Source: an uncultured Bdellovibrionales bacterium (lineage in GTDB: Bacteria; Bdellovibrionota; Bdellovibrionia; Bdellovibrionales; UBA1609). From it: a stretch of DNA of 57,132 bases. Positions 1-57,132 of the stretch are shown piece after piece (within the stretch, counting starts at the first letter, position 1; every line of letters starts with the position of its first letter). Location of the stretch: positions 1 through 57,132 of the forward strand of contig CALLBC010000079.1 of assembly GCA_938001965.1 (NCBI GenBank), given 5' to 3'. The translations under genes and the position numbers were made by a program. The notes under the pieces are model-generated. The model was not told the DNA's origin. It made no database searches and saw nothing but the letters and a program-made list of their open reading frames with translations.

Positions 1-366
1 ATTTTTTTCATTTATAATTTTTAATACCGTATCACGCGCCTCTGCACCTAAATCAGAAATTTCTTCAAAGCTGTTTTCATCTAACATTTCAAGCTGCATT
101 GATAAACGAACAAAACGTCTCGGTGACCCTTTTAAATTGGCATTAAATGGAACTAATGTGTAATAATGCCTTTCATCCGTTTCATTCTTTTGCACCTCTT
201 GCCATTGCTTCATTAAAACTTCTTCTTTAACAATTTTTTCTGGAGGGAACGACCCTAAATAGGCCAGCGTAAGACCAGCTGCAATAGCAATTACATTAAA
301 AAGAGCAAAGATCATCAGTAACTTAGATGATTTTTTTGGTTCTTCTTCTAACTCTAAATCTGCCAT
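1..366 (-). CDS. fliL: FliL-like flagellar basal-body protein, C-terminus cut by window edge
   Basis: The frame is open from an ATG at 366 to the window edge, giving 122 residues without a stop. It has an acidic N-terminus (LELEEEP), one hydrophobic segment at about residues 15-39, and then a periplasmic part with the pattern VPFNANLKGSPRRFVRLSMQ. A conserved 'beta-strand, gap, R-[FY]-[LV]' core after a single membrane anchor is typical of FliL, which sits around the flagellar stator. The C-terminus is missing, so the family assignment is moderate; another single-pass periplasmic protein is possible. Confidence 0.55.
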   Translation of the reverse strand, partial: MADLELEEEPKKSSKLLMIFALFNVIAIAAGLTLAYLGSFPPEKIVKEEVLMKQWQEVQKNETDERHYYTLVPFNANLKGSPRRFVRLSMQLEMLDENSFEEISDLGAEARDTVLKIINEKN

Positions 367-512
367 AGTCATTCCTTACATATAGCTATCGGTCTAGTGA
401 CGAAAGTCTTAAGAGTTTAAGAGATAAAAATATGGTTTTGCCTCAGTTTAAGGCGTTCGCAGCGCATCATTATCAAATTAATACAGGACTATTGAGGCGG
501 TAAATTACCATA

Positions 513-704
513 AGATGAAATGCTCTTGATATCGCATAGAGGGACTACGCGCTATAAAGACCATATTTTCTTGTATCACCCTAACGTAAGCTTCGCTTAC
601 TACGGAGATGACATGCTCTTGATATCGCATAGTCCAATAGGGACTACGCGCTATAAAGACCATATTTTCTTGTATCACCCTAACGTAAGCTTCGCTTACT
701 ACGG
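513..704. repeat. Tandem pair of a structured repeat unit (93 and 99 bp)
   Basis: Two adjacent units, 513-605 and 606-704, are almost identical; the second has 6 extra bases (TCCAAT) that complete a hairpin TAGTCC/GGACTA. Each unit ends in a perfect 6-bp hairpin, GTAAGC-TTC-GCTTAC. The units lie in the gap between the divergent fliL-like gene and the L,D-transpeptidase gene. A related unit lies on the minus strand at 46016-46100. Short open frames here are by-products of the repeat. The rest of 367-740 shows no gene. Confidence 0.85.
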
Positions 705-740
705 GTTAACTTAATTTATTGACATTTTTGGCTAATTTAA

Positions 741-1712
741 ATGAAATGGGCTATGAGAAATTTTTTATTAATTATTTGCCTATTCTCACAATTTGCATTG
801 GCTGACACGTCTAAAGATCCTAAGCCTATCCCACCACCAAATGGCTTAGTGCCATCAGCCTTAATTCTCACTGGCAATGACAATTACTATTCAAGCACTA
901 CAATAATTGCTGATAAATCGAGAAGGACATTAAGTGTTTGGAAAAATACTGGTGGAAACGTTGAACTGCTTGCTTATCACCCAATGGATCACGGCAAAAA
1001 AAACGGTAATAAATTTAAACAAGGTGATCTAAGAACCCCTGAAGGCATTTACTTTATTCAAGATAAAAAGTTTGCTAAAGAGCTTGAGTACAACGAATAC
1101 GGAGTTATGGCCTTTACACTGAACTACCCTAATCACTTTGACCATATGAAACGTAAAACTGGTGGTGGAATTTGGCTACACTCTATACCACCCCATAAAA
1201 CATTAAAACGAGGCTCAAGGGGTTGCTTAGTACTTAGGGAACAACAAATCAAAGAAGTAGATAAACAAATTTCACTTGATTTAAAAACTCCAGTGCTTAT
1301 CTTTGAAAAAGTTGAGTACATTAACCCAACAGAGCTTACTGCTAACCGCGCCAAAATAAAAAATTGGTTAAATAAGTGGAAAACTTCTTGGCAGTCTAAA
1401 AACTTAAATAAGTATATGGATTACTATTCAAATAGTTTTTATGCCCAAAAGAAAAATAAAAAAGCCTGGAGAAAGTACAAAAAATCTATTAATCGCTCGG
1501 TAGCTAGTTTTTCAGTGGATATAAAAAATCCTGTTATTTATAAAAACAAAGACCAATTCATAATACGCTTTTTACAGTCATATAACTCTGACAAACTTTC
1601 TGATTTTGGTGAAAAAGTCCTATATGTACGAATGGAAAAAAATACCCTAAGAATTGTAAATGAGTCATGGACTGCCGAAAGAAAAAAGGTTTTAGGCTCT
1701 CTTACACTATAA
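741..1712 (+). CDS. L,D-transpeptidase (YkuD fold) with C-terminal NTF2-like domain
   Basis: This exported enzyme should form or remodel 3-3 cross-links, or attach groups to peptidoglycan, in the periplasm. An N-terminal signal peptide (about residues 1-21, ending in ALA) precedes the YkuD domain at about 52-190. The catalytic pattern is visible: H147 and the S-R-G-C block with nucleophile C162. The C-terminal part (about 205-323, starting NRAKIKNWLNKW) resembles the NTF2-like domain that follows YkuD in many proteobacterial proteins. The start at 741 gives the best signal peptide; an ATG at 753 is an alternative. A membrane hydrolase gene follows after 6 bp. Bdellovibrio uses such enzymes on prey walls, but that role here is only inference. 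Confidence 0.85.
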   Translation: MKWAMRNFLLIICLFSQFALADTSKDPKPIPPPNGLVPSALILTGNDNYYSSTTIIADKSRRTLSVWKNTGGNVELLAYHPMDHGKKNGNKFKQGDLRTPEGIYFIQDKKFAKELEYNEYGVMAFTLNYPNHFDHMKRKTGGGIWLHSIPPHKTLKRGSRGCLVLREQQIKEVDKQISLDLKTPVLIFEKVEYINPTELTANRAKIKNWLNKWKTSWQSKNLNKYMDYYSNSFYAQKKNKKAWRKYKKSINRSVASFSVDIKNPVIYKNKDQFIIRFLQSYNSDKLSDFGEKVLYVRMEKNTLRIVNESWTAERKKVLGSLTL

Positions 1713-1718
1713 CTTTAA

Positions 1719-2558
1719 ATGATACTCTCCAAAAGCCGAATCAAACTTATTATTAGACTAATTGTTTACAGTTCCATCGTAATTTTTATTTTAATATATT
1801 TCGTAAGGTTTTCTCTATACCCTTCTTTTGCTGCCAACCGTAATAAATTACCTGAAGTTACGCCAAAACCATTTAATGATTTATTTTTAAAAAATGAAAA
1901 CACTGGCGATCAAATACATGCCTGGTACTCCATAAAAGATAAGCTAATTCCAACAGTTATTTATTTTCACGGAAATGGTGAGAACATTGCCGGCATGAAT
2001 AAATCAGGACAACTTCATGAGTTTGCCCATTTACTAAATAGTAATTTTATTGTTTTTGACTACCCTTCATATGGGAAAAGCAGTGGCTCCCCAAACGAAA
2101 AATATGTTGTTGATTCAGCAAAACAAATAGTCAATTGGGTGAAAACTAATTACCCAGACTCACCTATTATTATTTGGGGAAGGTCTCTTGGCGCTGGTGT
2201 TGCATCGCAGATTATTCAACTAGAAAATAAAAATATTGAACGTTTTGTTCTTGTATCACCTTGGTATAACTTTTATGAGCTCGGCCATCATCACGCGCCA
2301 ATCCTAGCTAAAATTTTACCCTCATTTATAGTTAATCAAAATATATATAACTCAAACATAGCTCTGTCAGAAAATAAAAAGCCTGGCCTAATAATAATAG
2401 CTGAAAAAGATAAAATTATTCCTGCCCGTTTCAGTCAAAAATTAATCGATGAGCTCAATGACCCCAATATTAAGTCTATAACGATTAAAAATGTTGGCCA
2501 TAATGGAATATACATAGAAGAAGCTTTAAAACATATTTTAAGTTTTCTTAGTGAATAA
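1719..2558 (+). CDS. Membrane-anchored alpha/beta hydrolase (BEM46/ABHD17-like)
   Basis: A 279-residue serine hydrolase. One membrane segment (about 10-32) is followed by the alpha/beta fold. The oxyanion region reads YFHGNGEN (82-89), the nucleophile elbow GRSLGAG places the serine at 156, and D231 (AEKDKI) and H261 (NVGHNG) complete a triad. This spacing matches the BEM46/ABHD13/17 group, whose bacterial members have no firmly established substrate. It begins 6 bp after the L,D-transpeptidase gene and probably shares its transcript, which suggests a cell-envelope role. A terminator follows directly. Confidence 0.8.
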   Translation: MILSKSRIKLIIRLIVYSSIVIFILIYFVRFSLYPSFAANRNKLPEVTPKPFNDLFLKNENTGDQIHAWYSIKDKLIPTVIYFHGNGENIAGMNKSGQLHEFAHLLNSNFIVFDYPSYGKSSGSPNEKYVVDSAKQIVNWVKTNYPDSPIIIWGRSLGAGVASQIIQLENKNIERFVLVSPWYNFYELGHHHAPILAKILPSFIVNQNIYNSNIALSENKKPGLIIIAEKDKIIPARFSQKLIDELNDPNIKSITIKNVGHNGIYIEEALKHILSFLSE

Positions 2559-2559
2559 A

Positions 2560-2588
2560 AAAAGCCCACTAATCAATAGCAGGCTTTT
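2560..2588. terminator. Bidirectional intrinsic terminator
   Basis: AAAAGCC pairs with GGCTTTT around a 15-nt loop, with A and T runs on the outer sides. It lies between the convergent hydrolase gene and the small acidic protein gene. Confidence 0.6.
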
Positions 2589-2610
2589 ATAATAAAAATG
2601 TAAAATATAT

Positions 2611-2889
2611 TTAGTTGTTGTTAGAACCAAATGGGTTTGAGTTAGGGTTAAAGCTACCCATCATTGAATCAGTAGTCGTTGCCTCTGCTATTTCGTTAGC
2701 TTGAGTGGCTTCAACAGCTTCTTCCGCTTCAGGCTCGTCAATATTTACTTGTGTAGCATTATCTGCACAATCCTGAAGACTATTAATATTAGATTTAATA
2801 TCGTCCTCACTAATTAACTTAGTTCCTAAGTTAATATCTTGCATACGAACGTCAAATTTTAGGTTATCAAATTCTTTTTTTAAACTCAT
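2611..2889 (-). CDS. Small acidic, low-complexity protein of unknown function
   Basis: I do not recognise this 92-residue protein. It is rich in Glu, Ala, Asn and Ser, has no signal peptide or membrane segment, and ends in an Asn/Ser/Phe/Gly tail (NPNSNPFGSNNN). The ATG at 2889 is preferred because GGAG lies about 9 bases upstream; a TTG start at 2904 would add five residues. It is the last gene of the minus-strand run from sppA and begins 15 bp after the rhomboid stop. Confidence 0.55.
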   Translation of the reverse strand: MSLKKEFDNLKFDVRMQDINLGTKLISEDDIKSNINSLQDCADNATQVNIDEPEAEEAVEATQANEIAEATTTDSMMGSFNPNSNPFGSNNN

Positions 2890-2904
2890 ATTCTCGGTCT
2901 CCAA

Positions 2905-3657
2905 TTAATTCCAATACTTTGGCTCTTGAGGTGGATTGTCGTTATCTACCACTAATTTAAGTTTGCGTCCATGCCTAGTGGTCTTTTTTCTCAGTCGCTG
3001 CCCTTTAAAGTTAATCCAATAGTATAAAAACACAAAACCAACTAGGGCTCCACCAACATGAGCTAAGTTAGCGACTTCACTACTAAATCCAGTACTTAAC
3101 AATGTTAAAAGCTCAATAGCTCCTAAGATCATGACAAAATATTTGGCCTTCATCGGGATAACCATGAAAAAATAAATAATCCTTTCCCCAAAGATCATCC
3201 CATAAGCCAAGAATAAGCCATATATGGCTCCAGAAGCTCCCACCACTGGGCTAAACAAGGGCATCCCATCTTTGGTGATCAGGTAGTAAGCGCCCATAAC
3301 AAGGGTATACAGTATCCCTGCACCCACTCCACAGATCATATAATAGATTAAGAAAAAACGACTTCCCCAGCGTTGCTCAAGCTCCGAACCCAACCACCAA
3401 AGCATAAGCATATTAAACAGCACATGAAAGATACTATTAGAATGGAAAAACATATAAGTAACGAATTGCCACAACCAAAACTTACTATAAACTGTGATCG
3501 GCTGTAGCCCAAACCACAAAAACAAGTGATCCTTATCCATAAAGAACTGCTGAACCACTAAAACACCAATAACCCATATGGCAAGGTTAGCAATTAGAAG
3601 CTTTTTAACCATTGGGCTCAATGTTGGTACTTGAAACTGTATTTGCTTATTACTCAT
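2905..3657 (-). CDS. Rhomboid-family intramembrane serine protease
   Basis: This polytopic inner-membrane protein of 250 residues should cut transmembrane segments of other proteins. The hallmark residues are visible: HxxxN in transmembrane segment 2 (H78, N82), the catalytic serine in GASGAIYG (S142) and the catalytic histidine in HVGG (H200). About six membrane helices precede a basic C-terminal tail (RLRKKTTRHGRK), the usual cytoplasmic end. It lies 8 bp downstream of the epimerase gene in the sppA operon, so two membrane proteases share one transcript. Confidence 0.9.
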   Translation of the reverse strand: MSNKQIQFQVPTLSPMVKKLLIANLAIWVIGVLVVQQFFMDKDHLFLWFGLQPITVYSKFWLWQFVTYMFFHSNSIFHVLFNMLMLWWLGSELEQRWGSRFFLIYYMICGVGAGILYTLVMGAYYLITKDGMPLFSPVVGASGAIYGLFLAYGMIFGERIIYFFMVIPMKAKYFVMILGAIELLTLLSTGFSSEVANLAHVGGALVGFVFLYYWINFKGQRLRKKTTRHGRKLKLVVDNDNPPQEPKYWN

Positions 3658-3664
3658 TAACTTC

Positions 3665-4114
3665 TCATTTCATAGGTTGGCTAATTTCAAGCAACACTCC
3701 GCCTGTGGATTTTGGATGAACAAAAGCCACCAACATATTATGGGCACCTTTTTTGGGTTCATCATTAATCAAACGAACATTTGCTTGCTTTAAATTATCT
3801 AACACTTGAGCAATATCATCAACCCGTAAACAAATATGATGAATACCTGGCCCGCGCTTATCTAAGAATTTTTGAATAGGCCCATCACCCGCAAGTGGCT
3901 CAAGAAGCTCTAAGCGCGAATTGTTTTGAAGTTCAAGCATGGCTACCTTTACACCCTCAGACTCAACGTCCTCAAAATGAATATTTTGCAGGCCCATCGC
4001 TTTATAAAAAACTAGACTTTCTTCGATAGAGTTCACTGCTATTCCAACATGGTCAAAGCTAAACTCACCTATATTTTTAGTTATATTTTCCATAATTAAA
4101 TCACTCACCCTCAT
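3665..4114 (-). CDS. mce: Methylmalonyl-CoA epimerase (VOC/glyoxalase fold)
   Basis: Interconverts the R and S forms of methylmalonyl-CoA in propionate metabolism. Both VOC half-motifs are visible: FDHVGIAV near the N-terminus with the metal-binding histidine, LELLEPL with its glutamate, GPGIHHICLRVDD with the second histidine, and LLEIS at the end. The ATG at 4114 overlaps the stop of the upstream HIT gene (ATGA), giving 149 residues; a start at 4093 (MENITKN) would be closer to the usual family length of about 135-140. No mutase genes are in the window. Confidence 0.8.
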   Translation of the reverse strand: MRVSDLIMENITKNIGEFSFDHVGIAVNSIEESLVFYKAMGLQNIHFEDVESEGVKVAMLELQNNSRLELLEPLAGDGPIQKFLDKRGPGIHHICLRVDDIAQVLDNLKQANVRLINDEPKKGAHNMLVAFVHPKSTGGVLLEISQPMK

Positions 4115-4647
4115 AATTGATCAAAATACTTTTTATAATTGGTATATGTTTGTTCTAAATCTTCAGGAATTAATTTAGTTTCTGCTATCAACGGAAAGAA
4201 ATTAGTATCACCACTCCAACGAGGAATAATATGCCAATGTAAATGATTGGGAATTCCAGCCCCGGCCACTTTTCCGTGGTTCATACCAATATTTAAGCCT
4301 TCACACTTGTATATTTTTTTAGCCGCCTTAACAGACTCTCTTAATAGTTCATTAAGATCACTGTATTCTTCATCAGATAATTCAGTGACGTCACCAATAT
4401 GCTTTTGTGGAAGAACCAACACATGCCCTGAATTATAAGGGTACTTATTTAAAACTAACATTGCGGATTTACTTTTATAAACCACCAAACTATCTACGCT
4501 TGGTCCACTATTATTGGCTGAGCAAAAAACACACTCGGTATCTTTTGGTTTAACCACTCGCCTTAAATACTTTAAGCGCTCAGGACTAGAGATATAATCC
4601 CGTTCCTGTGGCCAAATATTATCTAAGTTAACTTTTGTATCAGACAT
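4111..4647 (-). CDS. HIT-family nucleotide hydrolase/phosphorylase (Ap4A-type)
   Basis: Histidine-triad enzyme of 178 residues acting on dinucleoside polyphosphates or AMP conjugates in the cytoplasm. The triad is HLHWHIIPRW (H135, H137, H139), preceded by GMNHGKVAGAGIPNH, a pattern of the longer Ap4A-phosphorylase-like branch rather than the short Hint proteins. An ECVFC cysteine pair (C39, C42) at the front is usual in that branch and may bind zinc. It lies 2 bp after sppA and overlaps the next gene by 4 bp, so it is probably translationally coupled. Confidence 0.85.
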   Translation of the reverse strand: MSDTKVNLDNIWPQERDYISSPERLKYLRRVVKPKDTECVFCSANNSGPSVDSLVVYKSKSAMLVLNKYPYNSGHVLVLPQKHIGDVTELSDEEYSDLNELLRESVKAAKKIYKCEGLNIGMNHGKVAGAGIPNHLHWHIIPRWSGDTNFFPLIAETKLIPEDLEQTYTNYKKYFDQL

Positions 4648-4649
4648 AA

Positions 4650-5579
4650 CTAGTTCAATACTCCAGGCATTATAGCCAAGGGCTTACCAATCAATTCAAG
4701 GGCTTGGGTAAATGGCTTAGTTTCGGCAAATGGCAATTTCATTTCACCTAATAACTCAAACATATCTGGTCTTTTTTTAGCTGGTGTAAAAACTTCTGGC
4801 TTATCTCCCAGGCCAGCAAGCTTGCCAACTTCTTTTAATGCGTCAGTATAGGTTCCTACTTTATCAGCAAAACCTAACTCCACTGCTGTGGCCCCGGTAA
4901 ATATTCTGCCGTCAGCGTACTTCTCAACAATGTAGTCAGCAATTTTTCTGTTAGCTAAAATTGCTTTTACAAACTGCCCTTGAACTTCATCAATCATAGA
5001 TTGAAAGTACTCACGCTCTTGCTCAGTCATTGGACGGTTTTGCGCTCCAGCATCTTTAAAGGCTCCCGAAGTTATTGAATAGGTTTTTACTTTGGCCCAG
5101 TCATAAAGTTTTGAAAGGTCAGCAAACTGCATGATCACACCAATTGAACCCATTAGAGTTCCTGGGTTAGTTACAATTTTAGTGGCCGCTGAAGCCACAT
5201 AATAACCACCACTGGCAGCCATAGCATTACAAGTGACAACCACAGGCTTTTTTAAAACTGTTTTAATATACATTATTTCAGAATAAATTTCTTGGCTTGG
5301 ACCAACCACACCACCGGGTGAGTTTACCTGAATTAATACACCTTTAATGTTATCTTCTTTAGCATATTTACGAAGTGGCTCTAGTATGTTTTTGCCATCT
5401 ATAATTACACCATCTAAAGTTAAGTTTAAGATGGAATCCTTGCTTAATGTTTTAAATCCAGGGTTTGCTCCACCAAACTGAGAAGACATGGCTCCAATAG
5501 AGATCAAAACAAAAATAAAAAATATAGCGGCACAAACTGTAACAAAACCTTTTAAAAAACCCATAATTACCCTTTTCAT
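4650..5579 (-). CDS. sppA: Signal peptide peptidase SppA (short form, S49 protease)
   Basis: Membrane-bound serine protease that degrades cleaved signal peptides and some membrane proteins. An N-terminal membrane anchor (about residues 7-30) is followed by one S49 domain, so this is the short form (309 residues). VNSPGG, AMAASGGYYVA with the nucleophilic serine, and the SGAFKDAG segment with the candidate general-base lysine are all visible. It heads the operon sppA-HIT-mce-rhomboid-small protein, each gene within a few bases of the next or overlapping. Confidence 0.9.
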   Translation of the reverse strand: MKRVIMGFLKGFVTVCAAIFFIFVLISIGAMSSQFGGANPGFKTLSKDSILNLTLDGVIIDGKNILEPLRKYAKEDNIKGVLIQVNSPGGVVGPSQEIYSEIMYIKTVLKKPVVVTCNAMAASGGYYVASAATKIVTNPGTLMGSIGVIMQFADLSKLYDWAKVKTYSITSGAFKDAGAQNRPMTEQEREYFQSMIDEVQGQFVKAILANRKIADYIVEKYADGRIFTGATAVELGFADKVGTYTDALKEVGKLAGLGDKPEVFTPAKKRPDMFELLGEMKLPFAETKPFTQALELIGKPLAIMPGVLN

Positions 5580-5890
5580 ATGTAAACAAATGCGATGAGA
5601 TATACTATGATATTTTAAAGAACATATGAATATAAAATGTATTTTTTTAATCTTAAGTGGCTCGGTGACACTTCTCGTCGTATTAAATCCCCAACTTTCA
5701 TCTCACATATTAATCTATTTTTTAAATTCCTGACTTATGAGCCCATTGCTAAACTCCCATCCCCTCTCTCTGTGCCAATAATGATCTAAAGTATAGTTTC
5801 AAGCATAATTAGCTCTTTTTATTGAGAATCATAGATATTGCCTTAAAATATATATACACACTTTTATTGATACCAAGCAAACAAAGGTAA
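5580..5890. other. Divergent intergenic region
   Basis: About 310 bp between sppA and the DUF1592 gene, which diverge. I see no coding potential, no clear tandem repeat and no strong hairpin. It should hold promoters for both directions; none fits a sigma-70 consensus well enough to place. Confidence 0.4.
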
Positions 5891-7507
5891 ATGATGTTCA
5901 AAAAAATTTTTGCAATTTTACTTCTTATTTTTTGTTACCAAAACTGTGGTGAATTTAGATCTTCAAGTTATGAATCTACTACCAACGAATTTAGTAGCGC
6001 CCCTCTCATTGAAAAAAATTGTACTGATACAACAGGTAATTTACCAAAAATTGAACTGTCAATTCTCAATAAAGACGAATATAACAATACAGTTAATGAC
6101 TTATTTGGAGTTAAAACAAACCCTGCTGATAATTTACCAACACCAGTTACTGGACACTATGATACTAACAACTCAAAAGTAAAATTTAACCTTGAGCAGA
6201 TTGAACTCTATCATAAATTATCAACACAAGTCTCTGCAGAGGCCCTAAGAATTAATCCAAACCTATTCAACTGCACAAGTAACTTGAGTGAAAAAAATTG
6301 TGCTGATTTTCAAATTAAAAAACTGGGTAAAAAAGTTTTTAGAAAAGAATTAGCAAACTCTGAACACAGTGGTCTCTTAAAACTATATGAAGATGGGCGC
6401 AATAAAAATAATGAGTCTCATAAAGAGGCCATGGCAAATGTCCTAACCGCTTTACTCACTGCTCCCCAGTTTTTATATAAAATTGTAACATCAAAAAGTA
6501 ATAGTAACTTAGACCGCTTAGACTCTTTTGAGTTGGCAACACGCCTATCTTATTTTATTTGGAGCTCAACTCCAGATGACAGATTACTTGATTTAGCAAC
6601 AAGTGGTGAGCTTAAAAAAGCTGAGACCTTAAGTAACGAGGTTAAACGTATGCTTAAGGATACAAGAAGTAAATCTTTGGCAAAACGATTTTTTTATCAG
6701 TGGCTTGAGATGGATAAATTTGAAGATTTGTTCTTTGACCAGGCAACTCAACCCTTATTTACTGCAAGATTAAAATCTGACTTAATGAAAGAAACTCTAA
6801 CCTTTTTTGAGAAGCTCATCGAAAACAATGCTCCAGTCAGAGATATCATCTTAGCTAATTACTCCTACTTAAACTCTAACTTAACTAAGCACTATAAAAT
6901 AAACGATCATGGCAGCAATAGCTTTATTAAAACAGCTTTATCAAAGGATCGAAAAGGAGTTATTTCACATGGCTCGTTACTTGCTAAAACTTCTCATGCC
7001 AAAGAGACATCTATAATTCTTCGTGGTGTTATGGTTTTAAATGAATTTTTATGTCAAAACATTCCGCCCCCACCAGATACCCCCATGGATGAAAACCCTG
7101 ATGTTGTGGACACTAAAGTTGGTCGAGCCGAGCACCGCGCAAGTGTTAGAGAGTGCTCAATTTGCCATAAGTCTATTGACCCTATTGGTTTTGGCTTAGA
7201 GTCTTATAGTCAACTTGGTGTTTTTAGAACCTCTGAGAACAACAAGCCCATTACTACCATTGGTAAACTAAGGGATGGTTCTAGCTTCTCAACAATTTCA
7301 GAACTTTCAGAATCTATTGCTGCTAACAAATACTTTTCTAAATGTTTCTCTAAAAATTTAACTGCATATGCAATTGGTCGCGACATTAATAACTTTGACA
7401 GGTGCTTCATCGATAATTCCTCAATCATCATTGAACAAAACAAAGGTATTTCTGAGCTTATTATTCAGATAGTACAAAGCCCTTTATTTCAAACAAGGAC
7501 AAAGTAA
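5891..7507 (+). CDS. DUF1592/DUF1588/DUF1585 lipoprotein with c-type heme motif
   Basis: An exported lipoprotein of 538 residues from the planctomycete-type cytochrome-associated family. The signal peptide ends at C19 (IFCYQNC). In order I see a DUF1587-like start (IELSILNKDEYNNTVNDLFG), a DUF1595-like segment, DUF1592 (ELATRLSYFIWSSTPDDRLL), DUF1588 (GVISHGSLLAKTSH...NIPPPPDTP) and DUF1585 at the end. A CSICH heme-binding motif lies at residues 422-426. The family's reaction is unknown; an extracytoplasmic redox or polymer-related role is usually assumed. Start 5891 or 5894 (double ATG) after AAAGG. It overlaps the DUF1552 gene by one base, and the two families nearly always occur together. 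Confidence 0.85.
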   Translation: MMFKKIFAILLLIFCYQNCGEFRSSSYESTTNEFSSAPLIEKNCTDTTGNLPKIELSILNKDEYNNTVNDLFGVKTNPADNLPTPVTGHYDTNNSKVKFNLEQIELYHKLSTQVSAEALRINPNLFNCTSNLSEKNCADFQIKKLGKKVFRKELANSEHSGLLKLYEDGRNKNNESHKEAMANVLTALLTAPQFLYKIVTSKSNSNLDRLDSFELATRLSYFIWSSTPDDRLLDLATSGELKKAETLSNEVKRMLKDTRSKSLAKRFFYQWLEMDKFEDLFFDQATQPLFTARLKSDLMKETLTFFEKLIENNAPVRDIILANYSYLNSNLTKHYKINDHGSNSFIKTALSKDRKGVISHGSLLAKTSHAKETSIILRGVMVLNEFLCQNIPPPPDTPMDENPDVVDTKVGRAEHRASVRECSICHKSIDPIGFGLESYSQLGVFRTSENNKPITTIGKLRDGSSFSTISELSESIAANKYFSKCFSKNLTAYAIGRDINNFDRCFIDNSSIIIEQNKGISELIIQIVQSPLFQTRTK

Positions 7508-8862
7508 TGGCTAAAAAATTAGAAATAAACCGAAGATTAATTCTAAAAGGTGCTGGATTCTCGGTAGCATTACCATTTTTAGAAGCCATGCTCCCATTTA
7601 GCAGGCCCAGCTTAGCTGCCGATGCTACCACTCCAAGATATTTAAACTTTTTTATGCCCAATGGTTGTATCGTTGGTGATTGGAAGCCGGGACAAGCGTG
7701 GCTAAGCCCACTCAATAGCTTAAATGGTAAATATTCAGTGATTCAAGGACTTCAAAATGACGTAATTGCAGAAAAAACAACTGGAGAACACTGTCATGGA
7801 GTTAGCTCTTTTTTAACTGGCAAGCCACTCCGATCTGGTAATAATATTTTTAATGCAAAATCAGCCGATCAATACATTGCAGACTACCTATATAACAAAA
7901 CTAAACAGTCAGGTAAAAGAATTTTAAATATTGCAAGACAAGGCCAAGGAAGCAACGAAGATGGCTTTAGTGGAGTCTATACAGGAAGTTTATCTTGGCA
8001 AAGTGCAAATAGTGTTGCTCAAAAGTACACAAGCACAAGTGCTGCATTTAATTTTTTATTTGATGGTGTTCCTAGAGGAGAGCAAAGAGGCGAAGATAAA
8101 AAAATAACAAATATTGAAAAAGAAAAAATAAAAACTGCTAGTCTAAGTCGCCTAGACTTCATAAAAGATTCACTAGTAAATTTAAAAAAGAATTTAAGTC
8201 ATACCGATAAAATCAGAATGGATGAATACGAATCTTCTATTCGTGATTTAGAAAGAAAAATTGCTAATACACCGACAGATGAGGTTATTCCTGGTGATAT
8301 TATTAGAAACTGCCCTGCTGGAGCCAGCCCTCCATCTTCAAATAATGATTTAACCAGCTACACAAAAGTAATGATGGACATTATTGCTTTAGCACTTCAA
8401 TGTAACCAAACTCAAGTTGTTACATATTTAATGTACCCTTCGTTTAAAGGTGGGTCTGAAAACTATGGTGGTAGATCTTTAGGGCATCATAATTTATCTC
8501 ATTACCAAAATGAAAGTAACAAAAGGGATCTAAGACATATTTATAAATGGTATATTGGCAATATTGCTTATTTAATGAATAAACTGGATAGCGTCCAAGA
8601 GGCAGGTGGCTCTATTTTAGATAATAGTTTTTTAATATTTGGTGCTGGTCTCGGTGATGGCTCTTTATTAAGAAGTTTAGGTGGACATAGAATGATTGAA
8701 TTACCAATTTTACTTGCCGGTGGTGGTGCTGGAACTTTAACGCCAAATAAACATTATAAGTTTCAAGGAGAAAGTCTCGGCAACTTTCACTATACATGCA
8801 TGAAAAAAATAGGCTTAACAGCTAGTAATTTTAATGGATATCAAAAAACACTAAACTTCTAA
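7507..8862 (+). CDS. DUF1552 exported protein, partner of the DUF1592 protein
   Basis: 451 residues. The N-terminus NRRLILKGAGFSVALPFLEAM has a twin arginine followed by a hydrophobic stretch and an ASLAAD-type end (PSLAAD), so Tat export is plausible. The body matches the DUF1552 family: RYLNFFMPNG near the start, HCHG, the DEYESSIRDLERKI helix, and GAGLGDGSLL...GGHRMIELPILLAGGGAG near the end. No enzyme activity is established for the family. Its TAATG junction with the preceding gene indicates coupled translation, and the pair likely forms an envelope complex. Confidence 0.85.
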   Translation: MAKKLEINRRLILKGAGFSVALPFLEAMLPFSRPSLAADATTPRYLNFFMPNGCIVGDWKPGQAWLSPLNSLNGKYSVIQGLQNDVIAEKTTGEHCHGVSSFLTGKPLRSGNNIFNAKSADQYIADYLYNKTKQSGKRILNIARQGQGSNEDGFSGVYTGSLSWQSANSVAQKYTSTSAAFNFLFDGVPRGEQRGEDKKITNIEKEKIKTASLSRLDFIKDSLVNLKKNLSHTDKIRMDEYESSIRDLERKIANTPTDEVIPGDIIRNCPAGASPPSSNNDLTSYTKVMMDIIALALQCNQTQVVTYLMYPSFKGGSENYGGRSLGHHNLSHYQNESNKRDLRHIYKWYIGNIAYLMNKLDSVQEAGGSILDNSFLIFGAGLGDGSLLRSLGGHRMIELPILLAGGGAGTLTPNKHYKFQGESLGNFHYTCMKKIGLTASNFNGYQKTLNF

Positions 8863-8883
8863 TAATTTTATAATGTTAACAAT

Positions 8884-8913
8884 AAAAAAAGGAACCTAAA
8901 AGGTTCCTTTTTT
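8884..8913. terminator. Strong bidirectional terminator
   Basis: GGAACC (8891-8896) pairs with GGTTCC (8902-8907) over a 5-nt loop, flanked by seven A on the left and six T on the right. It serves the convergent DUF1552 gene and rpsA. Confidence 0.9.
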
Positions 8914-8934
8914 AAACTTAAATTGTAATAGTTT

Positions 8935-10752
8935 TTAGCTTTCAGATGAACCTTCACCCTCAGCTTTATTAGCAGCAAATGCAGCTCCAAAAACATCACC
9001 TAAGCTAGTTTTTGAAGTTGAAGTGGCTTTTTTGATGTAATCATCAACGTCAACTTTTTGCTCACGTAATGTTACAATCTTAGCACTTAAACTAATCTTA
9101 CGAGCATCTTTATCAATTGTAATTACTTCGGCTTTAATTGAATCACCTTCTTTTACAACTTCTTCAGCTTTGTCGATTCGCTTAACTGATAGCTCACTAA
9201 TATGGATTAAACCTTCAATATGTGACTCAAGCTCAACAAATACACCGAAGTCTGCAGTTTTAACAACTTTTACATCGTGCTGTGAACCAATTGAGTATTT
9301 ATCTTCAATGCTTGTCCAAGGGTCACCATCTAATTGTTTAATACCTAAGCTGAACCTTTCGTTTTCGATATCAACACCTAAAACAACGGCTTTAACTTGT
9401 GCACCTTTTTCAACAACTTCAGATGGGTGATTAACTCTCTTAGTCCAAGAAAAATCAGAAATATGAATTAAACCATCAATACCATCAGAGATACCGATAA
9501 ACGCACCAAAGTCAGTTAATGATTTTACTTCACCTTCAATGATTGTACCTGGAGGGTAAGTGTCTTTTAAAGTCACCCAAGGGTTTGGCTCAAGCTGCTT
9601 CATACCTAAACTGATTCTGCGGTTTTCAGCATCAAGCTCAAGTACAATGACCTTCACTTCATCACCAACTTTAACAATATCAGATGGGTGCTTAATACGC
9701 TTAATCCAGCTCATTTCACTAACGTGAATTAAACCTTCAATACCTTCACCTAACTCAACAAAAGCACCGTAGTCTGCAAGATTAACGATTTTACCTTCAA
9801 GCTTTTTACCAGCTGGGTAATCTTGAGCGATTTTTTCCCAAGGATCGTCAGTCATTTGCTTAAGACCAAGCGACACTCTTTCTTTTGAGTTATCAAACTT
9901 TAATACTTTTACTTCAAGCTCATCACCAACAGTTAACATTTCTGATGGATGCTTAACGCGGCCCCAACTCATATCAGTGATATGTAATAGTCCGTCCATT
10001 CCACCTAAATCGATGAATGCACCGTAATCAGTAATATTTTTAACCATACCTTTAACAACAGAACCTTCTGCCATGTTGTCTAAAGTTTGTGATCTTAAGC
10101 TTTCTCTTTCAGCTTCTAAGATCGCACGACGAGAAAGAACAATATTTCCACGACGCTTGTTAAACTTAATAACTTTGAATTTATATGTTTTACCAATATA
10201 AATATCCATGTTTCTAACTGGACGAAGATCAATTTGACTTCCTGGTAAGAAAGCTTTCACACCGATATCTACACTTAATCCACCTTTAACTTTGGCGATC
10301 ACTGTTCCTTCGATAACTTCTTCGTTTTCAGCAGCACGCGAAATATCGTTCCAAGCTTTTAACATATCGGCTTTATCTTTAGATAAAACAACCATGCCGT
10401 TTTCGTTTTCGATTTTATCAACGTAAACTTCAACTTCAGAACCAACTTCAATTGTTTTTCCGTCAACTAATCTAAACTCACTGATTGGAATTAGACCTTC
10501 ACTTTTGTAGTTGATATCAACAAGAACAAAGTCCTCTTGAACTGATACAACTTTACCCATTACCACTTCACCAACTGTAGCGGCGTTACCACTTTCAGAG
10601 CTCTCAAAGATAGTCTCAAAAGACTCTACGCCTTCTGCTGAATAATCTTCATGTGGATTTTTTGGAACTTCACTATCGGCTGCGTCCAAGACAGCTAGTA
10701 CTTTTTCACGCTCGATCTGCGCTTTTGATTTATTTGTGTTTGATGTGTTCAA
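8935..10752 (-). CDS. rpsA: 30S ribosomal protein S1
   Basis: Six S1 RNA-binding domains in 605 residues: two degenerate N-terminal ones (ribosome docking) and four well-conserved repeats marked by DYGAF/DFGAF and GLIHxSxxSW. S1 unwinds mRNA at initiation. The start is TTG at 10752: an AGGAGG box ends 6 bases upstream, ideal spacing, whereas the nearby ATG at 10756 is only 2 bases from the box and opens an 8-codon frame that overlaps the beginning of the gene. The C-terminal tail (about 560-605) is Ala/Ser/Glu-rich. Upstream are cmk and hisC, the classic order. Confidence 0.97.
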   Translation of the reverse strand: MNTSNTNKSKAQIEREKVLAVLDAADSEVPKNPHEDYSAEGVESFETIFESSESGNAATVGEVVMGKVVSVQEDFVLVDINYKSEGLIPISEFRLVDGKTIEVGSEVEVYVDKIENENGMVVLSKDKADMLKAWNDISRAAENEEVIEGTVIAKVKGGLSVDIGVKAFLPGSQIDLRPVRNMDIYIGKTYKFKVIKFNKRRGNIVLSRRAILEAERESLRSQTLDNMAEGSVVKGMVKNITDYGAFIDLGGMDGLLHITDMSWGRVKHPSEMLTVGDELEVKVLKFDNSKERVSLGLKQMTDDPWEKIAQDYPAGKKLEGKIVNLADYGAFVELGEGIEGLIHVSEMSWIKRIKHPSDIVKVGDEVKVIVLELDAENRRISLGMKQLEPNPWVTLKDTYPPGTIIEGEVKSLTDFGAFIGISDGIDGLIHISDFSWTKRVNHPSEVVEKGAQVKAVVLGVDIENERFSLGIKQLDGDPWTSIEDKYSIGSQHDVKVVKTADFGVFVELESHIEGLIHISELSVKRIDKAEEVVKEGDSIKAEVITIDKDARKISLSAKIVTLREQKVDVDDYIKKATSTSKTSLGDVFGAAFAANKAEGEGSSES

Positions 10753-10764
10753 ACATTACCTCCT
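10753..10764 (-). promoter_or_regulatory. Shine-Dalgarno that decides the rpsA TTG start
   Basis: AGGAGGT (10758-10764, minus strand) lies 6 bases before TTG 10752. An out-of-frame ATG at 10756 sits between box and start and begins the peptide MFEHIKHK followed by a stop. Confidence 0.7.
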
Positions 10765-10833
10765 GCGAATCAATAGCTTTCCTAGGGCCATTGACCATTT
10801 TTTTAGATTTCTCATGTTAGTGAGATAAATGAG

Positions 10834-10861
10834 GTTATAGACCCTGGGTCACCAAAGTCAA
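10834..10861 (-). promoter_or_regulatory. Sigma-70-type promoter for rpsA
   Basis: TTGACT (-35, 10856-10861), a 16-bp spacer and TATAAC (-10, 10834-10839). A partly symmetric GGTGACCCAGGGTC fills most of the spacer. It lies about 80 bp before the rpsA start, in the gap after cmk, so rpsA can be transcribed apart from cmk. Confidence 0.65.
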
Positions 10862-10923
10862 AAAAAAACTGGAAAATCGGCAATAAATCCAGTTACTAGG
10901 CTTTTTGGAGTGAGTTTCAAGCG

Positions 10924-11580
10924 CTAAAGGCTAAGTGTGTCTTTGACCTTTTCTTCAACAGCTCTAACAACTTGCTGTAAATCCATATCAGAAGTATCAA
11001 CAACATGAGCATTTTCAGGTATTTGCAAGGGTGCAGACTTTCTCTGAGTGTCCTGTTGGTCACGAACTGTTTGTGACTCCTGAACCTCAGCCACAGACTT
11101 GCCCTCTTCAATGGCTCTTCTTTGAGCGCGATTTTTACCACTAGCAGTTATATAAAACTTTAAATCAGCCTCTGGGAATACAACGGTTCCACAGTCTCTT
11201 CCCTCAGCGATCAAATTAACGCCATAGGCGCAGTTTCTCTGGGCCTGAAGAAGCTCTTTTCTTACTTTAGGGAATTGACTCACCTGACTGGCTACTGTTC
11301 CCACAGCATCCGAATAAATGCTCTCAGTCACATCTTTACCATCACAAAATACTAATGTCTTTTCTGCACTCAAATGAACTTTCCAAGAGTCACTTTTACA
11401 GGCCTCAACAAGGTCCTCTTCAGACTCTAAAGCAATGCCTTTAGCCTTTGCAAAGTAAGCCAGACCTCTATAAAAAGCTCCAGTAGAAACCCATGACCAA
11501 CCTAAATGAGAAGCCACTTCTCTACTTACTGAGGATTTTCCAGAGGCTGCAGGGCCATCAATTGTTATTACTAAGCTCAT
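10924..11580 (-). CDS. cmk: Cytidylate kinase
   Basis: Phosphorylates CMP and dCMP in pyrimidine nucleotide supply. 218 residues with the P-loop GPAASGKSS at the N-terminus, the ISTGAFYRGLAY-like substrate segment (VSTGAFYRG), EGRDCGTVVFPEADLKFYI (the family's GRDxGTVVFPxA block) and RAxRR in the lid. It overlaps the end of hisC by 23 bp, with AAGG before the ATG, so the two are translated from one message; rpsA follows. Confidence 0.95.
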   Translation of the reverse strand: MSLVITIDGPAASGKSSVSREVASHLGWSWVSTGAFYRGLAYFAKAKGIALESEEDLVEACKSDSWKVHLSAEKTLVFCDGKDVTESIYSDAVGTVASQVSQFPKVRKELLQAQRNCAYGVNLIAEGRDCGTVVFPEADLKFYITASGKNRAQRRAIEEGKSVAEVQESQTVRDQQDTQRKSAPLQIPENAHVVDTSDMDLQQVVRAVEEKVKDTLSL

Positions 11581-12670
11581 TTAAAACCTTTTTTAATGCA
11601 TCCATTGCAATGATATTTTCAGACTCTTTACCAACGCTAATGCGTAGATGAGTTGGCAAGCCATAGGCTTTAACTGGTCGAGTGATTACACCCATTTTCA
11701 AAAGTGCCTCAAAAACAGCTCCAGAGTCCATTTTAGTATCAATGAGCACAAAGTTAGCCTGAGATTCCCAGTATGTCACACCAATTTTTTCAAGCTCACC
11801 ATAGAAATAATCCAAACCGCCCCAATTTACATCCCTGGCCTTTTTTAAAAACTCAGTATCTTGCAACGCAGCTAAACCAGCAGCTTGTGCCAAGGAGTTC
11901 ACATTAAATGGATTGCGTATCCTGTTCACATAATCGCACACTTTTTCATCAGCTATAATATAACCTAAGCGCAATCCAGCGATTGCAAATACTTTACTCA
12001 AAGTTTTTAAAATGACTAATTGTTTATATTTTTTAATGAGAGCAATACTATTAGGAAAATCTTTAGCTCTAACAAAGTCGTTATAAGCCTCATCAAGAAC
12101 AACTAAAGTATCATCCATATCTTTTGTTGCTTCAAGTAATTTAAGAATTTCACTTTCTGGAACATAAGTACCCGTAGGATTATTTGGATTAGCCACAAAT
12201 ACTATTTTAAAATGGCTCACCTGTAGCTCGCTAACTAATGCCGGAATATCGTATTCCATTTTATCTGTTAAAGCGGTTTCTATAACTTTAACGCCGGCAG
12301 CCTTAGCACAGATTTTATAAGCAATAAATGCTGAGGCAGATGTTAAAATTTTGTCTTCAGCCTGGCAAAAAGTTCTAATTAATAAGTCTATTAACTCATT
12401 AGAGCCATTCCCAATCACAATTTCATTAGGACTAACTTCCGTTTGCTTAGAAATTAAGTCTTTCAGTTCTGTTGAGTTTGGATCAGGGTACCTATGTAAA
12501 TTACTAAGAGCGTCGCTCACTGCGGATAATACTTTTGGGCTCGTACCCACTGGGGACTCATTACTAGCTAACTTATAAACCTCAGATAAGCCATATTCAC
12601 TTTTAGTAGCTGCAATGGATTTACCTGGCTTATAAGGTATTAATTGTTCTATTTCTTTTGAAACCTTCAT
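11558..12670 (-). CDS. hisC: Histidinol-phosphate aminotransferase
   Basis: PLP-dependent class I/II aminotransferase of 370 residues in histidine synthesis. Visible motifs are NPNNPTGTY, VLDEAYNDF, the PLP lysine in LKTLSKVFAIAGLRLGY and the C-terminal LRISVGKESEN. Some HisC proteins also act on aromatic amino acids, and with no other his genes near, that is possible. It heads the hisC-cmk run with GGGAAG before its ATG. Confidence 0.9.
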   Translation of the reverse strand: MKVSKEIEQLIPYKPGKSIAATKSEYGLSEVYKLASNESPVGTSPKVLSAVSDALSNLHRYPDPNSTELKDLISKQTEVSPNEIVIGNGSNELIDLLIRTFCQAEDKILTSASAFIAYKICAKAAGVKVIETALTDKMEYDIPALVSELQVSHFKIVFVANPNNPTGTYVPESEILKLLEATKDMDDTLVVLDEAYNDFVRAKDFPNSIALIKKYKQLVILKTLSKVFAIAGLRLGYIIADEKVCDYVNRIRNPFNVNSLAQAAGLAALQDTEFLKKARDVNWGGLDYFYGELEKIGVTYWESQANFVLIDTKMDSGAVFEALLKMGVITRPVKAYGLPTHLRISVGKESENIIAMDALKKVLNELSNNN

Positions 12671-12766
12671 ATAACTTCCCTAGCGTATTTAAAATCAAAC
12701 GAGAGAGTATAGTTTTAGGAATTAAGCTTCAACAAAAATTTGATTTAAATGGCCAAATAAAATTGG

Positions 12767-13252
12767 TTATATTTGATTCTCATCCACTTCAATAATTAAG
12801 TAAGAGTGTCCATTTTTTTTAGTGACTCGATAAGTTCGACAACGCTTCTTTTTTGCAGCCTTCCGCTTGGCACTTGTGGCTTCAATAACAACTGTGGATT
12901 TTTTTCCGGGAGGTTTATATACAATACAAGTTTTCATACTTGAAATCAGTTGTTTCTTTGATTTTCTCTTAGATTTTTTTCTAGCAACTTTTCTTTTTTT
13001 AGATTTTTTCTTTTTTACTATCTTTTTTTTACGTTTCTTTTTCTTTACTACTTTCTTTTTATACTTCTTCTTTTTTTTGGTCGATATTAGCTTAACATTT
13101 ACACTCTTTCCTTTTGAGCCTTTAGTTATAAGCTTATTTTGTTTTTTAGTTACATCTAAACGTTCTTTTAGGTAAACCTCACCAAAAGATGAGACTGTAA
13201 AAAGACATAAAATAATAAGTACTATTACTTTACTAATCCAACTCATCCACAT
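12767..13252 (-). CDS. Exported protein with long lysine/arginine-rich tract
   Basis: 161 residues, not a known family. A signal peptide (about 1-25, ending SSFGE) precedes a strongly basic tract at about 58-105 built of K-K-K-R/S/I/V runs, then a less biased C-terminal part with three cysteines (TCIVY, RCRTY). Net charge is very high. The C-terminal segment (STVVIEATSAK...HSYLIIEVDE) looks folded. Its start overlaps the end of the threonine ammonia-lyase gene by 20 bp, either ATG 13252 or 13246. It could bind nucleic acid, LPS or peptidoglycan outside the cytoplasm; this is a guess. Confidence 0.65.
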   Translation of the reverse strand: MWMSWISKVIVLIILCLFTVSSFGEVYLKERLDVTKKQNKLITKGSKGKSVNVKLISTKKKKKYKKKVVKKKKRKKKIVKKKKSKKRKVARKKSKRKSKKQLISSMKTCIVYKPPGKKSTVVIEATSAKRKAAKKKRCRTYRVTKKNGHSYLIIEVDENQI

Positions 13253-14462
13253 CCACTCTACGCTTACAAATATTACTGAGCTCTAAATGATCAATAGTAT
13301 CTTGTAGGTGATGCAGTCCTCTTGTTTCAACTAACACTTCTACCATTGTCTCTCTCAACTCTAATCCAACTCCAACTCTTGAATGAAACACATCCAAAAT
13401 ATTCACTTTCTCATTAGCTAAAAACTGGGTCACTTTATTTAGGTTTCCAGGGTAATCATCAATAACAAATTTTAATCTGGCTAGTCGCGCCGACTGAGTT
13501 AAACCTTGCTCAATAACTTTAGTCACTAAATTTAAGTCAACATTACCACCACTTAATAATAAGCAGCAATTCTCTCCTAAATCCCAATGGGAATTAAAAA
13601 CTGCAGCTAAGGATAAAGCTCCTGAGCCTTCAACAACTGACTTAGCTCTTTCTAATAAAAACACCATAGCCTGAGCTATTTGTTTTTCACTCACACTCAT
13701 AATATCATCAACATATTTGGATATGTATTGCTCATATATCTCTTTGTCTGGAGCTTTAACGGCTGTTCCATCAGCTATGGATGGACCTTTAATACTAGTA
13801 ATGTTCTTTTCATCTTTGTACATTGTTCGCATGGCCTCAAAACGCTCTGGAACAACTCCATAAACTTTACAGCTTGGCTTAACCTCTTTAATGTATTTAG
13901 CAATACCTGAAATTAATCCTCCGCCACCAATGGGAACAATGACTGAGTCCATTTCAGGAAGTTGCTTTAATAACTCTAAGCCTATAGTTCCTTGCCCAGC
14001 AATAATATCTGCATCTTTATAAGGATGCACAAAGGTATATCCCTCTTCCTCAGCAAGCTTTACCGCGTGGTGATAAGCATCATCATATATTTGTCCGTTT
14101 AAAATTACTTCGGCACCATAACCTTGTGTGGCCATCACTTTTACCATTGGACTGGTTTCGGGCATAACTACTTTAGCACTCACTTCTGTGAGTCTTGAGC
14201 TATAAGCTAATCCTTGGGCATGATTTCCTGCAGAGCTGGCAATAACACCTTTAGATTTTTCTTGCGGAGTTAAATTTAACATTTTATTTAAAGCACCACG
14301 GATTTTAAAACTTCCAGTGAGCTGTTGATTTTCAAATTTTAAGTAAATATTAGTGCCAACGATCTGCGAGCAGTTACGCGAATACTCCAAAGTGGTCTCA
14401 CGAATAGTGTCTTTGATTTTTTCGTAGGCCTCTTCTATTTCTGCTACAGTTACATTTCTCAT
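13233..14462 (-). CDS. ilvA: Threonine ammonia-lyase with C-terminal ACT domain
   Basis: Deaminates threonine to 2-oxobutyrate for isoleucine synthesis or threonine breakdown. The PLP lysine lies in GSFKIRGALNKM, the phosphate-binding glycine loop is PIGGGGLISG, and the C-terminal 80 residues (RLKFVIDDYPGNLNKVTQFLA) form an ACT regulatory domain. At about 409 residues it is the short single-ACT form, between TdcB and the long two-ACT-like IlvA. The ATG at 14462 has AAGGA 6-7 bases upstream; a TTG at 14480 is less likely. Confidence 0.9.
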   Translation of the reverse strand: MRNVTVAEIEEAYEKIKDTIRETTLEYSRNCSQIVGTNIYLKFENQQLTGSFKIRGALNKMLNLTPQEKSKGVIASSAGNHAQGLAYSSRLTEVSAKVVMPETSPMVKVMATQGYGAEVILNGQIYDDAYHHAVKLAEEEGYTFVHPYKDADIIAGQGTIGLELLKQLPEMDSVIVPIGGGGLISGIAKYIKEVKPSCKVYGVVPERFEAMRTMYKDEKNITSIKGPSIADGTAVKAPDKEIYEQYISKYVDDIMSVSEKQIAQAMVFLLERAKSVVEGSGALSLAAVFNSHWDLGENCCLLLSGGNVDLNLVTKVIEQGLTQSARLARLKFVIDDYPGNLNKVTQFLANEKVNILDVFHSRVGVGLELRETMVEVLVETRGLHHLQDTIDHLELSNICKRRVDVDELD

Positions 14463-14578
14463 GCTGTCTTCCTTAGCCAATTATAGGCTTAGCTTACCTT
14501 AAGGCGTTTAAAAGAATTTACTATTTATAACTCATCGCCATTATTAGGCGGTGTAGTTATAAATAGTAGTTCTCAATT

Positions 14579-14809
14579 TTATTTATCCCAGAATGCACTT
14601 AACCCAAAAAGAGGGTTATAGTCTTCTGCGGACCATACCGGTCGTAATGAGTTCTCACTAGCAACTGGTGTAAACTTATCATCAAAAAAGCAAAAAGGTG
14701 CAAGAGGAAAGTCACAATGATTGCATTCAGTCACATTTTTTTCGTACTGATTGGCTTCTATCACTCCATCACATTTATGGCATCTTCGATAGTAATTACC
14801 TTCTTTCAT
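14579..14809 (-). CDS. Small zinc-ribbon protein
   Basis: 76 residues starting MKEGNYYRR with GAGG five bases upstream of the ATG; a longer start at 14863 lacks such a site. Two CxxC pairs (CHKC and CNHC) separated by about 20 residues make a zinc ribbon. The rest holds aromatic residues and ends FGLSAFWDK. The function is unknown; it resembles small accessory zinc-binding proteins. Confidence 0.65.
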   Translation of the reverse strand: MKEGNYYRRCHKCDGVIEANQYEKNVTECNHCDFPLAPFCFFDDKFTPVASENSLRPVWSAEDYNPLFGLSAFWDK

Positions 14810-15280
14810 AAAAACCTCTATATTGAAAGCGGTAACTCTTTTTATTCTTAAAACCCAATTCAAAGTTTAGAGCAAATTATTTATTTTGCAACTGCAAGAG
14901 TGGATCTCATTGAGAACAAACTTAGCTTTTGTGTATAACTTTAAATCACTAAATTTTATCCCTTAAAAAGTAAAGTTATATCAGCAAGTCTCTGCGGCAA
15001 GTCATTAGACACTTGTCTAGATGAATAATTACTTTTTTTTTTAAATTAATTGCTCTTGTCTCAGAAACGAACAACTTTCAAACCTGACTTAATAAATAAT
15101 TCTATAAATCTAACCCCTGTATATTCTTAAGGAGAATTTATTACTTTTCCTTATGATTAGAAAAATAGATCATATTATTAAATCTATTAATTTTACTTAT
15201 TTCCAGTAAACACTTAGCTTCACACTACACAAACGGGCAAAGCCTGTAATTACACCCTTAACCGGGAGAGGAGAATACCA
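14810..15280. other. Divergent intergenic region, about 470 bp
   Basis: Very AT-rich gap between the divergent zinc-ribbon gene and the 15281 gene. I see no gene. An imperfect dyad TCAT-AGAC/GTCT-ATGA lies at 15002-15023. Just before the plus-strand gene, GGGAGAGGAG at 15262-15271 is a strong Shine-Dalgarno. Confidence 0.4.
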
Positions 15281-15778
15281 ATGAAACTAAAACTATTACT
15301 ATTAACAGCACTTACGTGTTTGGGCTCAACAGCGAGCGCATTCACTCTGCATAACTGCAAGTCCATTGATACAAATTTAAATCAAACCTTAAAAGTGAGT
15401 GAGATCTTCTCACGTAACCCAAACAAAAATGGACAGTTTTCAGTTATGCTACTAGAGGGCGATACCCTGAGTACCAAATTTATAATGAAGCCAGAGGGCA
15501 TAAAAACAAGTGGTTCTATTACAGTAAATAGCTTTACAGCTGCTGACTCACAAGCAGAGTTAAAAATTATTACTAAAAATCCAAATTTGGTTCCTTTTGG
15601 TGGCGGTGGAGGTTCCCTTGACTACCCACTAGATAAATTTTGCGGAAGAGCCCCTTGCCTACCTGGCGGCGGATCAAGACATCCAGTAAAATTTCCAGAT
15701 GAAGTTATTCTGAAAATCACAACCATAGCTGTACTAGTCAATGACGGCTTAACCACAACCTATCAGTGCAATGATTAA
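15281..15778 (+). CDS. Small secreted protein of unknown function
   Basis: 165 residues with a clear signal peptide (about 1-20, LGSTASA). The mature part has a Gly/Pro-rich insert (GGGGGS, PCLPGGGS) with two nearby cysteines (CGRAPC) and a C-terminal strand ending TYQCND. A strong Shine-Dalgarno precedes it. Its last codons overlap the first of the diheme cytochrome gene by 8 bp, so the two are co-translated and probably work in the same envelope process. I recognise no family. Confidence 0.7.
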   Translation: MKLKLLLLTALTCLGSTASAFTLHNCKSIDTNLNQTLKVSEIFSRNPNKNGQFSVMLLEGDTLSTKFIMKPEGIKTSGSITVNSFTAADSQAELKIITKNPNLVPFGGGGGSLDYPLDKFCGRAPCLPGGGSRHPVKFPDEVILKITTIAVLVNDGLTTTYQCND

Positions 15779-16511
15779 ATTAATCATCATTTTAACACTG
15801 ATCCTATCCACTAGCCTCTCCATTATTTATAATAATGGAGAGGCTATCTCTTTTGAATCTCAAGAATCAAAAATTAGCGACAACGGCAATGTTTATAACT
15901 CAATAAAATGGTTTGATTTAGGCCGCAAAGATATTTGGATGATGAACCAAAGTCACTCTGGGCCTAATGCTAAAGGTGAAAAGTTAGATCGACTTGCCAT
16001 TGTTATTGATAAAACAAAGTCACCAAAGGTGGCTAGTTTTTTTCAGTTAGAGCCTGGCCCCTTAAAGTGGAGTAATGACATTAAAGTTAAACCTTTCAAA
16101 GTGTCTTGCTTTGTTTGCCACTCCAACGGATTGAGAGCCATTAGACCCAACATGAATTCTAAAGATAAACCTATTGGCCTTGCTCAAAGTTTAAAGCTTA
16201 AAATGTGGAATATAAAAATTAAATCTTATGGTGTTGTTGTGGCCAGTGAGAAAGATTTAAACTCTTACCGAACACAATTTCCTCCATTTAAGTGGCAACA
16301 ACCACAATTAAATAAAAAGCTAAATATTAAAACATGTAACTACTGCCACAAAAATAATGGTATTTTAGCCAGAGGAGTGCTAACAAAACAAAATGCTCCA
16401 ACCATTAAATTTTTATATGAAAGTGGTCAAATGCCACCATTTGGTATGAAGTTATCAAAAAATGAAAAACATGAACTTGAAAAGTTTATTGGCAATAAAG
16501 GAACATTTTAA
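15771..16511 (+). CDS. Diheme c-type cytochrome-like exported protein
   Basis: 246 residues with a short signal or anchor (about 1-19). Two CxxCH heme-attachment motifs are visible: CFVCH (113-117) and CNYCH (189-193). Methionines after the second motif (GQMPPFGM) are candidate axial ligands, and the ending KNEKHELEKFI resembles the last helix of class I cytochromes. It likely carries electrons in the periplasm. The partner is the overlapping upstream secreted protein; no terminal oxidase is in the window. Confidence 0.75.
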   Translation: MIKLIIILTLILSTSLSIIYNNGEAISFESQESKISDNGNVYNSIKWFDLGRKDIWMMNQSHSGPNAKGEKLDRLAIVIDKTKSPKVASFFQLEPGPLKWSNDIKVKPFKVSCFVCHSNGLRAIRPNMNSKDKPIGLAQSLKLKMWNIKIKSYGVVVASEKDLNSYRTQFPPFKWQQPQLNKKLNIKTCNYCHKNNGILARGVLTKQNAPTIKFLYESGQMPPFGMKLSKNEKHELEKFIGNKGTF

Positions 16512-16610
16512 ATTATAAGATTATTAGAGGCCTATTGGGCACTAGTAGAGTGAACTAAGGTTATTCCTTATGTGCTACCCTGTTAGTGATAGAAACCAAT
16601 ACGATGAAAT

Positions 16611-18071
16611 TTAACTAAAACGAGTAACTTTATTCTGCCCACCAAAGCGCCCCTTTTTTTCAAGCGCCTTATAAAGCTCGCCATTGGCATAAGGGATGAT
16701 TCGAGATAAGCCAATATTTCCTCCTTTAATTAAATCTTTATAGTATGAGTTTCTAGCCATTAGATTATGATCTAATAAAAAACTAATTTTATTTAAATTT
16801 TTAGGAATATAGTCAAACTCAATATGCCATTCATAGTAAGGTTTCTTATTCTCCTTAATTATGGGCTTTACAAAGTAGTCCACTAAACTATGACCAGCCT
16901 TATCTAAAGTCTCAGCCATAGCACAATCAATTTCACTTTCTATGAGGTGCTCACCGAATATAGATAAGCTATGTCCTCTTCGTGATATAAACTTAAATTT
17001 ATATGGTCTGTTATCAGTAAAACAAATGATGTCGTCCGATACATAGCCATAAAGACCACTTAAAGAGCTAATAATTAAAATATAGGGCTCCCCTAGTTGA
17101 ACCTCCGATAACTCAACCCTCTCAATCATTTTATTATGCTTAAAATTTTCTAAAGAGATAAACTCATAAAAAATTCCAGAATCGGGATTTAAAGTAAAAT
17201 CATCTTCTTCAGGGTTAAACCTGTAACCTATGAATCCTTCAGAGCTTGCAAAGGTTTCTAGTCTTATTAGTTTTCTATCTGAAAAAAAATGTTCAAAAGC
17301 TGGCTTATAAGGTAAAAAAGATGCTCCTCCCTGAATATAATACTTAAGGTTTGGATAAATTTCGCGGACAGGTCTCTTCATCAGTTCTTCAGATCTCCTT
17401 AAAAAGTGTAGAACCCAAGGAGGCACTCCTGCTATAAGCTTTAGTTCTTTATGAGGGCAACTTTTAATAATTCGATCAACTTTTAACTTCCAATCTTCAA
17501 TGCAGTTAATCTCATAGCTTGGGACTTTCTTACTTTTTAATAACTTAGGTGTATAGTGGTGAGTAATACCCGAAAGGCGACCTGAAGGGACCACTGAACT
17601 CTTATTTAAGTTTGGTGACCCTTGTAGATATAAAATTTTACCCGAAACTATATCTATATCCCCACTACTCCCCATATAATTTAAAAGTAATGACTTTCCC
17701 GACAAAATATATTTCTTTAAATGATTTTTACTTATCGGAATTAATTTTTTACCGCTTATGGTTCCAGAGGTCTCTGCTAAAACCAATGTTTTGGTTTTAG
17801 TTAAAATCTGCCTTTCTCCTTGCTTCATTAAACTAATATAATTGGAAAAACTCTCATAACATTTTAAAGGCACACTATTTTTATAATCATTATAGTTTTT
17901 TATCTTTTTAAAACCATGATCCCTGCCAAAGCATGTACCAATACCATTATTTATTATTTTTTTTAATAGCTGGGTTTGCAGCTCATTAATATTATTTAAC
18001 TTCTTACAGTAAGAAGCATGTGCCTTCTTACTGTAAGTTTTAATTAATAAATTCAGCAGTGGCTCCTTCAT
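16611..18071 (-). CDS. GH3-family acyl-adenylating enzyme
   Basis: 486 residues matching the bacterial branch of the GH3 family (acyl-AMP-forming amide synthetases of the ANL superfamily). The ATP-binding segment LAETSGTISGKKLIPISK is the family's T-S-G-T-[TS]-x-G-x-x-K signature, YIQGGASFLPYKP and SSEGFIGYRF follow in the expected order, and YGYVSDDIICFTDNRPYKFKFISRRGHSLSIFGEHL is the hinge region. It should activate a carboxylic acid, perhaps joining it to an amine. It starts 10 bp after the ketosynthase fusion, implying one pathway. Confidence 0.8.
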   Translation of the reverse strand: MKEPLLNLLIKTYSKKAHASYCKKLNNINELQTQLLKKIINNGIGTCFGRDHGFKKIKNYNDYKNSVPLKCYESFSNYISLMKQGERQILTKTKTLVLAETSGTISGKKLIPISKNHLKKYILSGKSLLLNYMGSSGDIDIVSGKILYLQGSPNLNKSSVVPSGRLSGITHHYTPKLLKSKKVPSYEINCIEDWKLKVDRIIKSCPHKELKLIAGVPPWVLHFLRRSEELMKRPVREIYPNLKYYIQGGASFLPYKPAFEHFFSDRKLIRLETFASSEGFIGYRFNPEEDDFTLNPDSGIFYEFISLENFKHNKMIERVELSEVQLGEPYILIISSLSGLYGYVSDDIICFTDNRPYKFKFISRRGHSLSIFGEHLIESEIDCAMAETLDKAGHSLVDYFVKPIIKENKKPYYEWHIEFDYIPKNLNKISFLLDHNLMARNSYYKDLIKGGNIGLSRIIPYANGELYKALEKKGRFGGQNKVTRFS

Positions 18072-18081
18072 TTTATTTACC

Positions 18082-19983
18082 CTAATAATTATTCATTTCT
18101 TCAAGCTGAAGAATATACAAGCGAGCTGTAGTTTTGGCCGTTTTAATTATTTCATTTACTAAATTAGCATCTAATGGGGCTTGGTTAATAATATCTTCAA
18201 TCGGCGAAGTTATATTCTCATCTTCATGAGTTGCATGATGAGTTAAAAATGTTAGCTGATCATTTGCTAAACCAAGCTGAGTGCCAATTTGCTCCTTCCA
18301 TTTGTGACATACTTTAGAGCTAAGGCCTTCAATAATATACATGGCTCCAAGCATACAAAATGGATTACTCTTTGAAGCCTCTTGCAGCATATAAGCATTC
18401 AAAGCTTCAGAGCCAATATTTCTAGGTGCATTTTCAATATCAGATAAATGACCACCAATACTTACATAGTCATTATCTAGCTGATTGTAGTCTTTATGTC
18501 CATATAAAGCATGTTTAAATGCAAAAGATCTAAAGCTAAAGTACTCCTTACCAATATTAGAAATCATCCTAGCAATCCAAGCATTACCTTCAATAACTTG
18601 TGGCCTTAAGTTAAGTAGTAATTTTTTATAAGATTCTAAATCAAACTGAGATTTGTTAAGCTTATTAACTATACTGACATTGTTAAGTCTAGTTTCAAAA
18701 TCAATCCAAATAGATCCTAAGTTTCTAACTAGTTTTTCAGTAAGCTGAGTGTTTGAGAATTCTTTACTGAATTGTGGTGCTGCAAGTGTTTTATGTGACG
18801 ACTGAATATTAATAATACTACTTTCATCACTGTGCTGACTATCAACAACTGTGCAAAGCATATATGATGAAATAAACCTTCCACTTTCTGGAACTTGGCA
18901 TAGTATTTTACTCCCAACTTTTAAGTCTTTAGTTTTTAAAAATTCATCTAACATAATAAATATGGATGCAGCTCCCGTATTGCCACGCTCATATAAATTT
19001 GTGTACCACTTTTCTTCAGGTATATGCAGCCCAGCTTTAGTCATAAAATCATGAATTTTTGATTTGAAAAAATGAGATGAATAATGGCAGACCATCCAAT
19101 CTAGTTCATCTAAATTTATTTTATTAGTTTCCACAAGATCAACAAAATGCTTAACTCCAATTTTAACAACATTGTCTAACATTTTAATATCTTGTTTTAG
19201 GTTAAAATGACCTTTGTCTACTGATTCTAGTTCATTTTTTTCAGTGGACCATGTTGAGCTAATTTCACCGGTTTCTTTATTTTTTTCACCACCAAGGTAC
19301 ATACAGGTATCAAATTGATTGGCATGAGAGCGAATATCCACCCACTCAATTTTTAAACTTTTACCATTTGGTTTTGGCTTATCCTGCATAATTACTGCCC
19401 CTGCTCCGTCACTTAACATCCATCTTAAAAAATCTGTGTCAAAGCCAACCCCTTTTTCTTTTACTCCTTTTTGTGCATTATACCTAGTATTTCTAAAAGT
19501 ACGCGATACAAACTCACTCCCCACGGCTGTAGCAGTTTCCTTTGAGCCTGTTTGTACTTGCATAAATGCATTTTTAATGGCCATCATAGAACTAGAACAA
19601 ATTCCATGGGCAGTATTTACTTCCATGACTGGTCCTCCTAGTTCTCCATGCACCATACTTCCATGACCTGGAGCAATCACATCGCCCACAGTTGTGCTTG
19701 CTGATAACAACTGTAAATCATTAAGGTCTATTGGTGAGTCTTCTAAAGCGTTTAAAATTGCATTTTTAGCCATCTCTGCATTGGTATGAGTCATATTATG
19801 ATTTTTATCAATAGCGTAATGCCTAAACTTAATCTGATTAGATTTTAATATTCTTTTTTTAGACTTCGAGGGTTTGTCATTAATATAACCTAAGTACTCT
19901 TCGATTTCATCATTTGAAATTGCAGGTCCTGGCAAGTACCTACCTGTTCCAGTTATATAAACGTCTTTAATTTTTTTATACAT
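18082..19983 (-). CDS. Ketosynthase III-like enzyme (StlD/DarB-like) fused to a heme-oxygenase-like domain
   Basis: 633 residues. Residues 1-385 are a KAS III thiolase fold with the expected triad: C129 in HGICSSS, a histidine in VCHYSSH (H300 or H304) and N335 in ERGNTGAAS. The N-terminal part (YLGYINDKPSKSKKRIL) resembles StlD/DarB ketosynthases of dialkylresorcinol and stilbene pathways. Residues 410-630 are helical and resemble the heme-oxygenase-like/diiron group: E465, H491, E535, E552 and the cluster HHATHEDE at 582-589 are candidate metal ligands. Many DarB-type proteins may share this length, so the fusion could be ancestral. The GH3 gene follows. The product is unknown. Confidence 0.75.
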   Translation of the reverse strand: MYKKIKDVYITGTGRYLPGPAISNDEIEEYLGYINDKPSKSKKRILKSNQIKFRHYAIDKNHNMTHTNAEMAKNAILNALEDSPIDLNDLQLLSASTTVGDVIAPGHGSMVHGELGGPVMEVNTAHGICSSSMMAIKNAFMQVQTGSKETATAVGSEFVSRTFRNTRYNAQKGVKEKGVGFDTDFLRWMLSDGAGAVIMQDKPKPNGKSLKIEWVDIRSHANQFDTCMYLGGEKNKETGEISSTWSTEKNELESVDKGHFNLKQDIKMLDNVVKIGVKHFVDLVETNKINLDELDWMVCHYSSHFFKSKIHDFMTKAGLHIPEEKWYTNLYERGNTGAASIFIMLDEFLKTKDLKVGSKILCQVPESGRFISSYMLCTVVDSQHSDESSIINIQSSHKTLAAPQFSKEFSNTQLTEKLVRNLGSIWIDFETRLNNVSIVNKLNKSQFDLESYKKLLLNLRPQVIEGNAWIARMISNIGKEYFSFRSFAFKHALYGHKDYNQLDNDYVSIGGHLSDIENAPRNIGSEALNAYMLQEASKSNPFCMLGAMYIIEGLSSKVCHKWKEQIGTQLGLANDQLTFLTHHATHEDENITSPIEDIINQAPLDANLVNEIIKTAKTTARLYILQLEEMNNY

Positions 19984-20174
19984 TTGAAATATCCTTTGCC
20001 TGCTTAAGCAAGCTTTTAATCTTAATAAAAATAAAAAATAAAAAATTTTGTTAATATAATGCTTAATACAAAAATAATTTTATTCGATAAAATTTTTACG
20101 TACCTACTAGACCCTAATACGTCTTTCCGAAAATATTTTACCCAATATATAATTTCCTTAACGAAATCTGCCTT

Positions 20175-20294
20175 TCAAACAAGTAGTTCTGAAAAATTTA
20201 ATGTTGCTAGAATTAATAAAAAAAATAATGTGGACGCCAAACTTAATGTGGGCACAAATATTAATCCAAAATAATTTTTTGAGATTATCATCAT
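20175..20294 (-). CDS. Possible 39-residue membrane or signal-like peptide
   Basis: Opens with ATGATG directly after GGAGAG (20295-20300), a good Shine-Dalgarno for the second ATG. The peptide starts MMIISKNYFGLIF and is mostly hydrophobic, then ends FSELLV and a TGA. It lies about 190 bp upstream of, and in the same direction as, the ketosynthase fusion. It could be a small membrane protein or a leader. Evidence is the ribosome site and composition only. Confidence 0.35.
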   Translation of the reverse strand: MMIISKNYFGLIFVPTLSLASTLFFLLILATLNFSELLV

Positions 20295-20403
20295 CTCTCC
20301 TTTTTGGTTAACCGCTTAATTGCTGACTTGATAAATACAACGATTGGCAATTAATTAAATTGACGTAGATTATTAAATGATTTTGTTTTTGAAGGTAAAA
20401 AAA

Positions 20404-20417
20404 TTGATCTACATTAA
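20404..20417. promoter_or_regulatory. CRP/FNR-type box candidate in the 20295-20641 gap
   Basis: TTGATCTACATTAA differs by one base from TTGAT-N4-ATCAA, the FNR/CRP-family consensus. It lies about 225 bp before the 20642 gene and about 110 bp before the 20294 peptide. A related partial motif (TTGACGTAGAT) lies about 45 bp away. Nothing else is evident in this AT-rich gap. Confidence 0.3.
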
Positions 20418-20641
20418 GAATATCCTCTCTATACTTATTTGTTTGGACCTAACACTTTTTTTAGATCAAGAATGAGCAAAGAAATATTTTAAATCGGTAT
20501 GTATATTGCTTTTTAAATGGGTATAAAGCCTCAAAGCTAAATAAACTCTAGATCACTGGATTTACTAGCTTTTAGGTGACATTTTTAGTCACTATTTTTG
20601 AGAGTTAATCACTAAACTATTGCTGTAGAGGGAATTAAGAA

Positions 20642-21787
20642 TTGAGTCAAAATACACTAAACAAATACAAATTTGAACCCCTAGAGAAGCCGGTAGTTAA
20701 GGCCCCTCCAGCTCCCAAACAAGAGCGTTGGTCTCAGCTTGATTTGGCCCGTGGCATAGCTATAACACTTATGATTCTAAGCCACTCTGTTAAGGGCTTA
20801 CTGGCACAATCAATGATTCCTGATTGGGGATTAGTGCCAATACACTTATTCACTAAGTTTTCCTCAAGTCTATTTATTATTGTATTTGGCGTAGGTCTAT
20901 CACTTTACTTTTTACCCCATGTGAGAACTAAAACTTGGCGCAAAAAAAGATCTTGGATGATCATGCGCGGAATCGAATTAATGTTTTGGTACAAAATATT
21001 AACTGTGGTTCAAATGTTTCAATTTTACCCTCAAGCCACCATCATTGATACTTTGTGGTTTAAACGAATGCCCGACTTTGTTGAAATATTAAGTTTCTAC
21101 TCCATAGCTTTAATATGGCTACCTTTTGCATTACCAAAGTGGGTCAATTTAAATACCATTAAAAAAATAACTGTTATTGGGTCTACGTTATTTGTTGGCC
21201 AATGGCTACATCATCATTTTGATTTTTTTGGCATAGCTCCCCTTAAGGCTATTCTCGTTGAAGAAAAAGGCTTTTTTACTTTTGGACAATTCCAACGTGG
21301 AGCACTTATCTTCCTAGGTTTATTCATTGGGGATATTTATAAAAAATTAAAATCTAAACCGGAATGGGCTTCTGCTCTTCCAATGGCTTGTGCAGTTATT
21401 GGCTCCACCTTATTATCCACATTTTATATGTTAAATGCAGGCGAAGTTATGAAAGCTCTTCATAAGATTGCTGCTAATATTGGGAAACACCCTTTTGATA
21501 TAAACTTTCTTTGTTTTAGTTTAGGTGGCGCACTATTAATCCTTGGTATTTGTTTATTATCTAGTAAAAAATGGCAAAAATGGATGAGACCAATATCTTA
21601 CTTAGGTCAATATTCTCTAAATGCATTTATTTTACATATTTTTGTTATCTTTTACTTTTATAGGTACAGCTTTAGCTTACACCGTAATGTAAGTTACCCA
21701 CAAAGCTTAGGTCTAGCTATTGCTTGTGTTGCTTCCGTCATATTAATCTTATATGCTTGGAACAAACTAAAAGAGGCTCTCAAGTAA
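20642..21787 (+). CDS. DUF1624/HGSNAT-like membrane acyltransferase
   Basis: 381 residues with about ten membrane segments. The start of the membrane region, QLDLARGIAITLMILSH, is the signature of the DUF1624 / heparan-alpha-glucosaminide acetyltransferase-like group, related to OpgC and acyltransferase 3 proteins that transfer acyl groups across the membrane. A Pro/Ala/Lys-rich cytoplasmic N-terminus of about 30 residues precedes it. The start is TTG at 20642, with GAGGGAA upstream. The stop overlaps the next gene's ATG (TAATG), suggesting joint action on the envelope. Confidence 0.75.
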   Translation: MSQNTLNKYKFEPLEKPVVKAPPAPKQERWSQLDLARGIAITLMILSHSVKGLLAQSMIPDWGLVPIHLFTKFSSSLFIIVFGVGLSLYFLPHVRTKTWRKKRSWMIMRGIELMFWYKILTVVQMFQFYPQATIIDTLWFKRMPDFVEILSFYSIALIWLPFALPKWVNLNTIKKITVIGSTLFVGQWLHHHFDFFGIAPLKAILVEEKGFFTFGQFQRGALIFLGLFIGDIYKKLKSKPEWASALPMACAVIGSTLLSTFYMLNAGEVMKALHKIAANIGKHPFDINFLCFSLGGALLILGICLLSSKKWQKWMRPISYLGQYSLNAFILHIFVIFYFYRYSFSLHRNVSYPQSLGLAIACVASVILILYAWNKLKEALK

Positions 21788-22845
21788 TGCTACTAAAAAT
21801 ATCTGTTTTAATATCTTCACTATTAATTATCTCATGCAGTTCATCCACCCCCTCAAAACCTAAAGTCACACCTCAGTGGGTGGGACAAGTTGAAACGCAA
21901 GTTAAACTACTGGATAAAAACAACACCACTGACTTTGGGGTTTATATCAAAAGGCTCAGTGACCAAAGTAGCTTTTCTTATAATGCTGACAACTACTGGT
22001 ACCTCAGTTCCACAGTTAAAATCCCTGTGGCTATTGCCCTTCTAAAATTAGTTGATCAAAACAAGTTAAATCTTTTTGAAAAAGTAACAATATTAAAAAA
22101 ACATTACCGAGACGGTGCTGGACCAACTAACTGGATCAAGCCTGGAAAAAAAGTAACCTATAAGTATTTATTAGATAAAATGTTAATTTACAGTGACAAT
22201 GCCGCCACAGATTTAATTATAAAAAGAGTAGGAATTGATAGCGTAAATGATTATGTAAAAAAATATGCCGATGGAAGAGGCTTTGGCCCCATAACCAGCC
22301 TGCTTGATGTTAGAAAAATTGCCTACTCGGAGTTCCACCCAAAAGCCAAAGATCTCTCTAACCTAGATTACTTTGAAGTTAAAAAACAAAAAAGCCCTAC
22401 TAAAAAAATAGACAAGCTCGCTCAACTTTTAAATGTAAAGCGTAAGGATTTATTAATACAGGATATGGATACTGGCTTTAACAAATACTACTCTAAAAAA
22501 TGGAATTCAGCCCCACTAACTAGTTTTGCACATCTTTTAGAAAAAATTATTAATGGAAAAGTGCTTAGCCCTAAATCTACAGCCTTACTTAAAGATGTTC
22601 TTATAAAGGTTAAAACTGGTAAAAAAAGAATTCGCAAGGGCTTAGCTAAAAATATTTACTTTGCTCATAAGACAGGAACGCAGCACAAACAGGCCTGTGA
22701 CATGGGTTTTGCTGGAAACAAAGCTGATCAAAAAGAACAACTGCTTATATTAGTATGCACTAAGAACTGGAAAAAACTATCCCAAGCTGAAAAGGTTATG
22801 GCTGAAATCAGTAAGATCATCACTAAACAAAAATTACTGCTTTAA
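21787..22845 (+). CDS. Class A beta-lactamase-like serine hydrolase lipoprotein
   Basis: 352 residues with lipobox LIISC (C17). The penicillin-recognising motifs are clear: S75-T-V-K78 (SxxK), S136-D-N (SDN loop) and a KTG box in AHKTGTQ near residue 300. No obvious Glu166-type residue can be placed, so it may be a peptidoglycan enzyme or a penicillin-binding relative rather than a resistance enzyme. The region between SDN and KTG carries a Lys-rich insert. It is translationally coupled to the preceding membrane acyltransferase. Confidence 0.8.
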   Translation: MLLKISVLISSLLIISCSSSTPSKPKVTPQWVGQVETQVKLLDKNNTTDFGVYIKRLSDQSSFSYNADNYWYLSSTVKIPVAIALLKLVDQNKLNLFEKVTILKKHYRDGAGPTNWIKPGKKVTYKYLLDKMLIYSDNAATDLIIKRVGIDSVNDYVKKYADGRGFGPITSLLDVRKIAYSEFHPKAKDLSNLDYFEVKKQKSPTKKIDKLAQLLNVKRKDLLIQDMDTGFNKYYSKKWNSAPLTSFAHLLEKIINGKVLSPKSTALLKDVLIKVKTGKKRIRKGLAKNIYFAHKTGTQHKQACDMGFAGNKADQKEQLLILVCTKNWKKLSQAEKVMAEISKIITKQKLLL

Positions 22846-22935
22846 TAATATTAAATTCTTAACAAGCCCTAAATATATATTGTCTCTTATAAATAAACTG
22901 TTACTCTTTTTGTATTGTTTTTTTAGGAGACCTTT

Positions 22936-23316
22936 ATGATTAAAGCCATTGTAACACTATTAAGTTTAATAATTTTATCATCCTGCGCCAGTAGTCACCA
23001 AGATGTGAGACCAGGAGTAAATAACCAACACTCTGTCACTGTGCAAACAGAATCTAAGCAAAAGGGAGCTCGTGAAGCCCTTACACAAGCCAATAACTAT
23101 TGTAAGAGTTTAAATAAACATGCAGCTATTGTTTCAGAAGATCATACATTCAGTAACCCAGACATGGATGAGCAAACCTACAATAACAGCCAAAAAATTA
23201 AAGATGTAGCCACAGTTTTACTGGGCGGCTCGGGAAAGGCTAACAGAGCTAACCATGCCGCCAGCCAGGCTCTTGGTAAATCTTACACAACTAAAATGAC
23301 CTTCCAATGTAACTAA
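22936..23316 (+). CDS. Small lipoprotein of unknown function
   Basis: 126 residues with lipobox LSSC (C17) after AGGAGA upstream. The mature part is polar, with two cysteines (NNYCKSLNK and a terminal FQCN) and an Asn/Ala-rich helix (GKANRANHAASQALGKS). The 'A-x-x-x-C-x-x-x-x-K, terminal F-x-C' arrangement resembles small envelope lipoproteins of the DUF4156/YbjP sort, which I cannot confirm. Confidence 0.65.
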   Translation: MIKAIVTLLSLIILSSCASSHQDVRPGVNNQHSVTVQTESKQKGAREALTQANNYCKSLNKHAAIVSEDHTFSNPDMDEQTYNNSQKIKDVATVLLGGSGKANRANHAASQALGKSYTTKMTFQCN

Positions 23317-23337
23317 ATTATAAGTAGTACCAAGTTC

Positions 23338-23459
23338 ATTAAATCATTCTTCAAATTTATTGTTTGTGTATTTCACAAAGTGCTCTGGACAGCTCGCCTT
23401 CGGCGAAAACTGCGCGCTTTATAAAATATACAAACAATAAATTTGAAGAATGATTTAAT
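23338..23459. repeat. Foldback element A: 43-bp inverted arms around a GC-rich loop
   Basis: Arms 23338-23380 and 23417-23459 are inverted copies with 3 mismatches. They are AT-rich, while the 36-bp loop is GC-richer and holds an inner hairpin CGCC-TTC-GGCG. It lies just after the 22936 gene and could end its transcript, but it is far longer than an intrinsic terminator and has no single U tract. No transposase or target duplication is seen. Confidence 0.85.
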
Positions 23460-23593
23460 AAAATTACTGTAAATACATATATTTATCATATATAGTTTTT
23501 GCCTATGATAAGTACTGCCGCTATTTATTTTAGTTAATACATAATTATTGTTACAAATACTCCAACAAGAAGAACTTTAAAAAGGAGTATAAA

Positions 23594-23962
23594 ATGAAAT
23601 TATTATTAACAAGCCTATTAATACTAGTAGCAACAACTATGACGGCTAACGCATCTGAAACTTTCACTAAAGAAATTTCAGCAAAAACTCAACTATACAC
23701 TGGTTCAGTTACAGATGTGGCCATATACATTGACTTAGAGTTAAAAGAGGGAGCTATTAAAGCCTGTGGATCAGCTGAAAACATTGTTGGCTTAAAAGAA
23801 TATAAAATAAATATTAGTTTAGCAGGTGCCGGTAGTTCAAACAGTGGCCCAAGCACAATCAGCCTAAATTTAAAATCAGACAACAACTATGAAGCGCCAT
23901 TGGCCTATGGGGTAGCTTACCCAGCTGGCTCTGCAACTGCTATTGTTGAGTGTAAAAATTAA
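23594..23962 (+). CDS. Small secreted protein of unknown function
   Basis: 122 residues with a signal peptide (about 1-20, ending TANA) and AAAGGAG upstream. The mature part is predicted beta-rich, with two cysteines (KACGSAE and a terminal VECKN). It broadly resembles the 15281 protein in size, signal peptide and cysteine ending, but I cannot claim homology. A strong terminator follows. Confidence 0.65.
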   Translation: MKLLLTSLLILVATTMTANASETFTKEISAKTQLYTGSVTDVAIYIDLELKEGAIKACGSAENIVGLKEYKINISLAGAGSSNSGPSTISLNLKSDNNYEAPLAYGVAYPAGSATAIVECKN

Positions 23963-23969
23963 TTATTAC

Positions 23970-23992
23970 TTACAGGCCCTCTGGGCCTGTAA
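23970..23992 (+). terminator. Intrinsic terminator
   Basis: TTACAGGCCC-TCT-GGGCCTGTAA, a 10-bp perfect stem, followed by AAATTTTA. It lies between the convergent 23594 gene and tpiA and may serve both. Confidence 0.75.
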
Positions 23993-24030
23993 AATTTTAT
24001 TTTTTGAAATATAAATAAATTGAAAGACGA

Positions 24031-24774
24031 CTACCCTACAGAGTTTTTATAAATACTGATAAAGCTGTCCGCTTTTAAACTAGCTCCACCAATTAAAAAG
24101 CCGTCCACGTTTTTTACTTTTGATAACTCAGATGCACTTTCTGGCTTAACACTTCCGCCATACAGTAATTGTGTATTGTTAGAATACTCTTGGCTAAATC
24201 GACTAGCAATTTTTTCTCTTAAAAAATTATGAACTTCATCCACTTGCGTAGGACCGGCCACCTTACCTGTGCCAATGGCCCAAACTGGCTCATAGGCAAT
24301 AGTAATACTATCCGAAGCGGTCACATGCTTTAAAGCAGCTTTTAATTGCACGTCTAGGACATCAAAGGTTTTACCAGATTCACGTTGCTCTAGTGTTTCA
24401 CCAATACAAATCATGGGCTTAATGCCTTTATTTAAAGACAACTTCACCTTCGCGCTCACATCTTCATCCGTTTCACCAAATAAAGTTCTGCGCTCACTAT
24501 GGCCAATTAAAACATAATTACAATTTAACTCTTTAATATGGTTAATAGAGGTCTCACCAGTATAAGCTCCAGACTCTTGTGATGAAATATTTTGACAACC
24601 TAGGTTAACCTTACTTCCAGACAAAGAACCACTGGCACTGTCTAAAGAGACAGTGGGCGGAAAAACAATAAACTTAGACTGATCTAAGTTCGCTGTTTCA
24701 CTCACTAGGCTTATTAAAAACTCTTTAGTTTCTTTTGGTGATTTGTTTAATTTCCAATTGCCTGCACATATCAT
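24031..24774 (-). CDS. tpiA: Triosephosphate isomerase
   Basis: Interconverts dihydroxyacetone phosphate and glyceraldehyde 3-phosphate. 247 residues: AGNWKLNK with the catalytic lysine, IGHSERR with the catalytic histidine, YEPVWAIGTGK with the catalytic glutamate and YGGSVKPES for phosphate binding. It begins 3 bp after pgk and is the third glycolytic gene of the gap-pgk-tpiA run. Confidence 0.97.
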   Translation of the reverse strand: MICAGNWKLNKSPKETKEFLISLVSETANLDQSKFIVFPPTVSLDSASGSLSGSKVNLGCQNISSQESGAYTGETSINHIKELNCNYVLIGHSERRTLFGETDEDVSAKVKLSLNKGIKPMICIGETLEQRESGKTFDVLDVQLKAALKHVTASDSITIAYEPVWAIGTGKVAGPTQVDEVHNFLREKIASRFSQEYSNNTQLLYGGSVKPESASELSKVKNVDGFLIGGASLKADSFISIYKNSVG

Positions 24775-24777
24775 AAT

Positions 24778-26004
24778 TTAAACCTCTTGTGGCTCTGAAC
24801 TCATTGGTGGTTTTAAAGCTTCAATCCCTGGCAAACGTATACCCTGTAAGTACTCAAGACTTGCACCACCGCCGGTAGAAATATGAGACATCTTATCGGC
24901 AAAACCAGAGGCATGAGCTGCTGATGCGGAATCCCCGCCACCAACAATATTAAAACCATTATTACTTGCTAAGCTTTCAGCAATAGCAAAGGTGCCCTTT
25001 TCGCAGTTTTGCTTTTCAAAAACTCCCATTGGACCATTCCAAAAACACATCTTAGAGGTTTTTAAAACCTCTTGATAAAGCTTTATAGTTTTAGAACCAA
25101 TATCTAAAGCCATCATATCATTAGGAATAATTTGAATGGTTTTTACACTGGATGTGTCAGTAAAACTTTTACTAACAACATGATCGATGGGTAAGTAAAT
25201 ATTTTTTTCACGAACTTTTAAACGGTCAACTAACTTACGGGCAAAATTTAATTTATCTTTTTCAACTAAAGAGGTCCCAGTGGGCTGATTATCCGCAGCT
25301 AAAAAAGTATAAGCCATGGCCCCACCAATAATAAAGCTATCTACTTGATCAATTAATTTTTCAATTACGCCAATTTTATCACTGATTTTTGCACCACCAA
25401 GAACGGCCACAAAGGGTTTATCCGGCTTAGTTAACATTTTATTTAGCACGTCAGTTTCTTTTTTAATTAAAAAACCATAGGCGCGATTTTTTGGCTTTAC
25501 CGACTTGGCCAAACCAACAATACTGGCATGAGCCCTATGACTGGCTCCAAAAGCATCATTAATATAAATATCTATATATTCAGAAATTGAATTTACTAGG
25601 CCATCACCGTTTTTAGTTTCATCAGGGTGAAAACGTAAGTTCTCCAGCATAATTAATTGATTTGGCTTTAAAGAGCGGAGCAAAGCCTTTGGAGCTTCGC
25701 CATCTGGCTCTTCAATAAGAATAACTTCAATATTTAATAAATCACCCAGGCGTTTTGCCACAGGCTCTAAGCTTAAAGTTTTTTTATGCTCATCAGTCTT
25801 TGGACGCCCCATATGAGAAGAAACAACAAGCTTTGCCCCCTTTTCAAGGCAGTACTTTATGGTGGGTAACGCCGCCTGAAGACGAGTCTCATCTGAGATC
25901 TCACCTTTATGCATAGGCAAATTCAAATCGAGCCTTAAAAAGACACGCTGGTCTTTTAATTCTAGTTCTTCAATAAATTTGGCACCTTTTAGCTGATTAG
26001 ACAC
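24778..26004 (-). CDS. pgk: Phosphoglycerate kinase
   Basis: Transfers phosphate between 1,3-bisphosphoglycerate and ADP. 408 residues with RLDLNLPM, SSHMGRP, LENLRFHPDE, VLGGAKISDKI, WNGPMGVFE and the nucleotide motif GGGDSASA. The start codon is GTG at 26004, with AAAGG upstream. It lies 2 bp after gap and 3 bp before tpiA. A C-terminal extension of about 10 residues (SSEPQEV) is slightly unusual. Confidence 0.97.
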   Translation of the reverse strand: MSNQLKGAKFIEELELKDQRVFLRLDLNLPMHKGEISDETRLQAALPTIKYCLEKGAKLVVSSHMGRPKTDEHKKTLSLEPVAKRLGDLLNIEVILIEEPDGEAPKALLRSLKPNQLIMLENLRFHPDETKNGDGLVNSISEYIDIYINDAFGASHRAHASIVGLAKSVKPKNRAYGFLIKKETDVLNKMLTKPDKPFVAVLGGAKISDKIGVIEKLIDQVDSFIIGGAMAYTFLAADNQPTGTSLVEKDKLNFARKLVDRLKVREKNIYLPIDHVVSKSFTDTSSVKTIQIIPNDMMALDIGSKTIKLYQEVLKTSKMCFWNGPMGVFEKQNCEKGTFAIAESLASNNGFNIVGGGDSASAAHASGFADKMSHISTGGGASLEYLQGIRLPGIEALKPPMSSEPQEV

Positions 26005-26006
26005 TC

Positions 26007-27011
26007 TTACAAACCTTTGTGCTGCATATACTTAGCTAAATCAATCATACGACTAGAGAATCCCATTTCATTATCATACCAAGAAAACACTTTTAACATT
26101 TTAGGACCCATTGTCATAGTACTTGGAATATCAATAATTGAACTATATTGATCACCAACAAAATCAGTACTTACTAATGGAGCCTCTTCACAACGAAGAA
26201 CCCCTTTAAAATTTGTATTGGCTGCTTCTTTTAAAGCATTATTAATTTTATCAACATCCACGTCCTCTTTAACTTGCGCTACAAGATCAACTAAACTTAC
26301 ATTTGGAGTAGGAACACGCACTGCTAGGCCATTAATTTTTCCATCTAACTCAGGTAATACTTTACCCACGGCTTTTGCGGCCCCTGTTGTGGTTGGAATC
26401 ATTGATACAGCCGCGGCTCTAGCACGACGCATATCTTTATGTGAACTATCCAGTATTCTTTGATCATTAGTATAAGAATGCACAGTGGTCATGAAAGCGT
26501 TTTCAATACCAAAGTTATCGTTAATTACTTTTGCAAGCGGGGCTAAACAGTTTGTTGTACAAGAGGCATTACTTAAAATATCTTGAGTCTCTGGGTTATA
26601 ATCTTCGTGATTAATTCCGTAAACAATTGTTAAATCAGCACCTGGTGCCGGCGCAGACACTAAAACTTTCTTGGCTCCTGCTTGCTTATGCTTTAGTAGG
26701 TCTTCTTTTTGCTTGAAAACTCCTGTGCATTCAAGAACCACATCCACACCCCACTCTTTCCATGGAATATTCGCAGGATCTCTTTCTCGTGAAAACTTTA
26801 TTTTTTTACCAGCAACAGTCATGAAATCTTCACCAGCAACCACTTCATTTTTATATTTTCCGTGAGTGCTATCATACTTTAAAAGATGGGCGGCATCTTT
26901 TGGTGCCGACAAATTGTTTATTCCAACAATATCTAACTCTTCAAAACCAGCACGAAATAAAATCCTACCAATTCGACCAAAACCATTTATACCTACTTTT
27001 AATTTTGCCAT
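26007..27011 (-). CDS. gap: Glyceraldehyde-3-phosphate dehydrogenase
   Basis: NAD-dependent glycolytic enzyme of 334 residues. GINGFGRIGR opens the Rossmann fold, the catalytic cysteine lies in SNASCTTNCLAP, and SWYDNEMGFS closes the protein. The S-loop has no evident change. It heads the three-gene glycolytic run; AGGGAAGG precedes the ATG. The tatD gene lies 15 bp upstream, so transcription may come through from tmk-holB-tatD. Confidence 0.97.
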   Translation of the reverse strand: MAKLKVGINGFGRIGRILFRAGFEELDIVGINNLSAPKDAAHLLKYDSTHGKYKNEVVAGEDFMTVAGKKIKFSRERDPANIPWKEWGVDVVLECTGVFKQKEDLLKHKQAGAKKVLVSAPAPGADLTIVYGINHEDYNPETQDILSNASCTTNCLAPLAKVINDNFGIENAFMTTVHSYTNDQRILDSSHKDMRRARAAAVSMIPTTTGAAKAVGKVLPELDGKINGLAVRVPTPNVSLVDLVAQVKEDVDVDKINNALKEAANTNFKGVLRCEEAPLVSTDFVGDQYSSIIDIPSTMTMGPKMLKVFSWYDNEMGFSSRMIDLAKYMQHKGL

Positions 27012-27026
27012 AGCCTTCCCTATTTT

Positions 27027-27803
27027 TTAATTCCAAATAATTTTTGGAAACATTTTTAAAGCATTCTCTTTAGTTATTTTTGCAAGCTCATCTGTACTGA
27101 TGCCCTTAATCTCTGCCACCTTTTCAGCGGTATGTACAACATAAGCAGATGTGTTCTTCTTGCCACGAAAGGGTACTGGAGTCAAAAAAGGTGAGTCAGT
27201 TTCTACATGAATACGGTCAAGAGGGACGGTTTTCACAGTCTCTCTTAAGGAGCTTGCATTTTTAAAGGTCACTACACCGCTAATTGATATATTAAAGCCT
27301 AATTTTAAGGCTTCATCGGCCAGCCACTGCGTACCGGTGAAGCAATGAATTAAGCCTCTCACCTCACCGTCAAATTCTTGCAAAATGGAAATGGTGTCTT
27401 CTTCTGCATCGCGGGTATGGATCTCTACAGGTAAGTCTAGCTGCTTAGCAATTTTAAGCTGATCTCTAAAAGCCATTCTTTGCTCATCACGGCCCGAGTT
27501 ATCATAATAGTAATCTAGGCCGATTTCGCCAATGGCAACCACTTCTTTTTCAACAGCCTTTTCTAGTAAATATTCACGAGTCGAGGCCTTATAGTCTTTA
27601 GCATCATGGGGATGAACTCCCAATGTGCAGTAAACATCTGGGTAGTGCTTTCTGGCAATTCCTAAAACAGTTTCGTGATCTCCTGGGCAAGTTCCAATTG
27701 TAATTAACTTTTCTACGCCATTGTCTTTGGCCTTCTGGATACTTACTGCAGGCTCATCTTCAAGCATATTAAGGTGTGTATGAATATCTATCCATGCTGG
27801 CAT
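27027..27803 (-). CDS. tatD: TatD-family metal-dependent hydrolase (DNase)
   Basis: Amidohydrolase-fold nuclease of 258 residues. The metal ligands are visible: HTHLN at the front (H-x-H), GEIGLDYYYD with the bridging glutamate, PVEIHTRDA with a histidine, IHCF and the aspartate in ETDSPFLTPVP. The ATG at 27803 has GGGAGG six bases upstream, better placed than the ATG at 27818. The gene overlaps the end of holB by about 35 bp. Confidence 0.9.
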   Translation of the reverse strand: MPAWIDIHTHLNMLEDEPAVSIQKAKDNGVEKLITIGTCPGDHETVLGIARKHYPDVYCTLGVHPHDAKDYKASTREYLLEKAVEKEVVAIGEIGLDYYYDNSGRDEQRMAFRDQLKIAKQLDLPVEIHTRDAEEDTISILQEFDGEVRGLIHCFTGTQWLADEALKLGFNISISGVVTFKNASSLRETVKTVPLDRIHVETDSPFLTPVPFRGKKNTSAYVVHTAEKVAEIKGISTDELAKITKENALKMFPKIIWN

Positions 27804-28773
27804 GGTGAGCCTCCCCATTAAAGTAGGAAATTAATTTTAAAAATAAACTTTCAAAGATTAGTAAAATATCAAAATTTGACTTTTGGTAATACTCAAACTT
27901 AACACTTTCAGTAAATAACTCCATAATTTGTGACTGAGTCAGAGCGCTCAACCTCTCAAGAGCGGGCTCTTGCCAATCAATTTTTTGCATACTCATGCCC
28001 AAACTTTTCTTATAACTGGCATGGATTAAACTTTGTAAAGCTTGAATCAAAACTAAGGAGTGTTGTTTGTTTTTTGTAAAACTAGTAATTTGTTTTACAC
28101 AGGCGTCATAATTAGACTCACTTAACTGACTAACACTACTAGCTAACTTCATATAAATTTCTTGATTACTGCTATCTTGGAGCTTTTCCATGATTTCCAA
28201 GTTTGCACCACTCAATTCAATTAACCAGTCATCCACAGGCTTTATCTGTTTAAGCTGCCCCGTTGTTAATGATCCAAACCTAAAAATTTGGGCACGTGAT
28301 CTAATTGTGGGTAGTAATTTATAAAGGGATGAACTAACTAAAATAATAAAGCAGTTCTCAGGAGGCTCTTCTAAAGTTTTCAACAAAGCATTGGCCGACT
28401 GACTATTCATGTACTCAGCCCCATCAATAATAACCACTTTGTACTCACCAACATTATTTTGCTTTGATAAAAAATGGGTCACTTCGCGAGCTTGATCCAC
28501 CTTTATTAAGCCATCATTACTTTTTAATATTTGCAAACTCTCATGCTGTTCATTTTTAACTCGTAAACAACTACCACAAACACCACAGGCACTAGCACCC
28601 ACCTTGCTCTTGCAAAATATATTTTGGCCCAAACCTAAGGCCGTTTTATATTTACCAATTGATTTTGCACCTGATAATATTAACGTGTTTGGAAGCCGAT
28701 TAGTGGTCACTAAACTAGTTAAACGGTCAATAACCGCCTGGTGTCCTACCACAGAATTTAATAGATTCTTCAT
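27769..28773 (-). CDS. holB: DNA polymerase III subunit delta' (clamp loader)
   Basis: 334 residues of the AAA+ clamp loader. The N-terminus VVGHQAVIDRL matches delta', four cysteines (CKSK, CGVCGSC) form the zinc module, and TIRSRAQIF is the SRC-like sensor region. The P-loop reads GAKSIGKYKTA, with tyrosine where ATP-hydrolysing subunits have Ser/Thr, which fits an ATPase-inactive delta' subunit. The ATG overlaps the tmk stop (ATGA). Confidence 0.85.
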   Translation of the reverse strand: MKNLLNSVVGHQAVIDRLTSLVTTNRLPNTLILSGAKSIGKYKTALGLGQNIFCKSKVGASACGVCGSCLRVKNEQHESLQILKSNDGLIKVDQAREVTHFLSKQNNVGEYKVVIIDGAEYMNSQSANALLKTLEEPPENCFIILVSSSLYKLLPTIRSRAQIFRFGSLTTGQLKQIKPVDDWLIELSGANLEIMEKLQDSSNQEIYMKLASSVSQLSESNYDACVKQITSFTKNKQHSLVLIQALQSLIHASYKKSLGMSMQKIDWQEPALERLSALTQSQIMELFTESVKFEYYQKSNFDILLIFESLFLKLISYFNGEAHHASMDRYSYTP

Positions 28774-29393
28774 GATAAAAAACCTTTTTGAATTAAACTG
28801 GTAAACAATTCGCTGGCAAGTTCGTCTTCGGATTTACAGGCATCTAAAACTAACCAGTCGTCTTTTCCTTTAGCCTGAGCCAAGTAAGACTGCCTTACGC
28901 CTTTGTGAAAACTCTCACACTCTTTTTCAATACGGTCCTTAGTATCTCTATTGTTATTGAGCATTCTCTTTTGCGAGTCTTCATAACTAATATCTAAAAG
29001 CACTGTTAGGTCTGGAGAGAGATTACTTGTGGCAAAGTTATTTAACCATTCAATCTCTTCTTGAATAATTTTTCGACCACCTGACTGAAAAGCTATACTA
29101 CTGGCGGTAAAGCGATCACTGATCACCCATATACCCTTTTCTAAGTTTGGCTTTATTTTAACTTCTACATGCTGAGCCCTTATGGCCTCATACAATAGTA
29201 ACTCGGCCTTAGCACAAGGGGCTGGATCCTGGTCTTTCAAGATAATTTGACGTAATTCTTCACCTAAATCGGTGCCGCCAGGCTCACGAGTCTGTATAAA
29301 TGAAATACCAGCCTGCTTAAGGTGAAGTTCCAAGTTTTTAATGAGCGTTGATTTTCCAGAGCCATCAAGACCCTCAAAAGCTAAAAATGCCAT
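28770..29393 (-). CDS. tmk: Thymidylate kinase
   Basis: Phosphorylates dTMP for DNA synthesis. P-loop EGLDGSGKST, TREPGGT with the DRX-type loop, and VISDRFTASSIAFQSGGR are all in place in about 207 residues. I chose the ATG at 29393; a TTG at 29414 would add MAKYRKL. Neither has a strong ribosome site. It heads tmk-holB-tatD, a common bacterial order. Confidence 0.92.
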   Translation of the reverse strand: MAFLAFEGLDGSGKSTLIKNLELHLKQAGISFIQTREPGGTDLGEELRQIILKDQDPAPCAKAELLLYEAIRAQHVEVKIKPNLEKGIWVISDRFTASSIAFQSGGRKIIQEEIEWLNNFATSNLSPDLTVLLDISYEDSQKRMLNNNRDTKDRIEKECESFHKGVRQSYLAQAKGKDDWLVLDACKSEDELASELFTSLIQKGFLS

Positions 29394-29464
29394 AAGTTTT
29401 CTATACTTCGCCAAGCCCTAATTGGCTAATAAATTATACTGGTGGGAATTCAGGGCGATTGTAC

Positions 29465-29493
29465 TTGACTTAATGCGCAACAGCGCATTATTT
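29465..29493 (+). promoter_or_regulatory. secG promoter with an inverted repeat inside the spacer
   Basis: TTGACT (29465-29470), a 17-bp spacer and TTATTT (29488-29493). The spacer is a near-complete dyad: AATGCGC-AACA-GCGCATT (29472-29489), a 7-bp perfect repeat that a dimeric regulator could use. Confidence 0.5.
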
Positions 29494-29551
29494 TTACGTT
29501 TACTCTAGGTAGCTCTCGGGCTTATATTTCATGTTCATTTTAGGAGAACAC

Positions 29552-30127
29552 ATGCTTACATTTATCGCTATTGCACATATTGTTATTGCAATTATTTTAG
29601 TAACATTAATTTTACTTCAAGACTCTAAAGGCGGAGCCATGGGCGTACTTGGCGGCGGAGGCGGATCAAATACAATTTTTGGTTCAACTGGAGCTGCTAA
29701 CTTCCTAGTAAAAGCCACACGCGCCATTGCCATCTTATTTGCTGTAACTTGTTTTACACTTGCTTATATGACATCGCAAAAAAGCAGTAGTGTATTTGAT
29801 AATGCACCTGCCGCCACTAATAACCAACCAGCTACTGGAACGGCAACTACAAAGTCTGCAGCTGATGCGGCTAAAGCAACAGCTGATAAGGCTGGAGTTA
29901 GCGGCGCTGCAACCAATGCAAAGGACGCTGCTGGAAAAGCAGTTGATGCTGTTAAAAATCAAGCCGACAAAGCGGCTGTTGGAGTTGCCGGCGCAGCTGC
30001 TGATGCTAAAGATGCTGCTGGAAGTGCTATTGATAGCGCTAAAGATGCTGCCGCAAAAGCTAAGGCCGCCGCTGAAAAGGCCGCTACAGATGCTAAAGCA
30101 GCAGCAGAAAAAGCTATTTCTAACTAG
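29552..30127 (+). CDS. secG: SecG translocase subunit with alanine/lysine-rich LEA-like tail
   Basis: SecG helps SecYEG export proteins. The first 75 residues are a normal SecG: membrane helix, then LLQDSKGGAMGVLGGGGGSNTIFGSTGAANFL and a second helix. The start at 29552 has GGAG 7 bases upstream. After residue 80 the protein runs on for about 110 residues of Ala/Lys/Asp-rich sequence with 11-residue-like repeats (KDAAGKAVDAVKNQADKAA), as in LEA proteins. Extended SecG tails are known in several phyla; this one is long. It is monocistronic, between a promoter and a strong terminator. Confidence 0.9.
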   Translation: MLTFIAIAHIVIAIILVTLILLQDSKGGAMGVLGGGGGSNTIFGSTGAANFLVKATRAIAILFAVTCFTLAYMTSQKSSSVFDNAPAATNNQPATGTATTKSAADAAKATADKAGVSGAATNAKDAAGKAVDAVKNQADKAAVGVAGAAADAKDAAGSAIDSAKDAAAKAKAAAEKAATDAKAAAEKAISN

Positions 30128-30161
30128 CATTTACATTCTGCATATTAACTGTAATAATTTT

Positions 30162-30190
30162 AAGTGACTTATATTTTTATAAGTCACTTT
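30162..30190 (+). terminator. Intrinsic terminator of secG
   Basis: AAGTGACTTATA pairs with TATAAGTCACTT over a short T loop, followed by eight T. Confidence 0.9.
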
Positions 30191-30217
30191 TTTTTACTCT
30201 TTTGACGAGGTTTAATT

Positions 30218-31078
30218 TTGAAGTTTGGTAAAAACACATGGATTGCAATAGCCTTTTGCACTCTTTTAACTTTAATCTATTTACTCAATCAAAAAGTAAA
30301 TTTAACTACAGAGCCAAAACTTGAAGACGCCGATTTTATAGCTCAGCTCTCGAGCTCAGTGGGAAGTATTATTTTTAAATCTAGCCCGCAACAAAATGAA
30401 AACACTTCACCTAGTTTTCCTGAGAACTTATACAATAATAGCGAATTAAAAACCTTTACTGGGTCAAAATCACAACTCAGCTTTGAAAATGGCTGGGTTG
30501 TTGACTTAAATGAAAATAGCCATGCAAAGTTTCAAGTTTGGAATGTGGATGACCAAAAAAAATACTTACTCCATATACTGAAAGGAAGCTATGAACTTAT
30601 TTCTAAGGGAACAGAAAAAGGGTTACTAGTACTTTACAAAAATAACTTTTACACGCCTGGAGCTGACTTAATAAATAAGCAATCCATCGCAATGGAAATC
30701 ATAGCTAACAATATTACTAATAGTGAAAACTCTAAAAAAGAGAATAACAAAACAACTACTGAGGATGACAAACCTGAAAAATCATTCACTAAAGAAGAGA
30801 TTTCATCTCGGTATATTGAAGCTTCTATTTTAAAGAAACGACATCTTTTTGAAAAGTGTCTCGCCAACCGCATCCGTGAGAATAATATAGTTAACGGAAG
30901 ATTATTAGTTGGTTTTAATGTCACTGAACTTGGTGCAGTAAGAGACGTAAATATTATTGAAAATAAAACACAAGATAAAAAAATTGAGTCCTGTTTGATC
31001 GATGTTTTTGCTAGCATTAAAATCAGAAATTATAATGGACCCAAAACTTTTTTCGCCTTTCCTGTAGACTTTAAATAA
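30218..31078 (+). CDS. FecR-like / AgmX-PglI-type envelope protein
   Basis: 286 residues, starting at a TTG after GAGG. One N-terminal membrane segment (about 9-25) anchors it. Residues 45-155 resemble a FecR beta domain (SSSVGSIIFKSSP, LKTFTGSKSQLSFENG, HILKGSYELIS). An Asn/Lys/Glu linker (165-190) leads to a C-terminal domain with KCLANRIRENNIVNGRLLVGFNVTELGAVRDVNIIEN, the pattern of the AgmX/PglI and TonB-C-like domain of predatory and gliding deltaproteobacteria. A role in an envelope-spanning machine is plausible. Confidence 0.65.
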   Translation: MKFGKNTWIAIAFCTLLTLIYLLNQKVNLTTEPKLEDADFIAQLSSSVGSIIFKSSPQQNENTSPSFPENLYNNSELKTFTGSKSQLSFENGWVVDLNENSHAKFQVWNVDDQKKYLLHILKGSYELISKGTEKGLLVLYKNNFYTPGADLINKQSIAMEIIANNITNSENSKKENNKTTTEDDKPEKSFTKEEISSRYIEASILKKRHLFEKCLANRIRENNIVNGRLLVGFNVTELGAVRDVNIIENKTQDKKIESCLIDVFASIKIRNYNGPKTFFAFPVDFK

Positions 31079-31173
31079 GTTAAGAAAATTAATATGTATG
31101 CCTATAAATTATAAGCTATTTTTTTCATTAAATAACTTTCTATCTTTTAAAACACTTATACCTTACTCTAAAT

Positions 31174-31341
31174 CTCTGTATTTATTTTTTAAATTTAGTT
31201 TAAGCATTTAATAGAATATCGCGTCGCGCTTCGCGTATCCGCGCTGTGTTCACCTGTAAGGTGACAAAATGCGAAGACGCGATGCTGCCGTAAGCGCATT
31301 CTAGTAAATGCTTAAACTAAATTTAAAAAATAAATGCAGAG
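31174..31341. repeat. Foldback element B: 44-bp inverted arms around a structured loop
   Basis: Arms 31174-31217 and 31298-31341 are inverted copies with 2 mismatches. The 80-bp loop holds nested pairings: ATCGCGTC with GACGCGAT, and TCACCT-GTA-AGGTGA. It sits between the convergent 30218 and 31353 genes. The architecture matches element A (AT-rich arms, GC-rich structured loop), but the arm sequence differs. Confidence 0.85.
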
Positions 31342-31352
31342 GTTTGGGGCCA

Positions 31353-31697
31353 CTACTGACTAAGCTTTCCCAAAGTAGATTTTAAGCAAAATATGGCTTT
31401 GGCTTTATCATAAGCCTCATTAACTTGCCCATCTTGGCTAATATGTTGCTTTAAATAAGCTAAACACTTTTCACCATTGGTGAGTTTACTACAATAGCCT
31501 TCATACTTACCAAGATCACCTATATTACCAAAAGGACCAATACTACAGTTTCCAGCAGGCATTTCAATGTTCGGACCTCTTGGAGGAAAGTCTTCTTCGC
31601 TATTTGCAAAACTTATATAACCAGCGGCAAAACCCGAGGTACTTATACAAAAATATGAAAACACTAAAACTATTGCCCATTTAAATTGTAGTTTCAA
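31353..31697 (-). CDS. Small secreted protein of unknown function
   Basis: 114 residues with a signal peptide (about 1-25, ending FAAG). The mature part has four cysteines (NCSIG, YCSKL, KCLAY, FCLKS), probably two disulfides in the periplasm. AGGAGG precedes the ATG. It is codirectional with, and 55 bp downstream of, the HAD-like gene. I recognise no family. Confidence 0.65.
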   Translation of the reverse strand: MKLQFKWAIVLVFSYFCISTSGFAAGYISFANSEEDFPPRGPNIEMPAGNCSIGPFGNIGDLGKYEGYCSKLTNGEKCLAYLKQHISQDGQVNEAYDKAKAIFCLKSTLGKLSQ

Positions 31698-31752
31698 AAC
31701 TCCTCCTTGCCTGAGGCATTCACATTGTAGGAATCAATACCTAATCCAATTA

Positions 31753-32814
31753 TTATCTGTAATCGTGTAAGTAATCTATTCTTTCTGGCACCCATGGGTC
31801 TGAAACTCCCTCAAATACCAACTCTCCCTCTGCCCAACTCACCTGCACTGGCTCAATGGATGGTTCGTAGTAATTATGAATTAAGCCATTTTCTTGCAGT
31901 TTAGGTAAAACTTCACTTAGAGCATCCTGACCAATGATCTTTCTACGCACTAAGTCCTCAATACACTTTTCAATTTCATCCGTAGTGAAATTATAATTTT
32001 TGAGCATGCTTGAGCCCACATCAATAATATGTTCAGAATCTAGCCGGCCGAGCTGATAAAGGTCTAAAGCGGACTGAAAACTATTGTAAGTGGGCAAACA
32101 TCTACGCCCAAACTTTACATAGTACTCAGCATCTGTGTCTTCTTCTAGGTTTATATAATAACGACCCACAGGGTCTTGCTCGGGCACAGAGCCTTGGAGA
32201 TCCATAATTTTTTTTATTTGATTATCTGTAACATGATACTCAGCTAAAAGCTTTGTAAACTCTAATCGACTCCTACGCCTTGCACATATGTCAGAGTACA
32301 AAGAATAAATAATGGCGTCAGCCTCACTATCGTCGCCCCATAAAAATTGTTGAACATTGTCAGATAACTTTGTTCTCAGCAACATTAAAGCATGGAGTTT
32401 ATAACCTATTTGCTTTTTTAATCTCCATAACTTTTTAGGATGTAAATTTTGAATATTATCCTTACAAAACAGCCCGGCTGGCTCAATCTCATCCAGCACT
32501 AATTTTTCTCTAATCTTTTTTTCTAATTGTGGTGGAGAGGCTGTAATAAAAAACAAAGGGAATGACTCTGAAGTTTTGCTATTGAACTTTTTAATTGAAC
32601 TCACAAGCTCTGATGTTCCTGGTATATTTTTCTTTTCAAATGCTTTTTCAAAAACGGTTCTAAACAAACCCTTAACCGTTTCGAATTTAGTATCTAGATA
32701 TGTTTTATCCAAGTCCCAAAGGTATGAATAATCTGAGGTTGCAACTCCTTCCTTATTATAAGAAAAAAATACCACGTCTAGCTCTATATTTGATCTACTT
32801 TTCCAATCGGCCAT
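31753..32814 (-). CDS. HAD-superfamily phosphatase, APP1-like
   Basis: 353 residues. The HAD motifs appear in order: motif I WDLDKTYLDT (nucleophile Asp), motif II FFITASP, a lysine region, and motif IV FLWGDDSEADA. The PxG-like arrangement with LKKQIGYKLHAL between II and IV is as in the APP1/DUF2183 phosphatidate phosphatase group. The C-terminal 150 residues are helical with no known match. It may act on lipid phosphates at the inner face of the membrane; the substrate is unknown. Confidence 0.65.
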   Translation of the reverse strand: MADWKSRSNIELDVVFFSYNKEGVATSDYSYLWDLDKTYLDTKFETVKGLFRTVFEKAFEKKNIPGTSELVSSIKKFNSKTSESFPLFFITASPPQLEKKIREKLVLDEIEPAGLFCKDNIQNLHPKKLWRLKKQIGYKLHALMLLRTKLSDNVQQFLWGDDSEADAIIYSLYSDICARRRSRLEFTKLLAEYHVTDNQIKKIMDLQGSVPEQDPVGRYYINLEEDTDAEYYVKFGRRCLPTYNSFQSALDLYQLGRLDSEHIIDVGSSMLKNYNFTTDEIEKCIEDLVRRKIIGQDALSEVLPKLQENGLIHNYYEPSIEPVQVSWAEGELVFEGVSDPWVPERIDYLHDYR

Positions 32815-32824
32815 TACTCTCTCT

Positions 32825-33763
32825 TTAAAATGCTAACAATAAAAACACGGCAACATTCAATATAATTGTTAATGCCGTCACTAAAGGTTTTTTTTCTTTT
32901 ACTTCTTTAGAGGCTTCCGTAATTTCGGGTGAATAGTATTCTGAACTAATCTTTGAGGTTAGTCCGTTATTAATTTTAAATAAATCAAATAGGCGCTGAT
33001 GCTCTGAAGGTATCCTAACTAAATCAAACTCTTTAATTTGATCAATTGGAATATGCCGGTCGAGCCTGGCGGTAATCAAACCCTTTTTCACATCAGTGAT
33101 TACACCTTCAGCTTGAATTTTAAATTCTGAAGAACTTTTAAATAAGGGCTTAAAATCTTTATGCTCAAGATTGATAAGTTGTAACTTGTCACCCACTTTC
33201 AACTTTGCATTCAAACCCACTTTAGCTTTTACTAGGTAATTGGCTCCATCCTCAATAACTGCTTTTCCTTCAAACTTATCTGTAAGCACATAACCTTGAT
33301 ATGGAATAGATGCTATAAAATCATTTATAAGTTTAACTCCAGCCTTTTCAATTTGATTTTTTATGGGTAAAGACGGATGAAGTTTAATTTTAGACTCCCA
33401 AAGCAGCTGGCCAAAATCCCCTTCATAAACATGCATATGTAGTTCGCGCTTACTTAAAAAAGTAGAAACTAAGGCATGAGCATCTAATAACTGACCTAAA
33501 ATTATGGCATCCGCTGGTGTAAGCTGTGCCCTAGCCTGGTACACATCCTTCTTAATTAAAAAACTGCGACTGGCTACAAGAAATCTTTTGTCTTCTGTAA
33601 GGCGTTCACGAATTTTCCACCACGTGCCCTCAGCACTTTTATTGTACTTAGCCTTAACTGCCATTGGAAAAACAGTAATCCGACGAATAAGCTTATGCTC
33701 AACTGCAGAAAAGGCAGAGCATGAAAATAAACCTAAAATCAAAAATAGAAGTAACTTTTTCAC
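32825..33763 (-). CDS. Exported protein with C-terminal membrane anchor, FlgT/CsgG-like fold suspected
   Basis: 312 residues with a signal peptide (about 1-19; a cysteine at 15 makes a lipoprotein possible) and a hydrophobic C-terminus (VTALTIILNVAVFLLLAF). The first part (RRITVFPM..., RLTEDKRFLVASR, ADAIILGQLLDAHALVSTFL) has the strand-helix pattern of CsgG/FlgT-type domains, and the second (GDKLQLINLE...GVITDVKKGLITARL) is like the FlgT C-terminal barrel. It lies 10 bp upstream of the HAD-like gene. Confidence 0.5.
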   Translation of the reverse strand: MKKLLLFLILGLFSCSAFSAVEHKLIRRITVFPMAVKAKYNKSAEGTWWKIRERLTEDKRFLVASRSFLIKKDVYQARAQLTPADAIILGQLLDAHALVSTFLSKRELHMHVYEGDFGQLLWESKIKLHPSLPIKNQIEKAGVKLINDFIASIPYQGYVLTDKFEGKAVIEDGANYLVKAKVGLNAKLKVGDKLQLINLEHKDFKPLFKSSSEFKIQAEGVITDVKKGLITARLDRHIPIDQIKEFDLVRIPSEHQRLFDLFKINNGLTSKISSEYYSPEITEASKEVKEKKPLVTALTIILNVAVFLLLAF

Positions 33764-33845
33764 TAAAATATTTTACCAATCACACTACTAATTAGTAGCT
33801 GGTTACGGCAAAAGCCCGACTTTGTTCTAGTAGAAATTATTAGAC

Positions 33846-34256
33846 TTATCTAAAAAGTAACTTTGGAACTGCTGAACCAATTATCATGGCCCCAACAAAA
33901 TATAAAATTTGAGGAGAGCCACTGGATAAACTGGTAATGGCTGGGCCTGGACAAAGCCCAACAAGGCCCCAACCGACTCCAAACAAAACGGCCCCTATAA
34001 ATAATTTTTTATCAATTTTTTGAGCAATAGGAAGATGAAACTTACTATCTAGAAGTGGCTTTTCACCTTTTTTAATAATTATAAAACTAATGCTATAAAC
34101 CAGTATGGCCCCAGCCATAACAAAAAGTAAAGTGATGTCCCATGCTCCAAATACGTTTAAAAAACCAATGACCTTATGGGGAAGTGTCATGCCGGAAATC
34201 GTTAAACCAAGGGAAAATAACAAACCGCAAACAAATGAAATAATGTATTTAAACAT
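33846..34256 (-). CDS. YeeE/YedE-type sulfur transporter, second half (DUF6691)
   Basis: 136 residues, four membrane helices. GVGWGLVGLCPGPAI holds the conserved cysteine of the YeeE/YedE fold, which conducts thiosulfate or related sulfur compounds through a cysteine relay. Together with the gene 2 bp upstream it makes a two-chain version of the fused YeeE protein, as in PmpAB-type pairs. Confidence 0.85.
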   Translation of the reverse strand: MFKYIISFVCGLLFSLGLTISGMTLPHKVIGFLNVFGAWDITLLFVMAGAILVYSISFIIIKKGEKPLLDSKFHLPIAQKIDKKLFIGAVLFGVGWGLVGLCPGPAITSLSSGSPQILYFVGAMIIGSAVPKLLFR

Positions 34257-34258
34257 AA

Positions 34259-34687
34259 CTACATACTCCTCATCAAAAAAACCGTGAGTACGCCAGATCC
34301 AATAAATACTAATGTTGCAAAAATTGACCTCATGGAAAATCGGCTAATACCACAAACACCATGGCCACTTGTACAGCCATTACCCACCTTTGTTCCGATA
34401 CCAACCAACAGGCCTGCTATAATAAATTGGCTATTTGAAAAAGTTAATTCTGTGTGAAAAGGATTATCTAAAAAATAAAAAGATAAATAGCCACCAAAAA
34501 CCAAACCCAGTATAAACACTAAACGCCAAGCCTTCCCATTGTCTTTGCTAAAAAAAATTCCATGAACAATTCCACTAATACCAGCAATACGTCCTTTAAA
34601 AAGCATTAACAAAGATGCACTCAAACCTATTAAAGCACCACCGAGCAAAGCTCTCATTGAATCATTAAAATTAAAAATTATTTCCAA
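34259..34687 (-). CDS. YeeE/YedE-type sulfur transporter, first half
   Basis: 142 residues with four membrane helices. The N-terminal GGALIGLSASLLMLFKGRIAGISGI and the VGNGCTSGHGVCGISRFS block with two conserved cysteines are typical of YeeE/YedE. It overlaps the end of the DUF429-like gene by 10 bp. The likely cargo is thiosulfate or another reduced sulfur species; no rhodanese lies nearby. Confidence 0.87.
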   Translation of the reverse strand: MEIIFNFNDSMRALLGGALIGLSASLLMLFKGRIAGISGIVHGIFFSKDNGKAWRLVFILGLVFGGYLSFYFLDNPFHTELTFSNSQFIIAGLLVGIGTKVGNGCTSGHGVCGISRFSMRSIFATLVFIGSGVLTVFLMRSM

Positions 34688-35550
34688 TTGATCTCCTCCT
34701 TAGGAAAGTCAATCCATCCTTCTTTTTTAGGAAAACCTTTTGGCCTTGGTTCAACTTGTTTTTTATACTTTAGCACTCCTGTGAGGGCACATAAAAATGC
34801 CTCAAAAGAAGAGTTGTCCTCAATCAGTGTTTTTTTGTCATCATCATAAATGAATGCAATCTCAGCTTTTATTAAATGGTTTACTATTGCGCCACGAACC
34901 TCTTCACCACTCACCGCATGCTTATGATAACGTAAATATGATTTTTGTATTCCTATGGAACGTCCTATTCGCCACAAGCTAAGCTTTGGGTAAACTTCAA
35001 TAAAAGGCTTATTAATACGCCTCATTAAGTAATGAGCCCTAGCAGTTAAGGGTGCCATATTCGCCCCCAATGCGTGTGGTAAGCTAAACTTCTCTTCTAA
35101 GTTGTTAGAAATATAAACTTCAGAGCATCTTTCCGTATAAGGTGTAAATAGGTTTTTCTTTTTTAACTCACGGTGACTCTTCCACAGCCATAAAATTTCA
35201 GGCTCTGTGCACTTTTCAAAACCAGGACATTTTAACTTACAAGTTATACACTTAGGCATACTCAGTGATGCATTTACAGCAATGTATTTTAAATTACTAC
35301 GACTATCGTTTAAGTACTCAAATAATTGTTGATCCGATGAGTAGTCTTTTTCAGTTTTAATTTTATTTTTTAAACTATGTAAAAATATTTTATTTTTACT
35401 TACAAAATACTCAATATTAGCAACGGCTGTTTTATTAGTTTTTCCACCACCAAGAGAGACCCCTTTAAAAAAATAACTCTTAAGAGAACTTTTTAGTCCT
35501 GCTGGGTAACTAGTTTTACTTTTAGTACTTGGTACTTCTTTTCTTGGCAT
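34678..35550 (-). CDS. DUF429-like protein (RNase H-type fold)
   Basis: 290 residues. KGVSLGGGKTNKTAVANIEYF resembles the first strand of DUF429, VNASLSMPKC its second block, four cysteines (CITCKLKCPGFEKC) form a possible metal site, and FIEVYPKLSLWRIG with a later SFEAFLCALTG completes the family pattern. DUF429 is predicted to be nuclease-like without a proven role. The start at 35550 overlaps the GHMP kinase gene by 58 bp; no later start is obvious. Confidence 0.6.
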   Translation of the reverse strand: MPRKEVPSTKSKTSYPAGLKSSLKSYFFKGVSLGGGKTNKTAVANIEYFVSKNKIFLHSLKNKIKTEKDYSSDQQLFEYLNDSRSNLKYIAVNASLSMPKCITCKLKCPGFEKCTEPEILWLWKSHRELKKKNLFTPYTERCSEVYISNNLEEKFSLPHALGANMAPLTARAHYLMRRINKPFIEVYPKLSLWRIGRSIGIQKSYLRYHKHAVSGEEVRGAIVNHLIKAEIAFIYDDDKKTLIEDNSSFEAFLCALTGVLKYKKQVEPRPKGFPKKEGWIDFPKEEINWK

Positions 35551-36485
35551 GCCTGCTTAATCCCCTCATGGCTATTTTTGGGGGCCCAAATCATTATGCA
35601 ACCACCACCACCTGCTCCACATATCTTAAAGCCAAGAGCTCCATTATCAAAGGAAATCTTCTTTAAATCCTCAATTTCTGGATTGGTAAAGCCTGAGCTC
35701 AGCTTTACACGCATATCATTTTCCTCATTGAGAAGCCCAGGAATCTTATCCCAAGCCTTATCCAAACAGACTTGCTTAAAACGAGTGGAAACATCACTTA
35801 TTCCATGTAAAGCTTCCAAAGTTTTTTTATCCTTTTCAACAACCTCTTTAATCACCTGCCAGTTATTAATGCCCGAGTGATGTGACTTACCGGTGTAAAC
35901 AACCATTAAATGGTCTTCAAAGTGCTGTTTATCAAAGTCTAATAACTCAAATGAAAGCCCACTGTAGTCATAAGTTATTAAGTTTAAGCCGTGGCTGAAG
36001 GCCCCAATATAATCTTGTGTTCCGGTTGGAGTGTTTAAAAAATGAGCCTCAACATTTGAAGCCAAACGCACAACCTCATCCCCTGTCATGGGACGATCTA
36101 ACCACTGGGAGAAAGCTTTAATTATACTAACACTTAAACTGGAACTTCCACCTAAGCCACCACCGACCGGACTCTGAGATGATGTCTTAAGGCTAAATCC
36201 TTGCTTTGGCTGCCAGTACTTTAAATGAGAAGACACTAAAACTAACTCAGGGTCTTCACAAGAAAGAAGCTCCTGTAAGTTAGAAAAGCTTTTTTGGTAA
36301 TCTAAGTCAGATATATCTAAGTGTATTTCACTAGTGGTTTTAGGTTCCAGTTGCACTTCAGTAAAAATTGAAATGGATACATTGATCGTATAGCACTTAC
36401 CCACAATAGAGTTTAGTGGCCAACAGTCTAGCGTTCCACCAGCTAAGTCCACTCTTGTTGGTGATTTAACAATTATTTTAGACAT
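35493..36485 (-). CDS. GHMP-family sugar kinase
   Basis: 330 residues with the three GHMP motifs: PTRVDLAGGTLD near the front, the ATP loop SPVGGGLGGSSSLSV, and KICGAGGGGCIM near the end. The first motif and overall length point to the heptose 7-phosphate kinase / galactokinase-like branch rather than mevalonate kinase. The ATG at 36485 has GGGAG 7 bases upstream. It follows the ABC exporter operon by 34 bp. Confidence 0.8.
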   Translation of the reverse strand: MSKIIVKSPTRVDLAGGTLDCWPLNSIVGKCYTINVSISIFTEVQLEPKTTSEIHLDISDLDYQKSFSNLQELLSCEDPELVLVSSHLKYWQPKQGFSLKTSSQSPVGGGLGGSSSLSVSIIKAFSQWLDRPMTGDEVVRLASNVEAHFLNTPTGTQDYIGAFSHGLNLITYDYSGLSFELLDFDKQHFEDHLMVVYTGKSHHSGINNWQVIKEVVEKDKKTLEALHGISDVSTRFKQVCLDKAWDKIPGLLNEENDMRVKLSSGFTNPEIEDLKKISFDNGALGFKICGAGGGGCIMIWAPKNSHEGIKQACQEKKYQVLKVKLVTQQD

Positions 36486-36519
36486 AATATCTCCCAAGCA
36501 ATAATACGAAAGTTTATCA

Positions 36520-37446
36520 CTAGTTTAACTCATTTAGATAGGTTTTTAACTTATTAACATCATCTTTTTGCAATTCAAAAATCTGAGCTCTATTTATAAA
36601 TGTGGCAAAATAGGAGCCATCTATTTCTTTGCTAATATTTAAACCCCAGTTAGGTATTTGTTCATTTTTAAATACAAACTCAATTTTTAAAGTAGGGTCA
36701 CTAAGACTATACTTTTCAAGAATACTGCTATTTTTTATTTCACTAACAAACTTAAAAACTTTAATGGCCATAAGGTTACTTAAAAAATTAGCAATCTTTT
36801 TATCTGAAAATACCATTTGTTCATGATGTGGATTTTGCCAAATTTTCTTTGCCCTATTATAGCTAAACGAATAACTCTTACTCATATTTTTTGTAAAAAT
36901 CACTTTTTTGATATTTTCTTTTAAAATAAACAAATGCTTCCATCTAAAATCATAAATACTTTTTGTACTCACATTTAGCCAATCAGCATTTGTTGCGTAC
37001 ATTTTTTTAGTTTTTATATCCTGTATATAAACCCGTCCATCACTAGTTTTTTTATTGCTAACAAGAATATCTTTATATTCACCGCCTTCAAATTTAAACC
37101 CAATGTTTACAGTGGCCTCAGAAAAAATACTTTCATCATCTAAATTATTTAACTCTTCTAGAGGCAAACTCAATAACTCAACTGCACTATTAATATACTC
37201 TTGATCCCCTGGGTATTCCATAGGACCTACTAATTGCCATGTGGCATTTATTTTTTTTAAAAAAATTAATTTTTCACCATCAGTAATTTTAAATTCTTTA
37301 AGCTCTTGTAAATTTTTATTTGGGAATAACTTTGTTTGCTCACTTTTATTTTTGTCTGCATATTTAATTTTTGAATAATCATAAATAGTATAGCCAACAA
37401 CTCCGGCCACAAATAAAGCAAAAAATATGGTCTGTTTGAACTTCAC
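36520..37446 (-). CDS. DUF4340 protein linked to Gld-type ABC exporter
   Basis: 308 residues with one N-terminal membrane helix and a periplasmic part. The pattern FPNKNLQELKEFKITDGEKLIFLKK, WQLVGPMEYPGDQEYINSAVELLSLP and GRVYIQDIKTKKMYATN is that of DUF4340, the usual last gene of GldA/F/G-like operons. It starts 3 bp after the GldG-like gene. Confidence 0.85.
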   Translation of the reverse strand: MKFKQTIFFALFVAGVVGYTIYDYSKIKYADKNKSEQTKLFPNKNLQELKEFKITDGEKLIFLKKINATWQLVGPMEYPGDQEYINSAVELLSLPLEELNNLDDESIFSEATVNIGFKFEGGEYKDILVSNKKTSDGRVYIQDIKTKKMYATNADWLNVSTKSIYDFRWKHLFILKENIKKVIFTKNMSKSYSFSYNRAKKIWQNPHHEQMVFSDKKIANFLSNLMAIKVFKFVSEIKNSSILEKYSLSDPTLKIEFVFKNEQIPNWGLNISKEIDGSYFATFINRAQIFELQKDDVNKLKTYLNELN

Positions 37447-37449
37447 AGG

Positions 37450-38979
37450 CTAGGCACCTTTTCTTCTGTAAAATAAAATCCCACTTAAGATTAACAACAT
37501 CATTGGCAGAAAGAAACTAGCCATAACCACTGAATTCCTTAGTCGGTCAGTCATGATTAGCTTAGTTCCTGGCTCTTCTTTTTTAGGTATGGAAATTAAG
37601 TCTGATTCATCAGTAAGGTATGAAACAGTATTTAAAGCAATTCTTTGATTAATCCCCATGAATAAATCTTTATTAGCTAAAAAATCACTATCACCAAAAA
37701 CAACAGCTTTTGGCTTTTTATTTTTGTTAACTTGTATTGCTAATACTTTTGCAGCTCTAACCCCAGGAGTCACATTCATTTTTAGTTCATTAATGGTAAA
37801 GCTCTTATCAGGTGTAGCAATTAAGGGTAAGTAAGTATACTCACTGTCAGTACTTGATTTAAGAGTAACCAACTCTGAAGCCAATTCAAAAACTGAATAG
37901 ATTTGCCCGTCTTGTTTAATGTCCTTAGTGATTTTGGACTCTTCATCAAACTGTATACCTAAAGCTGTTGTTGGACTTCTCCCAAGCATTTCAGCAACTT
38001 CTGCAATAATAAAATTATTTCTAAACACAACCCCAAAGTAGGTTAGAAGTTCATTAATATTATGCTCCTGACCGGGATCAGCGGCTATTAATAAACGTCC
38101 ACCAGCATCCGCAAATAGTTTTAACGCAGTAATTTCGTTTTCAAATAAATTTAACTGTGGTCCTATTATGGCAATTGCGTCTGCATCTACTGGTATCTTC
38201 ACATTGGTATTTAATAAATTTAATTCTTTAACAACATAAGACTTACTTCCTAGTAATTTAACAAAATTTAATAAACCACCAGACTTAACTTCGGAAAGTG
38301 ACTTCTCCCCATGTCCTGTTAAAAAATAAATAGTTTTTAATTTTTTTCTTGTTGCCCTAATTAAACCCGCTAAAATATTACTTTCATTAATAGGGTTATC
38401 AATTTTTATTTTTTTACCAGCAAACTTAATTATACTTATAATATCATCTCCACTAGGTATGTCTCCTAGCTCTGTTTTGGCCTTTAAACTATCCGTGTAG
38501 GTATTAACATAGTATGTCTTAATTTTAGAGTTTAAATTTTTATACCTACTAAATATTTGTTTTGCTGCCATTTTTTTTGCTTGATCTTTCTCACCACGAT
38601 AAAAAGTGAGTACTTCAAGTTTTGACTCAATAGTTTTTGCCAAATTAACAGACTCTGGCGCTAATGTATTTACTTTATTTTTTGTAATATCCCATGTTTT
38701 ATTATGCATCACTGACAAAAAGTTAATTGCAACTAGTAATACAATAGCCAAAGCAATCATGACTCCCATATTCATACCATGCTTGGTTGTTCTTAAAGTT
38801 AAAAACTCGGCATAAAATTTAATATCAACAATAAGGGCAGCAACAAAACTAATAACAAACATAGCTAGTGGAACAAATAGTATCGATATCCAACCACCTA
38901 AAAACACCCTTGAAGCGATTACTATTAACAAAGCAATAATACTGACCATCCAAAATATTTTACCAGCCCAGCTCATCAA
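37450..38979 (-). CDS. GldG-like ABC exporter auxiliary protein
   Basis: 509 residues: three membrane helices at the front, one at the C-terminus and a large periplasmic domain between them. NKVNTLAPESVNLAKTIESKLEVLTFYR, YFLTGHGEKSL and LLIAADPGQEHNINELLTYFGVVFRNNFI are typical of the GldG/DUF7088 family. In Bacteroidetes GldA/F/G serves gliding; elsewhere the cargo is unknown. Confidence 0.85.
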   Translation of the reverse strand: MMSWAGKIFWMVSIIALLIVIASRVFLGGWISILFVPLAMFVISFVAALIVDIKFYAEFLTLRTTKHGMNMGVMIALAIVLLVAINFLSVMHNKTWDITKNKVNTLAPESVNLAKTIESKLEVLTFYRGEKDQAKKMAAKQIFSRYKNLNSKIKTYYVNTYTDSLKAKTELGDIPSGDDIISIIKFAGKKIKIDNPINESNILAGLIRATRKKLKTIYFLTGHGEKSLSEVKSGGLLNFVKLLGSKSYVVKELNLLNTNVKIPVDADAIAIIGPQLNLFENEITALKLFADAGGRLLIAADPGQEHNINELLTYFGVVFRNNFIIAEVAEMLGRSPTTALGIQFDEESKITKDIKQDGQIYSVFELASELVTLKSSTDSEYTYLPLIATPDKSFTINELKMNVTPGVRAAKVLAIQVNKNKKPKAVVFGDSDFLANKDLFMGINQRIALNTVSYLTDESDLISIPKKEEPGTKLIMTDRLRNSVVMASFFLPMMLLILSGILFYRRKGA

Positions 38980-39744
38980 TCACCTCCACCTTGACGACTC
39001 AACAACTCGTCCAGATAAAAATACAAACAGTCCACAAGCACTTAAAAAATATACTATTGAACTTAACTTTAAAGACCCTTTAATGAATGAGAACAGATGG
39101 TCACCAATGGATAAATGGTCCATCACCGAAACTAATAAGTCACTCTCAGAATAAACTGTGCCTTGGCTCAAAAACCAGAGGGTTAAATTAAAAACCACTC
39201 CCATAATTACACTGGCTATTATGGAACTACTTAACGATGAACAAAATAAGCCTATAGCGACATAAGCTGAACAAACAAGAGAAAGCCCAAGGTAGGAACT
39301 AAATAAAATGCCTAGGTCAATTTTTGTAAATAACATTAAGGCTAGAGGATATAAAAAGGAAATAAATACTAGTAACAAGCTGGTGAAAAGCCCACCCAGA
39401 AATTTTCCAATTACAATTTGCCCCGATGTAATCGGCGAAGTTAATAATAGATCGTAGGTTTTCGTCTTCTTTTCTTCAGATATGAGTTTCATGGTAATTG
39501 CCGGAACTGCAAAAATTAAAATTATATTTGTAATTGAAATATGACTGACCACTACAATCTGGTGAATCGAGTACTTTACAGCTCCAGCCACCTGAGAAGC
39601 ACTTGTGGAGTAAGCAAAGTCAATTAAGTTCCTAACAAAACTATAACTTAATAAGAATGCGCATAAACTAGCAATAAAATAAAACATAGGGGTAAATACT
39701 AAACCTTTAAAATCTCTCATTGAAATATTTAGAATGGACGTCAT
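38980..39744 (-). CDS. ABC exporter permease, GldF-like
   Basis: 254 residues with six membrane helices. The cytoplasmic loop ITMKLISEEKKTKTYDLLLTSPITSGQIVIGKFLGG is the hallmark of ABC-2 permeases of this group. It lies directly against the GldG-like gene and 1 bp after the ATPase gene. Confidence 0.88.
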   Translation of the reverse strand: MTSILNISMRDFKGLVFTPMFYFIASLCAFLLSYSFVRNLIDFAYSTSASQVAGAVKYSIHQIVVVSHISITNIILIFAVPAITMKLISEEKKTKTYDLLLTSPITSGQIVIGKFLGGLFTSLLLVFISFLYPLALMLFTKIDLGILFSSYLGLSLVCSAYVAIGLFCSSLSSSIIASVIMGVVFNLTLWFLSQGTVYSESDLLVSVMDHLSIGDHLFSFIKGSLKLSSIVYFLSACGLFVFLSGRVVESSRWR

Positions 39745-39745
39745 C

Positions 39746-40678
39746 TTATAATTCCTTATGATCTGAGCTTGTAGTTAAGTTTATAAATATTTTTTCCAAG
39801 TAATTCATTGATGGTTTAAATTGAGTAAGTCCAGCCCCGGAGTTAACAATGGCTTTAGTTAAACTTTCTGTGGATAACTGCTCTGGGTTTATTTGTATGT
39901 AAAACTTTTGACCATTCCTTTCTACCTCAAGAACTCCTGGAGTATTTAGTAATGTTTTTTGAAGTTCATCCTCTTTACGTAAAATATCCACTTCAAACTT
40001 ACTAGCCACAGAAGCCTTTTTAGCAATTACAGCAAGTGAGTCTTCAGCTATAATCTCACCTTTATTAATAATTATGACCCTCTCACAAATGGCTTGTACT
40101 TCACTGAGAATATGTGTGGATAATAAAATTGTGTGTTTACCCCTTAAGCGAATAATTAGTTTTCTAATCTCAGCCACCTGCCTTGGGTCAAGGCCAACAG
40201 TGGGTTCATCTAGAATTAAAATCGGCGGTTTAGAAACCAACGCCCCCGCTATTCCAACTCGTTGTTTAAAACCCTTAGACAAGTTTTTAATCAAACGGCC
40301 CTTTACATCCTGTAGCTGAGTTTGCTCCAAGGCATAATCAATATTTCCACCAATTATATTTTTTGACAAACCCTTTAACTTAGCTACAAAACTTAAATAA
40401 TCCTTAACGTACATATCATTGTACACCGGAGGTGTTTCTGGCAAATAGCCAATCTTTGATTTAACTTTTAGTGGATGCTCGTAAACATCATCTCCATCAA
40501 TACAAACTTGACCGGAGCTTGCTGCCATAAAACCAGTTATGATTTTCATGGTTGTGGTTTTACCGGCACCATTGGGCCCTAGGAAACCAACCACCTCGCC
40601 ACTTTTAACTGTAAAATTTAAATTTTTTACTGCGCAGCGATCCCCATAATTTTTAGTTAACTGCTTTACATTAATCAT
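39746..40678 (-). CDS. ABC exporter ATPase, GldA-like
   Basis: 310 residues. Walker A GPNGAGKTT, Q-loop GYLPETPPVY, signature LSKGFKQRVG, Walker B ILILDEPTVGLD and the H-loop STHIL are all intact. A 90-residue C-terminal domain follows, as in ABC-2-type export ATPases. It heads the four-gene operon ATPase-permease-GldG-DUF4340. Confidence 0.93.
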   Translation of the reverse strand: MINVKQLTKNYGDRCAVKNLNFTVKSGEVVGFLGPNGAGKTTTMKIITGFMAASSGQVCIDGDDVYEHPLKVKSKIGYLPETPPVYNDMYVKDYLSFVAKLKGLSKNIIGGNIDYALEQTQLQDVKGRLIKNLSKGFKQRVGIAGALVSKPPILILDEPTVGLDPRQVAEIRKLIIRLRGKHTILLSTHILSEVQAICERVIIINKGEIIAEDSLAVIAKKASVASKFEVDILRKEDELQKTLLNTPGVLEVERNGQKFYIQINPEQLSTESLTKAIVNSGAGLTQFKPSMNYLEKIFINLTTSSDHKEL

Positions 40679-40819
40679 TTAAAAATCCTCATTTAACAAA
40701 GCTAAATATACTATAAAAAGTAGAACATTAGGTAGCCAATTGGGAAAGCTCTTACATACATCGACGCATTGCGATTCTGTAAAAAAACTGTCAAATATTT
40801 CTCTAAATTCTTACGACGT

Positions 40820-42082
40820 TTACATTTGAATGGTTAAATTTTTATCATTGGTGTAGGTCACCTTTCCGGGAGAGGATTTTATTTGCCTCAAATGCCTAAT
40901 TTGACAATATATGAGATCAAACTTTAGACCTTCATACTTTATTTTTTTTGACTTAAAATTATGCTTAATAAGCTCCTGACCAGCCTTTATGAGTACCATT
41001 CTTTGAACTTCATCATTTTTTTTACTAATTACTACTGCATGAGAACTTGGGTAATCCCTCAGGTGCATCCAAATATACCAAGGCTTGGAAGCTTTAATAA
41101 GCTCTGAGTTATTTTTAGCTGAACTACCTAATAAAACTTTGTGGTTATTTTCTAAGTTAATAGTTTTAAATTTTAATTTTTGATCTTTCTTTAACTTAAG
41201 CTCACTTGTTGTTTGCTTGCCCTTTGACTTAGCCCACTGGCTAAAGTCTGCCACCTGATTTAACAACTGTAACTGCTCAGTTAAAACAATAAGTCTATTG
41301 CTTGACCCTTCTAGTTTCGACTTTTCTTTTTTACTTTTATCAAATGCCAGGCTCATATTTTCAAAGACTGACTTATTGGTATCAATATACTTCTGAAGCT
41401 CTTCAGGAGCGGACAAACTATGATTTGCCTTAATAAACTCCCCTAATTTTTTTAGCTCTATAATCTTAATGTTTTTTCTTTCCAAATCCTCAGTTATTTT
41501 TTTTATAGCCTTCTCTATTTTTCTCACTTCCTTCTCATGAAGCTGCTGTGGACTTAAACTATTTTTTACCTTGGAAGCGGCCTTACTGTTATACTCTATA
41601 ACAAGCTCATTAATTGCTCGTGCGTTCAATCCTGCTGGCAGCTCCTCAACTGGAGGGAAATCTTTAACTTTAAATTTAGAAACCTGTTTATTTTCAGACT
41701 TCAAAATTAAGTTCACCCCTTTAGGAAATAAATTTACTATTATTTTTTGCTCACCCTTATCAACACTTTTTAAACTTAATACCAAGCTTCTCTCGCCTTC
41801 AGACTCTGGCTGCGCTCCTACCAAAATTGACCCTGAAAAATGCATATCTAAAAAACTAACCCATGGTTTTTTAATATTCCTGCGCGGAACACTTCCATCA
41901 AAAGGCAAAATCATGGGCGACTTTGTATTTAAGTCAATAATCCAAACGTAGGATTTTTCTCCATCCCAAAACAGTAAATAGATCTTGTGCTCATCACTAG
42001 AAACACGTTGCAACTGTGTTCCAGTAAGTTTATTTAGTTCTGTGCAAATTTGTTGTACTTCTATGTAGTTAAGTGGTTTCAC
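40820..42082 (-). CDS. rqcH: NFACT/RqcH-family protein, short form
   Basis: 420 residues, shorter than the usual 550-570. RqcH senses split 50S subunits and adds alanine tails to stalled nascent chains. The C-terminal NFACT-R domain is clear (WYIWMHLRDYPSSHAVVI near 338). Coiled coil fills about 175-285, and the N-terminal domain has KGVNLILKSEN-like strands. Around residues 90-100 the sequence reads EGERSLVLSL where Bacillus RqcH has the essential D-R pair, so Asp may be replaced by Glu. The coiled-coil and helical part appears reduced. Confidence 0.75.
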   Translation of the reverse strand: MKPLNYIEVQQICTELNKLTGTQLQRVSSDEHKIYLLFWDGEKSYVWIIDLNTKSPMILPFDGSVPRRNIKKPWVSFLDMHFSGSILVGAQPESEGERSLVLSLKSVDKGEQKIIVNLFPKGVNLILKSENKQVSKFKVKDFPPVEELPAGLNARAINELVIEYNSKAASKVKNSLSPQQLHEKEVRKIEKAIKKITEDLERKNIKIIELKKLGEFIKANHSLSAPEELQKYIDTNKSVFENMSLAFDKSKKEKSKLEGSSNRLIVLTEQLQLLNQVADFSQWAKSKGKQTTSELKLKKDQKLKFKTINLENNHKVLLGSSAKNNSELIKASKPWYIWMHLRDYPSSHAVVISKKNDEVQRMVLIKAGQELIKHNFKSKKIKYEGLKFDLIYCQIRHLRQIKSSPGKVTYTNDKNLTIQM

Positions 42083-42250
42083 AACAAAAATTATCTACTA
42101 ATTCTGCCCTGCTGACTAGGTCTAATTTAACTTCCGCACTTTCTTTAGATTGAATTCTACAGTAAAGTTTGCTGTAATAGTACACATAGGGCTTGCCCCC
42201 CCTCGTAGAGCAAATCACTTCAACTGCCCAGCTGGGCTAAGGATCAAGTT

Positions 42251-42622
42251 ATGGCTAAATTTATTATTTATATTTTTATTTTTACACTGGCATACATACC
42301 ACTTCCAGCATCTGCTGAGTGCAAAGGAAGCACAAGCTTAGTATGCAAAGGTAGCAGCTCATGTGTTTGGGTTCCAAAGTATCAGAAAGACGATGGAACT
42401 AGCGTATCTGGCTATTGCCGATCTAAGGGCGGTAAAAAAGCTAAAAAAAGCAAAGCTAAAAGCAAAAAATCTGATAAAAAAGACAAGAAAGCTAAAAGTA
42501 AAAAGTCTGATAAAAAAGAGAAAAAGGCTAAAAAGAAAAAGAACAAAAAAGATAAAAAGAAGTCTAAAGACAAAAAGAAAAAGAAGAAAAAAAAGTCTAA
42601 AAAGAAAAAATCTAAAGATTAG
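42251..42622 (+). CDS. Exported protein with extreme lysine-rich tail
   Basis: 123 residues. A signal peptide (about 1-22, PASA) is followed by a small cysteine domain (about 23-60) with four cysteines and the motif SSCVWVPKYQKDDG, resembling a disulfide-stabilised module. From residue 64 to the end it is nearly all Lys, Ser and Asp. The tail would be very basic outside the cytoplasm. The function is unknown; polyanion binding is an inference. A palindromic terminator follows. Confidence 0.7.
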   Translation: MAKFIIYIFIFTLAYIPLPASAECKGSTSLVCKGSSSCVWVPKYQKDDGTSVSGYCRSKGGKKAKKSKAKSKKSDKKDKKAKSKKSDKKEKKAKKKKNKKDKKKSKDKKKKKKKKSKKKKSKD

Positions 42623-42631
42623 TTTAAATAA

Positions 42632-42659
42632 AAAAAGAGAGGCCATGGCCTCTCTTTTT
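42632..42659. terminator. Perfect palindromic terminator
   Basis: AAAAAGAGAGGCC meets GGCCTCTCTTTTT around AT. A and T runs on both sides let it act for the convergent 42251 and 42686 genes. Confidence 0.9.
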
Positions 42660-42685
42660 AATTTCAAATTGTTTTATATTGCTTC

Positions 42686-43759
42686 TTAATCATTTAATAA
42701 AGAATTAATGGCATCATTACGAGCATCTTCTTCAGACATAAAACCTTGCTCAACTGCTGCTCTATGACCCGACTCTATCATTCTTTCTTCAATTAACTCA
42801 TCAGAAAAATTTGGAGTATTTTGAGACTCTACAGTTCCAAGTACGTTATCATGAGTGTTATAACGCTTTGTTTGCTCTTTAACTTCATCATAAGAATGAA
42901 CAGATTTATCTCTACCTAAAGCATCAACAGCTTGATCCATTGTTAAGCTTGGAGTTTCAGTTAAGTTAACTTTAGCTAATTGCTTATAAACACCATCAAC
43001 TTTTGTGAATACAATTGGCTTTGTAACATCGTCACTAGAAACAAATACTATTATTACAGTGTCACAGTTAATATCAATACAGCTCATTTGAGCTTTTCTG
43101 TGTGAAACTAAGTTGTCATTAACATATAAGTCAGAAGCTTGCTCATCAGAAATATCAGCAACATTTTTAGAGAATGATAGAACAATCTCTTCACCATCAT
43201 TAATACTTGTATTAGTGTAAACTAAAGAATCACCCTGCTCACTGCCTAATAACTCTAATTTATTACCATCAGATTTAATTTTAATGTTTAGTTTTTTTAT
43301 GTTTGAGTTTGTGAACTCAGAAGCTGGGTGATTTGCTCCTTCTAAAACTTTTTTCTTAGCAGTCTGCATTGCCTGCAAAGCTATAGCTGCAACTTCAGCT
43401 TTATATTTTTCTAAAGCAATTCTATCATTTTCTGAAAGGTCACTAGTATCATCTAAGTCACCATCAAGAATTTGAGAAATGATTTCAGAACCTTCTTCAC
43501 CAGCTTTTTCTTTTACTATTTCATTAAATAGTTTTCTTTCTGAAGCTGACATTGATTTATTTAAATTTTGTAATTGTGTACTAATTATTGCTTGAGTCTC
43601 TTCAAGTTTTTCAAGTTTCTCTTGTTGTAGTAATTCTTGAACTGTTAAAGTTGTGGCTGGCGCACTGTTTGATTCAAATCCTCTTTTTGTACTACACGCA
43701 ACCGCAAGTAATAAAGAAGAGCATAATGCCACTGTTCCTAAAAGTTTGTTTATTTTCAT
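42686..43759 (-). CDS. Lipoprotein with helical N-terminal part
   Basis: 357 residues with lipobox LAVAC (C22). Residues 40-150 are charged and helical (EKLEKLEETQAIISTQLQNLNKSM, long Ala/Lys helices), and 150-270 looks beta-rich with a cysteine pair (MSCIDINCDT). I recognise no family. It diverges from an ECF sigma factor gene 200 bp away, so it may belong to that regulon. Confidence 0.65.
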   Translation of the reverse strand: MKINKLLGTVALCSSLLLAVACSTKRGFESNSAPATTLTVQELLQQEKLEKLEETQAIISTQLQNLNKSMSASERKLFNEIVKEKAGEEGSEIISQILDGDLDDTSDLSENDRIALEKYKAEVAAIALQAMQTAKKKVLEGANHPASEFTNSNIKKLNIKIKSDGNKLELLGSEQGDSLVYTNTSINDGEEIVLSFSKNVADISDEQASDLYVNDNLVSHRKAQMSCIDINCDTVIIVFVSSDDVTKPIVFTKVDGVYKQLAKVNLTETPSLTMDQAVDALGRDKSVHSYDEVKEQTKRYNTHDNVLGTVESQNTPNFSDELIEERMIESGHRAAVEQGFMSEEDARNDAINSLLND

Positions 43760-43959
43760 ATTAATGTTCTCCTTAAAGAGGTTTAATTTTACAATAATCT
43801 ATTAAGCAAATTCCTCACCAATATTTCATTCATTATAATCTAATAATTACAGTTACTTGGCTTATGCCTATTTTATCAACATTTACCCTTTGACGTAAAT
43901 TGTTAGTCAATACTGACGAACATTTGTCGATTAACGGCTTTCATAGTAGTTTTGTTTAC

Positions 43960-44511
43960 ATGGATATAAATAGTGAACAAGTCGAAGTTTTGGTAAAACA
44001 ATGCCAGGACGAATCTCCCTTTGGAACTAAAGCTTTCAAAGAGTTGGTTGTGTTATTTCAACCTTCTGTTCACCGGTTTTGCTATAATTATATTAAAAAT
44101 GATAATGATGCTGAAGAACTCACGCAATCTATCTTCTTAAAAGTTTATCATAATATAAAGAACTTTAAATTTGATTCTAAGTTTAAAACTTGGCTTTACC
44201 GAATAGCCATGAATCAATGTGCAGACTTATACAATAGAAAAAAAAAACAAAATAAACTTAAGCAAGAAATGATGGAGTACAGAAACGACGTTGCCCCTAA
44301 GGAAACTCATGCTGAGAAGCTAAGCCTACAAGATGATATTGGCTCTTACTTACACAAAATGCCTGACTCTGAGCGTGAGATCTTAATATTAAGGTTTTAT
44401 GAAGACTTAAAAGTGAAAGAGATTTCTGAAACACTTGGCATTAGTTTAAGTGCTGCCAAGATGAGGCTCTCAAGAGCCATTGAACATTTTAAAATTCTAT
44501 ATGACCCCTGA
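43960..44511 (+). CDS. ECF-type RNA polymerase sigma factor
   Basis: 183 residues from the ATG at 43960; a TTG at 43900 is less likely. Region 2 is clear (RFCYNYIKNDNDAEELTQSIFLKVYHNIKNF, KFKTWLYRIAMNQCADLYNRKKK) and region 4 follows (LPDSEREILILRFYEDL-like, KVKEISETLGISLSAAKMRLSRAIEH). No anti-sigma gene of a known type follows; the next gene is a small soluble protein, then an MscS channel. Confidence 0.9.
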   Translation: MDINSEQVEVLVKQCQDESPFGTKAFKELVVLFQPSVHRFCYNYIKNDNDAEELTQSIFLKVYHNIKNFKFDSKFKTWLYRIAMNQCADLYNRKKKQNKLKQEMMEYRNDVAPKETHAEKLSLQDDIGSYLHKMPDSEREILILRFYEDLKVKEISETLGISLSAAKMRLSRAIEHFKILYDP

Positions 44512-44565
44512 AGCTCAAAAAAATGAATTAATAACTAATAAACTAATTTAACGTAAAGGTTTAAG

Positions 44566-44847
44566 ATGAGTACAGACGACCCCAAAAAGCCCCTTTCAGA
44601 CGAAGAGCTAGAAGCGCTGTTTGAAAAGCATAGCAAAAAAAATGAAGCTGATATTAGCGGTAGTGATCTATCAGATAAAATTGTAGACCGCGCTAGACGC
44701 CAGTCTTCTAGTAAAAATGTGGCTGAATTCGCTTTTGTGAAGTTCTGGACAGGTGTGTTAGAGTTTGCCGCACTTTTTGGTACTTTTCTTAAACAAAAAA
44801 GTGTAGATAAAGACAATAGTAACGATGATGAATCTAATAGGAGTTAA
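44566..44847 (+). CDS. Small charged protein between ECF sigma factor and MscS
   Basis: 93 residues, rich in Asp, Glu, Lys and Ser. It has no signal peptide; a central stretch (VAEFAFVKFWTGVLEFAALFGTFL) is amphipathic or membrane-associating. It ends 3 bp before the MscS gene. It might modulate the sigma factor or the channel; no homology supports this. Confidence 0.6.
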   Translation: MSTDDPKKPLSDEELEALFEKHSKKNEADISGSDLSDKIVDRARRQSSSKNVAEFAFVKFWTGVLEFAALFGTFLKQKSVDKDNSNDDESNRS

Positions 44848-44850
44848 ATA

Positions 44851-45681
44851 ATGGAATCAAGTAGCTTTCAAGAAACACTTATGACTTCACTCAACTCAAT
44901 GTGGGTTGGTACTGTACAATTTATTCCTAAGCTCTTAGGAGCAATCATTTTATTCATTATTTTTTACATCATAGCAAGCACTGTTCGAAAAGTAGTTTCA
45001 ACAGCTCTTGAGAAAATTGGCGTTAATCAGCTTTTTGATAAACTAGGACTATCTAAAAGCTTATTTTCAGCAGGAATTAAATCCCCTCCATCGACCCTAT
45101 TTGCTAAGATTTTCTTTTATTTAATAATGCTTGCAGCTCTTACAGTTTGTGCTGATGTTTTACAACTAAGTAAGGTGACCGCTGCCATCTCCAGCTTTAT
45201 TAACTATATACCTAATATATTTGGCGCAGCCTTTATCCTATTCCTCGCTCAAATGGCAGGTATGTTTATTCGCGAAGCTTTAGAGGCAACATCTGAGCAC
45301 TTAAACTTTGACTACGGAAAGGTCATTGGTAATGCTCTTTACGCTTTAATCTTTATTATTGGTATTGTTTTAGCTTTTGGACAACTTCAAATTGAAACAG
45401 AGCTTCTAAGTAATGTTATTCAAATTTTATTACTTGCTGCCGGTGCGTCCATAGGGATTTCTCTTGGTCTTGGTACAAAGACTATCTCTAACAAGATTAT
45501 TTCTGGTGTTTACGTTAGAGAAGACTTTAGAGATGGTGATACTATTCGATTTAATGATATTGAAGGTGAAGTACTTTCAGTGGGATCTATTACAACTAAA
45601 GTTAAAAAAACAAGTGGTGAGATCGTATCCATTCCAAACAACTTACTATTAGAAAGCGTTGTTGTTTGCAAAAGATCATAA
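44851..45681 (+). CDS. MscS-family mechanosensitive channel
   Basis: 276 residues with a TM-helix repeat region, several membrane segments and an MscS core: LLLAAGASIGISLGLGTKTISNKIISGVYV is the pore helix followed by the beta domain (EDFRDGDTIRFNDIEGEVLSVGSITTKVKKTSGEIVSIPNN). It lacks the long C-terminal cytoplasmic cage, as in the small TM-helix MscS group. It should release solutes or ions under membrane tension. Confidence 0.85.
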   Translation: MESSSFQETLMTSLNSMWVGTVQFIPKLLGAIILFIIFYIIASTVRKVVSTALEKIGVNQLFDKLGLSKSLFSAGIKSPPSTLFAKIFFYLIMLAALTVCADVLQLSKVTAAISSFINYIPNIFGAAFILFLAQMAGMFIREALEATSEHLNFDYGKVIGNALYALIFIIGIVLAFGQLQIETELLSNVIQILLLAAGASIGISLGLGTKTISNKIISGVYVREDFRDGDTIRFNDIEGEVLSVGSITTKVKKTSGEIVSIPNNLLLESVVVCKRS

Positions 45682-45703
45682 GGTCAATTTTAAATAAAAA
45701 AAA

Positions 45704-45732
45704 GGATAGAGCAATGGTTAGCTACTCTATCC
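45704..45732 (-). terminator. Minus-strand intrinsic terminator in an intergenic region
   Basis: GGATAGAG pairs with CTCTATCC over 13 nt. On the minus strand it is followed by eight U (plus-strand A run 45696-45703). No minus-strand gene ends here, so it must stop an unannotated transcript or read-through from the 46233 gene. Confidence 0.75.
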
Positions 45733-46010
45733 CAAAAGGTTATTAAGCTTGGTTAGAGCTTAAAAGGTCGTTGATTGGCCGGGTATTAATAGTATATTTC
45801 ACGTATCGTGCCACCTGAAACAGGATATGTTCGACCTCAGCAAGCCTTACCTACTTAAGTCTAGTCACTGTATACAACTTTGACGGGAGCTAATTTGGAA
45901 CTTTGTTCTGCTTGTAAGTATTTAAAATAACTCAGGGTCGATCTTCAGTTGTTACAAACTGATACATAATTGGAAATGTAAAACACATTCACTGATCAAA
46001 ACTTTATCAA
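45733..46010 (-). ncRNA. Candidate structured transcript ending at the 45704 terminator
   Basis: On the minus strand I can pair AGGTCG with CGACCT as an outer stem that encloses CCTG-TTT-CAGG and CACG-ATA-CGTG hairpins (about 45768-45839). It has no coding potential. It does not show recognisable motifs of tmRNA, RNase P, SRP or 6S RNA. The start is not placed. It could instead be the 3' untranslated end of the 46233 lipoprotein message. Confidence 0.3.
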
Positions 46011-46015
46011 TTAGC

Positions 46016-46164
46016 CCGAAATGAGCGTAGCGAATGTTAGGGCGATATACATTAATTTTTAACTTGTAGCGTGTCCGTCCCCATTGGACGGCGCGATACC
46101 AGTTAAAGTTCATTAAACCGAAATGAGCGTAGCGAATGTTAGGGGCGTGTTGCTCTTATTGGAC
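46016..46164 (-). repeat. Two further copies of the dispersed structured repeat
   Basis: A 27-bp identical block begins at 46016 and 46118 on the plus strand (CCGAAATGAGCGTAGCGAAT followed by GTTAGGG). Read on the minus strand, 46100-46016 aligns with the 606-704 unit: TATCGC, hairpin CCGTCC/GGACGG, CGCTA, an AT-rich stretch, TATCGCCCTAAC and a final CGG. The second copy (46164-46118) is shortened internally. The region carries no gene. Confidence 0.75.
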
Positions 46165-46232
46165 AGTCTGGAATTAAAATAAATTTTAGCTTATGTATAT
46201 AGCCCTACCGTAATTGAGCTCGTTTTTACAGA

Positions 46233-46805
46233 CTAGTTATCATCCTCGGATAATACAATTCCTTGTACGGTGCTATAAACTACATGACCAGAACCATCAG
46301 TAAACTTTAATGGAGCTTTCACATTAGATAATGAAGCACTTACACTATACCCACCGCTAGTGTTTATAATGGTGGAACCAGGCACATTACTAACAATTGT
46401 TTTAGATAATACCGGCATTACAAATGTTGCGTCTTCAGTAACAAGAGTACCACTCACGTTATCTAAATTTAGAGTTTTTAAGCCCGGAACTGTGGATGTG
46501 AGCGCACATCTGGCGACCCCATTATTGTCAGTGGCATTACAGTTATGCACCACCACACCAGTCCCAGTTGTAACACTCAGCTGAGGTATAAAGTTAGTCA
46601 CTGGAGACCCATTACTATTAATTGCATGAACTTCTATATACAAAAATGAACTTCCGTTAGCCACACCCTGACCCAACACCTTAATACTAGAGTTCAAGAA
46701 ATCTATAGTTGATCCAAACTCAACTCCTCCGCCATCGGAGAAGCAACCAACCGTAAACATCATCAATGGCGACATAGTCATTATTGCTATAAGCTTTTTA
46801 AACAC
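46233..46805 (-). CDS. Lipoprotein with bacterial Ig-like domain
   Basis: 190 residues with lipobox TVGC (C21). The mature part reads as a Big-1-type Ig fold: VEVHAINSNGSPVTNFIPQLSVTTGTG-like strands (YIEVHAINSNGSPV), NCNATDNNGVARCALTSTVPGLKTLNL, ending at a strand with SGHVVYSTV. Two cysteines (NC, RC) could pair. Such domains occur in surface adhesins; here it is a lone domain. Confidence 0.7.
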   Translation of the reverse strand: MFKKLIAIMTMSPLMMFTVGCFSDGGGVEFGSTIDFLNSSIKVLGQGVANGSSFLYIEVHAINSNGSPVTNFIPQLSVTTGTGVVVHNCNATDNNGVARCALTSTVPGLKTLNLDNVSGTLVTEDATFVMPVLSKTIVSNVPGSTIINTSGGYSVSASLSNVKAPLKFTDGSGHVVYSTVQGIVLSEDDN

Positions 46806-47037
46806 AGTATCAATACCTCTAGGTCCATGTATTTATTTTATTACAAATACCTATCGGTCTAGTCTAGGTTTTATAAAGGGCTCTGTTTCAATTTTATACA
46901 AAACAACCCCAAAAAAAGCCTTAATAATTTATGGTTTATTCATAAATAGAAATTGTTGCATATTGAGTCTCAAAATAGGACAGGAATAGTTGTATTTTTA
47001 ACTAGCCATTCTCAAAATAATTGGATATTTTTACTCC

Positions 47038-47325
47038 ATGGAATTTTTAGATCAGTATAAAAATGTAATTTTAATTTGGTGTGCCCTTGGGCTTGGCGCT
47101 GGTGTTATTGCAAAATTTCTTTTACCAGGCAAAGACAAAGGTGGGTTAATCTCCACAATCATCCTAGGGATTGGCGGATCTTTCTTAGGTGGATTCATTG
47201 GTAATTACTTTGAAATTGGCGGCGCCAATATAACTTCTGGTATTAATATTATAACTATTATCACTGCTATTGCTGGAGCATTTGTACTTCTTATACTTTT
47301 TAGAATTTTAAGATTTCTAATATGA
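47038..47325 (+). CDS. GlsB/YeaQ/YmgE-family small membrane protein
   Basis: 95 residues with three membrane helices. LGLGAGVIAKFLLPGKDKGGLISTIILGIGGSFLGGFIG is the family core (GxxAGxxAxxxxPG...GxxGAxxGGxxG). These proteins respond to envelope or osmotic stress; their biochemical role is unknown. The stop overlaps the next gene's ATG (4 bp). Confidence 0.87.
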   Translation: MEFLDQYKNVILIWCALGLGAGVIAKFLLPGKDKGGLISTIILGIGGSFLGGFIGNYFEIGGANITSGINIITIITAIAGAFVLLILFRILRFLI

Positions 47326-47726
47326 GTAAATTTTTATATTTGCTAATATTATTTTTGCCCTCCTGTGCAAACTTCACTCCTAATGATCAAGCTATTATTA
47401 ACATAGAAAAATGTACCCCTGTGGGAGTTAATAAAATACCAAGCTCTTGTTCTCAAAACTTTACTTCACATGTTTTTAGCGGCAATTTTTTTAGTATGCG
47501 CTCTAAATACATTGGTAATTTTGTTGGTAATGTTGTTCTAGAAATTAAAACTGGAGAAAAATCTATTATGTGTAAAACTGAAGTAAATGATCAAAATATT
47601 GCTTTTTTACGCGCTTTAAAAAAGGGAGACCCAGTTAAAGCCTCTGGCACTCCCACAACAATTACTCGATTTAAACGCTCTCACCACAGTTATATTTTAT
47701 TGGAAGACTGTAGCTTTGCTTTTTAA
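47322..47726 (+). CDS. Small lipoprotein coupled to the GlsB-like gene
   Basis: 134 residues with lipobox LPSC (C15). The mature part is beta-rich, with four cysteines (KCTPV, SSCSQ, MCKTE, DCSF). I recognise no family, though the fold pattern (FVGNVVLEIKTGEKSIMCKT..., GDPVKASGTPTTITRF) looks like an OB-type barrel. Overlap with the preceding gene implies co-translation. Confidence 0.65.
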   Translation: MSKFLYLLILFLPSCANFTPNDQAIINIEKCTPVGVNKIPSSCSQNFTSHVFSGNFFSMRSKYIGNFVGNVVLEIKTGEKSIMCKTEVNDQNIAFLRALKKGDPVKASGTPTTITRFKRSHHSYILLEDCSFAF

Positions 47727-47797
47727 TTTTTTGGCTAAATCGCTCTTATTTCAATAGGCCTTTTTTACACCCATTTTTTTGTAAAATAGCCATTAAT

Positions 47798-47900
47798 TTG
47801 TCCAGTTAACGCATCAGATTATAAAGTATTATCCTTTTTGGTAGACACTTTCAGGGGATTAGCCGTATTATTTCTTCTAAGGCTTTTGCCTTAAGAATAT
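47798..47900 (+). promoter_or_regulatory. cspA promoter and structured 5' leader
   Basis: TTGTCC (47798-47803), a 16-bp spacer and TATAAA (47820-47825) put the start of transcription near 47832. A leader of about 95 nt follows. It holds the hairpin TTCT-AAGGC-TTTT-GCCTT-AAGAA (about 47875-47896) shortly before AAGGAA and the ATG, as in temperature-responsive cold-shock leaders. Confidence 0.5.
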
Positions 47901-47928
47901 TAACGAATAAAAATAAGGAATATATATA

Positions 47929-48123
47929 ATGAGCACAGGTACAGTTAAGTTTTATAATGCAGGAAAAGGTTTTGGTTTTATCACTCCGGATGATGGAAAA
48001 GACGTTTTCTTCCACGTTTCTGAAATTCAAGGTCAAGAGCCACAAGATGGTGACAAAGTTGAATACGAAATGGGTGAGAGTCAAAAAGGCCCTTGTGCTG
48101 TTAGCGTAAAAGTTGTTAATTAA
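47929..48123 (+). CDS. cspA: Cold-shock protein (CspA family)
   Basis: 64-residue single OB fold that melts RNA secondary structure. RNP1 KGFGFIT and RNP2 VFFHVSEI are exact, preceded by TGTVKFYNAGKG. It has its own promoter, a long leader with a hairpin, and a strong terminator. Confidence 0.96.
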   Translation: MSTGTVKFYNAGKGFGFITPDDGKDVFFHVSEIQGQEPQDGDKVEYEMGESQKGPCAVSVKVVN

Positions 48124-48145
48124 TTTTTAAAAATTTATTAATACT

Positions 48146-48176
48146 AAAAAGCCTAACTTGAAAAGTTAGGCTTTTT
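48146..48176. terminator. Strong bidirectional terminator
   Basis: AAAAAGCCTAACTT pairs with AGTTAGGCTTTTT over a GAAA loop. It serves cspA and the convergent 48187 gene. Confidence 0.92.
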
Positions 48177-48186
48177 TTTATTCTTT

Positions 48187-48465
48187 TTACTTCGACTCAA
48201 GTCTCTCTTTTAATTCATTGTTTTCTTCTACTAAAACTTCCATTTGTAACTCTAAGTTTGAAATCTTTTGATTTAATAAATCTATAGCTCTTTGCACACT
48301 ACGACCTTCTGCTGCTATTTTTCCAAAACTATAAAAGTTACAAGTTCCGTCAAAACTCCAAGAGTCACATGGCTGATGCCTATATGTATTAACTCTTATA
48401 TTTGCAAAAGCTACACTTGAAGCAAGTAGAACTAGCCCAACTAGCATTAATTTTAATTTATTCAT
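48187..48465 (-). CDS. Small secreted coiled-coil protein
   Basis: 92 residues with a signal peptide (about 1-21, VAFA). A short part with two cysteines (QPCDSW, TCNFY) precedes a C-terminal coiled coil (QRAIDLLNQKISNLELQMEV and on, with Leu/Ile heptads). It likely forms periplasmic oligomers. AAGGAGAA precedes the ATG. No family is recognised. Confidence 0.65.
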   Translation of the reverse strand: MNKLKLMLVGLVLLASSVAFANIRVNTYRHQPCDSWSFDGTCNFYSFGKIAAEGRSVQRAIDLLNQKISNLELQMEVLVEENNELKERLESK

Positions 48466-48669
48466 TTTTTCTCCTTAGTTAGTCCAAGGCATACCTATAT
48501 TTTGCCTATTAACCGATATAAATTAGTTAAGCTATTTTTACCTACCCCCTTTGGATAGTAATAAACAAAGCTTTTTCTTTAACCTACTACTCCTTTATTA
48601 GAGACAATGATCCCTACTAAAACAATTATTTTCTTATTTTTTAAGTTTTTAAGAATTTATTTTGAATAC

Positions 48670-49953
48670 TTATTTTACTTGTTTTAAGTTCGACCACCCA
48701 CTCACATATCTTGGAGATAAATGATTACGATTCATGGCCCAAGCCTTATTACCCGCCCCACAGGCCGCAACTCTAAGGGTGCCCTTGCCCTCAATGCTAT
48801 TTATCCGGTCCATCACCTGCATTAGCTTTAAGGCCTTTTCATCATCATAGTTTTCAAAGAGGCTCATCTGCTTTTTACTCTCTTGCTGTAAACTATTTAA
48901 ATAGACACCTGCTTTTTTATACTTATAACCTTTTTTATATATCCTATCTAATATTAGATTTGCACAGCTTATGGCCTTACGACTATCAGATGTGGGAGAT
49001 AGCAACTTAATATAATTGGTAGCCTTATAAGTTTTGTTCCGATGATGGTGCGAGGTACGAATAAAGACACCTATTTCTCCACAGGTGGATTTTTGTTTAC
49101 GTAAACTCTCAAAAGCTGAGCTTGTATAGTTTGCCACTGCTTTTTTCAAGTCTTCTAGCTTGTAAATTGGGGTTCCAAAGCTTCGACTGCACATTATACT
49201 TTTTTTAGGCTTAGTTAACTCTTCTAAACTAAAGCGATCGTACCCCTGAAGCTCTTCTTTAATTTGCAACCCAACTTTTGTGAACATTTTTTTTATATAT
49301 AAATCATTTTTATAATCACGAAAATCTTTAGCTGTTCTCAATCCCATTAACTGCAACTTAACCTCTAAGGCTCGGCCAATCCCCCAGACCTTACCAATAG
49401 GTGTTTTGCTTAAAGCAATATCTTGCCGAGACTGGTCTAATAAAACAACTACCCCTTCTGCCTTTTTAGACTTTTTAGCAATATGGTTAGCGAGCTTAGC
49501 TAAAGTTTTAGAGCTCGACACCCCTATACTTACTGGTATGCCAGTGTTCCTCTCCACTATTTTTTTTATCATACGGGCGTATTCATTTAAATTCTTAAAG
49601 CCCGTTAAATCTAAGAAAGCTTCATCAATAGAGTAAACTTCCATGCGTGGAGAAAATTGAGAAAGTGTTTGCATAACCCTATCTGATAAATTGCTATACA
49701 AAGAAAAATTTGATGAAAACACAGATACATTATTTTTCATACAAACATCTTTTACTTTAAAATAAGGAGTACCCATTGGAACGCCTAAAACCTTCAGCTC
49801 TTTACTCAAAGATACAAAGCAACCGTCATTATTTGATAACACACCAACAGGAGCATTATTTAACTCTGGCCTAAACAACCTCTCACAACTACAAAAAAAT
49901 GAGTTACAATCTACGAGGGCATAGATTTTATTTTTTTCATTTATTTTTAGCAT
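48670..49953 (-). CDS. umuC: Translesion DNA polymerase V catalytic subunit UmuC
   Basis: Y-family polymerase of 427 residues. ALVDCNSFFCSCERLF opens the palm (catalytic Asp), YSIDEAFLDL holds the second acidic pair, and VSIGVSSSKTLAKLANHIAKK and GIGRALEVKLQLMG follow in order. The C-terminal region carries a clamp-binding-like QMSLF. It copies past damage as an SOS function. It begins 5 bp after umuD. Confidence 0.96.
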   Translation of the reverse strand: MLKINEKNKIYALVDCNSFFCSCERLFRPELNNAPVGVLSNNDGCFVSLSKELKVLGVPMGTPYFKVKDVCMKNNVSVFSSNFSLYSNLSDRVMQTLSQFSPRMEVYSIDEAFLDLTGFKNLNEYARMIKKIVERNTGIPVSIGVSSSKTLAKLANHIAKKSKKAEGVVVLLDQSRQDIALSKTPIGKVWGIGRALEVKLQLMGLRTAKDFRDYKNDLYIKKMFTKVGLQIKEELQGYDRFSLEELTKPKKSIMCSRSFGTPIYKLEDLKKAVANYTSSAFESLRKQKSTCGEIGVFIRTSHHHRNKTYKATNYIKLLSPTSDSRKAISCANLILDRIYKKGYKYKKAGVYLNSLQQESKKQMSLFENYDDEKALKLMQVMDRINSIEGKGTLRVAACGAGNKAWAMNRNHLSPRYVSGWSNLKQVK

Positions 49954-49958
49954 CTTAT

Positions 49959-50504
49959 TTAAACTTCTCTAGCTATGGCAGTAACAACTCCAAACATTAT
50001 GAAGTTCATTTCTGTGGTGACCATTATAGGCCTATTCGTTTTATTATCTGATTTTAAAGTTATACAATCTGCTTTTTTATAATAGCGCTTACAAATCATG
50101 GCCCCATCTAAATGAGCCACCACAACTTTATTGTTTAAAACCTCTATGGAACGATCCACCACTAAAATATCACCTGGTAAAATAAGTGGCGCCATAGATT
50201 GGCCAGTGGCTTCAAAAAAAAATGTACTGGCTTGATTTTTTATAAAACGCTTATCCAGGGATTGATACTTTTCAATAAAGTCATCACCAATACCAAATAG
50301 CCCACAAGAAACTTGCCTACCCAAATATCTACAAACAGCCCTTCCTCGATCCTGCTCGCGAGATTGGAAAGTAGTATCCAACTGATTGTCTGCATTCCTA
50401 AAGCAGCTCACAGAGGCTCCTATAGGATTTGAAACAATCTTTTTTTGGGGACTATATATATGGTAGATTTTCGAGGATTTAGTGAGTTCTTGCTTTAAAA
50501 ACAT
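49959..50504 (-). CDS. umuD: UmuD-type S24 protease with extended N-terminus
   Basis: 181 residues, about 40 longer than E. coli UmuD. The self-cleavage site reads SCGLFGIGDD with the C67-G68 bond, the nucleophilic serine is S103 in TGQSM, and the general-base lysine is K139 in MICKRY. The extra N-terminal 45 residues (before the usual start) have a cysteine and no recognisable domain. It operates with umuC. I could not identify a convincing LexA box upstream. Confidence 0.9.
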   Translation of the reverse strand: MFLKQELTKSSKIYHIYSPQKKIVSNPIGASVSCFRNADNQLDTTFQSREQDRGRAVCRYLGRQVSCGLFGIGDDFIEKYQSLDKRFIKNQASTFFFEATGQSMAPLILPGDILVVDRSIEVLNNKVVVAHLDGAMICKRYYKKADCITLKSDNKTNRPIMVTTEMNFIMFGVVTAIAREV

Positions 50505-50649
50505 ACACTTAACTTACACTACTTATTTAACGGTGGCAAGGAAGGCTAAAATATTAAAATTCTTCTGCTAGCATTAAGTCTTAGCCTGTGAAGCAAGTTA
50601 CTATCTAGTATATATTAAGCATTAAACCTTGCATTATATCTCACCCAAC

Positions 50650-50678
50650 TTGACCTTATATTAAACCTAGTACATTCT
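50650..50678 (+). promoter_or_regulatory. tRNA-Ala promoter
   Basis: TTGACC at 50650-50655, then either TACATT (15-bp spacing) or CATTCT (17-bp spacing), about 18-25 bp before the tRNA. A -35 this good just upstream of a tRNA is expected. Confidence 0.45.
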
Positions 50679-50695
50679 CGTCTAACGTGACCTTT

Positions 50696-50771
50696 GGGGG
50701 ATTAGCTCAGTTGGGAGAGCACTTGATTTGCATTCAAGAGGTCGCAGGTTCGATCCCTGTATCCTCCACCA
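50696..50771 (+). tRNA. tRNA-Ala (anticodon UGC)
   Basis: 76 nt with encoded CCA. The acceptor stem GGGGGAT/ATCCTCC contains the G3-U70 wobble that marks alanine tRNAs. D arm AGCTCAGTTGGGAGAGC, anticodon stem CTTGA/TCAAG around TTTGCAT (anticodon TGC) and T loop GGTTCGATCC are canonical. It stands alone, not in an rRNA operon, and marks the left edge of the accessory region. Confidence 0.97.
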
Positions 50772-51079
50772 ATTTTCGGGTCACTTTTTTTCAAATTCTT
50801 AGTTAAATAAATGAAATTATTGGAGAGTTTCTATTGAAAAACCGATAATTAGCAGGTTTGGAGTGCTCTGGGTTCCCCCCGAGTCCCCTCCATTTTGCTA
50901 ATGTTAGCATTTTTTTCTGCTAACAGGTGAGCCGTCCTCGATAGAAGTGTAAATCCGTGAGCTAACTCTAGCAAACCACCTTTGTTACTGAATTTTAACA
51001 ACTGTATCGCACTGGCAGAAAGGAGTCAGAAAATCCAGCAGCATACAGGCAGAAAACAGGTCATAACATTGGAGGTAAA
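50772..51079. other. Region after tRNA-Ala with repeated TTAGCA/TGCTAA sites
   Basis: About 308 bp without a gene. TTAGCA or its complement occurs at 50849, 50896, 50904 and 50918, with related GCTAAC and TAGCAA at 50961-50974. The pair at 50896-50909 makes a hairpin followed by seven T and could be a terminator. A weak likeness to the tRNA 3' end lies at 50871-50892. GGAGG before 51080 is the ribosome site. Confidence 0.5.
50896..50916 (+). terminator. Hairpin with T tract after tRNA-Ala
   Basis: TGCTAA-TG-TTAGCA followed by seven T. The stem is AT-rich and the loop only 2 nt, so it may be an operator instead. Confidence 0.4.
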
Positions 51080-51712
51080 ATGAAGCAACAAATTGACCCA
51101 CAACTACAACAAAAAGAATATATAAGTGATGCAACAGCAATTAGTAAATTGCGAAAACTAAAGCAAATAACTCAAGCTGAAGCAGGACTTTTATTGAACT
51201 GCTCTATTTCAACAATTAAGCGCAGAGAACACAAAGATTGTAACTTAACAGTCGACGAAATAGATAATTTTTTAAAAGCATACGGTTACACCAGAAGTGA
51301 TTTAATTAATATAAAACTATCACGACCGGTAACCGTGCGAAATCATAAGTTACAAAAAACAAAAATTATCGAGCATAAATCACTAAGGCGAAGTTATAAA
51401 AAAATTATAACAAAAGAAGTTTTAGCGTTAATAGAGTTACGAAAACGTGCAGGAACTTCAATTAAAGACGCTTGTGAGAAATGTAACTATAACAGAAGTA
51501 CAATAGGAGCTATTGAAAATGGCCGGATAACATTAACTGAAAAACGAATAAAACACATAGTCGCCTCTTATGGTTTCAGGATGAAAGATTTTAATTCAAT
51601 TTTAAAAAGTGATTTAGACAGGCTTGGAATCATAGACGAATGTTTTCAAAAACTCAGAAGGCTAACAGATGAAAAGCTCTCAATTGTGGTCAATTTATTG
51701 AAAACAATATAA
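51080..51712 (+). CDS. DNA-binding protein with two HTH (XRE-like) domains
   Basis: 210 residues. Two related helix-turn-helix units are visible: residues 20-72 (SKLRKLKQITQAEAGLLLNC, STIKRRE) and 110-168 (ALIELRKRAGTSIKDACEKCNY, STIGAIENGR, then KRIKHIVASYGF). Each ends with the same DNFLKAYGYTRSDL / KHIVASYGFRMKDF type helix, which suggests internal duplication. A basic linker (residues 75-105) joins them. The unit likely binds a bipartite or repeated operator; the TTAGCA repeats just upstream are candidates. Confidence 0.65.
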   Translation: MKQQIDPQLQQKEYISDATAISKLRKLKQITQAEAGLLLNCSISTIKRREHKDCNLTVDEIDNFLKAYGYTRSDLINIKLSRPVTVRNHKLQKTKIIEHKSLRRSYKKIITKEVLALIELRKRAGTSIKDACEKCNYNRSTIGAIENGRITLTEKRIKHIVASYGFRMKDFNSILKSDLDRLGIIDECFQKLRRLTDEKLSIVVNLLKTI

Positions 51713-51730
51713 TTGCAAAAGGAAATAACA

Positions 51731-52099
51731 ATGAATAATCAAAAGAAAGATCAAAAAATAAAAACAAAATGTAACAAGACCTCGTCAGTATTAAGAGTAG
51801 ATTTTACAGTGGCTGACATCATTACTAATGAGCTTGATCAACTGAAAAGAAAAAAGAAAGGCTCAGGTAAAATAAATGCAAGCGCAATTTTATCTAAAGT
51901 TTTACCCAAATTAACAGACTCAGATCGCAATGAAATATTAGCACAGTCTGTTACGGGAGAGGATCGACAAAAGGTAGCTTTTGGCAATTACATTAAGAAA
52001 CACAAGAAAACGAGTAAGAGCCAATTTTTAGATTTAGTTCTGTATGGTGAGATTAATATTAATGAATACCTACCAGAAGAAATGAGGAGACAGAGATGA
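51731..52099 (+). CDS. Basic protein of unknown function, second gene of cassette
   Basis: 122 residues, Lys/Arg-rich, no signal peptide. The ATG at 51731 has AAAAGGA 7 bases upstream; a TTG at 51713 is possible. ELDQLKRKKKGSGKINASAILSKVLPKLTD and DRQKVAFGNYIKKHKKTSKSQFLDLVL are helical and could bind nucleic acid. Its stop overlaps the next ATG (ATGA). I recognise no family. Confidence 0.55.
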   Translation: MNNQKKDQKIKTKCNKTSSVLRVDFTVADIITNELDQLKRKKKGSGKINASAILSKVLPKLTDSDRNEILAQSVTGEDRQKVAFGNYIKKHKKTSKSQFLDLVLYGEININEYLPEEMRRQR

Positions 52100-52275
52100 C
52101 AGGTTTAATTATTCAAGGGATGGCTAGAGTGATCAAATTTGGGGTATATTTAGCTCTTACAGGCAATTTAGTAACCTGTACTATGGATTTAAGGGAAAAC
52201 GCTTATAAATCTGTTACTGGAGGGCTAGTGAACCTTAGGTCAGTGAACAGAGTACTAACGGTCCCTAGAAATTAG
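52096..52275 (+). CDS. 59-residue protein, third gene of cassette
   Basis: The start overlaps the preceding stop by 4 bp (ATGA), so it is translationally coupled. The peptide MTGLIIQGMARVIKFGVYLA opens with an amphipathic or membrane-seeking helix, has one Cys, and ends with a basic segment (VNLRSVNRVLTVPRN). A terminator follows. Such coupled small proteins are easily missed; the function is unknown. Confidence 0.5.
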   Translation: MTGLIIQGMARVIKFGVYLALTGNLVTCTMDLRENAYKSVTGGLVNLRSVNRVLTVPRN

Positions 52276-52283
52276 CTAAATTT

Positions 52284-52304
52284 GGCCAGGTTACTGACCT
52301 GGCC
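52284..52304 (+). terminator. Terminator after the three-gene cassette
   Basis: GGCCAGGT-TACTG-ACCTGGCC, an 8-bp perfect stem, with AAATTT before and ATTT after. The T tract is short. Confidence 0.6.
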
Positions 52305-52557
52305 ATTTACATTGAAAGTAATGTTTGTTGTTTGCGAAATCGATTTTCTTAAGTCTGATCTTAAACAATAAACAAATATTTCCATCAATTTAATCTCTGG
52401 AAACAAAGCTTAGGTTTCCTAGTTTTTTATTATTTTCCCACTAAACATTTTGTCCATGTGGCATCCAAATACGAGCTCATTACTCCCTTCAACATTAAAT
52501 GTAATTTCGACCTCTTGGTTCAAGGGGAGTTTTTTGTTGATATTTAACTCTTCTAGA

Positions 52558-52566
52558 ATGACTTCT
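52558..52566. repeat. Target-site duplication, left copy
   Basis: ATGACTTCT, identical to 53946-53954. A 9-bp length fits the IS256 family (8-9 bp). Confidence 0.9.
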
Positions 52567-53945
52567 GAGATATTTTCAAAAGTTGTGGATGGGCTCACAT
52601 AGCAGCGGCCTCTCGATTTGATTCCTGAGGTGTTACCATAACCCCATTTCGATATTCAACCCCGGATAAAAGATTTTCAATTTCCTCAAAGCCACGGATC
52701 TTTCGCCACTTCTTTTCACACTCCTGCAGAAGCTTAAAAGCCATTGTTGTTGCGGTCTTAGTGCTCCCGGCACCTCGCGTGGTCTTTGTTCTCAGCTTCA
52801 CCGTTGCGAAGCTTGATTCGATCGGATTTGTTGTCCTAATACTTGTCCAGTGCCTTGCTGGGAAGTCAAAAAAAGTTGTCAACCGATCCCAGTCTTTCTC
52901 GAGGCACAGAAATGACTTTTCATATTTTTCATCAAACGTTTTTTTGAATCGCTCTTTAGCAAGATCTGCAGACTCTCTATCGGGCGCCTTCATCATTTCG
53001 TGAAGAAGTGCCTTTGCTTCTGGCTGCACACGCTTAGGAAGCTTGTTGAGGACGTTTGCGATCTTGTGAACCCAACATCTTTGCTCTTTGGTATCTTTAA
53101 ATTCTTCGATATCTCGAAGTGCTGCCCAGAACCCTAAAGCTCCGTCGCCCATCGCTAACATTGCCCCTGTAAAGCCGCGATCAACTAGCCCTCTCATTAA
53201 TGTCATCCAAGCTTCTTTCGACTCGCGGTACCCCTCTTGGACCGCCAGAAGCTCTTTGTCGCCGTCCTCCGTAACTCCCATCACGACAAGTACGCAGACT
53301 TTTTTATCATCACCGAGGCGAACTCGCACGTTCACGCCATCAGCCCAAATATAAACATACTTTTTGGTAATCTGTCTTCGCTTGAAAAACTCAAAATCTT
53401 TTTCCCATGTTTTTATGAGATTACTGACTGTTGCTGGTGACAAGCCCATTGTTCCTTCACCAAAAAAATCTTCGAGAGTGCTTCCCATTTTCCCCGTCGA
53501 GATTCCTCGAAGATATAGGACTGGGATGAGGCTTTCAATCCTTGGAGACTTTCTCAGGTACGGAGGTAGGATCTCTGACGTAAACTTCTTACCCGAACGT
53601 TTGTCGTTGATTCTTGGGGCTTCGATCTCAACGGCTCCAGAACCCAGAGTCACTGTTCTTCTTTTTGATTTCCCGTTTCTGACCACAAGCCGATTCCCGT
53701 TTTCATCAACTTCGTCCTTATGTTTGCTGATCACATCTTCGACTTCAGCTAACAGAGCCTCCATCAGCATCTTCTTCGCGCCCAGGCGAACGACCTCATC
53801 AAGATTGTATTTCAATGACTCATCGGTTAATAATTTCAACATAGCGGTGTTTCCTTTCACGCTCTTTCGAGCTGGTTCTTGGTCGAACTGAAAGGTTACG
53901 CCGCTATGCTTCTATTTTCAAATCCACAACTTTCTGAAATTTCTC
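52567..53945 (-). mobile_element. IS256-family insertion sequence, 1379 bp
   Basis: Terminal inverted repeats of 24 bp lie at 52567-52590 and 53922-53945 (4 mismatches; both begin GAGA and share AAAGTTGTGGAT). One full-length transposase lies inside. The element is visibly richer in G+C than its neighbours, and both ends and the duplication are intact, so the insertion is recent and was acquired from elsewhere. Confidence 0.95.
52595..53842 (-). CDS. IS256-family (Mutator-type) transposase
   Basis: 415 residues. The DDE triad is visible: D168 in IWADGV, D233 in AMGDGALGFW and E342 in NPIESSFATVK, with the CWVHK zinc-like pair (C256, H259) between the second Asp and the Glu. The N-terminal DNA-binding part reads YLRGISTGKM. 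The ATG at 53842 has AAAGGA about 10 bases upstream; a GTG at 53860 is the alternative. No frameshift, so it should be active. Confidence 0.95.
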   Translation of the reverse strand: MLKLLTDESLKYNLDEVVRLGAKKMLMEALLAEVEDVISKHKDEVDENGNRLVVRNGKSKRRTVTLGSGAVEIEAPRINDKRSGKKFTSEILPPYLRKSPRIESLIPVLYLRGISTGKMGSTLEDFFGEGTMGLSPATVSNLIKTWEKDFEFFKRRQITKKYVYIWADGVNVRVRLGDDKKVCVLVVMGVTEDGDKELLAVQEGYRESKEAWMTLMRGLVDRGFTGAMLAMGDGALGFWAALRDIEEFKDTKEQRCWVHKIANVLNKLPKRVQPEAKALLHEMMKAPDRESADLAKERFKKTFDEKYEKSFLCLEKDWDRLTTFFDFPARHWTSIRTTNPIESSFATVKLRTKTTRGAGSTKTATTMAFKLLQECEKKWRKIRGFEEIENLLSGVEYRNGVMVTPQESNREAAAM

Positions 53946-53954
53946 ATGACTTCT
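53946..53954. repeat. Target-site duplication, right copy
   Basis: ATGACTTCT, the partner of 52558-52566. Confidence 0.9.
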
Positions 53955-54170
53955 CGTGCGCATGTTTTATCTGTTGTTCTTGTAAAAAGAAGTTTTACGG
54001 TGTTTAAATTTGAAGGTATTTTAATTACAGCAGGAACATAGCCTTTTTCGTTTACTTCAATTTTGAAAGTATCAATATTTTTTGCAGGTGTAGTGGTATT
54101 TTTATCTAGACAACCGGTTAAAGAGATAACAACTGCTATTAGTATAGTCTTCATGATTAAAAAACTCCTT

Positions 54171-54545
54171 TTAAAGAAAATTAGGTAAAATAAATGCAAA
54201 AAATGCTCCGACCAACCATAAAAACACTGACAGGTAGCTAATTCTTATCGACCATTTTCGAGCGACAGTACAGGCCATAGCTTTTTTTGGGTCAATGGGG
54301 CACGGAGCGTTCCTTTGCGAGTACAATGATAGTGCACTAATCATTATTAACAATCCCGAAATTCCAAAGACCAATAGCTTATTTTGTGAAAGCCAAACAA
54401 CTTGCGGGAAAACACCTATAAAACCAGCAAAGGCAGCTCCCATTCCGATAGAGACTAGCAAGCTGGGTAGAGCACAACAAAGCACAGTCCCAAAGGAGGT
54501 AAATAGTGATAGATATGATGTTAATAAACTATTTACTTTAACCAT
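54171..54545 (-). CDS. MerT-like metal transport membrane protein
   Basis: 124 residues with three or four membrane helices. The first helix carries the vicinal cysteine motif TVLCCALPSLLVSIGMG, typical of MerT-type mercury importers and relatives. A cytoplasmic loop has two further cysteines (CPIDPKKAMACTVARKW). MerT moves Hg(II) from MerP to MerA; here the cargo may be another thiophilic metal, and no merA is visible. It begins on the last base of the HMA gene's stop (TAATG) and lies 16 bp before the cupredoxin gene. Confidence 0.7.
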   Translation of the reverse strand: MVKVNSLLTSYLSLFTSFGTVLCCALPSLLVSIGMGAAFAGFIGVFPQVVWLSQNKLLVFGISGLLIMISALSLYSQRNAPCPIDPKKAMACTVARKWSIRISYLSVFLWLVGAFFAFILPNFL

Positions 54546-54868
54546 TATTTTACAACTTTGACGAAGGTCAACCCTAAAGAAGTAACTATAGGCTTTATCT
54601 TTTCAGTTGATAAGTCAGTTCCTTTTTTGAGGTTTAAAGTTATTAGCATCTTTTCCATATCTACATCAACACTATTGACAGAAGATATTTCTTTGAATTT
54701 TTTTTCAGCTTTACTTTGGCATAAAGGACAGGCCATTCCATGCACTTTAATTTTTTTTATATTTTTTACGCTTTCGATTTTCTTATCTGATGACATCGAT
54801 TTTATAGTTTCTCCATAGCTAATGCTGCTAAAAAATAGTGCCGATAATATAATAATTACTTTTTTCAC
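54545..54868 (-). CDS. Periplasmic heavy-metal-associated (HMA) protein, MerP-like
   Basis: 107 residues from a GTG start at 54868, with GGGG 6 bases upstream. The signal peptide (about 1-20, ISYGE) is followed by an HMA fold with KVHGMACPLCQSKAEKKF, so the metal site is M-x-C-x-x-C. After the first strand it follows the usual beta-alpha-beta-beta-alpha-beta order (VNSVDVDMEKMLITLNL, IKPIVTSLGLTFVKV). It should pass metal ions to the MerT-like protein, whose gene overlaps by one base. Confidence 0.8.
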   Translation of the reverse strand: MKKVIIILSALFFSSISYGETIKSMSSDKKIESVKNIKKIKVHGMACPLCQSKAEKKFKEISSVNSVDVDMEKMLITLNLKKGTDLSTEKIKPIVTSLGLTFVKVVK

Positions 54869-54887
54869 TTTTTCCCCTTTGATTAAG

Positions 54888-55526
54888 TTAATGTCTAACC
54901 ATAAAATTAAGTTGTGCCCCACCATCTAAATCGACACCTAAATCTATCAAAAAGTTTTTATAGAAAAGACGCACGGTAGGAATATATATTATATCTTTAA
55001 ATTCATCGCTAAAAACAGTTTTTAAAATAACCCATGAATTTAACTCGGTAAATTTGGCTAAATAGGGTGCGTAACCAATACGTAGCTCAAGTCTATTATT
55101 TATAAGGTCATTCGTATTAAAAAATCGCTGTTCTGTGTATTTTGCAAATGTGTATATTCTTCGTGTTTCAAAATCACCTTGAAGTCCTATTCGGTAAAGT
55201 AAATCTGTTACCTTGCTGTCATCAGGGTTAAACTTTGAGCCGTAGCCGGGGCCTGCAAGAAGGTAGAAGTTGCCTTGTGCGGCTGGTAGATTCCACCTTT
55301 TGGCTAAGAACCCAAGCTGCAACGAGGTCGACTCCCAAGACTTAGGACTCCTTTCTACGATGAGCCCAGTGCCGAGCCAATATTTAGGGGAGTAAACCAA
55401 TTCTAAGCTCTGAAATTTTTGATGACTTGTGCCCATAAGGTCAAATCCACCTTCGTAAGAGCTAGGGTGTGAGAAAGAAGCCAGAGGCAGCAGAAGACCA
55501 ATAAAAATCAAAAATAAGTGTTTCAT
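54888..55526 (-). CDS. Outer-membrane beta-barrel-like protein of the metal cluster
   Basis: 212 residues with a signal peptide (about 1-19, ASFS) and alternating strands with aromatic residues (SLELVYSPKYWLGTGLIVER, GNFYLLAGPGYGSKF, RIYTFAKYTEQRFF, NRLELRIGYAPYL, PTVRLFYKNFLIDLGV). The final residues QLNFMVRH resemble a barrel end. It is first in the minus-strand metal operon, 20 bp before the HMA gene. An upstream TTG at 55562 lies in the promoter region and is rejected. Confidence 0.6.
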   Translation of the reverse strand: MKHLFLIFIGLLLPLASFSHPSSYEGGFDLMGTSHQKFQSLELVYSPKYWLGTGLIVERSPKSWESTSLQLGFLAKRWNLPAAQGNFYLLAGPGYGSKFNPDDSKVTDLLYRIGLQGDFETRRIYTFAKYTEQRFFNTNDLINNRLELRIGYAPYLAKFTELNSWVILKTVFSDEFKDIIYIPTVRLFYKNFLIDLGVDLDGGAQLNFMVRH

Positions 55527-55529
55527 GAT

Positions 55530-55613
55530 AGTAATACGTGAAATAGGCCCAAACTGTGACAAAATATTTTTTTTTGCTTATAGTCACATTTTATGGAGCT
55601 AGAACGTATTACT
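55530..55613. promoter_or_regulatory. Mirrored bipartite promoter elements between divergent metal operons
   Basis: AGTAATACGT-N15-TGTGAC occurs at 55530-55560 on the plus strand and again at 55613-55583 on the minus strand, about one common centre (55571.5). The spacer sequences differ, but length and blocks match. This is what two promoters for the same ECF sigma factor would look like, with predicted starts near 55567 (plus) and 55576 (minus). Confidence 0.6.
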
Positions 55614-55628
55614 AATAAAGAGATATTG

Positions 55629-56153
55629 ATGAATAATTCTACTGATGAACAACTCGTGATCCAACTTATTAAAGGGCAAGCTAGCGCTTTTGAGTTACTC
55701 TATTTTAGGTATGAGAAAAAAATTATGGGCTATACGTATTCAAAAATAAAAAATCTAGAAGCTTCTGAGGAAGTTTTTCAGGGCATTTGGGAAAAGGTCT
55801 ATAAATCAATACATAAATTTGATTCGTCACTAAAATTCTCGTCTTGGCTTTTTACAATTTCATCAAACTCTATTAACGACTACTTTCGGAAGAATTCCAA
55901 AGTAATGTTAGAGTTGGACAAGGTACCATATGAAGCTCACAAGGATACAAACATAGATCCTCTTGAGGCAATAGACATAAATGATCTAAAATCACCGTAT
56001 AAAGAGGTTTTTAATTATAAATATATTGAAGGGCTTACAACAAAAGAGATTTCAGTAAAAATGTCACTTTCAGATTCCAACGTCAGAAAAATCTTATCTA
56101 GGGGAAGAAATATATTAAGAAGCAAGTTAGAGGAGGACAAGAATGAGCTTTGA
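55629..56153 (+). CDS. ECF-type sigma factor of the metal cluster
   Basis: 174 residues from the ATG at 55629 (AAAGAGAT upstream); an ATG at 55593 would add 12 residues without a ribosome site. Region 2 reads LYFRYEKKIMGYTYSKIKNLEASEEVFQGIWEKVY, then SSLKFSSWLFTISSNSINDYFRK; region 4 reads PYKEVFNYKYIEGLTTKEISVKMSLSDSNVRKILSRGRN. Its stop overlaps the next gene by 11 bp. It probably activates its own operon and the divergent metal genes. Confidence 0.9.
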   Translation: MNNSTDEQLVIQLIKGQASAFELLYFRYEKKIMGYTYSKIKNLEASEEVFQGIWEKVYKSIHKFDSSLKFSSWLFTISSNSINDYFRKNSKVMLELDKVPYEAHKDTNIDPLEAIDINDLKSPYKEVFNYKYIEGLTTKEISVKMSLSDSNVRKILSRGRNILRSKLEEDKNEL

Positions 56154-56649
56154 TACTATTGAGCCTAAAGAGGTTCCAGCTAAATTGTCTGACAAGATTT
56201 TAAATAACTCAAGCCGACATATTGAGCCTCCAATAACTAAAGTTTTAATAAAGTATTTGGGTGTTTTTACTGTTTCTATCTTCTTTAGTCTGATTGTATG
56301 TCCGCAAAATGGAGTGGGGTTATTAAGAACTAACTTTCCTATATACCACTCATTTTTTCATAATAATCTTTTACTCTGTGGGTTGTATTGTGGGTTTATG
56401 TTTTTCATCACGACTCATTTAGTTTCATTTTATCTTCTTAATCATTTTGAGAGAATAGTTATATTTAAGAAAATGGGCTACCTTCCAGCAGTCTGTTTAT
56501 CTACATTCTTTGCTTTTTCAATGACACCGTTTTTTACAATAGTTGACTTTTCTTTGTTGTATACGATTGGCTGGCTTGGAATTGCTGTTTTATTAATGAT
56601 ATTTCATAAGAAAATGTTTATGGCAAAAGTAAACAATTATTCTTTTTAG
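56143..56649 (+). CDS. Membrane protein, anti-sigma factor candidate
   Basis: 168 residues. A cytoplasmic N-terminus of about 35 residues (DTIEPKEVPAKLSDKILNNSSRH) precedes four membrane helices. Overlap with the sigma factor gene and this topology fit a membrane anti-sigma factor, in which the first part would bind the sigma factor. Cysteines lie in the membrane region (VCPQNG, LLCGLYCGF), which might sense metal. No standard anti-sigma motif (HxxxCxxC) is present. Confidence 0.5.
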   Translation: MSFDTIEPKEVPAKLSDKILNNSSRHIEPPITKVLIKYLGVFTVSIFFSLIVCPQNGVGLLRTNFPIYHSFFHNNLLLCGLYCGFMFFITTHLVSFYLLNHFERIVIFKKMGYLPAVCLSTFFAFSMTPFFTIVDFSLLYTIGWLGIAVLLMIFHKKMFMAKVNNYSF

Positions 56650-56659
56650 GATATAAATA

Positions 56660-57132
56660 ATGATCACAAACAATATGAGTGTTAATGGAATTACTTGCGG
56701 AAAGTGTGTAAAACTTATTGAAAATACTTTGATGTCGGCAAATCTTTCTTTAAATGATATTGAAATAAATAAGGATACTGGGTTTATTCAATTTAGTAGT
56801 TTGAAAACAGTTAGCCCTCAGTTGCTAAATTCATTATTTAAAGAAAAAGGAATATCAAAATATTCATTTAGCCATACACCCAAAAAAAATAATAAAAATA
56901 TATTTACATTTATTAAAAGACTATATCCTTTATTTTTAATATTTGGCTATTTACTGCTGACAGTCATAATTATTTCATTTATCAGCAAGGACTTTTCGAC
57001 CTTAACTCTCATGTCTAACTATATGGGTGGTTTCTTTATTGTGTTTTCTTTTTTTAAATTTTTAAATTTACCAGGCTTTGTTGATGCATTTCAAACTTAT
57101 GATCCGATAGCAAAGAATTGGAAAAATTATGG
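56660..57132 (+). CDS. HMA domain fused to MauE/DoxX-like membrane domain, cut by window edge
   Basis: The ATG at 56660 opens 157 codons to the edge. The N-terminal HMA domain carries GITCGKCVKLIENTL with the CxxC metal site. From about residue 90 membrane helices follow, and MGGFFIVFSFFKFLNLPGFVDAFQTYDPIAKNW matches MauE/DoxX-like redox-associated proteins that often accompany metal-transport genes. It lies 10 bp after the anti-sigma candidate in the same operon. Confidence 0.7.
   Translation, partial: MITNNMSVNGITCGKCVKLIENTLMSANLSLNDIEINKDTGFIQFSSLKTVSPQLLNSLFKEKGISKYSFSHTPKKNNKNIFTFIKRLYPLFLIFGYLLLTVIIISFISKDFSTLTLMSNYMGGFFIVFSFFKFLNLPGFVDAFQTYDPIAKNWKNY

Follow-up and report, generated by a model that had tools for sequence, protein, structure and literature searches.

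A predicted metal-stress divergon with an ECF sigma factor and a candidate four-helix anti-sigma factor in Bdellovibrionota

Results

The window, i.e., the whole stretch of DNA analyzed here, comprises 57,132 nucleotides of contig CALLBC010000079.1 from an uncultured Bdellovibrionales bacterium. Toward its end lies a divergon in which a gene for an ECF sigma factor on the + strand diverges from an operon for an outer-membrane protein (OMP), an HMA-domain protein, and a MerT-like protein on the - strand, with two predicted promoters back-to-back in between; a second copy of the divergon is present in the same genome. The sigma factor gene (55629 to 56153, + strand) encodes 174 amino acids with sigma regions 2 and 4 (PF04542, E 6e-12; PF08281, E 5e-10) and no region 3, which places it among the ECF (sigma-70 group 4) factors, as claimed by an earlier reading made without database searches (the sequence-only reading); TIGR02937 was also above its cut-off. 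That reading had put the start codon at 55593, but homologues start at an ATG equivalent to 55629, and the upstream ATG sits inside the promoter, between its -35 and -10 elements. The protein ends after region 4 without a C-terminal extension and contains no cysteine, so it lacks a C-terminal cysteine-rich domain and a self-sensing sigma factor of the CorE type is ruled out. Membership in ECF41 was also rejected, as there is no SnoaL-like C-terminal domain and no COE gene was seen among the neighbors.

The next gene (56143 to 56649, + strand) overlaps the sigma factor gene, as had been claimed, by 11 bases (start at 56143, sigma stop at 56153) and encodes a membrane protein that we propose as the anti-sigma factor (asf). 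Neither a Pfam family nor any known anti-sigma domain matched it. An AlphaFold2 model of moderate confidence (pLDDT 75) has a short N-terminal helix followed by four membrane helices, with a cytoplasmic N-terminal part of about 30 residues; a fold search with this model returned no relative and no usable match. Cys53, Gln55, Cys79, and Cys83 are unchanged in 102/102 sequences of the protein, which have no other cysteine in common, and are predicted to cluster on helices 1 and 2, close to the outer face. The suggestion that the cysteines of this protein sense metal is strengthened by this invariance, although sensing itself is inferred. Distances of the sigma factor and the membrane protein co-vary (r 0.84, 92 pairs), which in part reflects shared ancestry. 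NrsF (PF06532) was considered as a possible identity and rejected: 0/25 members matched in the Pfam scan, the hhalign probability was 0.4%, and with four predicted helices and three invariant cysteines it departs from NrsF, which has six membrane segments and conserves two cysteines.

Downstream lies a gene for a predicted HMA-MauE fusion (56660 to 57132, + strand) that breaks off where the contig ends, at 57132. Its HMA domain scored below threshold in this truncated copy; the MauE part is supported by complete relatives, which carry HMA and MauE (PF07291) with MauE above the cut-off, so for the incomplete gene in the window the fusion described earlier is a prediction from its relatives. On the - strand, the outer-membrane-like protein of the sequence-only reading (54888 to 55526, start corrected to 55526) has a signal peptide and is predicted by AlphaFold2 to be a beta-barrel of 12 strands (pLDDT 91); there was no Pfam match, and Foldseek matches were porins and PcoB. 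Next to it is an exported HMA-domain protein with a GMxCxxC motif, which alignment suggests begins at a GTG at 54868 (54545 to 54868, - strand); PF00403 was matched over 54545 to 54925 with 34.1 bits against a cut-off of 24.8 (E 3.7e-8), in agreement with the CxxC HMA protein recognized before. The third product of this operon (54171 to 54545, - strand) is a predicted inner-membrane protein with the cysteine motifs CCALP and CPIDP. The PF02411 profile matched 0/11 members of this protein's family, and hhalign against PF02411 members gave 95.5% (E 1.3e-8); we therefore retain the earlier MerT-like assignment as remote homology.

A cupredoxin lipoprotein had also been counted in the cluster; this gene proved not to be intact. 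Its 5' part (53946 to 54154, - strand; PF13473) and 3' part (52419 to 52566, - strand; PF13473), the latter lying beyond the region initially ascribed to the cluster, are separated by an IS256-family element (52567 to 53945, - strand; PF00872, NF033543) with a transposase gene at 52595 to 53860, terminal repeats, and a perfect 9-bp target duplication, ATGACTTCT, on either side (52558 to 52566 and 53946 to 53954). When the flanks were joined, a 115-amino-acid frame was recovered that is 74% identical to an intact copy on another contig (C221) of the same genome. The Cupredoxin_1 domain is thus split in the window; it is intact at locus L032.

The two back-to-back promoters had been overlooked in the sequence-only reading. 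A motif search predicted AGTCACA-N16-CGTATTA (55582 to 55611, + strand) for the sigma operon and TGTCACA-N16-CGTATTA (55532 to 55561, - strand) for the divergent operon, the latter backed by family-wide statistics and so placed that the barrel transcript would be nearly leaderless; at zero to one mismatch, the motif occurs in this genome only at this divergon and its second copy. Across the family, the predicted bipartite promoter TGTCAC-N17-CGT was found in 65/78 divergent regions of the sigma factor gene versus 3/79 controls taken from divergent regions elsewhere in these loci. The spacing from TGTCAC to CGT is 17 in 78/83 cases, and shuffles gave an expectation of 0.08 of 49. A strict form had 17 matches in 119 genomes, with none for reversed-pattern controls, and every match adjoins a sigma factor/membrane protein pair or precedes the OMP operon. 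By prediction, then, the sigma factor gene has the bipartite promoter expected of an autoregulated ECF factor. With two mismatches allowed, the motif was no commoner in this genome than its reversed control (21 versus 17, the 21 including four true sites); we therefore claim no further targets there.

The membrane protein was found in 195/369 Bdellovibrionota genomes and adjoins the sigma factor in 95/104 distinct loci. A copper-type gene lies within 6 kb at 83/104 distinct loci; the neighbors include RND/OEP efflux genes (52 loci), OMP with HMA/MerT (22), and CopA (20). The copper-type neighbors are CusCBA RND efflux, OMP-HMA-MerT, CopA, CsoR, and multicopper oxidase genes, with CusA/CzcA RND and CopA (TIGR01511) above their cut-offs and CusB-like proteins with HMBD, CsoR-type proteins, and multicopper oxidases also seen. 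No MerA or MerB was found among the annotated neighbors, and the plasmids searched gave no match. At several loci (L046, L234, and L245) the pair stands beside an H+-pyrophosphatase-sized gene, and neither a metal gene nor a motif lies close by, which speaks against a metal-stress role. A zinc-type CDF transporter occurs at one locus (L082), so the metal may vary.

The gene set thus recurs at many loci, more than by chance, and the sequence-only reading, which nonrecurrence in other genomes would have contradicted, was not refuted. Using the MerT-like protein as the query of the genome collection, we found the OMP-HMA-MerT operon with the sigma factor, mostly together with the membrane protein, at 13/27 Bdellovibrionota loci and at 0/44 loci outside the phylum. 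In those 44 loci the operon keeps company with MerR, CsoR, or CusF genes, which bears out the proposal that an ECF pair takes the place of MerR-type control. CsoR accompanies the operon at 8/27 Bdellovibrionota loci, so ECF control is not universal even within the phylum.

Discussion

We think that this divergon probably serves the response to metal stress, with copper(I) the likeliest metal, and that its ECF sigma factor is held by a four-helix anti-sigma factor. The overlapping membrane protein would hold the sigma factor at the inner membrane; excess thiophilic metal in the periplasm would be sensed at the invariant Cys53/Gln55/Cys79/Cys83 cluster, and the sigma factor would be released. 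Once free, it would read the promoter of its own gene as well as the mirror-image copy that serves the divergent operon, inducing itself, the anti-sigma factor, the HMA-MauE protein, and a putative envelope relay made up of the outer-membrane barrel, the periplasmic HMA carrier, the MerT-like cysteine protein of the inner membrane, and, where the gene is intact, cupredoxin. The mode of release, like the direction of transport along the relay, is something that we infer. One effector gene, that for cupredoxin, is broken in this genome, and we count this against the mechanism.

ECF control of copper genes has precedent in SigF-NrsF, RpoQ-RsqA, and CorE; a literature search on copper and ECF factors in Bdellovibrio found nothing relevant. 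SigF-NrsF of Caulobacter crescentus pairs an ECF sigma factor with a multi-helix membrane anti-sigma factor (PF06532/DUF1109) that has six membrane segments and conserved periplasm-facing cysteines, C131 and C181; its regulon is induced by Cu, Cr, and Cd and includes a DoxX-family protein, and a sigF mutant is copper-sensitive (PMC3511200, PMC8224329). Here, too, an ECF sigma factor and a membrane anti-sigma candidate with conserved cysteines occur together, but the neighbors are CusCBA or OMP-HMA-MerT, whereas the SigF regulon has bufferin genes. In Cupriavidus metallidurans, the copper-induced gigPABT operon, which has a DoxX-like member, is likewise divergent from genes for an ECF sigma factor and a membrane anti-sigma factor (rpoQ-rsqA), although dependence of gig on RpoQ was not demonstrated (PMC10304878) and its effectors differ from those here. 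The ECF41 promoter, TGTCACA-n16-CGTC, has an identical -35 element and spacing, but ECF41 factors have a fused C-terminal regulatory domain and COE neighbors (PMC3426412), and the -10 element here is CGTATTA/CGTAATA. CorE of Myxococcus xanthus is a copper-dependent ECF factor governing copper genes; unlike the present factor, it senses copper via its own cysteine-rich C-terminal domain and has no linked anti-sigma factor (PMC3107203). Among the effectors, the inner-membrane CC protein and periplasmic CxxC carrier resemble MerT/MerP (PF02411, PF00403), but PF02411 is not reached, MerR and MerA are lacking, the neighbors are of copper type, and there is an extra barrel. The 12-strand barrel resembles PcoB/CopB through a Foldseek match to 7pge, but that match is weak (TM about 0.43, E 1.4e-3) and no better than those to other small porins, and there is no sequence match.

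The same sigma/anti-sigma divergon could respond to cysteine oxidation or another thiol stress, with metal acting indirectly. Cysteines alone cannot separate metal binding from oxidation, cysteine mutants of NrsF simply lose repression (PMC3511200), and a partner of the HMA-MauE/DoxX type could be redox-linked; however, the neighbors are overwhelmingly metal-efflux and metal-carrier genes rather than peroxidases or repair enzymes, and we consider this reading unlikely. We give similarly little credence to mercury, silver, cadmium, or zinc in place of copper, with the MerT/MerP-like pair importing metal for detoxification: the remote MerT homology and the CDF transporter at L082 would fit, but mercury-resistance genes of the MerA/MerB kind are missing from the annotated neighborhoods, in which genes for CusA/CusB, CopA, CsoR-type proteins, multicopper oxidases, CusF, and cupredoxin predominate.

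That the overlapping membrane protein is itself an effector or transporter, the sigma factor being regulated some other way, seems very unlikely. It would accord with the missing anti-sigma domain or fold match and with the short cytoplasmic N-terminal part; yet the N-terminal segment of NrsF is likewise short, at 25 residues (PMC3511200), and the protein strictly adjoins the sigma factor at nearly all loci while effectors vary (OMP-HMA-MerT, CusCBA, and others). Gene order and precedent point to an anti-sigma role, and our best reading is that the protein represents a previously undescribed anti-sigma family, new with respect to NrsF and RsqA. A bolder proposal, which we regard as possible but somewhat doubtful, is that this family binds Cu(I) directly at its periplasmic Cys-x-Gln ... 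Cys-x3-Cys residues and that its members are the principal sensor-regulators for copper throughout the Bdellovibrionota, a position occupied by CueR, CsoR, or CusRS in other bacteria.

The general principle is already known, and the wiring alone is new. If our interpretation is correct, it would explain how the Bdellovibrionota, to which the predatory Bdellovibrio group belongs, may control copper and related metals, and would add, beside NrsF, a second structural solution for metal-sensing membrane anti-sigma factors. It would also offer a clean case of regulator exchange, with one effector operon placed under MerR, CsoR, or an ECF pair according to lineage.

Gene organization of the divergon

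The source genome, whose close relatives are Bdellovibrionales MAGs, totals 3.5 Mb in 266 contigs, and the window is contig C79, with which it ends. On the plus strand, an ECF sigma gene (55629-56153) overlaps by 11 bases the gene for a membrane protein (56143-56649), our proposed anti-sigma factor, and an HMA-MauE gene (56660-57132) follows, cut off by the contig end. The divergent minus-strand operon encodes an outer-membrane barrel (54888-55526), an exported HMA protein with a CxxC motif (54545-54868), a MerT-like protein (54171-54545), and, at its end, a cupredoxin-like lipoprotein. The sigma start chosen in the sequence-only reading falls after the -35 element and before the -10 element; homologues begin at the equivalent of 55629. 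That reading also listed a cupredoxin lipoprotein, but its gene is broken: positions 5-55 and 57-103 of the Pfam profile match on opposite sides of an IS256 element (52567-53945) with imperfect terminal repeats. A perfect 9-bp duplication, ATGACTTCT, brackets the element (52558-53954 with the duplications). Joining the flanks gives a 115-aa cupredoxin frame. Because no gene of the operon follows this one, the insertion should leave the upstream genes unharmed. A partial second IS256 copy lies on contig C54 (87% identity over 789 bases).

A second divergon lies on contig C221 of the same genome, with sigma, membrane protein (74% identical to that of the window), barrel, HMA, MerT-like, and intact cupredoxin genes, the last 74% identical to the rejoined frame; the next gene there is kinase-like, not HMA-MauE. 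Elsewhere in the window, a possible insertion hot spot adjoins the metal cluster: a UmuC/UmuD-type translesion polymerase pair (48670-50504, minus strand) with tRNA-Ala (50696-50771) and an XRE-type regulator (51080-51712) next to it. Another, different ECF sigma gene, and then a mechanosensitive-channel gene, is found at 43900-45681.

Predicted promoters

Within the sigma-barrel gap, a bipartite element occurs twice in mirror image, as the predicted promoters TGTCACA-N16-CGTATTA (55532-55561, minus strand) and AGTCACA-N16-CGTATTA (55582-55611, plus strand). With 0-1 mismatch, the only matches in the whole genome were this pair and the equivalent C221 pair; with 2 mismatches, the count equaled that of the reversed control. 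Among 49 loci, 31 had the element upstream of sigma and 38 had it on the opposite strand, where dinucleotide shuffles expect 0.08. A matched control is stronger than this comparison: the element was present in 65 of 78 divergent regions containing sigma but in 3 of the 79 others taken from the same loci. The TGTCAC-CGT spacing was 17 in 78/83 cases. A stricter pattern gave 17 matches in 119 genomes (reversed pattern, 0), all 17 adjoining the sigma/membrane-protein pair or immediately preceding the barrel operon. Such a distribution of predicted promoters is typical of an autoregulated ECF factor whose regulon is small and local. The -35 element and spacing are shared with ECF41 factors (TGTCACA-n16-CGTC; PMC3426412), whereas the ECF41 C-terminal domain is absent from this sigma factor, which may already have an assigned group number.

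Recurrence in Bdellovibrionota

A profile search for the membrane protein found it in 195 of 369 phylum genomes (98/182 genera), and neighbors were scored within 6 kb at 104 distinct loci. The sigma gene adjoined it in 95; RND/OEP efflux genes were present at 52, barrel plus HMA/MerT genes at 22, either at 73, CopA at 20, and any copper-type gene at 83. Above cut-off, the pumps were of the CusA/CzcA type and the ATPases of the copper type (TIGR01511); the adaptors were CusB-like and carried a heavy-metal-binding domain. Multicopper oxidases and CsoR-type repressors were further neighbors.

Among the exceptions were L046, L234, and L245, where the pair is retained but neither metal genes nor the motif are present. 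Together with L236 they come from genomes of one genus; at these four loci the membrane protein has neither metal genes nor motif, has sigma adjacent in 3/4, and lies beside a ~690-aa gene of H+-pyrophosphatase size; the 688-aa gene at another locus, L058, is an H+-PPase. The pair may have switched targets there. Motif-bearing loci without efflux genes had small exported proteins of other kinds. Two of these (L087, 498-836; L082, 561-764) are very rich in cysteine, unmatched in Pfam, and similar in appearance to periplasmic metallothioneins. At several loci, a ~158-aa exported protein (L222, 7295-7768; L247, 2868-3344) takes the place of efflux genes behind the divergent promoter; it matched no Pfam family above cut-off, with a weak hint of a small metal-binding protein.

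The membrane protein

Cys53, Gln55, Cys79, and Cys83 were unchanged in 102/102 distinct sequences, and no other cysteine was common. The AlphaFold2 model (pLDDT 75) starts with an N-terminal helix at 13-27, followed by four membrane helices; if the N-terminus is inside, helices 1 and 2 would carry the cysteines close to their outer face. The protein matched no Pfam family, PDB sequence, or fold, and identity with NrsF was rejected (hhalign, 0.4%). Gene order, gene overlap, and the NrsF precedent point to a putative anti-sigma role. Sigma and membrane-protein distances correlate (r 0.84, 92 pairs), in part through shared ancestry.

Control of copper genes by an ECF factor and a membrane anti-sigma factor is as such already known from SigF-NrsF (PMC3511200, PMC8224329) and the gig-rpoQ-rsqA divergon (PMC10304878), and CorE is a copper sigma that senses for itself (PMC3107203). 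As far as our searches of the open-access literature reach, the novelty lies in the proposed anti-sigma family and its cysteine site, in how widely this family is spread across the phylum, and in the regulator exchange.

Effectors and regulator exchange

By hhalign, the MerT-like protein is remotely homologous to MerT (95.5%; E, 1.3e-8), below detection by the PF02411 profile. The barrel is predicted to have 12 strands (pLDDT 91); its best structural matches are small porins, PcoB among them with weak similarity. We read the effector set as an envelope metal relay that may import, export, or buffer. In many lineages, Cys/His-rich small exported proteins lie directly upstream of this operon (L100, L101, L102, L107, L160, and L161), with no Pfam match where tested (L160 and L161).

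Pseudomonadota and other phyla likewise contain the barrel-HMA-MerT operon. The sequence-only reading had the ECF pair replacing MerR-type control, which holds in part: sigma and membrane protein were nearby at 10 of 27 Bdellovibrionota loci (sigma alone at 3) and at none of 44 outside the phylum, where MerR-type (6), CsoR-type (6), and CusF (5) genes were found, but a CsoR-type gene was present at 8 of the 27. The ECF pair thus fills the slot occupied elsewhere by MerR/CsoR regulators, although even in Bdellovibrionota it is not alone there.
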